This document shows positions 1-64,000 of a DNA stretch of 64,000 nucleotides, one piece after another. How positions within the stretch are numbered: position 1 is the stretch's first letter; every line of letters starts with the position of its first letter. The notes beneath the pieces are model-generated. The model was not told where the DNA came from and did not search any database. It worked only from the letters and a program-made list of their open reading frames with translations. Both the position numbers and the translations under genes were made by a program. Source of the stretch: Rhizophagus irregularis (Eukaryota > Glomeromycota > Glomeromycetes > Glomerales > Glomeraceae); the NCBI RefSeq assembly GCF_026210795.1, contig NC_089459.1, forward strand, positions 1,116,001-1,180,000. The letters run 5' to 3'.

Positions 1-1046
1 AAATTATATTTGTTAAATTCCTCTTATCAAGGCGCATTTAATGGTAATAAAATCATAACTATAAAATTAATAAATAAAAAGTTATATTAATTTATAAATT
101 TTTAGATTTTATAAGTTATCCTATCACATAATATTTGTAGAAGCCTAGAAGGACAATTTTATTTCTATCAGATTCTTCTTATTAAGACGCATCAAATGGT
201 GGTAATTTTATATTTCTAGGGTTAATGGATAAAAAGATATTTCAATTTAAAAAATTTAGATACTAATTGTTATAATTTGATGATCATTTACTTTTAAAAA
301 ATCATTAATCAAATTGACCTTTTTTTTGATTTTTACTTAGAAAATACTATGGAATTTATTACAAAAATATTAATTTATATAATAAAATATTTTAAGGTAT
401 TTAAAAGTATCTTTAATTAAAAAACAAAATTGCAAGCAAATTTGGCTGCAAAACAGTTTAAGGGATAATATAAAGTAATTTTTTTATTTAATATAAATAA
501 AAAATGTTTAAAATCCTATTTTACATAATTATATTTATATATTGGATTTTACTTTATTAATCATATTTATATAATTAAAAAAATTTGTCATGTAACCATT
601 ACCTTTAAACTATTTACTACATTACAATGTATTATGTAATTATATTATATTATACCCATTTTAAAAAGGCAATTATACTTTTGTATGTAATATTATACAG
701 TATGTGATTTTAATAGTATGAAAATGTGCTAATTGGTAATTTTCTGTATACACTATCCTTTTAAAGTGTGTGTAAATCTGCATAGTATATAGTTATTAAA
801 AATATTTTTTATATATATAAATGCAAAATCTGCAAAAAATTTTTTGCTAAAATTAATATAAAAGTTCCATTCAAATTATATAACATTTTAATATATTAGC
901 TATCTAAAGTTTGTATAATAATGCTAGCAAAAATTTAATTTTATTTTACATTATAATTTATTGATGATAGTATATATAATAATAATTTGATATACTAATA
1001 TATTTTTTTAAAATAACAGTATTGGTATATAGAGTAATTACTCAAT
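1..1046. other. AT-rich non-coding stretch
   Basis: I see no open frame or RNA gene here. Around 20-50 and 165-205 there are two diverged copies of a dispersed motif (CTT-ATTAAGACGCAT-AAATGGT-type) that recurs in palindromic form at 2320-2360, 2480-2515 and 52440-52480. Confidence 0.6.
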
Positions 1047-1047
1047 A

Positions 1048-1726
1048 CAGTCAGTTCATGTTATAACGAATTTGTTGTTCAGGCTGATCTGACTTTTGTT
1101 ATAAGAAAATTCATTATTATTATAGGAAAACCTAGTATAATAAGAGAAAATTTTGTAAATTGCGGTATATCATATTACAATATAACGTAAATGATTTCAT
1201 ATCACACAGTGAAAATTACATATACTGAAATATAACTTAAAATAGTTCCCTTTTCTATATATTTTCTTTTGTAAATTTTACATATATTCTATTGCCACAA
1301 GTAGTAATCATTTAAAATTTGAAATTTTTATAAAATAGTGTATCATTATAATATAAAATTCGTTATAATGTGAGTCATTTTGTATATACTGTTTATACAC
1401 TTTACTTCGTTAAATGGTATACAGTCAAAGTTCTCTATAGCGAATTTTTATATAGCGAATAATTTGCTATAATGAAGAAAAGTTCAGGTACAGATCTTTA
1501 TATTTATAATAAATGGCTTTTAGTATAGCAAATTTCTTACTATAACAAATTTTAATCTACGGTCTGGCATTAGGATTCGTTATAGAGAACTTTGACTGTA
1601 CAGCATTTAATTAGTAAAATTCAGTATATAAGATTTTTTTTTATATGTTAAAATCTGTATCACAGTGAAAATTTGTTATACTAAATAATTCGTCATATCG
1701 AAATTCATTATAATATGAGCTGACTG
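1048..1726. mobile_element. pogo/Tigger-like inverted-repeat element (outer)
   Basis: The left end reads CAGTCAGTTCATGTTATAAC and the right end is its near-perfect reverse complement (stretch ending TGAGCTGACTG). Both are flanked by the dinucleotide TA (1046-1047 and 1727-1728), the target duplication of Tc1/mariner/pogo transposons. There is no transposase frame, so this is a non-autonomous element. A second element of the same superfamily is nested inside at 1422-1598. CAGT...TATAACGAA ends are typical of the pogo/Tigger branch. Confidence 0.72.
1422..1598. mobile_element. pogo/Tigger-like MITE (nested)
   Basis: This 177-bp element has terminal inverted repeats CAGTCAAAGTTCTCTATAGC at the left and the complement at the right (GAGAACTTTGACTG). 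TA flanks it at 1420-1421 and 1599-1600. It lies inside the 1048-1726 element and is therefore the younger insertion. No coding capacity. Confidence 0.78.
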
Positions 1727-1814
1727 TAATAATAGTATAATATGGAATTTTTATACTATTTTTTCATTTTTTTCCATACTGATATTTAGTATATAATGAG
1801 GGATCAACTACATT

Positions 1815-2830
1815 TCTCACCTGCCGATCACTTGGCCATTTTTCCAGCAGAAGTTGCTGAAGGAAAAACTTTAGTTTTTCGCACTCGAGTGGTTGTAGAA
1901 GTGCTTTTATTATTTGATTTAGACTTATAGTCATTCTTTTCAGAACTCGAACGTGCCTTTAACTCAAAGTTTTGGTAAAGTTACAAAACTATGAAGCAGT
2001 TTTCACCAAAAGTAATCTTACTTCTGTGAAGCTTTTCTTCTACCGAGTTCCTGAAAGTTGTAACAGTTACGCATTGGGCGGCTGGACTTTGAACTCTGCA
2101 CTAGTGTGAAGTTTTTCTGTTGGTTTTTTTACTTTTGGAAGTGTTGAGAAAGTTTTTCATTTGGAGTATTAGTTGATGTAGAGGTGGCCACTTGGAAAGT
2201 GGGCTTTTTCTTGTTAATAGTTCACAAGTCGAAAAGTGAAAAATCAGGCACCAATCGGTCACCAATCAGGCAGTTTGCTAACTTTTGATCCAATGATCAG
2301 AAAAGAATAAAATATAGCTCATTGGAATCGTCTCAATAAGACGAATCTAATGGTAGTAAAATCGCATTTCTAGGATTAATACTTGATGAGAAATTAAGTA
2401 AAATATAAAAACAAAAATGTATCATTTATATTTTATTTAATTTTTTATTAACTATTAATTCTAGAAATGCGATTTTACTACCATTAGATTCGTCTTGTTG
2501 AGACGATTCCAATGAGCTATGTTTCATTCTTTTCTGATCACTGGATTAAAAGTTAGCAAACTGCCTGATTAGGTGACGATTGATCTTATGATTTTTCGGC
2601 TTTTATTTTGTGGTTGTTGTTTGAGGGTTTGAAGTGGTAGACGGAGGCTTGGTATTTATTACCCTTTTCTTCAGTTTTCCTTAGGGGTTTTAAGATTATG
2701 ACTTTCCTTTTTGTTTTTTAGTTTTTTCATTTTTTTGGAATTCCCGGCGTTTTCGCTCTTAGTTTTCTTTTTTAGGTGGTAGGGGTATTGGAATATTGCG
2801 CGTCGAAAAAGGAAAATCAGGTAATTCTAC
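1815..2830 (-). pseudogene. Remnant of a Lys/Ser/Thr-rich coding region
   Basis: On the minus strand several linked frames translate to disordered, basic, coding-like sequence. Examples are a run ending in STTTRVRKTKVFPSATSAGK shortly before a TGA near 1815, a piece KPTEKLHTSAEFKVQPPNA near 2080-2130, and a piece with TKPPSTTSNPQTTTTK near 2620-2670. The frames are separated by shifts and stops. The 2228-2602 foldback element interrupts the series, with similar sequence on both sides. I do not recognise the family; the low complexity means it could also be chance. Confidence 0.3.
2228..2602. mobile_element. Foldback/MITE with long inverted repeats
   Basis: About 150 bp from 2228 reappear inverted up to 2602 around a short AT-rich centre (about 2380-2440). 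Matching blocks include CAATCAGGCAGTTTGCTAAC, TCATTGGAATCGTCTCA and GGTAGTAAAATCGCATTTCT. Each arm holds a smaller palindrome, CGTCTCAATAAGACG. There is no coding content and the target duplication is not clear. It sits within the basic coding remnant. Confidence 0.75.
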
Positions 2831-3303
2831 ACCCGATGATTCTATTGTTTAACATCGATTTTGAATTGAATTAAATCTGATAGGTCTATACGAATCTTAA
2901 CCAATTTGTGGCTTAGATCGAATATCTTTAATGTGAAATTCGGTTAAGTCATATCAGGTGCATATCAGATGAACTTATAACAAATATAGTAAAATATCAG
3001 CACACCTGAATATTACCTGATAAATCTATATTATTCTTCCGATATGAGTACGTTTTATATAATTAATAATATATAATTTCTCGATAATTTTTTATACAAT
3101 TATAAATAATTTAATAAATAAAATTCATTTAATAATAATATTTATTTTTTGTTATCTTTGATAAAATAATTCATTGATTTTTAATATTAAATATCGCATT
3201 ATCTAATGGTTATTAAATTAATTGGAAATATTGCACGATTTTCAATCAATAAAATCAACTCATTTTCTGTGTACTTTACCGAGAATAATATTGAAAATAA
3301 AAT
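2831..3303. other. Non-coding; possible left end of outer tnp2 element
   Basis: No frame is visible. The segment near 2815 (GGAAAATCAGGTAATT) resembles the inverted form of the segment near 18320-18340 (GGAAAAATCGGTAATT when reversed). These may be the worn ends of the transposon that carries the genes at 3304-7295 and 16617-17936. The match is short, so the boundary is tentative. Confidence 0.3.
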
Positions 3304-4906
3304 TTATCCAGAATGATAGGAAGATGAAATTGCCCACGCTGGTGCATTACGAGGTGACTTGAAATCATTCTCTATATATAATTGATCGTCATACCACCTC
3401 TTCCTTCCAATTTTTATATTCTGAATACTTTCCTTTATCATATCAGCATATCGTAAAACGTTTTGAATCTATAGATAAAATTTAATAAATAGAATGTAAA
3501 ATTATTTCTTAATATTTAACTTACTATACTAGATCTCCACCGCTTATCATATACATGAAGTATGTGATTTGTATTTTCGTTACGTAACGGGCGGGTGAAT
3601 ATTTCTATTTTTTTCCTCTTGTACTTTCTCAGTATTCGATTCAGAAATTTCGTCCAAATGATATCCCGAGTTATCAATAATTGCCTCTAAGCCTTCAACC
3701 CAGTCGTCCCATGGTACTAAAGGTTGCAAATCTACGAGTTTCTGGTCCTTAATATTTACCATGTGCTGAAATCCGCTTTGCCATTTCTCTTTTTTCTTTT
3801 TGTAATAAATTATTATAAAAATATTGTGTATTAGTATTTTAGCGTGTTTAAATTAATAAATAAATGTTATAAATCTATAATAAAATACAATTTACATCTT
3901 TTCTCCTACTGTTTATTCCCGTTCTTTGTTTATTCATCTTTGATTTTAATGGATCTAACGAGGTAATATATGCATCTCTTTGATGCCGATAAAGATTTTG
4001 CAGAACCTTTTTTAACTCTATATCAGTATATTTAAACTGTTATCCATTCTAAGAGGATAAAATTTAAATAAATAAATTAATAAAATTAATATAACAAATA
4101 ATTTGAACTCAAAATTTGCTTATGAAAAAGCGACATAAAGATTCAAATCACCAATACGCAAAAACACTATATGAACGTCGCCAAATAGAATAAAAGACAA
4201 AAAGATACAATTTAAACATACCCAGAAAGCCTTTTTATATTCATGATTCATTAGCTCCAAATGTTTTCTGACGTTTGGATATCTGGCTGACGATGGATCG
4301 GGAGACAAGGAATATTGTGTCCTTGTTTGGTTTCTCCAACCATCAAACTGATGAGAAGCTTCTTTTTCAGAACGAAGTTCTTCTACTTCTCTTGTTAATT
4401 CTGACATTTCCATACGTAATTCTGCAATCTCTGATATAAAATTGTTAGTAGTTGAGATGTAGTTTTTCTATTAATTTTTTTTTTACCTTCACAATTTCTT
4501 TCTCTACTCTCATTTCTTCTATGATTTTTTCCATAACTTTCTTCATCAACATTCCTTTCTTTTCTTTCATTTCCCTTATATTCAACAAAGAATCTTCATG
4601 ATGAGAAAATGGAGAACAGCTTTTATTCCTATTAGATAAAGAAACTTCTTGAAGAGAATATGGAGATAGACTTCTATCTCTATTTGACGCTCCACTTCTT
4701 CTTAGTGAAGTATAGTATGAAGTATCTTGCTGATGAGGGTTTGAAGTATCTATCCTCCGAAAGTGAGTATCTTCCTGACGAAAGTTTTGAGGTTGAATTT
4801 CGCTTCTTTTTAACGAAGTATTATTCTGAGACAATGAAGTGCCTTCTTCCTGGCGATGGTATGGAGTTCGACTTCTACCTTTTTCTTCTTGCAACGAAGT
4901 TACTCT
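3304..4906 (-). CDS. Multi-exon Ser/Arg/Gln-rich coiled-coil protein (unrecognised)
   Basis: Five segments join on the minus strand with usable splice sites. First (about 4906-4494) comes a Ser/Arg/Gln-rich region with repeated short motifs (SLQEEKGRSRTPYHRQEEG, SGASNRDRSLSPYSLQEV), ending in a charged coiled coil (MEKIIEEMRVEKEIVK). A coiled-coil exon follows (about 4439-4213, ELTREVEELRSEKEASHQFD). Then come a short exon near 4050-3900 (TDIELKKVLQNLYRHQRDAY), an exon about 3796-3528 with VPWDDWVEGLEAIIDNSGYH, and a last exon ending APAWAISSSYHSG before TAA at 3304. A one-frame change occurs near 3590 and an in-frame TAA lies just upstream of 4894, so this copy is probably inactive. It is divergent from the transposase at 5460, so it is probably an accessory gene of the same transposon. 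Family unknown to me. Confidence 0.5.
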
Positions 4907-5238
4907 TTATCTATAAATAGGACTTTTCAAGAATAACTGAATAAATATAAAACAAACCGCACCAAACCAAAAAAAAAATCTTTTACTTGTATTTGTTTTA
5001 AAAATTTGATAAGATGATCCTAAATAGGCTTATTTATATATATTGTATAAATAAACTTTCTAACTAAAAATCATGATCAGCTAAATAAACTTTCAAACTA
5101 ACTTAAACTACAATAACTATAGTTAATAATTAAACGTGTAAAACTAACTAAGATAATAAAATAAACTACAATAAACTTTAATAATTAAATGTTGATTATT
5201 ACAATAAGCATAGTAAATATTAAACAATTAAAATAAAA
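4907..5238. other. Intergenic region between divergent genes
   Basis: An AT-rich spacer with no frame. It lies between the minus gene ending its 5' side near 4906 and the Helentron-like insertion at 5239, so it probably includes the shared promoter region. Confidence 0.35.
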
Positions 5239-5431
5239 CTAGGAAACGGGAACCATTGTAAGTCCAGAGCGAGGTATAATAAATAAAGATGTAGTGATAT
5301 TCTACTAATTAGCAGCATAACGCCTTGGAATTCCTAGACAGAGAAACTCACGTGATTGAAAATTTACACGTTATTTCCATAGATCATTATAGTGCGTAGA
5401 CATATATAGTCTTTCGCTTTGCTCTGGACAA
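5239..5431 (-). mobile_element. Short Helentron-like element
   Basis: Read on the minus strand it starts TTGTCCAGAGC and ends GTTTCCTAG, with a small hairpin (AATGG-TTC-CCGTT) a few bases before the CTAG end. It sits between an A and a T (TTTTA before, TTTTATTT after) and shows no target duplication. An inverted GCTCTGGAC block lies about 30 nt from the 3' end, giving asymmetric inverted ends. The same ends bound 25662-26900. CTRR 3' ends, a subterminal hairpin and A|T insertion are Helitron-class hallmarks. The segment covers the sequence just upstream of the 5460 start codon. Confidence 0.5.
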
Positions 5432-5459
5432 TAAAATTATCTTTGGTAAAGAATTCAAA

Positions 5460-7295
5460 ATGCCATATGATAAAACTAGAAATAATCAAAGCGTTCAAAA
5501 AGCTCCCTATGTTCATCCTCCTCGAACCCGCAAACATATACCATATCACTGTCAGGAATGTAAAGGAAAATTAATAGATCCTAGAATGAAAAAAAAGCAT
5601 GATTCTCACTTTACAAATAGAATTATACCTCAAAGAGGATATACTAATCTGACAGAAACACCTAATGATAATCATTCACCTATTAACTTGATATCTTTTC
5701 CAAAAATCGTTATGAATATTAATAACGAAGAAGATCACGAAGAAAATCTGCAAAAAGAGAGTTATCAGTTTTTAGTAAAAAGAGCATCCATACTAGGAGT
5801 TCAAAAAAATAATAGGATGTCTACATTTACAACTCTGGAAGTAATAAACGAATTACTTTCTGATGATGACAATGTGTCAGAAGATGAAAGAAGAGAACTT
5901 GAAGATAGTAGTGTCGTAGATGAAGATATAACAAGCGAGTCAGATGAAGATTGTCAAGTTGATTTTAGCACACTAGAGATAGAAATAGACTGAGGTAAAT
6001 CTATACGTTATGAAAAAGAATCAGATGATCAATATTCATGGATTGTAATTTGGATTTTAAAATATCAAGAGAGATTCCAATTATCCAACGTAGCTACAGA
6101 TTTCCTCTTCAAATTTTTTCATTATATTCTTGTGAATATAAATGAAAATTTGTATTCTAGATTTCCCACTTCTCTTTATATGGTGCGAAAAAAACTTGGA
6201 TTTTGTGTTCATATAATAAAATATGCAGCCTGTAATAAATGTTGTAAATTATACAACATCGATGACATTTCAAGCAGTAAACCTGCTGTTGCGCCTAAAT
6301 TTACAGAATGTACATACCAAGATTTTTCTGACCACCCAATAAGCAATAAAAGAAATCCTTGTGGCGCAACTTTATATAAGAACGTCTATACAAAAGATGG
6401 TGTAATCAAAAAACCGGCTCTGATATTTCCTACAATTAGCTTGAAGCATCAATTAAGCATTCTATTCAAACGAAAAGGGTTTGAAGAATCTTGCAGGAAA
6501 TGAGTTAATCGTCCATCAGATCCAGAAATACTTGCTGATGTATACGATGGTAAAGTGTGGAAATCTTTTAACGATGAAAATGGGTCACAATTTTTTCGGC
6601 CAAATTCATCAGACACTCACCTTGGAATAATGCTTAGTATGGATTAGTTCCAACCCTTTGAAAATTCGCAGTTCAGTACGGGAGCAATCTATGCCATTAT
6701 TTGCAATCTATCTCAAGACGAAAGATTCAAACTGGCAAATATATTGACTTTAGCAATGATACCAGGTCCAACCAAACCAAAACTGCATCAACTAAACCAT
6801 TATCTAGCTCCTTTAGTTGATCAATTAATTGAATTATGGCAGGGTATAGAATTGGAAACATTTGAATATCCTAACGGAAAAATTGTTAAAGGAGCTGTCA
6901 TATGTTGTTCATGTAATATACCTGCAGCAAGAAAACTTTGTGGATATATTTCTGCAAGGGTTGCATGTCACCGGTGTCTTAAACAGGCAAATTATGATGG
7001 AAACCAGCCGAATTTTGGAGGATTTTCTGATATGGATAGCTGGTTTATAGAAAGAGATGTTAAAGAAATTTAAAAAAATGCTATTGCCTGGAAAAATTGC
7101 AAAACAGAAGAGCAACGTTGGGCCCATGTATCAGAAACCTTGGTACGGTGGTCTGAAATGCATCGTTTACTTTACTTTAATCCTGTACGTTTCCTTGTCA
7201 TAGATCTAATGCATTACCTTTTCCTCGGCATTGCTAGATGGATCGTGACAAGATTATGGATTAAAGAAGGAAAGTTGTTGTCATAAGACCTCTTA
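5460..7295 (+). pseudogene. tnp2-type (CACTA/Plavaka-like) transposase, 5' half
   Basis: The frame starts at ATG 5460. It opens with a C2H2-like finger (CQECKG...HDSH, residues about 33-52) and an acidic tract (SDDDNVSEDERRELEDSS). Further frames (6132-6503, about 6504-6650, 6744-7286) give the tnp2 core: a stretch equivalent to MDWFQPFENSQFSTGAIY, then PGPTKPKLHQLNHYLAPLVD, a Cys-containing block (CCSCNIPAARKLCGY...CHRC) and the catalytic-looking VIDLMHYLFLGIARW near 7200. TGA at 6501 and TAG at 6645 replace Trp codons and TAA at 7071 replaces an expected Gln. The gene is cut at 7312 by the 7313-16610 element and continues at 16617. Joining across with one AT removed keeps the frame. Confidence 0.8.
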
Positions 7296-7351
7296 TTGAT
7301 GCAAAACAGCATCAGGAAATTATATAGTGCGAAAAGTTGCGCAAGTTTACA

Positions 7352-7800
7352 CATCATAATATTTCGTAAGCTTAGACCACGCAAGTTTGTGTAAGCGTAA
7401 TATTTTGTAACTTTTTAAAATATTTCGAAATATTATGATATGCAAAGCTTCGTAATTTTACGATTTGTAATATTCAGTAATTTTGCGGTTCGCAATATTT
7501 CGTAATTTTACATAATATTTCGTAAGTTTTCAGACCCGCCGCAAGTTTGCGTAAGCGTAATATTTTGTAACTTTTTAAAATATTTCGAAATATTACTGTA
7601 TGCAAGGCTTCGTAATTTTACGATTTGTAATATTCCGTAATTTTACTGCGTAATACTTCGCAACTTTTTAAAATATTTCGAAATTCTATGATGCGTAATG
7701 TTCCATAATTTGACGATTCGTAATATTCTGTGATTTTACACAACTTAATATTTCGTAATATTTCAAAATATTTCGATAAATAATACTTCATTTTCTGTAC
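7352..7800. repeat. Left subterminal repeat zone
   Basis: Many short repeats of TTTCGTAATTTTACGATTCG and AATATTTCGAAATATTA type are packed here in both orientations. They mirror the zone at 16080-16570. Such arrays next to a terminal inverted repeat usually bind the transposase; that role is inferred. Confidence 0.65.
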
Positions 7801-8454
7801 TATAAGTTTATATAATGTATGTTTTATTAGATATAATCATAAAAAATTACAAGTATTTATTAATATATACAGAATACATAAAAGTAAAAAAAAGAAAGAG
7901 TAGAGTAACAATATTATTAGACGTAAAAAGAAGAGAAACAGCTATAGTAACGATAGTATTAGATATAAAGATAAAAGAAATATTGTTATTATTGTTAGTA
8001 TTAAGGTAAAAAGAGTTAAAGAAACAGTAAAAGGAGTAAAAGAAACATGGATATTATCGTTAGTATTAAAGTACAAGTAAAAAGAAATAAAGGAAACGTA
8101 GATAGTATTGTTAGTATTACGACATAAAGTAACAAAGAGGTAAAAAAAAAACGCGTTAATATTAAAATAATTAGTATTAATAAACAAATATTTCTATACC
8201 TGCAAAGCAATAAATTATGAAATATATGTAAATATATTGTATATAATTAAAGAAATAATAGAAAGAAAAGACAAAAAAATTAAAAATATTGAACAAAAGA
8301 ATAAAGAAATAAGAAACAAAAATAAATAAGACAAAAACGCGTGCATGATTAAATGATTAAATGATTAAATCACATGCAAGGATCAGCCTAATTTGATTGG
8401 CCAGAAAATATGATATCGTAAAATTACGGAAATCCGCATTTTAAAAAATCACAG
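7801..8454. other. Non-coding interior of the 9.3-kb element
   Basis: A-rich sequence with simple AGTATTA/AAAGAAA repeats; the open frames in it are low-complexity. Around 8346-8375 there is a triple ATGATTAA-type tandem. I see no gene. Confidence 0.5.
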
Positions 8455-8741
8455 AAATTGTATATGCACAATTACTAAATATTATCCCCTCGTGATAAAT
8501 TAAAAATTATCAACACAAATTCAACACAAATTTAACAAATTTAACGAAATTTGGCCAAAATTAACAAATTTTTACCAGAATTATCAACACAAATTGAACA
8601 CAAATTGAACACAAATTTCAGCCACGATTTATTTATGTCACACCCGTGTTGTTAAGAATTAATAACCATTTTATTTATTAAAACTATATTAATTATGGTA
8701 AAAAAAATGCTATTACGTGTGATATATATAAAAAATAATAT

Positions 8742-10163
8742 TTATTTCCTATGCAACCCATAATTCTCTAATAAACTATTTACATACCGACCTTCCTCCT
8801 CCGTGTTATAAGAGTCAATAGAAAGTATATCATCGTCAGCTATGCCATCATTGGCCGCACCATCGTTAGCCGTCCCCATCGTTCGAGCGCATCTCGTTAG
8901 CGCACCTCGTTGCTACCGCCCCCTCGTAGATCATCAGCACCCCATCATCAGCCGCACCTGCTCTATCGTCAGCTGCTCTATCACCACCATCATCTACATC
9001 ATTACCATCATGAGAATCATCGTCCGAATGTGTAAATTTATCCCTATTTTCCAACTTTTGCTAAAAATCAATAAATAAATAAATAAACTGTAATTCAAAT
9101 AATTCACATTTTGCAAATTGTAAATTAAAAACTTACTAAGTTGTTGATTATCTTCGACTTCATTATACTTTCGCTCATTTGAATGTTTTGATTATTAGGA
9201 TTTAAGTACGTTTCACATATGCTAATCGCATACGCTATTTGTGTTTTTGAGGGATTTTTATTTTCTTTTCGCAACTTATCAATTATCAGCGACATATATG
9301 TCGTAGGTTGCCCATCTTTAACCTTTTTAAATAGGTTGTTGTAATATCTTTTCACCTCCGCCTTACTCTTCCATTTCTGAATCTTTGACGGACTAGCCTG
9401 AGTGTTAATAGACGGTAATTTATGCCCAGTCACTTTGAAAACAGAATACATAACGTCTTTAACTCTAGACGTGAACGTCCCTCGTATGCTTCTATGTTGT
9501 TGTACTAACTATTAAAAAAAAATGTTAGTATGAAATTTAATAAAATTCATAATTGCTTTAACTTACAGTCGGGGCAATTTTTTTTTCGAAAAAAATAATC
9601 CATTGATTTTTTTTGAACTGGCGCATAAATTCCGGATTTTCGTCTTTTAAATATTTTTCGATAGCGAGTTTGTACTCGTCTTGCGAAGGATAAATAAAAT
9701 TTTCAAATAAAATTTTCGACACCTTCTTAACGAGCTCCTAATCAAACGAGGTTAGCATTTCAGGTTTACATTAAATAATATTCATCTTTATTACCTTTAC
9801 ATACTCCGGATCTATTGTATTATTATTATTTTTGTTATTATCGTTGAGCTTTTTTCTACTCGAGAGACGGGTTTCGAGATTTTTTTGTCCGGTGATAAGA
9901 ATTTCAAGCTTAGAAATTATCTGCGAATTGGTTCTTAATAGTTTTTCTATTGTTTTTTTATTAACTTTAACAATAAAATATAATTTAACTATATATTATA
10001 TAATTTTTTTTATAAAGAATATGATACATATCATGTCATATATACCATCAACGCTATCATCGGATATTCTCACTCGCTTCTCAGCTTCGCTACCCTCAGT
10101 ACTACGTTTTGAAAATCTTTCATTATCATCAATTCTTCATTTCTCGCCACGCTTTGTAGCCAT
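8742..10163 (-). pseudogene. Accessory protein of the nested element (coiled coil, basic core, acidic tail)
   Basis: Five exons can be read on the minus strand. Exon 1 is from ATG 10163 (MATKRGEK then a stop where Trp or Arg is expected, then ERFSKRSTEGSEAEKRVRIS), to GT near 10050. Exon 2 is about 9965-9797 (KTIEKLLRTNSQIISKLEIL, then an Asn run). Exon 3 is about 9737-9569 (DEYKLAIEKYLKDENPEFMR). Exon 4 is about 9510-9137 (a basic core with TFTSRVKDVMYSVFKVTGHK and KAEVKRYYNNLFKKVKDG). Exon 5 is about 9063-8742, an Asp/Gly-rich acidic tail ending ENYGLHRK. A stop in exon 1 and a frameshift with stop near 8866 break it. I do not recognise the fold. Its position opposite the transposase repeats the arrangement of the outer element, suggesting a transposition helper or DNA-binding role (inference). 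Confidence 0.55.
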
Positions 10164-10189
10164 TATGATAATAAATTTGAAACGAAAAT

Positions 10190-10320
10190 ATGAGAAAAAG
10201 GAGGAAATATATGAGAAAAAAGAGGAAATATATGAGAAAAAGGTGAACTAGAAAATTCGAAAAGGATGAGGAAAAAGGGGGAAATACATGAATCAGAAAT
10301 TCAGAAAAAGGAGGCAAGCT
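10190..10320 (+). repeat. Tandem repeat, about 24-bp unit
   Basis: GAGAAAAAGGAGGAAATATAT-type units recur three to five times with drift. The open frames across it on both strands are low-complexity artefacts. Confidence 0.65.
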
Positions 10321-10795
10321 GTCATAAGGTAATTTCCGCCATTCTATACTAAAAAAAAAAAAAACTTGCGAAATATTGCAAAAAATGGATGAACTAATGC
10401 GAAATATTACGAAAAATGAATGTACTAATGCAAAAATTTTGCATCGTGATATTACGAAAAAATATTGTAACACTTTCATAAGAGAACTTTAAAAAAAAAC
10501 TCTCGTAAAAGACATAAGACAATCGAAATATTAATCAAATCCAATTTATAAAAAAAAAACATGTTACACATGCTTGGGGCTTTTATGCAGAAAAAAGTTG
10601 CAGCCAGTCAACTCATTTGGCTGATCAGATTGATAGTGATCTTGAGCGCTTATAACCTGATTATCGCATAAATTTGTGGCCGATCATCCGTCCATTATTG
10701 TAAAAGTGATTTGCCGTGTTAAGCCAATAAATTTGCGGCTGATTATCAGATGATTAGCCGATTGAATAAGCCATCCGAATTCTTACAGCCCGTTA
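10321..10795. other. Spacer between divergent genes of the nested element
   Basis: No gene is seen. The 10600-10790 part contains several GATTATC/GATCAG near-repeats; the rest is A-rich. Confidence 0.4.
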
Positions 10796-11009
10796 CAGCA
10801 AATTCAAAATATGCGAAACACTCAGCACTTTTGCTGTCAGATTCACTTGGCAGGTTGCCGGCAAATTGAAATAGTAAATAAAATAATAAACAATATTTAT
10901 ATGGTACATCATAGACTTGTTACATTTATTTTTAGATTTGCCAACCCACGAACTTGGCAAATTCCCGACAGCAAAATGCTGAGTGTTTCGCATATTTTAA
11001 ATTTTGCTA
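10796..11009. mobile_element. 214-bp MITE, TA-flanked
   Basis: The left end is CAGCAAATTCAAAATATGCG followed by AAACACTCAGCA. The right end carries the complement (TGCTGAGTGTTTCGCATATT then TTAAATTTTGCTA). TA is present on both sides (10794-10795 and 11010-11011), so a Tc1/mariner-type cut-and-paste origin is likely. Inner arms also pair (GACAGCAAAA with TTTTGCTGTC). No coding capacity. Confidence 0.75.
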
Positions 11010-11257
11010 TAATGCGTAAAATTGCGAATGATTCTGCGATATTAGCCACCAGATTCTTACAGCCAGTTCCATTCATTAATGCGTAAATTTGCGTAGTCGT
11101 GTCTATTCAAATAACTCAATCAATTGTAATCCATTCAATTAATTCATTAAATTTTTACAATGAATTTGCAATATAATTTTATTAGCACACATAATCTCAT
11201 ATAAATTAAATAGTGAATTGATACTTTTCATCAAATTTGACGTGTTAATTTAGTAAC

Positions 11258-14219
11258 ATGAGTTTCAAATGCCCCCTTTGTATGCGAATATTCAGTTAAC
11301 GCTTTGCATATACTCAACACGCCCAAAAATGCTTAAAAAATGTAGAAGTAGAAGTAGAAGATGATGATGATAATAATGATAGTGAAAAATATAGCAGTGA
11401 AATGGATACAAGAAGTAATCTAAGTAGTGAATATGAAAATGATAAAGTTAAGGTAATTATGTTATTCCAGATTATTCTTTTTTAAAGAAAAAGCTCAATA
11501 ATTATGTTATTCCAGATTATTCTTTTTAAAGAAAAAGCTCAAATTATACTAACTCATTTTGGTTTATAATTTTAGGTGGATGATGATAATAATGTACAAA
11601 ATATGTCATTTGACAGTATTGGAAGTGCAATATCAGAGATGAGCCTTGAAGATAGTAACTTTGAAAATATATTAGATTCATCTGAAGAGCCTGAAATTTT
11701 TGAAGAACCCAAAAATCTCAATACCAAAACTTGCACAGAATTTCCTAATGATGCTTATAAAGATCTAATGTTATTAGTAACGAAATATAAAATAAACAAT
11801 AAAGGTGGTAATGAAATAATACGTTTTTTTAATAAACATTCAAATTTTACAGAATCACCGTTACCAAAAAATATTGAACAGGGACGACATTTATGAATAA
11901 TATGCAGTTTTCTAATTTAGAATTTAGTAAAGTTCTTATAACAAAACATAAGGATAAAGATTATTTTCTTTATTATCAAAACTTAATACAGTGCATCAAA
12001 AATATCTTAACTGTTCCTGACATAACACAAAATTTTGCGCTATCTTACGAAAACTATGAAAATATTAGTTAATTCAATAATTTAAATAATATTTATTTTA
12101 ATTTATTTATATTATTTTATAGTATAATGTAGAAAGTATTTACAGTGAACAAAACACTGGAAAATGGTGGAAAACTACGCAAGAATCCTTACCTACTGGT
12201 TCCAAATTATTATCAATTATTTTATATTCTGATGCAACAACTACAGATACATTAGGAAAAAGTCAATTGCATCCAATATATATTTCATTAGGCAATATCC
12301 CAATATGGCGTCGTAATAAACAGGATGCAAAGCAACTTTTGGGATATTTACCAATTTTAGAAGCTGCAAATAAAGATCTGGTTCGTGATACCTTTCATAA
12401 ATCTTTACGTCATTTACTAGAACCAATTATTTTATTAAAAGATGGTATAGACCTTTTTATAAATAATGAAAATACCTGGTTTTATCCTAGAGTTTCAACT
12501 ATTATTGCAGATTGGCCAGAAGCCGCAAGTTTTTGTTTAGTTTATAAATCCTCCAATTCAAGCCTTCCATGTCACTCCTGTTTAATTAAAAGGGACAATC
12601 TTGCAAATATAAACTTATCGGTTAATGATGTAATACTAAGAACTCATGATGAAATGCGTAAATATTTTGAAAATGATACACAAAAATCTGTTTGCATAGA
12701 ATCTGTACCTAATTTTTTTTGGGATTTGCCGTAAGTATGCAAAAGTAGAAATAATTATAATAACATATATATATATTAATTATAAATATTTATATTATCA
12801 AGGAATATAAATATCTACTTGGCTACTGTTCCTGACAGAATGCATCATTTAGATTTGGGTTTATTTCGTTATCAAATTATCTTCACGTGCGATATCTTAA
12901 AATTGCAACATGTTAATGGTAATAAATTAGTTGATCGCCGTCTAGCAGCAATTCCACGTTTTCCCGCCATTAAAATTTTTTCCAATGGACTGCAGTCAAT
13001 TGCAAGATTAACTGCTAATGAATATCGAAGTTTGATGAAAGTCATGATATTTGTTATTGATAATTTATATGATGAAAATAATAATGAAGTAGATAATTTT
13101 GTAAATAATGATGATCTTGTGAAATTGTACGAATATTGGAATGAAATGTATATTTTAAGTAGATATGAAGAATTTAGTGAAAGTGACTTGGAGAAATTTA
13201 ATGTATGTATTAAAATTTTAGTAAAATCGAAAATTTAAATTAAATAAATTAAATTAACATTTAAATTTTAGGATGCAATACATAGATGGGCGCGGATGTT
13301 TGTCGAAGGCTTTTAAATTTGTTTCTCCTTCCAATTTGAAGTTGCCTAAATTGCATTCATGGGTTTATCACATTATTGACTCAATACGATCTTATGGCGC
13401 AATAAATGGCTATACCACAGAAACTTACGTAAGTCTCCACAAATATTTCGTTAAAATACCCTACCGAATTAGCAATAAAAAAGATGTCGAACCTCAGCTT
13501 TTACGAACTGTAAGTATTTGGAAATTTATTTATTGTATATATTTATTATATAACTTAAGATGGAAATTAAATTAATAGATAAAACGTCAAGCAATATCTA
13601 TTAGAATGTCTCAACATTCAGTGAATCCGGCAAAAACACCTCGCACTTGTAAATTTTCTGCAAGATTCTTTGATTTCTCTTTACAAGATGTAAATACATT
13701 TTTTAATGAAAAAAAAAATTCCGTAGACAATAAAATGCAGACCGGTTTTGCTAGATTTATAAGTTGTCTGGATTCATATCTAGATTTACTTGATGGGTTC
13801 ACAATTATTGGTGAAACCCGAATAAACATATACGGATCGGTAACGCTGGAAAATGGTGCCATAATGCGTGCCACAAACAGGTATCATAATAAAGTATGGT
13901 TTAGCGACATAGCTATTTCAATGGATTCTGAAGAATCAAATGATTATATATCAGACAAAGGACTTTGTTATGGACAGGTATTTTTCCAATTTATGTAATA
14001 ATTTATTATAAAGTATTAATAAATATTTATTATTTATAGGCCTTATTGTTAGCAGAAGTATTAACAGACCCACCGCTAAATCTCGCATTAATTCAATGGT
14101 ACGATTTTAAATCTAAAAGGAACCCATATTTATATAGATGTCCTCACTTAAAATTGATAGAATTATATAACTTTGTAGCTATAGAGTCTATACATGGTGT
14201 CGTTCACATAGTACCCTGA
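11258..14219 (+). pseudogene. Plavaka-like transposase (multi-exon)
   Basis: Start ATG 11258 opens a C2H2/C2HC finger (FKCPLC...YTQHAQKC) with an in-frame TAA at 11297. An acidic linker follows, and after an intron the conserved body. About eight exons: to 11452, 11575-12066, 12122-12732, 12802-13200, 13272-13509, 13578-13976 and 14039-14219, with GT/AG junctions. Recognisable catalytic-domain blocks are SDATTTDTLGKSQLHPIYIS then LGNIPIWRRNKQDAKQLLGY, a CHSC knuckle (near 12570), VPDRMHHLDLGLFRYQI (near 12840) and KLPKLHSWVYHIIDSIRSYG (near 13345). The last exon ends IHGVVHIVP. Frameshifts near 11880 and 13310 make this copy inactive. The catalytic role (DDE-type DNA transposition in the nucleus) is inferred from family resemblance. 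Confidence 0.78.
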
Positions 14220-14590
14220 TTTGATAAACAAAATGAATATTTTGTAAATAAATATATTTTTTAGTCACTTGATATAGGAGTTTTGATTTATTTTAATAAA
14301 ATTATATCCTTAAAGAATTTATGGTCACGTTTCCCATATCATAAATAAAATGCAGATTTATTTATTTAATTATTAACAACACGGGTGTAGACATAAATAA
14401 ATCGTGACTGAAATTTGTGTTCAATTTGTGTTCAATTTGTGTTGATAATTCTGGTAAAAAATTATTAATTTTGGCCAAATTTCGTTAAATTTGTTAAATT
14501 TGTGTTGAGTTTGTGTTGAATTTGTGTTGCGTAATTTTTTATTTATCACAAGGGGATGATATTTAGTAATTGCATGTACGACGTACAAGA

Positions 14591-15097
14591 TTTTTTTTTA
14601 TGATTTTCGCAAAATATTTAATCAGAATATAATTGTTTTATTTTTAAATATGATATATTGATGATTTTTTTTTTAAAAAAAAAAATTGATTTTTTTAAAA
14701 TTCAATAGAATGTGCTAATAATAAATTGGTTTATTTTTAAATATAATATATTGATATTTATATTTAAATAACCAAAACATGTACATGATTTTTAATTATT
14801 TTTAATTGAAATCAAACTAAGATTTTTTTTTAAAAAAAAATTAAAATAAATTAAGTGATTTATATTTATATTTAGAATCATGATATTTATATTTAGATAA
14901 TCCATATCCGCATGAGATTTAATTAATATGTTTAATGATGAAAAGTCTAATAAATTAAATTTTAATTGAAACGAGAAATAAAATCAAACCAAAGAGGTAT
15001 TGTTCAAATTTTATTTAAAGTGACATTTTACGACTTTCTTTCAAATTTTTACTCATCCCAAAATCAAATTATAAAAATCAAATCTAATCTAATAATG
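14591..15097. other. AT-rich spacer, no gene
   Basis: T/A runs and ATATTTATATTTAGA-type repeats. The trihelix-like gene begins downstream at ATG 15098; a frame open upstream of it (from 14966) is probably 5' untranslated sequence. Confidence 0.4.
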
Positions 15098-15742
15098 CCT
15101 CGCCACACACGTCGTCGTTTCCACTATAACGTTCATTGGAACTGGGCTATGATGGACGAACTTGTTGACATACGCCGAGACAGAAACCGCGCCTACCACA
15201 ATATTAATGGTAGAAGCCGCCAAGATTTTTGGGACTCTGTTGCCAATAGGTTCATATGACTAATATCTATAATTTCTTTAAGAAAGAATTTAAATTCAAA
15301 TTAACCAATCCATTTAATTGAATCAGAATAAATAGAATATTTCGAACGAGGGTTTCTGGGCAACAGTGCAGCCAAAAGTGGAGGAACCTCGTCAGGGATT
15401 ACCATGTAAGTAAATAAATAAAATTACATTCATATAAATTAAATGTATTTACTGAATATTCAAACTGATTTTGATATTTAGAACTATGTCCTTTATCGTA
15501 ATGGTAACCCTGGGCGGCGGCTGTGGACGCGTACCGGCGTAAGATATTATCGTGAATTTAGAATGAGATTTTGGGAGAGGCCGGGTAATTATACTATAAT
15601 AAAATTTATAATTAATATTTACGTTCATATTTTAAATTTGATAAATTTGATCAATTTTACACGCGTGATGATCGTAGGCAAGGAGAAACTTACCTACGTA
15701 TCGTAGAAGAAGATAATTATTTTTATTTTTTTATTATTTATT
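15098..15742 (+). CDS. Trihelix/SANT-like DNA-binding protein
   Basis: Start ATG 15098 (MPRHTRRRFHYNVHWNWAMM). Exons can be joined as 15098-15250, about 15320-15405 and 15480-15584, perhaps plus 15678-15742, using GT/AG sites. The protein reads W..MMDELVDIRRDRNRAYHN, then GRSRQDFWDSVANR, RVSGQQCSQKWRNLVRDY and RTGVRYYREFRMRFWERP. The spaced tryptophans, the QC..KW.NLV.DY helix and the FW ending are the layout of Myb/SANT-like trihelix domains found in transcription factors and as transposon DNA-binding subunits. It is the only protein outside the nested element within 7313-16610, so it may bind that element's repeats (inference). The last exon and stop are uncertain. Confidence 0.55.
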
Positions 15743-16079
15743 AAGTGAGTAGCTAGGCCCAGTCCGTACCAAATATCGGCTGGAGACTCACATTTTTTTG
15801 GGCTGTGACTGATACTGACGTCCACGCCGTACAGCCTGGGTACTATTTTATAAAATAGTAGCGAACAAGTATCAAATGTGTATTTTTTTTATTAAGTTAT
15901 AATAAAAATTAGAATTTACTTTAATTTTTAACATAAAAATTGTAAATAATAAAAAATTCGTAAATAAAAATAAATTTGCTTTCCCAAACTTAAAAAAAAA
16001 GGTGTTTATATAAAAGAAAAGGTGTTTATATTATTTTTGATTATTCAATAGTATCACATGCCCCTTGTATACGTTCTAC
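15743..16079. other. Non-coding, includes a GC-richer patch
   Basis: The stretch 15750-15845 is less AT-rich than its surroundings (CAGTCCGTACCAAATATCGG, CCACGCCGTACAGCCTGGGT) and may be 3' untranslated sequence of the upstream gene. The rest is A/T runs. Confidence 0.35.
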
Positions 16080-16571
16080 TGCATATGCAGTTTACAATCT
16101 CGTAAATTTTCGAAATATTTCAACCGTAATATTACGCAGGTTTACAGTTTCGTAAATTTTCGAAATATTTTAACCGTAATATTACGCAGGTTTACAGTTT
16201 TGTAAATTTTCGAAATATTTCAACCGTAATATTACGCAGGTTTACAGTTTCGTAAATTTTCGAAATATTTTAACCGTAATATTACGCAGGTTTACAGTTT
16301 TGTAAATTTTTGAAATATTTCAACCGTAATATTACGCAGGTTTACAGTTTCGTAAATTTTCAAAATATTTCAACCGTAATATTACACAGGTTTACAGTTT
16401 CGTAAATTTGCAGAATATTTTGACCGTAATATTGCGTAAATCTTACGATATTGAAAACTTATGTAATATTTTAACCGTAATATCACATAAATCTTACGAA
16501 ATTGTAAACTTACGTAATATTTTGAAATTTTTCGAAATATTATGCCATAAACTTTTGTAAACTTACAAAAT
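16080..16571. repeat. Right subterminal tandem repeats, 60-bp unit
   Basis: About five to six direct copies of a 60-bp unit (TTTACAGTTTCGTAAATTTT then CGAAATATTTCAACCGTAAT then ATTACGCAGG) run from 16090 to 16400. Inverted, drifted copies follow to the terminal inverted repeat. They are the counterpart of 7352-7800. Confidence 0.85.
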
Positions 16572-16616
16572 CGTAAACTTACGCAATTTTTCGCGCTATA
16601 AAATTTCCTGATGAGA

Positions 16617-17936
16617 GCTAACAAAATCTAAGTACCAGCAGACATTAGTAGAATTCCAGGTAAAATATCAATAGACGATGGTTTTTCTGGGGTTTTCGCC
16701 AATTAATGGAAAACGTTCATGCTAATATATGCCACGCCTATTACTTGGGATCTTCTAAAAGAGACTGACCAAAGAATTCTGGCCAACTTTGTGCGCGTAT
16801 GTAATATATTGGTATGTAGAATAGTATCGATAAATGGCCTTAAAGAAGCTCATACGCACTTATTAGCATTGGTAAAGGAAATAGAAAGAGAATATGGGCC
16901 TAAAAAGATTTTTCCTAATTTACACTTGTGTTTACATCTATGTGAATGTTCATTGGACTATAGACTCTTGTACGTCTTTTGGTGTTTCTCAACGGAGCGT
17001 ATGAACGGTTTATTAGGTAATTTTGTGAGATGATCATTGTTCGAATTTTCCACTCCTGACTCTAACAAATTTAATTGTTTAGGATTGTTCCATAATAGCC
17101 ATAGAAACATTGAACAAGAACTTATGAAAATTGTTCAATATAATGCTCTTTTAGATAAATTAACATCCCATGCTGATCAAGATCTACGTCTTCAAGAAAG
17201 TCTTGAAATATTAAAACTTAGAGATTTTGTCAGAAGTCTTTCTATTTATGATAAATATACTGACGAAGATTATAAAGCATTCCGCTTATTATCAACAACA
17301 ATAGAAGAAGGTGCAGCTTTTGGATTTGAAGCTTTTCCAGGCTCCTTTTTAGGACTATTGAATGAGAATGTGTCTTTACCAAAAAATGTGTTACTTTTAT
17401 TAACAGAATTTTATTGTAACACCTATGGTCAAAACTTTACGGCATTATCAAATATTCATAATGCTCTGGAAGGTTCTATTCCTGTTTTACCGCAAGTCAG
17501 CCGATTTAGCCGATTGAGAATTGGAACGGAAATATTTGGATCAACATTATCTTCCAGACATGCTAAATCAGCAAAGATTTTGGCACGCTTTATTTTAAGT
17601 GATGATACTACTGATACATATATTGGCCAAATTCAATTTTTTTTTAAGCATAATATTGACCTAAAGGAGAGCCTAAAAATGCATTATTTAGCTTTTATAA
17701 GATGGTACAAGCCATCCGAAAATCGGAAGACAAGATTTTATTTTACAATAGATGATAATGTCGATTCCTGTAATATTAAGTTATGGAAAGACGAATTTTT
17801 TGAAATGGGACGAGATTGCATCATTCCCATACATAATATATTATGTCAGTTTGTTTCAGGAAATTTTAAAGTTGGACAAAGAAATCCAAAAAATTATACA
17901 GCTATTATTCCAATAAATAGAAAATACCACATTTAA
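16617..17936 (+). pseudogene. tnp2-type transposase, 3' half
   Basis: Continuation of the gene broken at 7312. The frame carries VPADI.RIPGKI (TAA where Gln or Lys is expected near 16630), LIYATPITWDLLKETDQRIL then ANFVRVCNILVCRI, and a Cys/His block LHLCLHLCECSLDYRLLY. The last catalytic-looking block is FSTERMNGLLGNF near 16990, probably the Glu of the triad. After a TGA at 17031 the 17037-17936 frame gives the C-terminal domain to the stop at 17936 (NCLGLFHNSHRNIEQELMKI at its start). It belongs with the 5' half at 5460-7295; the intervening 9.3 kb is the inserted transposon. Confidence 0.8.
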
Positions 17937-18399
17937 TTTTCTTTGTTTCTCGCTAATATTTCAAAATTATATTACAAATTATCAGTTTATTTATTATATT
18001 TATGTGAAATTTACATTCATATGAAATTTTTTTAATAGTATGCGAGACTAAAAAATTTTTAGCGAAAATTATCAAATAATAAGTAAAAACTTTAAAAATT
18101 TATTTAGTGAGAAATTATTTAAAAATGAACAGATAAAACTACTTAAATTAGAATTGCTGATTGTTCTACGATTATCTAGTATATCAGATGATCGATATGG
18201 TTATTGAAATTTGCCCGAATCTTTGCTATGCATATCAGGATATTACAGATGATATCCAATGTAGTATCACATATACCGATACTTATTAATTCTTATTAAG
18301 GTCCGCCAGATGAATATCAATTACCGATTTTTCCTAATATTTGACTGGCACTTACTATACCGAAATTTCTTCATTTAACCAGTGTTGATCATCTGGGCT
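17937..18399. other. Non-coding; possible right end of outer tnp2 element
   Basis: No frame. Around 18190-18350 there are several GATATC/ATCAGATG motifs, and CCGATTTTTCC near 18325-18340 pairs imperfectly with the 2815 region. This may mark the right terminus. Confidence 0.3.
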
Positions 18400-18882
18400 G
18401 AAGGTTTGGTGTTACTTAACTTTTTTGGATTTATGTAGATCGGTCTATTTAGGAGGGCTGATGGGATTGGTGGATTTTAGTTTTTAATTTTTACTAATCA
18501 AGTTGATCAGTAGCTGATCCATCAAAAGTACTAATATTAGATTGCTTACAATGTTATTGGCTGGATCTGGTGTATCCGCTTGGATTTAGTGAAATACCGT
18601 AGCATTAGGAAGTACATCTCCTACCGCTGTGAACTTTCATTCCATTTTGCGCCTCCTCTATATGAGGACTTCGTAGGGATTATGAAGGGGTTTGGCTTTT
18701 GTTTTTGTTTGTTTTTAATGTTAATATAATGGTAATATGGATTCTTAGAAAAATTTGATGGTTGCATCCTTATGGGTCGGTGGGTATAGCTAGTTTAGAA
18801 AATAGTTTTCATTGTTGTTAACTAATTTTAATGTAAGCGTATATAAACCATCAAATTAAAATAAAAAAAAAATAAAAAAAAA
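18400..18882 (+). mobile_element. 3' end of a non-LTR retroposon with poly(A)
   Basis: A GC-richer segment (TAGCATTAGGAAGTACATCT, CGCCTCCTCTATATGAGGAC near 18600-18670) runs into ATATAAACCATCAAATTAAA and an A-rich tail (18860-18882). There is no reverse transcriptase frame, so it would be a 5'-truncated LINE 3' end or a SINE. The assignment rests on the tail, the strand polarity and a remembered similarity to repeated 3' ends in this lineage. The target duplication was not found. Confidence 0.4.
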
Positions 18883-19039
18883 AGATATTTAGTATATAAT
18901 TTTTAAATTTAAATATATGTAAAAAAAATATATTATAAGATAGGATCATATGCAAAAATGATTATAGATAATATTACAAATTTATAATATTAACCTGAAT
19001 TAATACTAGTATAACCTAAAGTATCAGTACATTTTACTA

Positions 19040-19316
19040 GGATCTCGGACATTACATATACAACTCAGTGGCAACTTTTTTGCAGATTAACCTAAATTTC
19101 ACAAAAAAAATCAGTTTTTTGCAATTATCTTGGCATCCAGTGTCCAATTTGTATGAACTTTTTTTTGTTTTGTAGCTCTCATCGAGCTTTACAAAATAAA
19201 AAACAATTCACATAAATCAGATCACTAGATACCAAGATAATCACAAAAAATGGAAAATAAAAAAAGAGCAAATTGGATCTTTTTGGCAAAAAGTCAGTTG
19301 TAAATGTCCAGAGTCC
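19040..19316. mobile_element. 277-bp TA-flanked MITE with palindromic core
   Basis: The ends are GGATCTCGGACATT and (complement) GGACTCTGGACATT, followed on both sides by ...ACAACT. TA flanks it (19038-19039, 19317-19318). The interior contains one copy of the palindromic core ATTATCTTGGCATCCAGTGT ... ATCACTAGATACCAAGATAA, which recurs in other, unrelated elements of this window. Confidence 0.65.
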
Positions 19317-19318
19317 TA

Positions 19319-20210
19319 TCTTACTATGTATTAATAACAGTATAAAAGGGTAAAAAAAAGTATAAGTACATATTATATTGTGAAATTATATATAATATCA
19401 ATACAATAAAATTTTTTATTAATTGTAAAACAGAATATAAAAAATTTATTAATATAAGCAATTATTGGTATATAGAATATTTCATAAAAAAAAACTGAAA
19501 ATTTCTATAAAAAGTTTAATTATATATACAAAAATAAATAAAGTAATAAAGATATCAATAAGTGGAATTATTAATAGTAACTAGTTTTTCAATTAAAATA
19601 AATTTAAACAATTTGCTTAAAAATAAAACTAAATAGAATATTATTCATATGGGCTGATTTGTCTACTTTTAATTAAAATATTAATTTTATTACATTTTTA
19701 TTATACAAAATACTATATAATATACAGTAAATTGGAAATTCCTATTAAAAAATTTTTATTTAATGTTATTATACTATAATTTGGCAAATATTTCTTTTAA
19801 ATTGATATAATTCTTAGCACTTCTTTATTAAAAATGGCCAATTTTTTGAAATGATTTTATAATAATTTTAAAATACTACAAAAATACATTTAATACATCA
19901 AAATATTTTTATTATATTTTTGTTATTATTTTGTAATTATATTGTATTTAGGTCTATAAAAATAACTCAAAATAATATCACAATAATTTTTTAATATTTT
20001 TGTTATTATTTTATTATTATAATATAATCAACTTTGATATTATTTTAATATTTTAATCTCAAAAATACCTTAAATATATCTTGATATATTTTAAAAATTT
20101 ACAAAATAATTGCACAATTGTTTTGAAAGCCATTGTATCTAGGTCTATAAAAATATTTCAAAAAATTGGCCATTTTTAGTAAAGTTACTATATATGTTAA
20201 AATTTTGTAT
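19319..20210. other. AT-rich, no gene seen
   Basis: Long A/T runs, ATATTTTTATTATATTTTTG-like repeats near 19900-20100, no credible frame. Confidence 0.5.
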
Positions 20211-20540
20211 CTCAACTTAAAACGTAAATATCTCCAGATCCAGTGATCCAATCGGCAAGCTCTTTTTTCGTTCATATAGACCAGATCAAAGGCTTTCCAA
20301 AGAGCCTAAATTTATAAACGATGGATCAGTGGATCCCAAGATATTTGCATTTAAGCATATTAAAAGTTCGTACTTCAACTTTAAACGTAAATATCTCTGG
20401 ATCTAATAATTCAATCGATGAGCTCTTTTTTCGCCTATAAAGTCCAGAACAAGGGCTTTCCAACGAGCCTAAAATTATAGAAAACGAATCAGTGAATCTT
20501 GATATATTTGCGTTTAGAGATGGTAATACAAATTCTGACA
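20211..20540. repeat. Two tandem copies of a palindromic unit
   Basis: Copy 1 (about 20216-20350) and copy 2 (about 20385-20530) share AACGTAAATATCTCnnGATC, GAGCTCTTTTTTCG-type, CTTTCCAAnGAGCCTAAA and ATCAGTGnATCnnnATATTT. Within each copy the start and end are inverted relatives of each other. Same design as the cores at 19120-19260, 40940-41420, 48315-48460 and 52395-52520. Confidence 0.65.
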
Positions 20541-21185
20541 TAAAATAATTATTTTTATTGTTTGAAAATATCTATTATGATACCATCTTTTATATGATAT
20601 TTTTATTATACTTTTATAAACATTTATAGCTACTAAGGCTATATAAATTTTTATTTTACTTTATATTTTATTAAAATATACTTACTTTTTAATAATATAT
20701 GTTAAAAATTCCATATATATGAGAAATGGATTTTTTATTAGTGAAATGGGGTTTTTTACAGCTTTTTTACATTTAATAATTTAAGTTTCGCAAATGTAAA
20801 TTTTTGTTCAACTTATTATTTAGTTAAGTGATCATCAATCAGATGATTTTTTGGTATTACAAAACAATTTTGAGTAACAAAAATTGTGAAAATCAATCAA
20901 TAACTCTTTTTAATGCAGAGTAAAAAAATCAGTTTATATGTTTTTTATTATTAAAATATTTAATTTGCAATTTTATGGTTTTGTTTCAAAGAGAACTCTT
21001 TCTGATGATCACATGGACCATTTTTTCTCAAGAAAACTAACAGCAATATTTATAATATTTTTAAGATAAAATAGCTTTTTAAGGCATTAAAAAGCTTGAA
21101 ATGGATTTTATAAAGGCTCAACAACTTATTTTTAACCTCAGAACAGTTTCTTTTTCTGAACTTATTAGATTTGGTTTTACAGAAT
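20541..21185. other. Non-coding
   Basis: AT-rich with no recognisable frame. The 20830-21000 part has GATCA/TGATC-rich short repeats. Confidence 0.4.
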
Positions 21186-21186
21186 A

Positions 21187-21330
21187 CAGTCAGACCTTTA
21201 TATACCGATATCCTATATACCGATAATTGCCTGTACTGATAAATTTTCTATATTCCATTTTACAATTAATAAAAAAATCTCATTGTACTGATATTATATA
21301 TAGTTTCACGATATAATATGTACCGATACT
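21187..21330. mobile_element. Single pogo-like end (fragment)
   Basis: CAGTCAGACCTTTATATACC preceded by TA looks like a Tc1/pogo terminal repeat. Related ACCGATA steps follow, but I find no matching inverted end nearby, so it is probably a truncated copy. Confidence 0.35.
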
Positions 21331-21760
21331 TTTCTTTGCCCTTTATAATTAATATATAGTAAGATACAGAAGAAAAATAACATATAATAATAGATTAGAA
21401 AGATAACAGAGTGAAAGAATATAAAAATAACAAATAGAAAAAAGCATAAATAGCATAAAGTAGATAACATAAAAGATGGATTATAAGAATAACACATAAA
21501 ATGGAAAGATAAGAACACGTAAAATAAAATACATAAAATAATATTAGAAAGACGAAAAAACATAAAGTAACAGAAATAGGAAATAAGAAAGATGAAAATA
21601 AGATAGCATACAAAAGATAGCATATAAAAGATAGTATATAAAAGATAGCACATAACATAAAATATTAGAAAGAAATAAAAGATGAAAGAAATAAAAAAAT
21701 ATATTAGAATAGAAAGTATAAGAAAGTTTGTATAAATAGGAAGGGAATTTAAAAGCAAAT
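21331..21760. repeat. Purine-rich low-complexity tract
   Basis: Repeated AAAGATAGCATATA-like steps, clearest at 21590-21660 with a period of about 17 bp. Frames read on the opposite strand are Phe/Leu/Tyr artefacts. Confidence 0.6.
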
Positions 21761-22355
21761 TCCACAGTTCAGAATAATTATTTGTTAATAAAGTATAATA
21801 TTAATAAATACTTCGTAGCGAAAGCTATCAAAGTTTGAAATTAAAGTTAAAGTGAATAAAATTTGGGAAAAATTTAGAGAAGTTAAATTTATTTTATATT
21901 GTTTGATGTTTTGTATTACTAACGTGATTTATTTTATGTGAACCAAGATTGTTGTTATTTAAATTTATTTGTTTGTTTGTTTATTTGTTCGTTCATCCAT
22001 GAGAATGCTGATTCAATGTGGCAACTCTTTATATCATATTGGCGGATTTATTTCATAATAAATAGCTATTGATTTTATTATATAAAATAAAAAATAACAA
22101 TTCAAAATTAAATGCTTGGTACAATGTGCATATGAATTTAAAAAAAAATTTCAATTTATCGAAATTTTCATTCCGGTCAGAATTAACGTAATTTCAGCCA
22201 GACTTTACATATCACACGATTAACGTAAAATTTGATAAAAATTTTTTTTTTTTGACGTGATACAGTAGTATTAATATTAAATCCAGATATGATCGGATAA
22301 TCAATTCAATCCGAACAAAAAAAAATTTTTTTTAATAAAAAAAAATTTATTTGGT
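21761..22355. other. Non-coding
   Basis: No gene seen. TTTGTTTGTTTGTTTATTTG near 21970 is a simple repeat. Confidence 0.4.
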
Positions 22356-22800
22356 AAGAACGCCAGCTTTTAACCGGTTTGTGAATTTAGTCTAATTGAA
22401 GAACAGGTGAGAACAGAGTACGTATAATTATTTATTTGTTTGAGAAACATAGTAATGTTTCTTTTTCTTCTTTCTTTTTTGTAGGGATGCCAGCTTTAAC
22501 GAACTGGACTTGAAATTAACTTAATTGAGAAATGGGCGAGTATGTTTTATAATAGGCGGGATCTTTTTTTTTCTTAAAAATGTAATTACTTCTTTTGTAA
22601 GAATGCCCGCTTTAATAACTGGACTTAATGAGAGAGCGAGTGAGTATGATTTATTTTTGTTTAAGAAGTGTATTAACGCTTCTTTCTTCTTTTTTCTTGT
22701 AGGAATACTGGCATTAGGAAACCAGACTTGGGGTATTCTAAATGGGTCTATGAAACTGGCATCCCTACGCGCAATTTAGTTTAGAGAGGTAACTGGTAGG
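22356..22800 (+). repeat. Short array of exon-like units (array A)
   Basis: Three to four related units contain GGATGCCAGCTTTAACGAAC-like segments of about 50-80 nt. Each is preceded by a pyrimidine tract ending TTGTAG or similar (22485, 22700) and followed by GTGAG/GAGTATG/GTAACT-type donors. It resembles the arrays at 33.7-35.4 and 38.6-41.8 kb in design but not in sequence. The exon-like segments contain stops in some frames, so coding is doubtful. Confidence 0.5.
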
Positions 22801-25063
22801 GATAGTGGGATATTGTCTCAACAACAATGATCAATTTTCATGTATTAGTTAAGATTTTCTTTGTTATAGATTTCTTTGTATATTTTTTGTATAGCGTCAT
22901 TATCTTTATTATAATTTTTCTTTCAAATTAAAAAAAAATTGTATTGGTTTAACTTTACTCTAGCCTGAATTTTTTGGGAGCTTCAAAAAAGTTTGGAGTT
23001 TCATTTAATGCAAAATATAACTGCTGATTCTCATGTTCTAACATTTCCAAGATTGCAGATTTTTGTGAATTCTCATGTCCCCCATCTTTTAATGTGTTTT
23101 GAAAATAAAGACATACTTGCATATGGTTTTTTTTTTCAACAGCTGAACATGAAAAGGCAGCCAACCCAAATTCCTGATGAATTTCAAGAAATTCTCCTAC
23201 ATGATTTACCAATACGTGAATATATGGTGTAACATCTTGAGTACGATACATTCCTCTAACAAAGTTATTCTTGTTAGGGTGGCCTGTGGAAGGGGCTAAG
23301 AATGCATCCAACCACGCTTGAGATTCATGGCAAAATATTTTTTTTGTTGTTGTTTTATTCTGCATTAATAAATACAATTTATAAAACTGGTTCCATAATG
23401 CACGAATTTGTTCAGCTCGTGTTTTTGATTGAAAAACAGCTGAAAGATCAAATTCTTTTAAAATCTTTAATTTATCAGGGCCCATTAACGAAGTATATGA
23501 TAAGTTATTATTGGTTTTTTCACGCCAAAAGTAAAATGATATTTTAAGCCTTTGCATTTCTGATAAAATTTTTATTTTCCAGATTTCTTCATCTCTAGTT
23601 TCACGTTGAAGATCTGAAAGCATCAACTCCCATAATCTGTCTGTGATTCGCAAAAAAACGTGCAACTCATCACATACCCAATTTTTTAATGGTATCATAT
23701 GGAATAATGGTTCTTTTACATGACCGTTAGTTTGATTATAGTTCTTTTTGATATTATCCATTGATTTATTTATTGTTTTGGATTTGATATTTATTTCATC
23801 TTTTCTACAATCGCACCATGGACAGAAATACTGTGCATTAGCAGCCTTTATCCCTAAACAGATTGCCAAAAACTTCCAATCAGAACTAAAGTACAGTTCT
23901 ACTGGCCAGTGATTACCACCTATTTGATTAAAACCATTTTTTTTTAAATTACAGAGATCAGAGATTAAAGGAACTAAAACATTTTTAAGAGATTCATATG
24001 TTTCAGCACCTGGGTATAGGACTAATGTGTAATAATTTTCCAGTTTTTGTAATCCACTCAAATTATTTAACAATGTCATTACTATCATTACATGCTTTAC
24101 TTTTCGACCAACGTTCCTTCCATCTCCTGAAATTCGAATGTGTAAAGTTGAAACTTCAGGAATCAAAATTTCTTGCTTTACATATGATGGAACAATATAA
24201 TTCAAAATATCTGTTACACGTCTCTGCCCTCCTTTTCCAATTGATTCTAGTATATTTGTAATGATTATATTATCAGTGATATCTGGCTCTTCTGTAATTG
24301 GATCAAAAACAGTTGGTTGTGATAAATTAACAAGAGTTAAAGGAATCACTTTCTTCATTTCTGAATTTATTCTTTGCCGGGCATCGGATACTGCACCTTC
24401 ACGTGGAATGTTTGGTTTAATTCGTGCTAAAGATCGATATGCTTCTCTCGAAATATAACCTTTATCCAAAGATTTAACTACTGCTTCAATTTTTTTTATT
24501 TCTTTCATTTTATCCAGCTGTCCAAAGTTAATCTCATATAAACCATTGCAAGTTTTAAATTTTATCTGATTAAGTTCTATTTGATCAGTTGGATGAAATT
24601 TGTTTTCCTTTTCCGCTTCAACAATATCCAAAATATGCTGTGATAAACTTAACATTTTACGGCGTTTTGTAGAATAGCTAAGTTCACTAAATGGACGAAT
24701 CCTAGAATTGATTTTTAAAGGTCTTGTTTTACGCTCTTTTTCAATACTAAGTAACTTAAGGCCAAAAAGTAAAGGACCTGATATTTTCCCTTTATTTGTA
24801 GTATTTTAATCTTTCATTAATTCCTGATTATTTAATTAATTATTTAAGCATTTAGTATTATGGTAAGAGAAAATTAGCCATACTAAAAACAAATATACTT
24901 GGTAGTATTTGCAAGCAGCATCTGTTGAGGTTTCTAAAGAATATACTTCTCTTGAAAAATTTGTTCCAAAGCGAATTCTAAATAAAGGTTTTGCTTCTAC
25001 ATATTTAATTGAACATTCAACTGTATGTTTTTTTGTATGCTGAGTTTCGATGATGTACTCGTG

Positions 25064-26924
25064 AGCATAGCGGACATGCTCATATCACATTACCGATCAT
25101 TTGCTGATCACTAATTCCAGATTTTAAAAACTTATTGCAAAATCACAAATATTTTTCAAATTATGTGGCAAAAAAATAATGGAAATCTAAGTAAAAACAC
25201 TAAATTATCATATGACTTTAATTATGTAATTATTAGACAATTTTTAATAATATCATAAAAATATTATTTGTATATGGTAATTCACTAATTATTGCCGATC
25301 ATCAGACAAAAATTGAAGTGCGAAGATGAATATGTGAGTGCGAAACTTAAGAATTTGCACAAATATTCTTTATATTATGTAGAATATATAAAAAAAATAA
25401 TGCAGTGATCTGATTCATAATGCAGGTTTTTTATTAGTAACATAATTAGTGAATAATTTCGTAAAATGAATAAATATATGCCAAATAATAATAAAATCTA
25501 ATGAAATTTAATACACAATAAATTAAAACTAAATTTAAGTTATTTGTGAAATTTGAACATATTAATTATTATGTAGATTTTTTTAGCAACGGTATTTATA
25601 TTATGTGATAATTGAATAAATGATCGGCAAATGATCGACAAATGATCAGTCAGTATTGTGACTAGGGAAACGGGAACCGTTGTAAGTCCAGAGCAATAAG
25701 TCGTTTCGTCACCCAAAAGCTGCCTAAAATCTGCAACTAAAGAAACAAACAAAATATTAGCAGACGTTACATTTTGTTAAAAATAAAAAAAAAGACAAAG
25801 AAAAAATATTTAAACACATACCGTAATGCATTTATGGAGAACCGGATTTCCAACCTTACCGAAATTCATGTCCATAGATATTTGAAGAAACTGTCTAAAA
25901 AAAAGTAATAAAACAAAATGTTACTAGTAAAAGTTTCGTTATTTTGTTAAAACAAATAACAAAGTAAAAAAAATATCTTACCTAAATCTAACGCGTCCAG
26001 ATGACTCTAAAAAAGTGGAAGATGAAATATTAGCAAACATTTCGCTAAAAGAATTGATTTAAGTAAAAAGAATACTTCACTTACCAAAATATATGTCCCA
26101 AGAGACTCAAAGAATCACCTACAAAAGAAAAAAAGAAAAGAACTATTAGTAACATTTCATTAAAAGAAAAATAAAAAAAAAAGTCTGAAAGGGCCAAGTT
26201 TACACCAAAATTTATTCATAAAAAACCATTTTTTCTTGGCGCTGCTGGTAACTTTCAGTATTTTGTTTTAAACATCAACCATCTAAAAAAAGAGAAAAAT
26301 TGAATGTTAACAATGCTTTGTTAGAATAAATAAATTCGAAAAAATACATTTGCAGATGTTAAAATACCTTAAGTTTATGTATCAAGGCAAAGGGCAAGAA
26401 ACAATGCCTAAAAAAGAAAAAAATGTTAAAAACCGGTTAAATCAAGATAAAAAAATTAAAGAAAAAAAAAATGAAAACCTGAAATATTACGCTCAAGGAA
26501 ACTAAACACCAGAAAAAGTGAGAGAAGTAAGGGGAAGGGTAAGACGAAGGAAATAGGAAAGTACTTTTTTTTTTCATGTGACTTATTTGTTTGATTATTG
26601 ATCTTATCAGATGTGATACGCGGAGTAACGCGACGCGACAAAATTTTTTCAAATACGGGGTCTTTTTTTTTTTATATAATGAACATGATACATTTTGCTT
26701 TATCAAGTAATCAAGGACATTGCATACAATGTTACTAAAAATAAAAAGTATAAAGGGAAATAAGCAGGGGCATTATGTTTCAAAAAGGAAATTGTGGTAA
26801 TGACGTAGGTGGAAGGAAGGAAAAATTACATGGGTTAAACCGGTACTACAAATTTATCTAGTTCCGTACAATAAATAGTCCTTCGCTACGCTCCGGACAA
26901 TAAAATAGGGATGTCCGCTATGCT
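25064..26924. mobile_element. TIR element with 9-bp target duplication (copy 1)
   Basis: The ends are AGCATAGCGGACATGCTC at the left and (complement) AGCATAGCGGACATCCCTAT at the right. The flanks are GTACTCGTG (25055-25063) and GTACCCGTG (26925-26933), a 9-bp duplication with one change. Subterminal GATCATTTGCnGATCA motifs match copy 2 (48204-52592), and the two distinguishable ends (GCT-type, CCC-type) are arranged in opposite orientation to that copy. No coding of its own is left; most of the interior is a Helentron-like insertion at 25662-26900. It interrupts the 22955-27080 gene. Confidence 0.85.
25662..26900 (-). mobile_element. Helentron-like non-autonomous element with spliced-looking interior
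   Basis: Minus-strand 5' end TTGTCCGGAGCGTAGCGAAG, 3' end GGTTCCCGTTTCCCTAG, hairpin AACGG-TTC-CCGTT just before CTAG. Compared with copy 2 of the surrounding element (CCCTATTTTATCACAA), it sits exactly between TTTTA and TCACAA with nothing duplicated. GTCCGGAGC at the start and GCTCTGGAC near the end are asymmetric inverted repeats. The interior reads as several short exon-like segments on the minus strand, bounded by TTTTTTAG and GTAAG/GTATnTT (for example near 26400, 26110, 26000, 25900, 25740). No Rep/helicase frame is visible. Confidence 0.55.
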
Positions 26925-27080
26925 GTACCCGTGTGGAATGGAATGTTTTGGGTTTCGAGTATAACAAAGTTGTTCAGCAGGAGGATATGTCCCTTCTTTT
27001 ATAATTTTGTAATTAAAGCTTTTTTTTTCATCAAAAAGTTTAATAAAAGGACTCTTAGGATAATTACTTTCTTCCTTCAT

Positions 27081-28309
27081 TTTAGTGAAATTTATTTGCT
27101 TTGTTAAAATTCTGTTCACGGTATAAGTATCAACTCGTAATTTAAGTTTTATTGTTTATGGCAGGTACATGGCAAGGTACCTACTATATTACGTAGTATT
27201 ATAAATAAACAGTGCAAAAATAACACGAGACTTACTATTTTTGGAAAATTTTATTTTTAGACGATATTTTTTGTTTACAAAGAATTGCTAGTATGCTACA
27301 CAAAAAAAAAATCAGATAAATAAAAAAAAATGGTAAATTTAAATTTATTTTTTTATTAAATAATTTTTTTGTATAAACATTAGTGGTATACACGATTAAA
27401 AAAATTATTTTTTCATTAAATAAATTTTTGTATAAACATAATGCTATACACAATTAAAAAAAACACATTCTTATTATTGTTTATTTGATTTTTTTCACTT
27501 TTAAAGATGGAAAGGAGAAACTTGTGACAGCATAGAAAAAATTTACAAAGTTTATTAAATACCGTATATATTTTTTCATATAGAGTTAAATATTAAATAA
27601 ATATCAACAAACTTTAAATTATCTTCCAAATTCCAATAACTTTCAATTTTTGTAAAGCGATTATTAATTGTTATTATTTACGATTAAGTGGATGTGTAGA
27701 AAAATGAAAATTATAATGTAAAAAGTAGAAAATAATGAGTAAAAATTATAATTTAAATAATAATGTAAGGATATTATTCTATTATCAAATCTACAAATCA
27801 GGTTTTATTAATTCCAAAATCAATTTATAATTATTAAGGATTTACGAGAAATAAAGGTTTTAATGTGAGAGAATTAGAATATAAGATAAAATTTTTAATG
27901 TGGGCGAGTGAAAAGAATATTGTTTAATATCAAAACATTATTATATGACCAAACTTTGGTAATAAACGTGAATAGAGAAATTTTATTTTGAATTTTTTTT
28001 GGAATATATTGTTTTTTGAAATTATCCTATATTCTAGGATTGCATTACCAACTGAAGCAGAAATTCAAAAGTGAAATGCAGGATCAGTGAGCATGAATAA
28101 CAAGAGATCATTGTTCTTAAATATTAAAAGGCAAAAATCAGAGCTCAAGAAAAGGTATTAATAGTTTTAAATAGAAAGACTACTCAGATTGGAAGGTTAA
28201 AATGGGTTAATGAGCGTTAAAATGAAATATTATATATATATGATTTATAAATAATATTAAATTAATGCAGTAACGGTAATAATAATTCCGTTTATTAATG
28301 AAAAATTTA
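27081..28309. other. Non-coding
   Basis: A-rich sequence without a supportable frame. A 27240-27450 frame on the minus strand is Phe/Lys/Asn low complexity. Part of 27081-27235 may be 5' sequence of the minus-strand gene. Confidence 0.45.
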
Positions 28310-28500
28310 TATGAGAGATGAAAAGTAGTGATGGGACTATGGGAGACGAAAAGGAGTGATGAGAGATGAAAAGAAGTAATGAGAGACGAAAAGAAGTGAT
28401 GAGAGACGAAAAGAAGTGATGGGAGACGATGAGGAGTGATGGGAGATAAAAAGAAATGATGGGAGAGATGGAAGATGAAGAGGACGAAAAGAAGTGATGG
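28310..28500 (+). repeat. Tandem repeat, about 20-bp unit
   Basis: GAGAGACGAAAAGAAGTGAT and close variants repeat about nine times. The His/Ser/Phe/Leu frame on the opposite strand is an artefact of the repeat. Confidence 0.85.
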
Positions 28501-28906
28501 GTGCAATATGTTTATATTGGTAAATTTTACAATGATAAATTTTTAATGTAAGAAAATTTAGAAAATACTAAATGAAATTTAGATTATTTTTTTTTAATTA
28601 GTTATTTAACTAAAATTAGACGTTTATTTATTTATTAAATTTATTAATAAATTTGTAATTACTTTACGCAAAGCTTCCTAGATAATTAAATTATTATTAT
28701 CTTAATTTCTTTTTAAAAAGGCAGTAAGTAATAAAAATTTGTTCAATTAAAGAGTTCTATCATTTTAGTAAATTTAGTCTGATTTTTTGATTGTTTTATT
28801 ATTTAAATTTCGCCATGCGTCCCCAAACATATCTAAAAAAAAAATTCACAAGGAAATCTTGCAAAATTTAGTTCTATTATTTTCACATTCCCATATTTAA
28901 GATATT
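28501..28906. other. Non-coding
   Basis: Nothing recognisable; likely 3' flank of the C2H2 gene. Confidence 0.4.
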
Positions 28907-29520
28907 TTAAATCTGACATTGATCCAAAAAAAAACGAAATTGAGCAGTACCCGCTTCAAATTTATGATTTTCCTTGTCTACACCACCCATTATCTTCCAT
29001 GTGATAGTCATCTCGCCATTTTCTGATAACTTTGCTTTAGTTTTCCTCTTGTTACTAATATTTGAATTATCAATTTCAGGTACATGTAGACGAACAAAAC
29101 TTAATTGTCCTTGTCCATAATTACGTTCCCCCCAGTTCTTATCATTTAGTATTTCTCCAATTTCATCAAATGCATTTTCTCCCTTGAAACTGCAAAAATA
29201 ATAAGATCTACACGAAGAGTAACGAGTTATATGTGACCTGAAAATGCCAATGAAAGCATCCTCACTACAATGTATTGAAAAAGATTGTTCTCCTATTGCA
29301 TTATGATGATTCTTGAGTCGCTTTTGTAGTTCTTTAATTATTGCTTTTTTTAAATGTGTAAGTTCCGAATCTGGAACAGGTTGTATATGAGGCGGGAGAT
29401 TATTATATGAACTATGTTTTAATGTTTCATGTCGTTGCAATCCTGACTTACTTTTAAATCCCTTAGTACGCTTTTACAGATTGAACAATAGAACCTAACC
29501 GAGGCTTGGGATCCTGTCAT
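28907..29520 (-). pseudogene. C2H2 zinc-finger protein, uncharacterised family
   Basis: From ATG 29520 the frame gives RFYCSIC. The finger continues in another frame (KSGLQRHETLKH), so two extra bases near 29466 split a C-x2-C...H-x4-H finger. The 28907-29440 frame then gives YNNLPPHIQPVPDSELTHLK, KELQKRLKNHHNAIGEQSFS, GENAFDEIGEILNDKNWGER and a C-terminal beta-like region ending RFFLDQCQI. Sequence-specific nucleic-acid binding is suggested by the finger only. It is divergent from the Ty3 gag at 29845. Confidence 0.5.
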
Positions 29521-29829
29521 TAAAAACCTGAGAGAAAATAAAAATATGAGAAAAAAATAACTAAAAATAAAAAAAAATAAAAAAAAATAAAAATAATGCA
29601 ATTTTGCAGCTTCAGAAGAAAAATTGGTCGATATATACACCTAGTTCAGTCGGATGAGAAATCGTAGTGGTGGGATGAGAAAAGCGCGTTTTTTTTTATT
29701 AATTATTTCGATTTGCAACTGGCCAAGATAATGATAATTTTTTTGATTGATCATCTATTCACCTGACATTTCACCTGATATGAAATTCGTGTATGCGGAT
29801 CAGTTTTGGTGTGAGCAAAAAGACTAATA
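29521..29829. other. Spacer between C2H2 gene and Ty3 element
   Basis: A-rich run (29530-29600) and a TCACCTGACATTTCACCTGA short repeat near 29758. No 5' LTR matching the 3' LTR at 44382 is found, so the retroelement's 5' end appears lost. Confidence 0.4.
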
Positions 29830-29844
29830 AAGGAAATTATATTA

Positions 29845-30757
29845 ATGATTCAAATCCGCCCATATGTTGATGAAAGAGAAAATCAGGGGATCTCAGTACT
29901 AGCCTGGTATAATCGTCAAAATATTACTTTTTGTGAGAATAACAATAATCCTGACAATTATTTACACACTTATTTAAGGATCATTTCTGTAATCCCTTCA
30001 GAATCAGTCAATGGAAACATCAACTGCGAAATAGGAAACAAAAACAAGGTGAAACAATTTAAGAATATATCGCAGCAATTACAGAATTATGGAAAAGAGT
30101 AAATTTCACTGATAAATGAATGGAATTGGATAAAATTCATGAATTTATCAAAGGTTTAAGACCTGAATTTGTTGTACCTGTACAATCTGCTATGCCTCAA
30201 ATAGTAGAAGAAGCAATGGAAAAAACACAGGCATTAGAAACTGCTTTTTCAATGGGAATGAATTTATCAGTCTATCAATGATGCCAGGATATTTACAAAA
30301 TATGAATGGAGGAATGATTTCTGTTCGAACTAACTTAGCCATGTATTAACCTGCCTATTCAATGAGTTATTCCTAACCAGAAAGTGTAAAAAAGATAGTT
30401 GAACGAAAAATCAGTGAAGGAATTACTGCAGCATTAAGCCAAATGTACACAGAAACTAAACCAACCAACCCTACTCCAAATAATAACAACAATAATAATC
30501 AAAACAAAAATAATTCAAGATGTTATGTCTGTAGAAGAACTAGACATATCGTGAAAAACTGTCGTCAAAGAAATAACCAGCAAAATAATAATAACCGTAA
30601 TAATAATGGAAGAGATTTAAGAAATGTTGATTGTTACAATTGTGGTAGGAAAGGACATATTTTTAAGAACTGCAGGTCACCATCATCAAACAATAATAAA
30701 AGTAATAATAATGGAACTAATAATGGTTTCCAAAGTAACAGTCGTTTAAACTACTAA
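29845..30757 (+). pseudogene. gag: Ty3 gag with two CCHC knuckles
   Basis: Capsid-like sequence runs through changing frames: EYIAAITELWKRVNFTDK near 30070, then TGA (30117) for Arg, then ELDKIHEFIKGLRPEFVVPV near 30125. A linker with TAA at 30347 and 30374 (Gln expected) follows. An Asn-rich region carries two zinc knuckles, CYVCRRTRHIVKNC (C-x2-C-x4-H-x4-C) and CYNCGRKGHIFKNC. It would package element RNA into particles; this copy is broken. Confidence 0.8.
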
Positions 30758-30822
30758 ATGCATCTCTAGAGGGGGAGAGTGCGAATTTCAGAAAGTCCTC
30801 TAATAAAAATAGTGCAAAAAGA

Positions 30823-31305
30823 GTGAATTGGAAGGACCTATTAGAAGAAATCAGACCTATTGAAAAGCCAATTCAACTGTTAAAAAGACCTATATATGTT
30901 CTTAACATCTTATATAATAATTTTAGAATTTATTTATCAAAACAACTACAAAAAAACAAAACAATGTATAATTTATGGCAAGTAGAAGGAGGAAAAGTAG
31001 AAAATCGTGAAACTTCTCTTCAAGCTGTGCTTAAAGAAACAAAGGAAGAAACAGCACTAGATATTAAGAAAGATGAATGCATATTTTATTCAACGATCCA
31101 GCTTTTAATTGTGATGTATATTTAACTAAAGTACCTGATTATCAAGAGTTACAGCGAACTGAACCTGAAAAACAAGGAGCTTGGACAATTACTTCTTTCA
31201 AACAATTACAATTTATGGAGAAATATAATGAATTAATCCCAACACTAGTTAATTATTGTACTAATATTCTTAACCAATTAATTAGAGAAGAACCAGCATA
31301 TCTTA
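30823..31305 (+). pseudogene. Nudix-like domain inside the Ty3 polyprotein
   Basis: After PIQLLKRPIYVLNILYNN and NKTMYNLWQVEGGKVENRET comes SLQAVLKETKEETAL. This matches the Nudix box spacing (G-x5-E-x7-R-E-U-x-E-E-x-G-U), with Lys for Arg and Ala for the second Gly. A frame change at about 31080 leads to NDPAFNCDVYLTKVPDYQEL and EKQGAWTITSFKQLQFMEKY, which completes the fold's C-terminal part. Nudix enzymes hydrolyse nucleoside-diphosphate-linked substrates. The two degenerate box residues suggest this copy is inactive. It lies between the CCHC knuckles and the protease in the same orientation and looks like part of the same polyprotein. Confidence 0.7.
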
Positions 31306-31320
31306 ATCAAAAAGAAAGAG

Positions 31321-31978
31321 CTAAAGAAGCCTTATATGGAGAAGTGATTGTATATGGACAACCTGTTAATGTTTTAATAGATTCAGGAGCTGTAGGTTGT
31401 ATTATTTCTAAAAGATTCCTAGACAAAGTCAATAAAGGAATTGAATTACCTACAAATATTAAAATCATTGATGTAACAGGATAAAAATTATCACCACTAG
31501 GAATGGTTCAGCAAGTTCCAGTACAAATGAGAAATATTAAAGTCTATATTAATATGATAGTCACAAACTCAGCTAAATATAATGTTCTGCTTGGTAATGA
31601 ATGGTTAAAAAAGGTTAATACAAACATCGATTATGAACAGAATGCTATTACCATTAAATATGAGGGAATTCAATAACAAATTCCTGTCACATACTATTCA
31701 CAAAAATTGGACCCAGCAAAATATACAATTATTGACCCATGCCAGTAGATGAACTAAAATTAGAAAATGAGTTAGAAGACATCATAGCAGTTCTATTTTA
31801 TAAGACAGAAATAATCGAAAGTACTTTTCAAATCAATGATCAGGAATATCATCCAGGGTATTTGGAATATATTAAGCAACAAAGTCACAATAATACTGGC
31901 GTAATTAATAGTAAAGAGCCAGGAAAATGCCTATGTAAAACCTTAGGAGATCAAGAATTTGTGATAATTGTCAAATAG
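31321..31978 (+). pseudogene. Retropepsin-like aspartic protease
   Basis: GEVIVYGQPVNVLIDSGAVG contains the catalytic DSG, followed by CIISKRFLDKV. Downstream NVLLGNEWLKKVN gives the ILG-like second motif. TAA at 31482 and 31674 replace Gln codons, and the frame changes near 31740. It would process the polyprotein. Confidence 0.75.
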
Positions 31979-32044
31979 TTCAAGAAGATTGGAATATTTA
32001 TCACATGATGCAAGAATCAGAAAATCCAAATGTATTTAATATTT

Positions 32045-33204
32045 AACTAGACCAGAAAAAGTTGTACCAATTGGAAAATTAGAGGAAAGTCAATATCAAT
32101 TGCTTTATCAATTATTGGATAAAAATAAAGACTTATTCACTAAATCATTGCAAGAGTTAAAACAAATTCCAGAAGGGAACATATTATTATCACTGAAGAA
32201 GTGCCACCTATCAAAAAGCAAGCTTATAGGACAGCACCAAAGGAAAATGAATTTATTGAGAGTGAAATTAATGACATGTTAGAACAAGGGTTAATAAAAC
32301 CTTCAACTAGCCCCTGGTCATTTCCAGTAGTAGTAGCGAAAAAGAAGAATAGAAAACTTAGGTTTTGCGTTAATTATAAACCTCTTAACGATATTACGAA
32401 AAAAAATAATTACCTGTGATGCACAATGGTTCACCACTTTAGATTTAGCATCAGGGTATTGGCAAATAAAAGTAAGGGCAGAAGACCAGAAAAAAACAGC
32501 CTTTATCACAAAATTTGAAATATACGAATTCAAGGTTATGCCTTTTGGACTTTGTAATGCACCTGTGACATTTCAGCGAACTATGGATAAAGTTTTACAT
32601 GGGATAAAAGAAAAGTTTGTTTTAGTTTACCTTGATGATGTCATTATATATTCAAAAACTTTTAAAGATCATATTTAACATTTAGAAGAAGTTCTGAATA
32701 GAATTCGTAAGGCAAATCTAAGATCAAAAGCAGAGAAATGACATTTTGCAGCAGCTGAACTTCAATTTTTAGAACATGTTGTAGGAAAAGAAGGTGTTAA
32801 ATCTGATCCAGAAAAAGTCAATAAAATGGTTAATTACCCAGAGCCTCAAAATATTAGAGAATTGTGCGGAGTCCTAGGATTATTCTCTTATTATTGATGC
32901 TTCATCAAAGATTTTGCTAAAGTTGCTGATCTAATGTACAAGTTATTAAAAAAAGATGCACTCTATGAATGGACAAATTTACAACAGAAAGCATTTGAGA
33001 ATTTAAGAGATAAATTAATGACAGCACCTATTGTACAATATCCAGATTTCTTAAAACCTTTCTTTTTATATACTGACGCTTCAATTATAGGACTAGGTGT
33101 AATACTTGCACAGAAAACTGATGATCAAGAGCATATTAGTCGAACTTTAATACCTGCGGAAAAGAATTATACCATCACAGAACTGGAATGCCTTGCGATC
33201 ACTG
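32045..33204 (+). pseudogene. pol: Ty3 reverse transcriptase and start of RNase H
   Basis: Successive frames give ESEINDMLEQGLIKPSTSPW, FPVVVAKKKNRKLRFCVNYK, FTTLDLASGYWQIKVRAEDQ, MPFGLCNAPVTFQRTMDKV and the active-site VLVYLDDVIIYSK (YLDD). A short deletion follows KPLNDITKK, between the VNYK and DLASGY blocks (about 32410). Then come the tether and RNase H opening FFLYTDASIIGLGVILAQ and NYTITELECLAI, where the insertion at 33205 begins. TGA at 32895 replaces an Arg of the usual YYRRFI. Confidence 0.88.
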
Positions 33205-33679
33205 GTCAGAATAGTCCATTTTGTCTAAATTTCAAATTGATGAATATTGGACGAAAGTTGGTCTAAATTTGGCCAATCATTGCCAAAAAAAATTGTCAAA
33301 ATTATTATGGATGATTTGCACAGTTCGCCTGCCATTTGGCAATCACAAATCAGCAAAAATTTATTAAAAATTGGAAATAAACTATTCGTCAACCTTTTAC
33401 TAGACATTCGTCCAAATTTCAAATTGCTGAATGTTGGACGAAATTAAGTCTAATTTTGTCTAATTGTTAATGATTATATTTTATTATTTCGCTTTATTAA
33501 AATTACACATTAAAAATTATCATATTAAATATCTAATATCTACAGTATCTGTCTATTTACACCTACCATCTACCATCCACCATCCACCATTCACCATTCA
33601 CTATTCACCATTCATTGTCAACTATCATCAACCACCATCAACCATTGTTCACATCTCAAAATTATCTACGACTTACTCT

Positions 33680-35390
33680 ATCTGACGAAAGTCTGAAAGA
33701 GAAACTTACAAAAAAAAAATAAAAAACGGTTAGTAAACCGTTATTATTTCAATAAAAAAAAGTCAAAGTTTTGAAGATTCAAAACCTACCTATTCAATAG
33801 AAGTCCGAAAGAAAATTTACAAAAAAAACATAAAGAAACAGTTAGTAAACCGATTCTTTAATAAAAAAATTTATATTTTGAAACTTATCTAACCAAAAAT
33901 TCGAAGTGAAAACCTACAAAAAAAAAGAAGAAATGATTAGTTAAAGTTTCTTCAAAAAAAAAATAATTTTGAAATATAAAACTTACCCAATCTGTTCAAT
34001 ATAAGTTCAAAGTGAAAACCTACAAAAAAAGGAAAGAAATGATTAGTTTTTTATTAAAAAAGTTTTGAAAAGAAAGTGAAATTTCAAAACTCACCTATCC
34101 AAAGCCCAATAACTGAAAGCTGAAATTTACAAAATAGAAAAAAGAAATAATTAAAAAAATGTTTTTTTTTTAAAGTTTCAAAGTTTACTTCGAAACTTAC
34201 CCATATATCCAAAGCCCAAAAACTGAAAGTCGAATCTACAAAATAGAAAAATAAATTTAAAATAAATTTAAAAAAAAAATATTTTTTTTTAAAAAAAAGC
34301 TTCGAAGTTTTCACTTCAAAACTCACCCATATATCCAAAATCCATGAACCGAAATCTATAAAATAGAAAAAAGAAACAGTTAAAAAAATATTTCTTTTAA
34401 AAAGTTTCGAAGATTTTACTCCAAAATTCACCTGTATATTCAACATCCAAAAACCAAAGGCCAAACCTACAAAATAGAAGAAAAAAAATTAAAATATTTT
34501 TTTAAAAAAAAGTTTTGAAGTTTTATTTCAAAACTCACCCATATATCCAACATCCAATAAACGAAAGCCGAAACCTACAAAATTGAAGATAAAAAATTAT
34601 AAACATTAAAAAAAATTATTTTTTTTTAAAAAGGTTTCGAAGTTTTAACTTCAAAACTCACCTGTATATTCAAAGCCTAAGAAACAAAAGCCAAAACCTA
34701 CAAAATTGAAGATAAAAAATTAAAAACATTAAAAAAAATTATTTTTTTAAAAAAAGTTTCGAAGTTTTAACTTTGAAACCTACCTATATATCCAATGCCC
34801 AAGAACTGAAAAAAACCTACAAAATAGAAGAAAGATACAATTAAAAAAAAAATTTGTTTAAAAAAAGTATAAAAATTCGTACCTACGAATCTTTGAGTAT
34901 TCTGTTTTTTGGAATCCCACCTGAGACACCTGAGACCTAAAAAAAAAAAAATAGAAAAAGAACGGTTAGAAACTGTTTACAATATTAAAATAAAAAATAA
35001 AAAATCAAGATTTATAGTTACTTACGAATCTTGATTTTTCGTTGTTCTTCAAAACTCGAAAGCCCACTGAACCTATAAAAAATAAAAGAAAAAGAACGGT
35101 TAATAACTGTTCATAATATTAAAAAATAAACAAAAAAAAAGATAACCAAGTTTTAAACTTACAAAACTTAGTTTTTTCCATTCTTCAGAAGTCACCCGAG
35201 AGCCAAACCTAAAAAAAAAGTAAAAAAGAACGGTTATTAGTATAACTGTTCATATTTTATTAAAAAAAAACAAAAAAAAATCCAAAGAATTCATACTTAC
35301 GAATCTTTGGATTTTTGTACTTCAGAAGTCCACCCGAGTACTGAAACTAAAAAAAAAAAGTAAAAAAGAACGGTTAGTATTAACTGTTTA
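33680..35390 (-). repeat. Tandem exon-like repeat array C
   Basis: On the minus strand about 15 units of about 100-130 bp succeed each other. Each has a pyrimidine tract ending TATAG/TTTAG, a 35-50 nt segment, and GTAAGT/GTGAG. The four units nearest 35390 resemble array D (segments like TTCAGTGGGCTTTCGAG, with AACGGTTA...TAACTGTT-type palindromes in the intron-like part). The others carry a different segment (CTTTTGGGCTTTGGATATAT-like). Segment lengths are not kept in multiples of three. No continuous protein is visible, so a spliced non-coding RNA or a purely structural repeat are both possible. Confidence 0.75.
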
Positions 35391-35580
35391 TATTTTATTA
35401 AAAAAAAGGGATGAAAAAAAGTGAAAGAGGAAAGGGGAAGGTAAAAGGAAGGGAAAAGGGAAGGAAGGAAAGGAAGGGAAATGAGAACGAAGGAAGGGAA
35501 AGTAGAAGAAGAGAAAAAGGAAGAAGGAAAAGGAGAGGGAAAGAAAGAAATTAAAAAAGTTTAAAAAAGGATGCATTAGA
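35391..35580 (+). repeat. Purine-rich tract next to array C
   Basis: A GGAAGG/GAAAAGG-rich strand. It is the inverted relative of the pyrimidine tract at 38420-38580 next to array D (both preceded by TTTAAAAAAGGATG or its complement), so each array starts from the same leader. Confidence 0.8.
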
Positions 35581-35607
35581 AATTCTTTTTTATACGTGTA
35601 TCATGTA

Positions 35608-36931
35608 CAGATGGTGATCAAAAGTATACGGACATTTTAATTTGCCAAAATTATGCCGATCATCACGTGATGACGTAATATAAACAATACGTCATTTAAC
35701 GCCTTATATCATAATAAAAACCTCCCCAATGTTTTTTTTTTAGTAAACATTCACCAAATATGTTCTAAGCTCACCCCAAAAACCCGATATGCGATTATTT
35801 ATGGTTATAATTGTGGACAATCGGGCCGTTTAATTGCAGAACACTTGGGGTGTAGTAAAACTGCTGTTTATGATGTACTTAAACATTTTCGTGAAACTGG
35901 CTCTTTCACACCAAAAAAAAAAATCAGGTCGCCCTCCACTCTTTGACTCACCAGCACGACAAGAACTCAAAGCTTTTGTTAAAGAAAATGGTGAAAATCG
36001 TCGACTTTGTTCAAAAAAGCTTGCAACTGTTTGGACAGCTCGTAAAAAGCAACCTATTTCTGTGTGTACCATACGCCGAAACCTCAAAAAGGTTGGACTT
36101 AGTGCCTGTATTCCCCGTCATAAACCTGCAATGACAGAAGCACATCGTCAGGCTCGTCTTGAATGGGCATTCTTGCACACGAGATTGGACAACAAGAAAA
36201 TGGAGAAGAGTGCTTTTTTCAGATGAAAGCACTTTTACACAATTTCAGAAAGGTCGTCAGGGGAAGGGTTTGGCGTGAACCAGGAGAAGAATTGAATCCT
36301 GATTGTATTGCAGTTACCGTTAAACACAGTCCTAGCAGAATGTTTTGGGGGTTGTTTCTCCATGGCGGGCTTGGACCAATTGTTCCGTTAAAAGGCTCAG
36401 TTACAGGTCAAACTCATGCTAAAATTATTCAAAACTATGTTGTACCTACTTTGGATGAGCATTTTCCACAGGGTAATGGAATTTTTCAAGAAGACAATGC
36501 TCCACCACATCGTTCAAAAGTCGCTAAGGCCACCCGTGAAGATGCCAAAATTGTGGAGCTTCAATGGCCAGCAGCAAAGCCCCGATTTGAACCCCATAGA
36601 GAACATGTGGGCAGAAATGAAAGCAATGGTGCATCGACGTCGACCCACCACCATCTAATATCAAAGTACTTGAGAAATATGTTAAAGATGCGTGGGATGA
36701 TATTCCTCCAGAATATTATAAAAAATTAATTGATAGCATGCCACAGAGAATTGAGGCAGTTATTGCTGCAAATGGATATAGTATTAATTATTAATATATA
36801 ATTTTTTTTACATAAAATTAATAAAGGACAATCAGATTAATATATTTACTTAATAAATTTTATTTTTATTATATTATTTTATATGAAATTTTTATTTTAA
36901 AAAATGTCCGCATACTTTTGATCACCATCTG
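35608..36931 (+). mobile_element. Tc1/mariner transposon
   Basis: The terminal repeats CAGATGGTGATCAAAAGTAT and the complementary ATACTTTTGATCACCATCTG are flanked by TA (35606-35607, 36932-36933). Length 1324 bp with one transposase gene, standard for Tc1. It is inserted next to array C and is the least worn element in the region. Confidence 0.93.
35761..36794 (+). pseudogene. Tc1-type DD34E transposase
   Basis: An N-terminal helix-turn-helix (SGRLIAEHLGCSKTAVYDVL) is followed by GRPPLFDSPARQELKAFVKE and the second HTH region. The catalytic domain has FSDESTFTQFQKGRQGK (first Asp), FQEDNAPPHRS (second Asp) and SPDLNPIENMWAEMKAM (Glu). It ends IEAVIAANGYSINY at 36794. Frameshifts near 35922, 36220, 36580 and 36650 and the lack of an in-frame ATG upstream of 35761 inactivate it. 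Confidence 0.9.
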
Positions 36932-37180
36932 TAACATGTAACATTTAATTAGTAACATAATTCAATCATAGATCATCGAATATAGGCCAATTTGTATTAA
37001 GGCTGGTCGATTTATGGTTTTTTTTTATGTTACAACTCAACCAAAAATCAACCAAAAATCAACCAGTTGATTTATACCAAATTTTTCCAATTTTTGTAAT
37101 TAACCGAATGTGTGACGAATTATGTGATCGATTTGCCGAATTATTGCCGAAAGGTCTTATTGATAAAATAAATGATTTTG

Positions 37181-38229
37181 TGACATTATCTTTATGGAAG
37201 TAAATTCATCATCATCACTGACCATGCAGCACTCAAGTGGTTACTAAATTCAACAACGGAAAATAATAATAAAAGATTAGAAAGATGAAAGATTGCTTTA
37301 TCAGAATATAAATATGACATTGTATATCGAAAAGAAACTAAACATGCGAATGCTGATGCATTCTTTTATCTTGACTCAACCTCAACTAATAATCACACCA
37401 ATCCTTCAATCTCACATAACAATCATGAATGAACAACTATACAATGAATTAATATTATTTTTAACAACTCTTACTTTTATGGACAGCATAACTGATAAAC
37501 GGAAAACCCAAATTCAGAAAAACTCAATCCAATATATTTATCAAAATAATATTTTATTTAGGAAAACAAAGGATGGTATAAGAAAAGTAATTCTACGTGA
37601 ACAAGTAGAACCCATTTTATATCACTTTCATACAAATATGAGCGGTGCTCATTTAGGAATAGACGCTATAATTGGAAAATCAAAGATCAATATTATTGGC
37701 CACAATTAGGAGAAAATGTAAAAGAATATATAAGAACTTGTGATATTTGTCAAAGAAGAAGACCTATTAATCGGCGAGAAGAACTGATACCAATATTGGT
37801 TAAGGGACTATTTCATAGGATAGAAATTGACATTAAAGGACCATTACCGATCACTAGTAGTGAAAATAGATATATTATCATCGCCATGGATTATTTTACA
37901 AAATGGCTGAAAGAAAGAGTAATACCCAATATTAAAGCAGAAACAGTAGCTAAATTTATTTATGAAGAAATTATTTGTAGACATGGAGTTCTACAAGAAA
38001 TTCTATCAGATAGAGGAACATCATTTATAAATAAATTAATTGATGAATTATGCGAAAATTATCAAACTAAATATTGTCTTACATCAGCTTATAAGCCTTA
38101 AACAAATGGAATGGTTGAAAAATTTAATCGAACAATTGGTGAATGTATTGCAAAATTAGTTCAAGATAATAATAAGGAATGAGATCAATTAATCGATGCA
38201 GTACTTTTAGCGTATCGAACAAAGAAGCA
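37181..38229 (+). pseudogene. pol: Ty3 RNase H end and integrase
   Basis: RNase H resumes with FIIITDHAALKWLL and EYKYDIVYRKETKHANADA; TGA at 37287 replaces Trp. The integrase zinc module follows: HFHTNMSGAHLGIDA and TCDICQRRRPINRREE, an H-H-C-C arrangement spread over two frames. The catalytic core gives RIEIDIKGPLPITSSENRYI (Asp) with YFTKWLKERVIPNIKAE, then EILSDRGTSFINKL (Asp) and NGMVEKFNRTIGECI (Glu). TAA at about 38099 and TGA at 38180 interrupt. Ends at AYRTKKH, where insertion 2 starts. Confidence 0.88.
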
Positions 38230-38587
38230 TCACTGGTCGAAATAAAAACTTTCGGTCATGTGACAAATTGGCTGATCTGTTACACATTTCAGCTAAATTT
38301 CAGAAATTATTAAAAATCGGCCAAATTTTGACATATATGATTTATAGTCAATTTATTGAATTATTTAATCAAATGTTACGTGTTATGCATTACGCATATT
38401 AAAAGTTTAAAAAAGAATCATCTTATACATCCTTTTTTAAACTTTTTTTAATTTTTTTCTTCCCCTTCCCTTTCCTTTCCTTCATTTTCCTTCCCTGTTT
38501 CTTCTTCTTCCCCTTTTCCTTCCTTTATTCTCCTTTCCCTTCCTTCCCCTTCCCCCTTCCCCTTTCACTTTTTTACTTTTTTTTTAT

Positions 38588-41500
38588 AGGTTCAGCTTTT
38601 GGGTAGACTTTCAAAGTACAGAAACTCCAAAGATTTGTAAGTACAAATTCTTTGAAGTTTATTTTATTTTTTTTTAATATGAACGGTTACTAACTGTTTT
38701 TTTTTTCTTTTTTTTAGATTTGGCCATTTGAGTGGGTTTCTGAAGTACAGAAACTCCAAAGATTCGTAAGTACGAATACTTTGGAGTTTATTTTATTTTT
38801 TTTCTTTCTTTTTTTTTAGGTTTGGCCGTTCGGGTGACTTCTGAAGAATGGAAAAAACCAAGTTTCGTAAGTTCAGAACTTGGTTTATTTTTTTTTTAAT
38901 ATTATGAATGGTTATTAACCATTCTTTTTCTTTTATTTTTTATAGGTTCAGCATTTCAGGTAGGTCTTCCAAGTTCTGAAGAACGAAAAAAACCAAGATT
39001 CGTAAATATATACGAATCTTGGTTTTAATTTTTTTGTTTTTTTAATTTTATTAATGAATGGTTACTAATAATCATTCCTTTCTTTATTTTTTAGATTCGG
39101 GTGGGCTTTTGAAGAATGAAAACCTAAAGATAAAGATTCGTAAGTACAAATCTTTATAATTTTTTTTTATCATTTTAGAATGGTTACTAATAACTGTTCC
39201 TTTCTTTATTTTTTAGGTTTGGATGGGCTTCTAAAGAACGAAAATCCAAAGATAAAGATTCGTAAGTACAAATCTTTACTTTATAATTTTTTTTTTGTTT
39301 TATTAATCATTTTGGAACGGTTACTAATAACCGTTCCTTTCTTTATTTTTTTAGGTGCGGTAGACTTCTGACGAACAAAAACCCAAAGATAAAGATTTGT
39401 AAATACGAATCTTTATAATTTTTTTTTTGTTTTTTCTTTATTATGAACGATTACTAATAACCGTTCTTTTCTTTATTTTTTAGGTTCAGTGGGCTTCTGA
39501 AGAACAAAAACCCAAAGATTAAGATTTGTAAGTACAAATCTTCATAATTTTTTTTTGTTTTTTCTTTATTACAAACAGTTACTAATAACCGTTCTTTTCT
39601 TTATTTTTTTAAGTGTAGTGGACTTCCAACAAACGAAAACTCAAAAATAAAGATTTGTAAATACGAATCTTTATATACAGTATATATATATTTTTATTTT
39701 TTTTATCATTTTGGAATGGTTTATTAACCGTTCTTTTCTTTATTTTTTTAGGTGCAGTGGGCTTTTGACGAACGAAAACCCAAAGATAAAGATTTGTAAG
39801 TACGAATCTTCATAATTTTTTTTTTGTTTTTTTTTATCATTTAGAACAGTTACTAATAACCGTTTCTTTCTTTATTTTTTAGGTTTGGTGGGCTTCTGAA
39901 GAACAAAAACCCAAAGATAAAGATTCGTAAGTACAAATTTTTACTTTATAATTTTTTTTGTTTTTTTAATCATTTTGAAACGGTTACTAATAACCGTTCC
40001 TTTCTTTGTTTTTTTAGGTGCGGTGGCTTCTGACGAACGAAAACTCAAAGATAAAGATTCGTAAGTACGAATCTTTATATATATATATTTATTTTTTTTT
40101 TGTTTTTCCTTTATTACAAATGGTTTATTAACCATTTCCTTTCTTATTTTTTTAGGTTTGGTAGACTTCGATGAACGAAAACTCAAAGATTCGTAAGTAC
40201 TAGTACGATTCTTTACTTTTTTTTTTTTTTTAATTTTATTAATGAACAGTTACTAATAACTGTCCTTTTCTTTTTTATAGGTTCGGGTAGACTTAAGAAT
40301 GGAAAAAGGAGAACCTTTAAGATTTGTAAGTAATATACTTACGAATTTTTTTTTTAATATTATGGAACAGTTACTAACTGTTCCTTTGATTTTTTTTATA
40401 GGTTCAGGTAGATTTCCGTCTTTCTAAGGAACAGAAAAAACTAAAGATTCAGTATGAATCTTTATTTTTTTATTTTTGTTTATTATTACGAATGGTTTCT
40501 AACCATTCTTTTTCTTTTTTTTTAGGTCAGTGTCTTCTGAAGAATGGAAAAAACCAAAATTCGTAAATACGAATCTTGGTTTTATTTTTATTTTTTTTTT
40601 ATAATATTAACGAATGGTTACTGATAACCGTTCTTATTTTATTTTTTTTAGGTTCAGTGGGCTTCTGAAGAACAATGGAAAACCAAGATTCGTAAGTAAG
40701 TACGAATCTTGGTTTTTTTTTTATTTTTTATTTTTATTTTTTATTACTACTACGAACAGTTTACTAATAACCGTTCTTTCCTTTTTGTAGGTTTTGGAAT
40801 CTTTAGAAAAAGTAAAACCAAGATTCGTAAGAGGCGTGCCAGAAATCAGCTGATTTGAAAGGGGTGGGCTTCAGATCAGGTCTATATATATCACGTGACA
40901 TTTATATATCTAAAGTAATTTAATTATTTTTATATATAATTACTATAATGCAATTATCTTGACTTCTAGTGATTTAATTTTAATAAACTTTTTTTTTAAT
41001 TTATAGCTCTCATTTAGCTCTACAAATCTAACTTTACAAAATAAAAAAAGTTTGTTTAAATTGAATCACTAGAAGCCAAGATAATTGTATTTACATTATA
41101 ATAATTATTATAATGCAATTATCTTGACTTCTAGTAATCCAATTTTAATAAACTTTTTTTTATTTTATAGCTCTCATTTAATTCTACAAATATAGCTTTA
41201 AAAAACAAAAAAAGTTTGTTCAAATTGAATTACTAGAAGCCAAGATAATTGAATTTATTTATATTATAATAATTATTATAATGCAATTATTTTAACTTCT
41301 AGTGATCCAATTTTAATAAACTTTTTTTTTTAATTTATAGCACTCATTTAGCTTTAAAAGTCTAGCTTTACAAAACAAAAAAAAGTTTGTTCAAATTGAA
41401 TTACTAGAAGCTAAAATAATTATATAATACTAATTATTATATATAATATTTAATATTTAATACTAGTAATAATTTTTTTAGCCAATCAGATTTCAATCAG

Positions 41501-41810
41501 GTGGGGGTGGGGGTTAAAGCTACTAATTGAGAGAAATCAGCTGATTTCTGGCATGCCCCTAAGTACGAATCTTGGTTTATTTTTTATTTTTTTTTATTAT
41601 TATAAATGGTTATTAATAATCGCTCTTTTTTTTTCTTTTTTATAGGTTTGGCGTTTCGAGTGGGTTCTAATAAACAGAAAAAACCAAAGATTCGTAAGTA
41701 GAATCTTGGGGTTTTTTGCTTTTTTTTAATATTATGAAACGGTTACTAACCATTCTTTTTTTTTTTATAGTTTCAGTGGGTTTCCAAAAGATCAAGATTT
41801 GTAAGTATAT
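38588..41810 (+). repeat. Tandem exon-like repeat array D with hairpin splice signals
   Basis: After a pyrimidine leader (38420-38587) about 20 units of 105-140 bp follow. The unit layout is TTTTTTATAG or TTTTTTTAG, then a 44-56 nt segment (GGTGGGCTTCTGAAGAACGA then AAACCCAAAGATAAAGATTC), then GTAAGTAC, an AT spacer, AACGGTTACTAATAACCGTT and a pyrimidine run. The donor lies at the tip of a hairpin (AAAGATTCGTA, AG, TACGAATCTTT). The branch-like CTAA lies in the loop of AACGGTTA/TAACCGTT. Stems vary with matching changes (AATGG/CCATT at 38907, 40118 and 40490; AACAG/CTGTT at 40243 and 40365). Segment lengths of 44, 45, 47, 48 and 56 rule out a conserved reading frame. One unit is split by the element at 40831-41559. 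Confidence 0.82.
40831..41559. mobile_element. PIF/Harbinger-type MITE (TAA-flanked)
   Basis: The ends are GAGGCGTGCCAGAAATCAGC and the complementary GGGGCATGCCAGAAATCAGC. TAA is duplicated (40828-40830, 41560-41562); the undisturbed array unit reads CGTAAGTACG, confirming the insertion point. The interior has three tandem palindromes of about 155 bp (starting near 40948, 41115, 41280), each opening CAATTATCTTGACTTCTAGT and closing with its inverse. A related copy is at 56296-57184. Confidence 0.8.
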
Positions 41811-42184
41811 ATGAATACATGAATTATGTGATTGTGGAATTGTAGATTAGCAATACTTATTTGTAATATGAATTTATAAATAAAGTTGTAATTTTATTGC
41901 GAATATCAAATAAAATGAGTTGTAGCTGAATATTAGTAAATAAATTTAGTACAAATTTGCAACATAAATTAAGTAACATTCAGAAAACTATTCACCAAAA
42001 TTTGCTATCTGAAATTGTTTCGAATGTTAACTGAATTTTGGCTGAAATTTCAAGCTGAACTTTAGGCGAGTGGCAGCGAATAGCAGCCAAAAAATTGGCT
42101 AAAGTTCAGCTAGCATTAGATCATAAATCAGCCTAAAATCAGCTGGCTGAATTTTGGCCAATTTGAATTATTTATCATTCACGC

Positions 42185-42645
42185 ATAACACTACAGCAGA
42201 AAAAACACCATTTTATTTAACTTATGGACGAGAAGCAACTTTACCAATTGATTTAAAAATTCCATCTCAAATATCTCAAAGTAAAAAGGATCTAATGCAA
42301 AGATGAATTTATCAGTTAATAGTTGAATTAGAAGAAGAATGAAATAATATTTCGTTAAAAATTGAAAAAGAACAAGCGAAGTAAAAACAAGTATATGATC
42401 AACAAGGAATTTCAGAAAAATTAAAAATAGGAGATCAATTCTTAATAAAACGAATGTGACTTAAAAATAATTTCTCAGCAAAATTAGAAAATAAGTGGAT
42501 AGGACCTTATTTTATTCATGAAGTACTTAATGATAATGTTTATAAACTTAGAAATTTAGATGGAAAACTAGTTAAACATGTAATTCATGGAAATAGACTT
42601 AAGAAATATCATGAACAAAAGTTGGAACCAATAGTTATAATTTGA
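42185..42645 (+). pseudogene. pol: Ty3 integrase C-terminal part
   Basis: TTAEKTPFYLTYGREATLPI is the conserved end of the integrase core region. It is followed by a charged helix region and KIGDQFLIKRM.LKNNFSAK, KWIGPYFIHEVLNDNVYKLR (the GPY/F module) and VIHGNRLKKYHEQKLEPIVI. TAA at 42382 (Gln) and TGA at 42457 (Trp) break it. Confidence 0.85.
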
Positions 42646-43523
42646 AAATAGTAAAAAGTTTTATTAGAAAAAAGAAAATTATTATTGTTCATTGTTATTA
42701 TTATTATATTATCATTATTATCATTAATATAATCAGAATCATCAGCAACAAATATTTGATCGTAAGAAGAAGAGGAAAAAGATGAATATGAAGATGAAGA
42801 TACAAATGAGGGGGACTCTGATATATTATTGTCATCAAAAATGATTATACCATATTTATGTATGACGCTCATTACGTGATAATATTTAGTTTCAAAATAT
42901 TTTGTACTATATATAGTTTTTTTATTATTTTTTTTCAGTTGTTTTACTTTGTTTTTTAATTCGACGATTTCTTCATCTTGTTGAATAACTTTCTTTTGGG
43001 CACTCCAGCACTCTTTTTGAGCGATAGCTCAAAGTTCATTATGGAATTGTGCTTCTTCTTGTTGTTGATAAAGTTGCCCATACTGCAAAATATCAAATTC
43101 CGTTAGAGTCATAATTTCTTCTTGTAAGGAATTATTTTCAGCTTGTAAGAAATCATTTTTAGATCGTAACGTTTAAACTTGATCTTGTATTATTAAATGG
43201 GAAAGTAGAAACACCAAGTTAGTCAAAGACTAAGTGAATAAATCGATAGTTCAAAAAAGTTCTACAGGGGAGTCCATTCAAGACTAGATATCCTAGAGGT
43301 ACAAGTACCCATCTGCAAGCCGAAAAGAGAAATCAATTGTTCAAGAACCAGATATAAGATCAAAACCCTGTCTATAGGCTATCCCTATTTAAGAAATATT
43401 TTAAGAACCTTGTGTGCAATACTCATCTTTAAGTTGATAAACTTGTGATTTACAAGCAGTCTTTAGTGCCTTAAATCGAGTTTGTGATTTTTTGGAGGAA
43501 ATTTTTGAACAACGGCACAGCAT
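42609..43523 (-). pseudogene. Antisense coiled-coil gene in the Ty3 3' region
   Basis: ATG 43523 opens MLCRCSKISSKKSQTRFKAL and KTACKSQVYQLKDEYCTQG. An intron-like gap (about 43408-43228, ending CTTAG) leads to a long coiled coil: SKNDFLQAENNSLQEEIMTL, CWSAQKKVIQQDEEIVELKN and KVKQLKKNNKKTIYSTKYFE. The tail is Ser-rich and acidic (ESPSFVSSSSYSSFSSSSYD). Two stops (near 43170 and 43030) are at Gln-type positions. It overlaps the end of pol by about 36 bp in antisense orientation. I recall similar antisense genes in related elements, so it may be a conserved element gene; function unknown. Confidence 0.5.
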
Positions 43524-43908
43524 TTTAATATAAGGGTGTTAAGGAAATTATATGAGTTTTGACAAAAGTGATATATGCAAAAGATTTTGCAGAGAAGTGA
43601 AGAAAAGGGGAAAAGGAAAAATTAGGTTCTTAAATAAGAAAAAAACATGACGCGAAAAAATATGTTCTAATTGAAATAACAAAAATGACGCGAAAAATTC
43701 AGTAACAGCTGATAATTATTACACATAGAAATAATTAAGAAGAAGAAAAAGTTATTTTTAGAACAAGGAGAAATGTTTTAAAATAGTAATACGCGATTAA
43801 CTAATTTAAGGGGTAAAGTTAATCAAACTAAATTAGTGAAACAATAATGTAGCGATTTACCGAAATTAGTAGTTGATCATTAATAATATTAATTAATTAA
43901 GTACGACA

Positions 43909-44346
43909 ATGAAATTCTTATTTAAAGACGCGTTCTATTTTGTTATGATTCACTTTTTCTCATGTACGCCCACTGAAAATTGTGTTCTAGACTTATTAAC
44001 TGAAGGAAATAGTTCGCAGATTCTGAGCAAACGTTATTCAGACGAAATGGATGATAAAACAAAAATTCATGTAACATACCGATGTTTATTATGAGCTCAA
44101 CAATTAAAACAAAGAATTCCAGCTTTAATTTTCGCATATTTCTTAGAATAGCTTATTGAACAAAAGGAACTAACAAAAAAGCAAGTTAGACAAATAGTTT
44201 CAGAACATTATTATTGGATTTCTGTTCATATTTATTATATCTTCAAGACAAATCCTATTCAAATTTATTGTACTATTAATACTACTGTTAATTTAATAAG
44301 ATCTTTAAGACAAAACGAAATTAAGCAATTGGTATTGAAAATTTAA
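43909..44346 (+). pseudogene. Small ORF before the 3' LTR, unrecognised
   Basis: From ATG 43909 the frame gives MKFLFKDAFYFVMIHFFSCT and LDLLTEGNSSQILSKRYSDE, a TGA near 44092, then QQLKQRIPALIFAYFLE and KKQVRQIVSEHYYWISVHIY, ending LRQNEIKQLVLKI near 44345. Its position (after integrase, before the purine tract) is where Ty3-class elements sometimes carry an extra ORF. No known domain seen. Confidence 0.35.
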
Positions 44347-44381
44347 AGACTCACAGGAGTTCGTTCTTTAAGGGAGAAAAG

Positions 44382-44898
44382 TGTTAAAATAGAAATGTGA
44401 CGCAGTAATTTTATGTAGATCAATTTTAAAGATCATTTCATAGATTCCTTGATTTTTTCAATTTTCGATTTTGCGATTTATTTGATAAATCTGATAAATC
44501 TGATAAATTTGATATATTTGATTTATTTATTTTATTAATTTTATTTATTTTATTTGTTATATTTTATATATTTATTTTTTTATTTATTTATTTTATTTTA
44601 TTTATTATATTTATTTATTATATTTGTTTTATTTATTTTATCAAATATTTTTAATTTTTATTTTATTATAAATAGTGATAGGATTTTATTAAGTAGAAGA
44701 AGTAGTTAGTTAGATAGTTTCATAGATAGTTAAAGAATTGTATTGTAGTTTTCGAGTTATACGAAAAGAGTATTATTTCCAGTAGTATAATTTAAGATAG
44801 TTAATTTCGCAACTAAGAGATTTTCTATATTTTTTGTCGTATTTAAAATCTCATATTATTTTAATAAAAACCTATTTTCTTTAACTGAACATCCAACA
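44382..44898 (+). repeat. 3' LTR of the Ty3 element
   Basis: The purine tract AAGGGAGAAAA (44370-44380) directly precedes TGTTAAAATAG, as a polypurine primer does before a 3' LTR. The segment ends AACA at 44895-44898, giving TGTT...AACA tips. A TATAAATAG box lies near 44667 and an AATAAAA signal near 44868. GATAAATCT and TTTATTT simple repeats fill the middle. With no second LTR the end is an estimate. Confidence 0.5.
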
Positions 44899-46738
44899 TT
44901 ATTTCACGTGATTATTTGTGATCAACTTAAGACTCTCCTATTAAGTTAAACTCCAGTTAACCTGTTAAAGCGTTAAAGTTTTTCAGTTGGCTTTAATCAT
45001 TGATAGGATAACAATATGATATACTGTGCAGTTTTGGCAGTTTCAGATAGCATTCTAAAACAATAATTTTTTTTATTTAAAATTATCTTAAATATAAAAT
45101 ACCCAAATTATTAAAATTATACCTATTTGAAAAGCTTTTTTTCTGAAGTTTAATGGTCTGTTTAGCGGTCTAAAAAAGTCAGAACTCAGAAGCTAAAAAA
45201 AATATAAATAGAAGGTTATTATATTTCTATACTCTTTCTATTTAAAAATCTTTTTTTCTAAGCTTACCGATCTGAAATAACAGTTCAAAAGCTATAAAAT
45301 ATACAAATATACATTTTATTTTGTATTTTGTATTCGTTAAACTCTTATAAAAAAAAAGAAAAAAGACTGGTATACTTAAAAACAATGATTGTTTGAATAG
45401 TTTAATTACATATTGTATTATTATTAAATCCACAGCATTGTGAAAATGATCTATATACGAAATACTGATTTTTACTAATACTTTATTTATAATGTCAGTT
45501 AAATATCATATAAATATCAATGACCTAATTTACCGATATTTTTATGATGTTTCTTTGGAAATAATGGTTTATATCAGTAAAAAATTATTGTCATATTGGG
45601 TTAATGATATGTATATTATTTTTAATACGAGCTATCATAGTATATCAGATTTATGATATCTGACCGATATGTCATGATAGCTTATAACCTAATATGCCAT
45701 CATTCGGCTAGTGATATAGTACTTAAAGTATATTTTTTTATTTTTTTTTATTTTGCATTTTGTTTTTTACTAACCTTATTTTATTTTTTTAGATTTTTTA
45801 GCTTTTTTGATTTTGCATTTTGCAATTAAGATATATTTAATATTACATGGCCATTTTTTTTATTTTTTATTTTATTCTTATATTTCATTTTTTACATTTT
45901 AAATTTCACCTTTTTTAGGTCTTTTAGGTTTTTTTTATAACTATTAAGATATATTTTTTATTTCTTTATTTTTATTTATTTATTATATGTGATTTCTGTT
46001 CTTTATTAACTTCTTTTATTTTATAGATTTGGTTTTTACTTAGTTTTTTATTTATCTTATTTTCATCTCTTCTTCATTTTTTTGTTTTTCATTTTATCAT
46101 TTTCATTTTTTTATACTACCTTTTATTCCTTTTATTTTTTTTATTTTTTTTTATTTTATTTTATCTTCCTTTTATTTTTTTTATTTTTTTTATTTTCATT
46201 TAATTATTTTTATTTCTTTTACTTCTTTTACTTCCCTTTTGCTCTATTTCATTTCTCCTTTACTCTCATTTTGTTTCTTTTATTTTCTTTCATTCTTCCT
46301 ATTTTTTCATTCACCTTTATTTTTTTTTCTTTTTATTCATATATTCTTTATTGTTGTAACTCTTTTTTTTATTATTTCTATCAAAAATTTAGTATTTTGA
46401 ATAGCATAAGTTTGTTTTTTTCAATTAATAAATCATGTAATTTATTAAAAATTAATAAATTATTATAAACTTTTAGTGTGAAAATATTTTAAGCATATTT
46501 ATTATATATTTTAAATTTTTTGATTGGCTAAATTTTTTTAAAATATATAGAGAATTTATATGAATTAACCTAAATATGACCAAATAATCTAAATAAAACT
46601 AAATAAACTAGATATAACTAAATAATCTAAATAATCTACTAGATATAATATAACTAAATAATCTAGATATAACCTAGATGCTTATTTTTCTATCATCTTG
46701 CCATCGTAGTCATAATTGAAAAAAATTCTCGTGTTACG
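44899..46738. other. Non-coding, T-rich; small palindromes
   Basis: No gene. An imperfect palindrome lies at 45595-45705 (AGCTATCATAG...CATGATAGCT with TGATATCTGA at its centre). From 45730 to 46380 the strand is a long pyrimidine-rich tract; its Phe/Leu frames are artefacts. CTAAATAAnCTA repeats occur at 46570-46680. Confidence 0.5.
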
Positions 46739-48194
46739 ATGTTTATCAATTTGATTGGTTTAGATTACGCATTTCGTGAAACTCTAGTCGACGCGTTTGT
46801 TCATTTATTCTCTCCAGTAACTGAAATTCCAATTTTGAAAAAAAAGGGAACGTATAAAGTGCCCATACTAATGATGACGACGCAAATCCTAGATCTGCAG
46901 TAAATGCATGGTTGGTAAATATTTCAAAACTAACACGCGATGCTTCTGTTCCTCCATCTGTTCGAAAAGTTACTTCTGAATTATTAACGCACCACACACT
47001 CCATGAATGCAGTGCAAATACTCGTTCCATATATCAGTGAAGTTCGGCAATGTTTGTCCTGAGGGCTCTATAATCACTAGATCATTTGAAACTTGCGTAG
47101 ATGATGACATTTGCCCGTCTTTATTAATTGAGGTGTTACTAAGCACATCGGAAATGATTTCAGAGCTAAAGAGATCCGAAGTATGGAAAGGCCACTTGAT
47201 GTAGATGGACCAGAAAAAAATTCATCTACGGGGTCGTATAGGGCATTGTGATCAACTTTCTGAACTTTAGGACACGGTTCTTCAGACATCATGTAGGAAG
47301 CAAATACCCGATCACGCTTCCCAGATGTGGCGGTTGAACAAAGTTCTTCGGATGCTCCAGCAATTTGTTTTGCTAGTGCAATTTTGGCTCAAATACGAGC
47401 CTGGAGGTGGAAGACTTCTGAGTGCGCTTTGGACCATTTTGCAATCATTGTCCGCCTGTTAGATCGAGACAAAATATGAGATTTTCATAAGGATGTTATC
47501 AAACAATTCAATACTTATAATCGAGCATGATTGCATTGTGAAACCTTTCATAATAATGTATTCAAATTGGGGCAATCGGCTACATCTTGCAGAAGAAGGT
47601 TTATTGGAGAGGCTTAAACCTGTTTTACAAAAGAAAAATGATAAGCAGTCTTTGTTGCAGAAGTTTGCGCAAGTGTGGGTAAATATGGGTAAATGAGACG
47701 TTACTCTGTTTGATCTGTTTGAACTGTATGCATTACTGGTTATCCATATTTTTATTAATGAGTTCACAAGTAAAAGGAATGTCCTATCACATCCTTCGAC
47801 CACAGAGGCCATGTGGAGTACAATAATGAGCTTCATAACGGGAAAAGCAATACGCGATGGAGATATGGAATATACGTGGGGAGAGATTGTATTAGATTCT
47901 ACGGACTTTTGGACTTACAACTATTTATGGAGACCAACACTAATGGTGACCGTGACATTCTTACTCTCCCAAAGGTTTCATCAGGTCATAAGGGGGATGA
48001 AATGGAACTTTCAAGTGATGGACGTGAATGCTTTGTCTTGGAAATACCTTTTGCTTCATATGACCAAGATAGGAGGAAGATGGCTGAAGATTTTTATAAG
48101 CTACTCTGAGAAATAAGGGACATGCTTCATGCTTCCAAGAAAGAAAAGTATGAATTAGGTTATGTAATACCTAAAGAAGGTTTATATGTATATG
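46739..48194 (+). pseudogene. Unrecognised gene with conserved C-terminal module, split at 48203
   Basis: This is less AT-rich than its surroundings, and coding changes frame several times. ATG 46739 gives FINLIGLDYAFRETLVDAFV. Next come LVNISKLTRDASVPPSVRKV (46912), FGNVCPEGSIITRSFETCVD (47042), DAPAICFASAILAQIRAWRW (47350), NRLHLAEEGLLERLKPVLQK (47570), FELYALLVIHIFINEFTSKR, HPSTTEAMWSTIMSFITGKA, and the C-terminal module FVLEIPFASYDQDRRKMAED with ELGYVIPKEGLYVYG. At 48203 the 9-bp-duplication element enters. The frame continues at 52593 as QCYGYKQNLYEMEYIKPFYI. Tandem copies of the C-terminal exon follow (52.6-54.0 kb). I recall similar proteins only as uncharacterised ones. Confidence 0.55.
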
Positions 48195-48203
48195 GTTCAC
48201 AAT

Positions 48204-51200
48204 AGCATAGCGGACATCCCTATTTTATCACAATTTTGCCGATCATTTGCCGATCATTTGTTGATCACTATTTTATCATATCACATTTAATATTAGATTT
48301 TTTTTAAAGTTAATCTCAGTTATCTCAGCATCCAGTGATCAGAATTTTATGATTTTTAGCTTGTTAGAAAGCTTAGGACTTGATGAATCCGATCATCTTT
48401 ATTTTACAAAATTTGGAGTTATATATCCTGAGATATTTGCATTCGGAATCTTCTAATTATTTTATTATATAATTTATCTTATTAGTTGGAGTAATTATAC
48501 AATTATAATTCATTAATTTTCATTAATCAAAATAAAATATTAATTTTTATTATTAAAAAATTTCAATAAAGTGACTTTTGCAATTTAATAAAAATTATTA
48601 TATTAATACTAATTATATATCATTATAATTTAACCATTGTTCGATACATTATATCATATTGATTTTCTACATCACATTCTGTTCTTTCTAATATGTTTTC
48701 AATATTCTCTTCTTCATCATTTTCATCATCATTATTATTTTCCTTTTCAAATAAAGGGATTTCATTTTCTTTTAATGATGTCGACAATCTTTGATCCAAA
48801 CTCTTAATATTTTTCTCAATTCCAGATGATAAATAATCAAAACAAAAATTACATTTATCATCATATAAAGTACTTAAACATTCTTTATGAAAACTGTGTC
48901 CACAAAGTAAAACAATTCCATTAGATAAATCTATACTATTTGATAATAAACAATTATTTGCATCACAAAATTTATCATCTGCTGGTATTTTTTGCGTATT
49001 CCAGCCTAAAGGAAGTACTTTACATCCACTTCAATATCAAAACTTGGAAGATAAAATTTTGGATATCTATCATTATTAATTTGTTTTGTATTTCCTATAT
49101 TCTGATGAATCTTATCAAATATTGAGAATAAAAATAATGAAACCTTTTTTTCTAAAGATTTTAATTCTTTAATTTGAGACTTAGCTGGATTTCTCAAATT
49201 AACAAAAGAATTTTTAAAAGGATTATTATTTCTTTCAGCATCAATAATTTTTGCTTTTTGTATAATTTGTAACTCTGAATTTGATTCTGCTGTTTGATGC
49301 CTTAAAGAGCTATGAAAATTTTCAACAAAATAATCATTAAAAATTGGTAAATTATTTTTTAAAATATTAATTATTGGATGATTTTTTGAAGTCCAATAAA
49401 ATACATCACTTAAAAACATAAGTGGTGCTTTATTATAATTATGTCTTCTCAATCTTTGAAATAATATCCAAATTTTTACAGTACTTTCTAAATATCCTTC
49501 AAAAAATCCACTTCTAAAAAGTATTGCATATATATCCAAAGTAAGTGGAATAGAATTATCTAATAAATCTATCATCATTTGATATTCTGCATCTTTTAAA
49601 TTTCCAAATCTTTTTGTAACAATATCACGAATATTTTTCCATCCATGATAAGTTAAATGTAAAATAAGATTGATTACTGTTTGTTTTGGTTTTTGAGATA
49701 ATATTTTTTTATCTCCAAATAAGTTATGATATAGCATCTCAAAAAAGAAATGATATGTTTGAAATAGTATTTCTCTGCTGTTTAAAGAGACATGAAGTGG
49801 ACCTATCATAGGAATTGAATTTAACACTTGCTCTGGAACTCCAGAATTAATGCCTTTCTTAATTCTTAAGTGTTATAGCTCTTCTTATATTTACTTTGCA
49901 TGCCCCGCCAATCAGCAATTACAGGAATGATAAAATTATTTAAATAATTTTCTTCAATATTTTCTAATCTTTCAAATGCTTTAAATACATAATCTAAACA
50001 TTCAATATAATCCTTAAGTACTATGTAAAGGATGCAAAATAAAGTCTACTAATTTGCTATTAGGGACATTGATCTTAATTCATGGTAATTTTGAATTCTA
50101 CCATCATAATTATGAATATTAAGTAGTTCAACTCTATTTTCATAAGAATCTTCAATTAAAAAATTTTTCCATAATTCTTTTTGCATATAATAACTTTTAC
50201 CTAATTGATTCATAAAATTATTTTTAATGTTATTAATAATTAATTCAGAATCAATTCCTTTAGGATTATGTATTGAAAAATTATTTAATGAATAAAATGG
50301 TATTTTTGGAATTTTAGTATTTGTATTCAATAATATTGTTACAAAATGATAAATATTGTGAGTTTGTAACGAATTAGGTTGATTACGCCTATGAATATTA
50401 TGGTAATCATCTATATTAAGAATAAACATATTTTCTATATTTTGTAAACAATAATTATCTACAGTTTGTTGGTGTTCATTTGAAATAAAATTTTTTTTAC
50501 GATTTACTGTTTTTCTTGTTACTGAAACTCCTATATTTGCCAATGTATCAATAGAGAAGAAGAAGCTCCAGAAGTTTCCAAGTATGATCCAATATCAACT
50601 TTAATTCCATTAATATATTTATTATTAATGCTAGCTAAAAAATAACATAAAGAAACTAATTTTTTTTTGTTGTTATTATTTGTTGTTTCAGATTTAGTAT
50701 TAGGATTAGTTCCAGCATATAATTCATCAAAAAATCCAATTAAATCTTTATCAGCTGTTTCTTTAACATAGTTTTAAAAAGCTATTGGATCATAAATAGG
50801 TTTAAGATTTAATCTATGTTGATTATTATAAAGAATATTAGACATTTTTATTATTTTACTACTTAATTTAATTTCACTTGAAATTTTTAATTGTGTCATA
50901 ATTTCTTGATAATCTGATTCAAATTGTTGTAATTCTTCTCCAGTATATAAGATATCTTTTCTAAATAAATAAGTATGATTTCCTATTTTTGATATATTGT
51001 CATTATTATTTTTTCTAGAAATTGGTGCTTTATATTCTTCAGTTTGTAAATATTGAGAATCTTTATCAGTTTTTTTTTTACACATACTGCAAATCATTGC
51101 AAGTTCATCTAATTCTAATACTTTAATTAATCTTGTTGGAACTTTTTGAAGACTAAATTGTTTGCTTGTATTTTTTGATTGATTTAAGTATTCATCATGT

Positions 51201-52592
51201 TTTGGATGTTGACAAGTTTTTATTTGTTTAGTTTCTATTGATTCATTTTGTATAACTTCTATTGATTCATTTTGTATAACTTCTATTGATTCATCTTGTA
51301 TAGCATCTATTAGTTCATCTTGTATAGTTTATTGATTCATCTTGTAAATTATCATTATCATTTAAATTGTTTTTTTTAATTGGAATAGGTGCTTTGTATT
51401 TTTCATTTTGTAAATATTCAGAATCTTTATCAGTTTTATTTCTACACATACTACAAATTTCTGAAGATTCATTTAATTTCTAAAACTTCAATTAATCTTT
51501 TTGGAACCTTTTTAAGATTAAGTTTGCTTGATTTTTTTTTTGTATTTTTTGATTGATTTTTATATTCATCATGTTTTGGATGCTCACAACTCTTATTATA
51601 ATTAATATTTCTAGTTTCATTTAAAATAAATTGATTGTAATGTATTTGGCATAAATACATTCCAACTGAAATAATTAATTCAGTAGATTTTGGTATTTTA
51701 GTGTTATAAGTGATTGGCTTTATTCTTCCATTACATTCAATGGAATCAAAATTGCAAATATTTGAAAAAGTAGAAGTGTTATCCATTTTTTATAATTAAA
51801 AATTATGAAAGTATTTAAAAAAATATTGTTTTTTTATTTTAAATTGGATTGGATTTTCTAATTTTGCTAAAGCAATTTTTTTGTCTATTTATAAAAAAAC
51901 TGATAAAATATAACATATAGAAAACTTTTAAAATAATTAATTTTATCTTATATTTTTAAAATAGTAAACAAAAATAAATTTTAGAAAATATATAAAGTTT
52001 TAAAATCAAATAATCATATATTACTTAAAATTGACTAAATATAGTATATAGGTAACTTTTGGTTTCAAGCGAATTAGGATGCCATTTTTTCACCATATAT
52101 TTCTAAATGGTTAACAAATATATGATGAAAATTTCAGAGTTGGCTTAAAAGTCTGTGGCTTTGTACAAAGTTTTAAAGTCTAAAAATAGTAAATTTCCTA
52201 ATTAAATACTAAAAATTTATATATAAAATTAATAAATATCAATTTTAGTAATGAAAAAGGTTTATTATTTTATTCTATATCGTTAAAAAACTTAAATTTA
52301 TCAATTTTTATAGCCCGGCCGAATGTATATCGGTGTAGCCAAGCCAGATCGGCCGATTTTATATAATGTGATAATTCATAATAGAAATACAAAATCGTGA
52401 ATATCTTGGCATCTAGTAATCCAAAATTAATGAAAATACCACCATTTGACTCGTCTCGATGAGGCGAATCCAATGAGCACAACTTTATCAAAATTGGATG
52501 ACTGAATTTCGAGATATTGTTTATTGAAGTTTGAAAAATATATATGATCAGCAAAATGATCGGCATGGTGATATAAGCATGTCCGCTATGCT
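48204..52592 (-). mobile_element. TIR transposon with 9-bp target duplication (copy 2, coding)
   Basis: The ends are AGCATAGCGGACATCCCTAT and (complement) AGCATAGCGGACATGCTTAT. GTTCACAAT is duplicated (48195-48203, 52593-52601). The uninterrupted site exists at about 53148 and 53701 (GGTTCACAATGCTATGGATA), which verifies both borders. GATCATTTGCCGATCA motifs lie inside both ends. One multi-exon gene (48623-51786, minus) fills it. A 9-bp duplication is commonest in Mutator-like elements, but the protein shows no MULE domain that I can recognise. Confidence 0.88.
48623..51786 (-). pseudogene. Large element-encoded protein with CxxC knuckles and C-terminal RING-like domain
   Basis: Order on the minus strand: start 51786 (MDNTSTFSNICNFDSIECNG); two repeated modules of KVPKRLIEVLE plus ICSMCxxKTDKDSxYLQ (51560-51410 and 51180-51050); then FRKDILYTGEELQQFESDYQ. 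A core holds MFILNIDDYHNIHRRNQPNS (near 50420) and IPVIADWRG (near 49920). The 49827-49006 frame has IPMIGPLHVSLNSREILFQT, KDAEYQMMIDLLDNSIPLTL and DYFVENFHSSLRHQTAESNS. The end is a Cys/His cluster (CDANNC...CGHSFHKEC...CNFC), an acidic stretch and YRTMVKL before TAA at 48623. Several frameshifts and a 27-bp tandem repeat (51220-51345) break it. It is the only gene of its transposon and so the transposase candidate; IDDYH, ADWRG and VENFHS could hold catalytic acids (inference). Confidence 0.6.
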
Positions 52593-54010
52593 GTTCACAA
52601 TGCTATGGATATAAGCAAAATCTGTATGAGATGGAGTATATCAAACCTTTTTACATAGTTTGAAAAATTGGGTCTGTGAAATTTTCACACAATGATATTA
52701 AGGTTGGTTGCAGTTAATAAGTAATTATTATATATTGAATTACAACCTTTAGCAGTTGTAATATTATAAACATAAGTTGTAAATTGACTGTAAATACTAT
52801 ACTATAGTGGTTAGCTAAAAGATGGTAATTATGATTTACAACCATTATATTTACTTGATTTTTGACTTACAACTATTTATGGAGACCAACACTAATGCTG
52901 ACTGCGACATTCTTACTTTTCTTCCAAAGCGGTTTCATCTGGTCATAAGGGAGATGAAATGGGACTTTCAAGTGATGGATGTGAATGCTTTGTCTTGGAA
53001 ATATCTTTTGCTTCATATGACCAAGATAGGAGGAAGATGGCTGAAGATTTTTATAAGCTACTCTGAGAAATAAGGGATATCTTCATGTGCTTCAAGAAAG
53101 AAAAGTATGAATTAGGTTATGTAATACCTAAAGAAGGTTTATGTGTATAAGGTTCACAATGCTATGGATATAAGCAAAATCCGAATAAGATGGAGTATAT
53201 CAAACCTTTTTACATAGTTTGAAAAATTGGATCTGTGAAATTTTCACACAATAATATTAAGGTTGGTTGCCATAAGTAAGCAATTATTATATATTGAATT
53301 ACAACCTTTAGCAGTTGTAATATTATAAACATAAGTTGTAAATTGACTGTAAATACTATACTATAGTGGTTAGCTAAAAGATGATAATTATGATTTACAA
53401 CTATTATATTTACTTGACTTTTGACTTACAACTATTTATGGAGATCAACACTAATGGTGACTGCGACATTCTTACTCTTCCAAAGGTTTCATCTGGTCAT
53501 AAGGGAGATGAAATGGGACTTTCAAGTGATGGATGTGAATGCTTTGTCTTGGAAATATCTTTTGCTTCATATGACCAAGATAGGAGGAAGATGGCTGAAG
53601 ATTTTTATAAGCTCTCGAGAAATAAGAGATATACTCCCATGCTTCCAAGAAAGAAAAGTATGAATTAGGTTATGTAATACCTAAAAAAGGTTTATGTGTA
53701 TAAGGTTCACAATGCTATGGATATAAGCAAAATCCGAATAAGATGGAGTATATCAAACCTTTTTACATAGTTTGAAAAATTGGGTCTGTGAAATTTTCAC
53801 ACAATAATATTAAGGTTGGTTGCCATAAGTAACAATTATTATATATTGAATTACAACCTTTAGCAGTTGTAATATTATAAACATAAGTTGTAAATTGACT
53901 GTAAATACTATACTATAGTGATTAGCTAAAAGATGGTAATTTTGATTTACAACCATTATATTTACTTGACTTTTGGACTTATAACTATTTATGGAGATCA
54001 ACACTAAATG
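52593..54010 (+). repeat. Tandem repeats (about 555 bp) of a 3' exon
   Basis: The exon at 47912-48203 (start GACTTACAACTATTTATGGA) recurs at 52863, 53423 and, truncated, 53976. The copies are separated by the same intron-like stretch (GGTTGCnnTnAnTAAG, CAGTTGTAATATTATAAACA, CTATACTATAGTGGTTAGCT). Each full copy again codes FVLEISFASYDQDRRKMAED and ends GGTTCACAATGCTATGGATA. The period is 560 then 553 bp. Frameshifts differ between copies. Confidence 0.9.
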
Positions 54011-54616
54011 ATATTACAGACTTGCCCTTGTTTTGCGAATGATGTGAAATTTTATCTCTGCAAATCAGGTTTGGAATAACTTAAAGAGCTAATATGAGGT
54101 TAACAATTCATAAGAATCATCTGATAATGATTATACAAAGCAAACCCCCAAAAAGTATAGTACTTTAGCTATGGTGAAAAATCATGTGATTCCAATTTGA
54201 TCTGATCTCTTTTTAATAATTTTTTTTCACAATTTACTGTAATATCTTTGCTGGATAAGCCAATTTTTTAAAGATATCATAAGAATATTTTTAAAACATA
54301 TGTCACCTTCATACAATACTTTAAAATTATCATTAAGAATGCAATATCTTTAGAATATTGGAAAAGTTTTTTATAATTAAATTTTTAAAAATATTTTAAA
54401 TGCAAATAAAGATATTTCATACAGTATATTTTTAAATGCTTTTAACATACTATTAATAGTTATATGATAATATTATTACAAACTATATATTCAAAGTAAT
54501 TATAAATGTAAATAAAGATATTTATATACATGATATTTCAAAATACTTCTAATATGTACTATATAATTATTATTCAAAGTAACTAAGCTAGTATAAATTT
54601 GTAATAATCTATTGCA
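54011..54616. other. Non-coding
   Basis: AT-rich, with imperfect repeats of GCAAATAAAGATATTT at 54400-54540. No gene. Confidence 0.5.
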
Positions 54617-55240
54617 TTAGATATCATTAATGACATCAGCATAAAGATGATATTTTAATACTAAATCTTTAGTAATATAATCTAAACCTTTTATTTTATG
54701 CAAGGTTTCTTTATGATTATGATTACCATTTAGCTTTTCACCAATATGGAAGTTTAATACTTTGCATAGAAATGATTTTAAAATATCTAATGCATTGATA
54801 TCATCTATTTATCTTTTATTGCAGATGTGTAGACCATATATGTATTAAAAATTTTACGTATAAAATCATCAGATACATATTCTGTAATTATTGATTTGAT
54901 AAAAAAATGAATTCTACTAGCATTTCTGTTAATAAAATCCATGGTTAAATAATCATATTATGATAATAAGAAATAAACCAATATTAATAAAGTTAACTTA
55001 CTTTTCTTTATTATAATGCTCAATCACAATATTGGCGTATTGTGATAAATTATTATTTAAATTACAACAATATGCTTGAAAAATTTTTTTGCTTTACTTC
55101 TTGTTACATTTATATATATCAGATTCATCTTCAAAAATTAGTTTTTTTGGTCACATTGCATTGATTATTGATTCAAAAGTTGTATCAGAAAGGTTTTACA
55201 TTTTTATATAAATTCCATTACAGTTATAATTACATGATTT
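54617..55240 (-). pseudogene. Unrecognised gene downstream of the MULE gene
   Basis: Exons on the minus strand give LSDTTFESIINAM and PKKLIFEDESDIYKCNKK with IFQAYCCNLNNNLSQYANIV (55190-55010). A GTAAGT intron follows. Then come NRNASRIHFFIKSIITEYVS, FIRKIFNTYMVYTSAIKDK and, after TAG, DDINALDILKSFLCKVLNFH with DLVLKYHLYADVINDI to TAA at 54617. Three internal stops. The same orientation as the FAR1/MULE gene upstream and the short gap suggest it belongs to that element. No domain recognised. Confidence 0.45.
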
Positions 55241-56295
55241 TGATCCTAAAATATAAAAAAAAAAATAATAGATAAAGAAATTATTTAATAATACAGTAAT
55301 TATTATTAAAAAAATCTAAATTTATACTATATTTTCATTTTTGAGGTGCAGATGATAAGTGAGATGAAGAAAATGATAAATGAGACAAAGAGGATGAAAT
55401 TATAAAATTAGTACGGTTATCAAAAAATAATTTGACACGTTTTTCAACTTCACAATTGATTGCAGTTTGTATCATATTCTCTAAATTTTCTGGTTGCAAA
55501 ATATTTGCAATTGCTGCAGATATTTCGTGTAAATCTATATCTTCTGAAGATATTACTGAATCTTGGAATACAGTTTTTTTTAAAAGATATCATTTCGTTA
55601 ATTTTCAAATAGGTGTGATGGTTTTATTTTGCACATTATATAAGTCTTAATTATCTGATTTCCAATTATCCCAATCATCAAATATTCTAGTAGTATTAGA
55701 ATTTTTGCTCTTTCTGCTCTTTCTATTACTGCTAACAAAAGTACTATTACTTAAAGGATCAATTGTATCATCCAAGTGATCCAACTTTTGATATTTTTGA
55801 CCTAAAAAATATGCAAATTTAATTGTAGTAACATTTATATTGTATTATTAAATCTGTACTAGATATATTTACCATAATTTTTATATTGCTCTTGTAGTCG
55901 TTCTATGCCAGCTTTATTTTTGTCTTAATCTGGAATTTTTTCATATATTTAGTAAATATTTATAATACTAATATACTAACACTTTAAAGTTAATATAATA
56001 AACTTACCTTTTTATGATTTTTACTTTAGGTCTGGGGTGACCTATCTTATAAGTAAGCGAGATCCTCTCCTACCCAAACAATAGCTGCATGTTTTAACTG
56101 ATGTAGTAGATTTACTAGTACTTGTTTCAACTGATGATTTATAACGTTTTGGTGGCCTACCTTTTGTTCTATGATACTCAGGATTAGCTATCTCAGAAAT
56201 GGAATTCAAATCACTTAAGGGTTGCCTAATTTCATGATGTATTTCTTTTACACCTAAACCATTATTATTCTAATACTTCATAATAAATTGTATAA

Positions 56296-57184
56296 GGGGC
56301 GTGCCAGAAATTACATGATTTAGTAGGTGGGTAGGGGGTCAGGTCTTGCAATCGGATGTCACAATATACCTTTTATAGTAATAATATATCTTTTATAGTA
56401 AATAATATATAATTTGTTTATTAAGAAGCTTTTTTTGCAATTATCTCACCATCTAAAAGTCCAATTTTAATGAATTTTTTTTTGTTTTATAAAGTATAAA
56501 GAGAGCTACAAAATAAAAAAAAGTTTATGCAAATTGAATTATTGAATAGTAAAATAATTGTATTATAATATATATGTAATACTGTATATAAAAATTTATT
56601 TATTAAGAAGTTTTTTTGCAATTAACTTATTATATAGGCATATAGCAGTTCAATTTTAATGAATTTTTTTTTGTTTTGTAAAGTATAACAGATAAAGAGG
56701 TCTACAAAACAAAAAAAAAAGTTTTATGCAAATTGGATTATTGGATAGTGAAATAATTGTATTATAATATATATAAAATATATGGTAATTTATTTATTAA
56801 TAAACTTTTTTGCAATTATTTCACCAATTTCAATGAATTTTTTTTTATTTTATAAAGCATAAATGGGATTACAAAACAAAAAAAACGTTTATGCAAATTG
56901 GATTATTTTTTTTTTTTTTTTAATGATTTATATATGCTTTATTGATATGTAGTTTATATACCATACAAACAAATTATCATAAGCTATATCAACCCAGTAG
57001 GATGTAATCGTCAAAATAATTGGATTATTTGATAGCAAACTAATTGTATTATAATATATATATTAATATAATATATTATATATTATATTATATGTATTTT
57101 TTTAGCCAATCAGAATTCAATCACATAGTGGGTAAATGGTCAGGTCTCTAATTGAGCATAATTACGTAATTTCTGGCATGCTCC
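56296..57184. mobile_element. PIF/Harbinger-type MITE (TAA-flanked), copy 2
   Basis: The ends are GGGGCGTGCCAGAAATTAC and the complementary GGAGCATGCCAGAAATTACG, with TAA at 56293-56295 and 57185-57187. It interrupts the MULE coding between ATAELIGIL and the KYW segment. Three drifted palindromic units (start TTTTTGCAATTA near 56425, 56610, 56805) match the design of the 40831 copy. The third unit contains a nested retroposon. Confidence 0.8.
56908..57017 (-). mobile_element. Truncated retroposon 3' end, nested
   Basis: A poly(T) run on the plus strand (tail of a minus-strand copy) is followed by about 90 bp of unique sequence with AATAAAGCATATATAAATCA just before the tail on the minus strand. 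The 12-bp duplication AATTGGATTATT flanks it (56896-56907, 57018-57029). Long duplication plus tail means target-primed reverse transcription. It is 5'-truncated; the source LINE is not in this window. Confidence 0.8.
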
Positions 57185-57829
57185 TAAGAATTCCAATTAA
57201 TTCAGCTGTAGCATTTTTTGACACTGCAATTTGTATACCAGTTTTTGCCACTGACATTGCAGTACTAAATTGGATCTTTTTATTAACAGTTTCTCTAACA
57301 GTTTCTATATAAACATTAGAAATTCTAAGTCACTCAATATGGTGCAATGGCAATAAGTCACTTTGAATTCCTTGAGAGATTATAATTTTGACAATTGTTT
57401 CAGCAGATGGTGCTACTTCAAACCAATGTGAATGAATAAATTCCAGATAAAAAATCGCTTTGGTAAATTAAAGAAAAATGCGATACTGATATCTACATGC
57501 CATTCCTTGATTAATAATCAACATACACGTACAAAGTGATGTATAATCTGTAAAAACTACAACATAATGAGGTTTAATTAAATGTTAAAGTTATTGAAAC
57601 ATAAATAACTTCACAAATTTCTTAAATATTATCTTCAGGTATATCCAATAAAAGTTCATATAGCTGAATTTGAGGCATATCATAAATATGCTCAATTATG
57701 CCAGTGGATGAAAAATTAGATTCATTAACCTAGATATAGAGTATAATAAATAATGAGTATACAATGCAATGAAAATCTAAAATTTTTTCCTAATAAACTA
57801 ACCCAACCTATCCTAATCTAATCTTAAGC

Positions 57830-57975
57830 TAATGCAAATTGAGTTTTTTTTTCCTAACAAACTAACCTATCATAACCTAACCCTAATCCTAATCCTAACC
57901 CTAAGCTAATGTAAATTAAGTTTTTTTCTTAACAAACTAACCCACCTAATCCTAATTCTAACCCTAAGCTAATGT
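57830..57975 (-). repeat. Telomere-like repeats in an intron
   Basis: The plus strand reads CCTAATCCTAATCCTAACCC and similar, within about three 85-bp repeats that share CTAAGCTAATGTAAATT and TTTTTTTCnTAACAAACTAAC. The minus strand contains TTAGGGTTAGGATTAGG, degenerate TTAGGG units, within the intron between the catalytic and SWIM parts of the MULE gene. Confidence 0.65.
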
Positions 57976-59735
57976 AAATTTAATAAAATAAAAGACAACA
58001 AAAATTCACTTACAATACCAATTCTAAATGAACTTACTTAGTTTTTTATGATTAAAGTACCCTGATATAATATAGCTTATTTTATTTGGACTTGTTGAAG
58101 TGATAATGGAATTGGGGATAAATAATCTTTTAATACAGAATCAATATCTTTAAAGATTGTAAAATAAGTTAATGGAAGGCCAGATGATGGATTTGATCCA
58201 TAATAATCCTTGATTCTGGTATATTGTGATTCATTTTCTAATTTTTGTTCAATTACTTTGCCTAATTTTTTCAATAAAGTATTCCGATCCAAATGCTTTT
58301 TAAAGACGTCATTAATAGACTCAACCTGTTGAGTTGATTCTACACCTGCTGTAAACACTTTTACAATAGAATACCTGGTTCAGGATTCATGACTAGAATA
58401 TAATTTTTCAAGATAAGAGTGACATTGTTTATATTTTACAAGCATGTTATTATATCTAAATTTAAACTGATCTTAAGTAATATAGCTATTTCTCATATGG
58501 TAAAAGTTTTCAACAAAGGTTTTGGCTATATCACCATGTAATTTAGATCTAGCCTTCTTTTTAATATTTTTAGAGATATGATAAATACATAACAGATGGC
58601 GTGTTTGTAAATATATTATATGAATAGCAGCAATCATTGCTAGGTCTTCATCTGTAAATAATACCAGGGGTATTAGATTATTTGTTGCTTTTAATGTACA
58701 ACACAATATCCATTCATAATCAGCTTGTATTTTATATTTTATTAAAGCTTAAGCAAGAATTCTTAATTTAAAGTTATTATCAATGCCAACAAATAAACTG
58801 AGTGCCATATCATAACAATTTGTCTTAGCTATATTATCATGAATTATAACATCATGAAATTTAAACCAGAGTTCATTGTGTTGTTGGCGAAGAGTCCTGT
58901 AAGTTCATTTGATGGCCTTTCTAAACGTGGATAAACTATATAATCAGGATCTTTATCATGATGTTTTAAAAGATCCATAAGTAATGTAGCCGTATCTGAC
59001 TTATCATGAATTTGTGTACCAAGAAACTTGTTAATTGCATTATACAAATTTTTCTTTTTAATATAATATTAAGAAAATTCTTTAATGAGAAAGTTATATT
59101 GTTGTCCAGCTTCCAGATGACCATCAATAGTATAATGTTTAATCTTATCTAAAACTGACTGTGAAAGATGAAGATTTTTTGGAGCCAAGTTTATAGTTTC
59201 AGTATTACATATATGGTTATAATCATTAACAAGCTTCATAAGATAAATAATATCCAGTTACCCACTTGTTTTCCAAAGTAAAAACTGACTTGTCATGGAC
59301 AGTTAGTCTTAATTGAAACACTATCATGATATGTATTAATGTCCTCTACTTTTTTTGGCTTGTTAATACCTGACTTCTAGCAATTATAATCATAGCGACG
59401 AATAATAGATTTATCATTAGCATCAAGATCTTTTCAGCATTTTCTTGCAATAAATCCATGCTGTTTTGCATAAGAATTGAATACATATTAAACTATATCC
59501 CAATCTTTAAATGAATCTCCAACTCTCATTTCAACTGCATCATTTTTATCATCTATAATGTAATTCCAAATTTATCTGTTTGAGTAAAATTAACATCTAA
59601 GTCATCAGTAATTTGAGTACTAAATAGAGAATTAGTTTGTTGTACTAAAGGCTTTTGAAAGTTTATGTAAAACCCTTCCATTAGATTCTGTAAAAGTAGT
59701 TCATTAGTTTCTAAATTTAACACAGGTTGAAATGC

Positions 59736-60871
59736 TAAAAATTGGCAAAAAAAATGGCGCGAAAAGCAGTGGCTATTCTTGGCTATTCTTGGCTATTCTT
59801 GGCTGTTTTTGGCTATTTGCGAATTAACCTATACTATTTGTAAATAGTTTATATAAATTTGCGAATAATTTATGCAATTCTATCCATTTTTTTTGCCTAT
59901 TTTTGGTCATTTGACATGTGTAATATAGTGAACATAACAAAATATTTCAAAATTATTAAAAAAAAAATCATACCTTAGTATATAATAAATAAAGACAGGA
60001 ATTGTAAATGATATTAAAAGGAAAAGGATGAGTAAATAGGGAAAAGGAATGCTTATATGATAAATGAAGGAAAGAAAAAAGTTTACGGAAAAAGAAAAAA
60101 AAGAAAAGCTTATGGGAAAAAAATGATGAAATCAGATAATCAATAAATGTTTAACTTATATAGTTACACAAATCACACAAAGCTACAAGCTACTGGTATA
60201 AATTACCACTGGTAGTACATAGTAATTTCCATAATTAAATAATTTAAATATAACTAAATAAACTAAATATAACCAAATAATTTAAATATAATTAAATAAT
60301 CCAAAGTTAATAACCTAAATATAATTAAATAATCTAATTAAATAACTTAAGTATGATCATTTTTTATACCTTCTTATTTTTCTACTATATTCATTGTCTT
60401 TAAAATCACTTTTCTTTATTTTTTTCTATTTATTTTTATAATCATGTAATTAATTAAATAATCAAAATATAACTATAATCAAATAATTTAAATATACCTA
60501 TTTTTGTATATTAATAAATATTTTTTAATATAATTTACACTTTTTAATTGATTAGTTGTTAAGTTTTATGTTAAAGGTGCAGACTGTTTACATCTGTTTG
60601 GATTACCAGTTTTATATTGAAGTTTCTACCTTTCTGCATCTTTTTGATTATTTATTAAAATGTCAAAGATGTTTCTTTCTTTATATATTTTGTTATTCAT
60701 TTAAATGCCAGATTGTAGTAAAAAACTAAATAATCAGCATTACAAATTGTAATGCATATATGATTTGTATCTAAATTTGGCTGACACTATAACATAACTA
60801 TAAATTCAGATTAATTTTTAGAGCATGTGATTTTGAAGATCCAAGCTAGTATTATAGTAGTAACTTGGTAG
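59736..60871. other. Non-coding; GGCTATTCTT tandem
   Basis: A 10-bp GGCTATTCTT repeat (four units, 59772-59812) lies just upstream of the MULE gene, with TTTGCGAATnAnTTnA pairs to 59880. Beyond it are A-rich and CTAAATATAACTAAATAA-type repeats (60235-60350). No gene. Confidence 0.5.
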
Positions 60872-61048
60872 TATACATGCCACCCAAATTATTTTGGGCT
60901 GCCGTAATTATAAGTAAAATCCCAAATTCAATTATGACATCCCAAATTATTTTGGCACTTTACATAGTAAATTATATATAAATTGAATGAATTACGACAT
61001 CCCAAATTATAATTATGGCATCCCAAAATAATTTGGGCAGCATGTATA
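60872..61048. mobile_element. MITE with CCCAAATTATTTTGGG motif
   Basis: Left TATACATGCCACCCAAATTA and the right complement TATACATGCTGCCCAAATTA. Inner copies of CATCCCAAATTA lie at 60939-60955 and 60998-61012. About 177 bp, no coding. The target duplication is hidden by the palindromic TATACATG tip. Confidence 0.7.
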
Positions 61049-62400
61049 TTTGGTAGTACTTGGAATTCCTTTGAAATTGTTATAGAATTGGCAGAGAACT
61101 GGAATATTTCTATTAATCTGCTAATTTCAGTACCAACTTGGATGTTACTTTCTCATAACTTTTGAATAATTTTTGAATAACTTTTGAGAATTTGGTTTAG
61201 TGATCAGTTAATTAGTGAATCAGAAATACGATAAGTATTATTATGGTCAGTCTTTTTGATTGATAGAAAATATACTCTTTTGCAATCTAACTATTGCTTA
61301 TTAGTTATTAGATATAAGTATGCTGATTTTGTATTCTAATATTTAAAATATTATTGTATTTTTAATATGTTTTTAGATATATTAGAATGCAAAATAGAAT
61401 GTAAAATAAGACAGATTTTTATATGCATCATTTGCAATTTTATTTTAATAAAAAATTAAAAAATTTACTCAATCACTTTTTAGGGCAAAATTTATTATAT
61501 GAGAAAGTGTTCTTTTTTTATTTTGACGTATTTTTGTATTATTTATTTTAGTTGTTTTAGGACCTAGATAATCTAGTAAAAATAAAATTTTATAAAAAAA
61601 AATTTTTTTTTCTTTATGTGTAAATAAAAAAATAAAAAAAAAGTATAGAAATTTAATTTTTTTAGGTTACCTAAATCACTTTAGTTATCTAGAATAGACC
61701 ATTCAATAAAACATTTAAATGATCTAGTAAAATTAATTTGCTATTTTACTTTTACCTAAAAATTTCTAAGTTACTTAAGACAGATTTTTTTTAAGGTAAA
61801 TTTTTTTAAGACATTCAACTTCTTTCTATAATAGTATATTTTTAAATGATATTTATCTAAATGTAAATTATACATTTCATACATTAATGTGATAAATTTT
61901 CCATATTACTTGCAAAGGCTTTACTAATGTTTTTTTTAATAGATTTTACATCCTTTTTGCTATTACAAACCCTTTTATACATATTCCTTTTGTTGGAAAG
62001 ATATTGGAAAATAAATTTGTTTTTTATTAAGTATTTTTTAAATTTTATAATTATTTTTTTTATTTAACTAAAACTTTTTTTTAGGATAATATACTTTAAG
62101 TATAGCTAGAATTATTTTTTGAAAAAAATAACCTAATCTAAGTTTTCAAACTTTTTAATATGTCTCCTGTCATTTTTTACTCAGAGACTGAAAAGATAAT
62201 ATGATAAACTAGATGATCAGATATGAAGGTGAAAATTATTTAATAGGTATTTAAAACTGTAATAAATATGTTATAAAAAATAATAAAAAGTTAACTTCAA
62301 CTTTTAACAATGAAATAGCAAACTATCGAATGTAAAAAAAGTTAAAGAATACATTAATCAAAATTTTCATTATCATTAATGGCTAGAAAGCAGTTATTAT
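61049..62400. other. Non-coding
   Basis: AT-rich with no supportable frame. Isolated GTTACCTAAATCAC-like words repeat near 61665-61770. Confidence 0.45.
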
Positions 62401-62407
62401 GATTACT

Positions 62408-62710
62408 GGCATCAAAGTATTTTTTGTCTAAAATAAAAAACATACTTCCCATTGGAAAAGATAAGGAGAAAGGTATTGTAAACATGAGTTTATTCTGAAA
62501 GGAATTTATAAAGACATACCTTATTTGTGATTATCATGCAGAAAAAAAGCTATATCTCTGTATTATCACATCCAATAAAGACCAAAAGTTTATTGCTCTC
62601 AATATCATCTTAAACTACAATTCAAAGGTTGATCCTGAATGTAAAATAGAGATAGCTTTAGACGATACAGGTATAAAGTTATGAGAAAATATAGGGTACT
62701 ACTTTTCAGG
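62408..62710 (+). pseudogene. Coding remnant, unrecognised
   Basis: One plus-strand frame stays open except for two TGA codons (near 62497 and 62682). It reads LASKYFLSKIKNILPIGKDK, then [20 protein letters not shown] and [20 protein letters not shown] with [12 protein letters not shown]. It ends at CAG-GTAGGT, a good donor site (62708-62715). No start codon or family recognised. Confidence 0.35.
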
Positions 62711-63044
62711 TAGGTTTATAAGCAATTATAAATATAATTACAGTGCACCTTATTATACAAGATTCTCATCACTGCCAACATACATTTTATGTCTATATTG
62801 ATAACTTTCACTGTCCTCATATACTATATAAATTATTCTTTAAAATTTTAAAAAATTTCGGTTAAGTTATTTTTAAAATTAATATAATAAAATCCAATAT
62901 TTTAATAAATAAACCAAAAGAAATATTAATTTTAAAAATAAAAGTATGTAGTTTAAAATTTTTGAAAATACTTTTAAAATAAGCTTTTTTTTTGAAAATT
63001 TATATAATTGATAACTTATATATTATAGATTATATAAGGTAGTG

Positions 63045-63240
63045 TTGTCATGGAACACGGACACGGACATTGGACAGTCCCGGACCGGATAGTTCATGTC
63101 CGGGACATTTTGTCAGCCGTTTTTCTTGTTAATTCCAGCCAAAATATTTGTCAACAGCTTGTCTGTGTCCGCAGAGTCCGCGGACTATGGACGCGGACAT
63201 AGATTTTTTGGACATCCGTATCCACAAAAAATCGCCGGTA
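63045..63240. repeat. GGACA/CCGGAC-rich island
   Basis: An unusually GC-rich patch. CACGGACACGGACATTGGAC and the later GACGCGGACATAG, with TGTCCG inverted between them, give several possible stem pairings around 63060-63215. It begins TAGTGTTGTCATGG, reminiscent of hAT-type tips, but no second end is found. Confidence 0.4.
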
Positions 63241-64000
63241 TCTAAAAAAATCCATAAAAATTTTCAACTAAAAATGAAATAACAAATTTATTGTATAAGT
63301 AAAGGTTAATCAATGGGGTGTATTGTTATATTTTTAAATAATGCTATCCTTTAAGCATTGACCATTGAATCATAGACTTACAAAAAGGGAGTCATTATTT
63401 TCATAAAAATAGTAACACAAGCTTTGGTATACAGGCACAATTACTGTTTTTTAACGAAGAAAGTTTACCAAGGTTACGTACAAGCTCAATATTTCAACAG
63501 GTATTCTTGTTAGTGGTTAGTTGACTACCTCCATCTAACCTTTGACATAATTCATCACTACAATTATTCGATGATATACTACAGATGACTTTGGATTTTT
63601 CAATCTTTATTATATAAACAAATCATAATTTACTTTGATAATTTCTTTGAGACATAGCTCTTTTAATATTATTATGTTGATATAAAATTCGGTAAAATGA
63701 TAGTAGCTTTAACTTATAGTTATTTATTACACGCTGAAAAAATTGCCTTTATTTCTTTTTGTAAATTGGTTATATTAAAACATCCGGAATTCCGGATGTC
63801 AATGAGGGATTATTTTTCAAAAATTTTTTTTTTATATATCCCAACCTCATTTGGATAATATTATAAATTAACACCCTTAATTATACATTGATCATCGACA
63901 TACACAGCATGTATTTTGATTTTGAAGTGCCTTAGCTGATAGGAATATATTCTTGAAGTTCTTCAATTGTATTTTGGTTGACTAGATTTTCTCATTGTTT
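63241..64000. other. Mostly non-coding; perfect palindrome and faint minus-strand coding
   Basis: ACATCCGGAATTCCGGATGT (63780-63799) is a perfect 20-bp palindrome. On the minus strand short coding-like runs occur: SSNNCSDELCQRLDGGSQLT near 63515-63575, and ENLVNQNTIEELQEYIPIS at 63935-63991, running toward the window edge. They may be exons of a gene continuing outside. Confidence 0.3.

Follow-up and report, generated by a model that had tools for sequence, protein, structure and literature searches.

Tandem exon-intron-like units inside a non-autonomous CACTA-type transposon family of Rhizophagus irregularis: a candidate mobile, non-coding splicing cargo

Transposons of the CACTA superfamily are recognised by inverted CACTR-type termini and a 3-bp target-site duplication, and the subterminal repeats of the plant elements are transposase binding sites. 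Genes composed of many tiny exons are exemplified by the BICYCLE genes of aphids. Introners are described as mobile, repetitive sequences that carry spliceosomal signals and, in some cases, a TIR and a TSD, each introner being a single intron inserted in a gene (PMC9860276). Rhizophagus SP7-like genes are described as bearing hydrophilic tandem repeats, the first of which is preceded by one conserved intron (PMC11333574). The splicing state or the introns of a transcript are linked to its silencing in studies of SCANR in Cryptococcus (PMC5851062) and of Aquarius/EMB-4 in C. elegans (PMC5554785). A study of R. irregularis transposons reports expressed families in superfamilies that include CMC-EnSpm and Plavaka, and its main text contains no words that start with 'intron' or 'splic' (PMC11075540). 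Searches of an open-access library of papers turned up no described element of the design reported here, as the preliminary description of this locus had supposed.

The window, i.e. the whole stretch of 64,000 nucleotides analysed, carries an array of exon-intron-like units on its plus strand, inside a CACTA-type non-autonomous transposon (38231..42182) of a family termed F1. This copy sits in a Ty3-like retrotransposon of R. irregularis, the ORF of which, as judged by eye, runs up to about position 38230 and resumes after 42182. Its left terminus is CACTGGTC, and its right boundary is approximate because the right inverted end is degenerate. The conserved left end (38231..38460, plus strand) has at least 40 strong matches of 84-93% identity, and the conserved right end (41830..42173, plus strand), which contains TTGTAG at 41840 and AATAAA at 41879, at least 40 matches of 84-95% identity, the window itself being excluded in both cases. 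Genome-wide, at least 40 left and at least 40 right ends of F1 are present, and 29 same-strand left/right pairs are spaced by 615-10,977 bp (median 3042). The left terminus is exactly CACTGGTC in 28 of 36 left ends, and in copies other than that of the window 6 of 8 right termini are exactly GACCAGTG. A 3-bp target duplication flanks 6 of the 7 testable copies, the seventh showing ATA/TAA; an eighth (M20) was left out of this count for want of sufficient left flank.

These termini and the duplication fit CACTA/EnSpm elements with inverted CACTR ends. F1 thus resembles CACTA/CMC/EnSpm (Transposase_21) elements in its CACTG termini, inverted ends, 3-bp duplication and many dispersed copies, but differs from them in an interior made of up to about 20 exon-intron units. 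Parsed units follow 29 of 30 F1 left ends that were fetched regardless of any array. The tie of the units to CACTGGTC-ended insertions, proposed beforehand, is upheld by the genome search, and these insertions form a family of transposons that duplicate 3 bp at the target site. One copy (C29:1094337-1094951) is too short to hold an array, and its left end is missing its first 33 bases. The genome holds at least 155 matches to Transposase_21; by eye, none among the matches listed falls inside a paired F1 element, and the nearest one noted lies 690 bp outside (C29:1606992-1607471). F1 further differs from the superfamily in that no transposase was found within its elements, the interiors of the 5973- and 10,977-bp copies excepted. 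The ORFs of the 7.0-kb copy (C9:2556823-2563865), which have no Pfam match, were rejected as the element's own gene and are read as a nested insertion, because array units follow them.

A second, diverged insertion occupies the same Ty3-like element on the minus strand (33200..37183, boundaries by eye), with a CACTGGTC end at 33200, an approximate other end and a minus-strand array at about 35420-33670. It is interrupted by a Tc1/mariner-type element (35608-36931); the ORFs of the latter (35834-36729), flanked by their own inverted ends, were rejected as the transposase of the array transposon.

The layout of about 20 splicing units suggested at the outset was confirmed, as 20 units were counted between 38588 and 41806, each following a pyrimidine tract and AG; the automatic parser recovered 18 of them. 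A C/T-rich tract, a possible promoter region judging from its sequence, lies immediately 5' of the first acceptor (38460..38586, plus strand). Part one of the array (38588..40831, plus strand) comprises 18 units, one without a donor, and part two (41560..41806, plus strand) the last two, with the final donor at 41801. Between them lies a nested inverted-repeat insertion of 728 bp (40832..41559, plus strand; ends AGGCGTGCCAGAAATCAGCTGATTT and AAATCAGCTGATTTCTGGCATGCCCC, TAAG on both sides), which holds three 164-bp internal repeats and landed in, and interrupts, a donor hairpin. Donors of the form GTAAGT, GTAAAT or GTAAG are present in 19 of the 20 units, while the unit at 40450 keeps its hairpin with the donor lost. 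Donor, branch point, pyrimidine tract and acceptor are ordered at plausible spacing, as in spliceosomal introns. Two of the distances first given require correction: the parsed window exons measure 30-56 nt rather than 44-56 nt, and the A of the hairpin branch points in the window lies 23-31 nt from the AG, where TACTAAT/TACTAAC had been placed 20-25 nt before it. Three further TTATTAA words in the array lie 40-50 nt from the AG. Altogether, the parser identified 326 units with donor, tract and acceptor, spread over 37 of 38 regions, and introns in F1 arrays are mostly 75-100 nt long.

The first strong splice signal of the window element is an acceptor and the last a donor, an arrangement that would suit an introner-like camouflage in which the whole insertion is spliced out and the host gene survives. 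Such a camouflage needs an outer left donor, and no GTAAGT-, GTGAGT- or GTAAAT-like donor was seen by eye in 38231-38587; it also needs an outer right acceptor, for which inspection by eye offers only the weak TTGTAG at 41840. As the window copy is moreover located in a retrotransposon, this explanation is considered extremely improbable. The array lies between the ends of the element, so that after splicing of its units the RNA would still contain both ends; this is at odds with the earlier idea that the array conceals a transposon through its own removal by splicing. F1 is also distinct from introners in that it holds many introns and exons within a transposon; its ends (CACTGGTC/GACCAGTG) are not splice sites, and its splice signals are internal and multiple.

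The same order of splice signals recurs at other loci with unrelated exons. One of these arrays (L073) lies inside a long-TIR element, another kind of transposon; a search for inverted ends around L071, L072 and L075 found none. The near-perfect palindromes, which occur in many copies within the CACTA-type element, might instead act at the DNA level by binding transposase or an accessory protein, the splice-like words being incidental or secondary. The recurrence of donor, branch point, tract and AG in order across arrays with unrelated exons, the internal rather than subterminal position of the array, and the same signal order in the long-TIR element, which should use another transposase, make a function of this kind very doubtful. 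The reading of the array as an internal cargo of a non-autonomous CACTA-type family, mobile, non-coding and competent for splicing, with its design kept in the source elements, is given a probability of about 0.5.

The placement of splice signals at hairpin tips, as first described, held for part of the array. Examples on the plus strand are a 5' splice-site hairpin at 39132..39155 (AAAGATTC/GTAAGTACAAATCTTT) and a branch-point hairpin at 39314..39337 (GGAACGGTTA-CTAA-TAACCGTTCC). Branch-point-like motifs are centred in a stem of at least 6 bp in 10 of 20 cases in the array as compared to 20 of 211 outside arrays, GTAAGT in 7 of 15 as compared to 1 of 31, and GTAAAT in 3 of 4 as compared to 11 of 112. 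At least one intron (38766-38819) has neither a branch-point hairpin nor a clear branch-point word. Hairpin-borne branch-point/acceptor sites number 12 in the window, 9 of them within the array, and 0 in the reversed sequence, which argues that those of the array are not due to chance. Of 14 array segments, 8 have their highest stem score at the branch point, most of the segments from other families having been chosen through hairpin patterns; the peak is absent in segments not so chosen, namely the two of the second insertion and the third window array. Other arrays show a branch-point hairpin in many cases and a donor hairpin in fewer, most of these loci having been picked by the hairpin pattern. 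At L071, GTAAGT is centred in a donor stem of at least 6 bp in 0 of 11 cases under strict centring, although the stem-score profile shows a peak there. A comparison of 33000-42600 with the Rfam covariance models yielded nothing at E values of up to 0.5.

Paired changes in the stems had been taken as a sign of selected pairing, an interpretation that the F1 copies do not sustain, since such changes are a minority, most changes being single CpG transitions. A single CpG change breaks a pair in 74 of 321 branch-point stems (left CG/right CA 40; left CA/right CG 34). Doubly changed, still paired stems number 27 against 15.0 expected when all 321 rows are taken (p 0.0006), and 12 against 8.3 expected on 75 distinct branch-point hairpins (p 0.08). 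Changes that keep a wobble are not favoured over those that break the pair (left TG 31, CA 39; right TG 26, CA 48). Within-family covariation was dropped as proof of selected pairing. In the donor stems, losses of G+1 and C-1 stand at 30:53 as compared to 73:142 at exonic CpGs (p 0.79), and the loss of donor G+1 is not significantly below that of its stem partner (27:26, p 0.11). Present copies hence show no selection on splicing, because their donors decay like other CpGs; single F1 copies decay without constraint after insertion. Position -4 of the donor stem is A-T in 139 cases and T-A in 33, with no A-A or T-T, possibly through one inherited event, and pairing at position -1 gives a Fisher p of 0.15. 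Between arrays, 5 of 7 pair positions vary on both sides in 11 examples, with two mismatches at the outermost pair; these examples were hand-picked as well-formed (a twelfth, belonging to the third window array, was omitted) and therefore establish that stems vary from one array to another, but give no frequency for it. The pair table was built by anchoring on the hairpin core, because MAFFT had aligned the branch-point hairpins out of register.

Neutral decay of present copies, little stem compensation within the family and the partial self-complementarity of both splice words are what an ordinary satellite would display, had template-switch (quasi-palindrome) mutation perfected hairpins around near-palindromic words (TTACTAA, GTAAGTAC). 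The same words outside arrays are, on the contrary, seldom stem-centred (37 of 509 cases for branch-point-like words and 7 of 93 for donor-like ones), and a satellite need not retain donor and acceptor unit after unit, nor a fixed order of exon lengths. A satellite origin is accordingly regarded as very unlikely.

Exon lengths are often not multiples of three, as noted before: 149 of the 326 leave remainder 0, 53 remainder 1 and 124 remainder 2. The commonest lengths divisible by three are 45 (63/326), 48 (45/326) and 39 (19/326); other common lengths, shared among copies, are 47 (60/326), 44 (34), 37 (13) and 56 (15). Many copies follow the order 47, 47/48, 47/48 and 56, continue with 44/45 in variable number, and end with 48, 37, 39, 36, 48 and 30, and others (e.g. 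M23) a different one; the exon parse at L071 covers two units only. No frame is held across the spliced exons, the stop-free fraction being 0.714 as compared to 0.732 after phase randomisation (28 runs of at least 5 units each), and antisense is at least as open as sense in 25 of the 28. The product would therefore be non-coding if spliced, in line with the non-coding reading proposed earlier on the same condition.

These figures also bear on a decayed micro-exon protein gene captured by the transposon, in which 45- and 48-nt exons once coded 15-16-residue repeats (e.g. FGWASEERKPKDKDS). Such an origin would account for the prevalence of 45, 48 and 39 nt, for the GWASE-like peptides yielded by frames of the 45-nt and 47/48-nt exons, for the 3 of 28 runs that are more open than phase-randomised ones (p ≤0.02), and for the 102 database proteins that resemble the translated spliced F1 array. 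It is countered by the common, shared 47-, 44-, 37- and 56-nt exons, by the 28 runs being no more open overall than phase-randomised ones and in 25 cases no more open than their antisense, and by the origin of all 101 named similar proteins in R. irregularis, and appears unlikely. In the one gene model traced (OCT59_019420), some joints look, from codons read by eye, as if chosen to keep the frame open, and spliced gene models were dropped as proof of splicing. An SP7-like effector gene, considered since the fungus has such repeat-bearing genes, was set aside since no reading frame runs through the exons. F1 arrays share many tiny exons with BICYCLE micro-exon effector genes; micro-exon and repeat-exon effector genes encode secreted proteins, whereas F1 exons are without a frame. 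A search for traces of reverse-transcribed spliced RNA, with one type of exon-exon junction, gave 0 genome matches with up to 2 mismatches.

Under the cargo reading, F1 would be moved in trans by the Transposase_21-kind transposases abundant in the genome. Transcription may start from the C/T-rich left region, and each intron, by the signals it carries, would be removed to leave a non-coding chain of 30-56-nt exons, polyadenylated near the AATAAA in the right end. The F1 source elements would have presented both branch point and donor in hairpins, the branch point often and the donor seldom being so presented in other array families, and unit number would change through tandem duplication and loss. 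The small-RNA silencing system is expanded in R. irregularis. Serial strong introns might bind the transcript to the spliceosome, mimic a host gene and so shield it from nuclear small-RNA silencing; this is the weakest step of the explanation and is improbable, SCANR and Aquarius/EMB-4 belonging to other organisms and serving as an analogy only for a possible F1 function. That several kinds of R. irregularis DNA transposon share a micro-exon/structured-intron cargo, whose hairpins present the signals and whose spliceosome-loaded transcript protects the source element, is quite unlikely.

Even as neutral cargo, these arrays warn annotators that spliced gene models over them need not be proteins. 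If the units are spliced, they would constitute a large class of mobile non-coding genes hidden in the genome of an important plant symbiont, and one explanation for part of the 'unclassified' repeats and some 'hypothetical proteins' of that genome. They would also offer a natural system, present in many repeats, in which to test the effects of branch-point and donor hairpins on splicing and a possible protection of transposons by introns against silencing. Should the shielding reading be true, the arrays would represent a strategy by which DNA transposons survive through splicing, to which searches of an open-access library of papers found nothing similar.

The array in the window is composed of 20 units between 38588 and 41806, in agreement with the preliminary description, which had put the number of repeated splicing layouts at about 20. 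Each unit runs from a pyrimidine tract and AG through an exon, a GTAAGT or GTAAAT donor and a T-rich intron to a branch point. This order stands as first described, but the branch-point words (TTACTAAT, TTACTAAC or TTATTAAC) lie 23-31 nt upstream of the next AG and not the 20-25 nt first given. The unit at 40450 has lost its donor and retained the hairpin. A nested 728-bp insertion (40832-41559) splits the array; it is of the inverted-repeat type with three internal 164-bp tandem repeats and landed in a donor hairpin, and a similar sequence seems, by eye, to recur between array units of L077, an array locus elsewhere in the genome. The retrotransposon interrupted by the array appears Ty3-like by eye, with gag-, reverse-transcriptase- and integrase-like ORFs (also read by eye) at about 30377-38230, resuming past 42182.

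Both ends of the window's element and two of its units served as queries against the genome (146.7 Mb, 32 contigs), the best 40 of 146 (left), 58 (right) and 395 (unit) candidates being scored. The left end gave at least 40 strong matches and 10 weak partial ones, while the right end and the units gave at least 40 and at least 317 matches genome-wide, respectively. The 29 same-strand left-right pairs are separated by 615-10,977 bp, with a median of 3042 bp. Left ends are exactly CACTGGTC in 28 of the 36 read, right ends exactly GACCAGTG in 6/8 copies other than that of the window, and a 3-bp target duplication (TAT, TAC, AGT, ATC, CAA, AAG) flanks six of the seven copies readable on both sides, the seventh having ATA/TAA. 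Such ends and a 3-bp duplication characterise CACTA (EnSpm/CMC) elements. The search ties the units to this CACTGGTC-ended family with its target duplications, an association with inserted elements that the preliminary description had proposed to look for. Parsing of 38 regions (37 merged, plus the window's own element) yielded 326 units and 303 distinct exons, with a single region lacking any parsed unit; regions retrieved by the left end alone hold parsed units in 29 of 30 cases within the stretch examined. One exon-length order is common to many copies and a second occurs in others; copies differ in how many 44/45-nt units they contain, a pattern expected from tandem duplication and loss.

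Transposase_21 has at least 155 matches in the genome (best 150 of 393 candidates scored), and by eye none of the matches listed lies inside any paired element; the family therefore looks non-autonomous, as judged from the interiors of copies other than those of 5973 bp and 10,977 bp, the latter being the longest. An ORF fragment at 6648-7073 of the window matches Transposase_21 (E 7.7e-10) and is possibly a relative of the enzyme moving CACTA-type elements. A second, diverged member of the family (33200 to about 37183, minus strand) sits in the same retrotransposon as the window array and is interrupted by a Tc1/mariner-type element (35608-36931) with inverted ends CAGATGGTGATCAAAAGTAT..., whose ORFs at 35834-36226 (HTH_Tnp_Tc3_2) and 36163-36729 are in two different frames.

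The array loci L002, L003 and L071-L077 contain different exons in the same order of signals as the window array. L074 adjoins TTTTGACCAGTG ends, and L073 (C8:4784500-4786600, C8 being a contig of the genome searched, G000) is enclosed by an element whose 127-bp inverted repeat begins TAAGGGTTTTGTC and has 79% identity between its arms, a transposon kind other than the CACTGGTC family; arrays are thus the cargo of at least two transposon kinds. Inverted ends were sought around the arrays of L071, L072 and L075 and none was found. A third array in the window (25700-26560, minus strand), with exon-intron-like units and branch points such as GAAATGTTTGCTAATATTTC, likewise combines exons of its own with this signal order; it lies upstream of a 616-aa ORF (22955-24805, minus strand) without a Pfam match. 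To the left of the array at L002, L074 and L075, purine-rich sequence reads, by eye, as opposite-strand units, so that some loci would seem to carry a divergent pair of arrays.

Hairpins exceed background in the window's family. The mean donor-stem score is 10.98 as compared to 8.81 with introns swapped between units, a control that leaves the relatedness of units in place, and 5.96 with the intron shuffled. Donor loops range from GTAA to GTAAGTAATATACTTAC on a constant stem. RNA folding of 11 chosen units gave z of -2.2 to -4.0 in eight and -0.1 to -0.5 in three, taken from L072, L076 and the second insertion's distal array; the expected donor stem is absent from the predicted fold in 2/4 window units. 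When stem score was profiled by distance from the branch point in 14 array segments, it peaked there in eight: two from the window's family and one each from L002, L003, L071, L072, L077 and L076. It was high but not top in L074 and L075, whereas L073, both second-insertion segments and the third window array lack such a peak. Of all these segments, only those from the window's family, L003 and L071 also peak around the donor.

Centring was counted as the motif at the middle of a stem of at least 6 bp. The narrow branch-point motif is centred in 10/20 cases in the window array and 9/12 in L071, against 20/211 outside arrays. The wide motif, centred in 37/509 cases outside, is centred in 5/7 at L074, 7/10 at L072, 4/5 at L002, 3/7 each at L076 and L075, 2/7 at L073, 1/5 at L077, 1/3 at L003, 3/11 in the distal array of the second insertion and 1/8 in the third window array. 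Among donors, 7/15 GTAAGT are centred in the window array and 0/11 in L071 under strict centring; across the other ten arrays the donor count is 3/49, versus 7/93 outside. The branch-point hairpin GGAACGNTACTAACGTTCC has 78 + 67 genome matches, with one mismatch allowed and palindromic sites possibly counted on both strands, and 0 when the pattern is read backwards. L071, L072, L073, L075, L076 and L077 were retrieved via this pattern, L074 and L075 were chosen via words resembling it, and L002 and L003 were chosen by a stem-free pattern; the hairpin is thus partly expected in the pattern-chosen loci. The arrays met by position, in the second insertion and at 25700-26560, show no branch-point peak. 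Since most loci were chosen by hairpin, the probability of the best explanation, mobile non-coding splicing-competent arrays, is put at 0.50 instead of 0.55, and two rival readings gain slightly.

The preliminary description had further read the paired changes as a sign that pairing is selected, a claim that weakens within the window's family. Among 321 branch-point stems, CG is kept on both sides in 152, a pair-breaking single change occurs in 40 and 34, and both sides have changed with pairing retained in 27, where shuffling predicts 15.0 (p 0.0006); collapsing identical hairpins reduces this excess to 12 versus 8.3 (p 0.08). G-U-preserving changes are no commoner than pair-breaking ones, and donor G+1 and C-1 are lost 30:53 as compared to 73:142 at other exonic CpGs (p 0.79) and 27:26 at the stem partner (p 0.11). 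We therefore conclude that copies decay without constraint after insertion. Between arrays, stems differ on both sides at 5/7 positions in 11 well-formed, hand-chosen examples, which suggests that the design may have been kept in source elements.

The spliced exons carry no reading frame. In 28 runs of at least five consecutive units, the longest stop-free stretch is 0.714 of the spliced length as compared to 0.732 when phases are shifted at random. Individually, three runs have p ≤0.02; in 25/28 the antisense strand is no less open, and the exons seem stop-poor through composition. The translated spliced array as query retrieved 6 proteins, and one of these as query retrieved 102; R. irregularis is the named source of 101, the remaining one being an unnamed JGI protein. 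The sole one traced to its element, OCT59_019420 (C29:234178-237002), looks like a gene-predictor product: with codons read by eye, several of its joints fall where expected, while at others a weak donor is used and a frame thereby stays open.

The family belongs by its ends to the CACTA-type transposons, apparently as a non-autonomous member, and is filed there as a variant whose exon-intron-array cargo is new. No described element of this design was found in the open-access literature searched, as the preliminary description had held. The sole paper there containing both 'Rhizophagus' and 'introner' concerns exon skipping, and in the main text of PMC11075540, on R. irregularis transposons, words starting with 'intron' or 'splic' are absent.

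Transcription would start in the C/T-rich left region, with splicing of the transcript and polyadenylation at the right end. Two papers report that small RNAs target inefficiently spliced transposon transcripts in Cryptococcus (PMC5851062) and that nuclear RNAi is hindered by introns in C. elegans (PMC5554785). By analogy with both precedents, our guess is that an intron-loaded transcript could escape small-RNA silencing in R. irregularis, to the benefit of the element. The sequence fits the opposite outcome, in which the hairpins would stall splicing and draw silencing, equally well.
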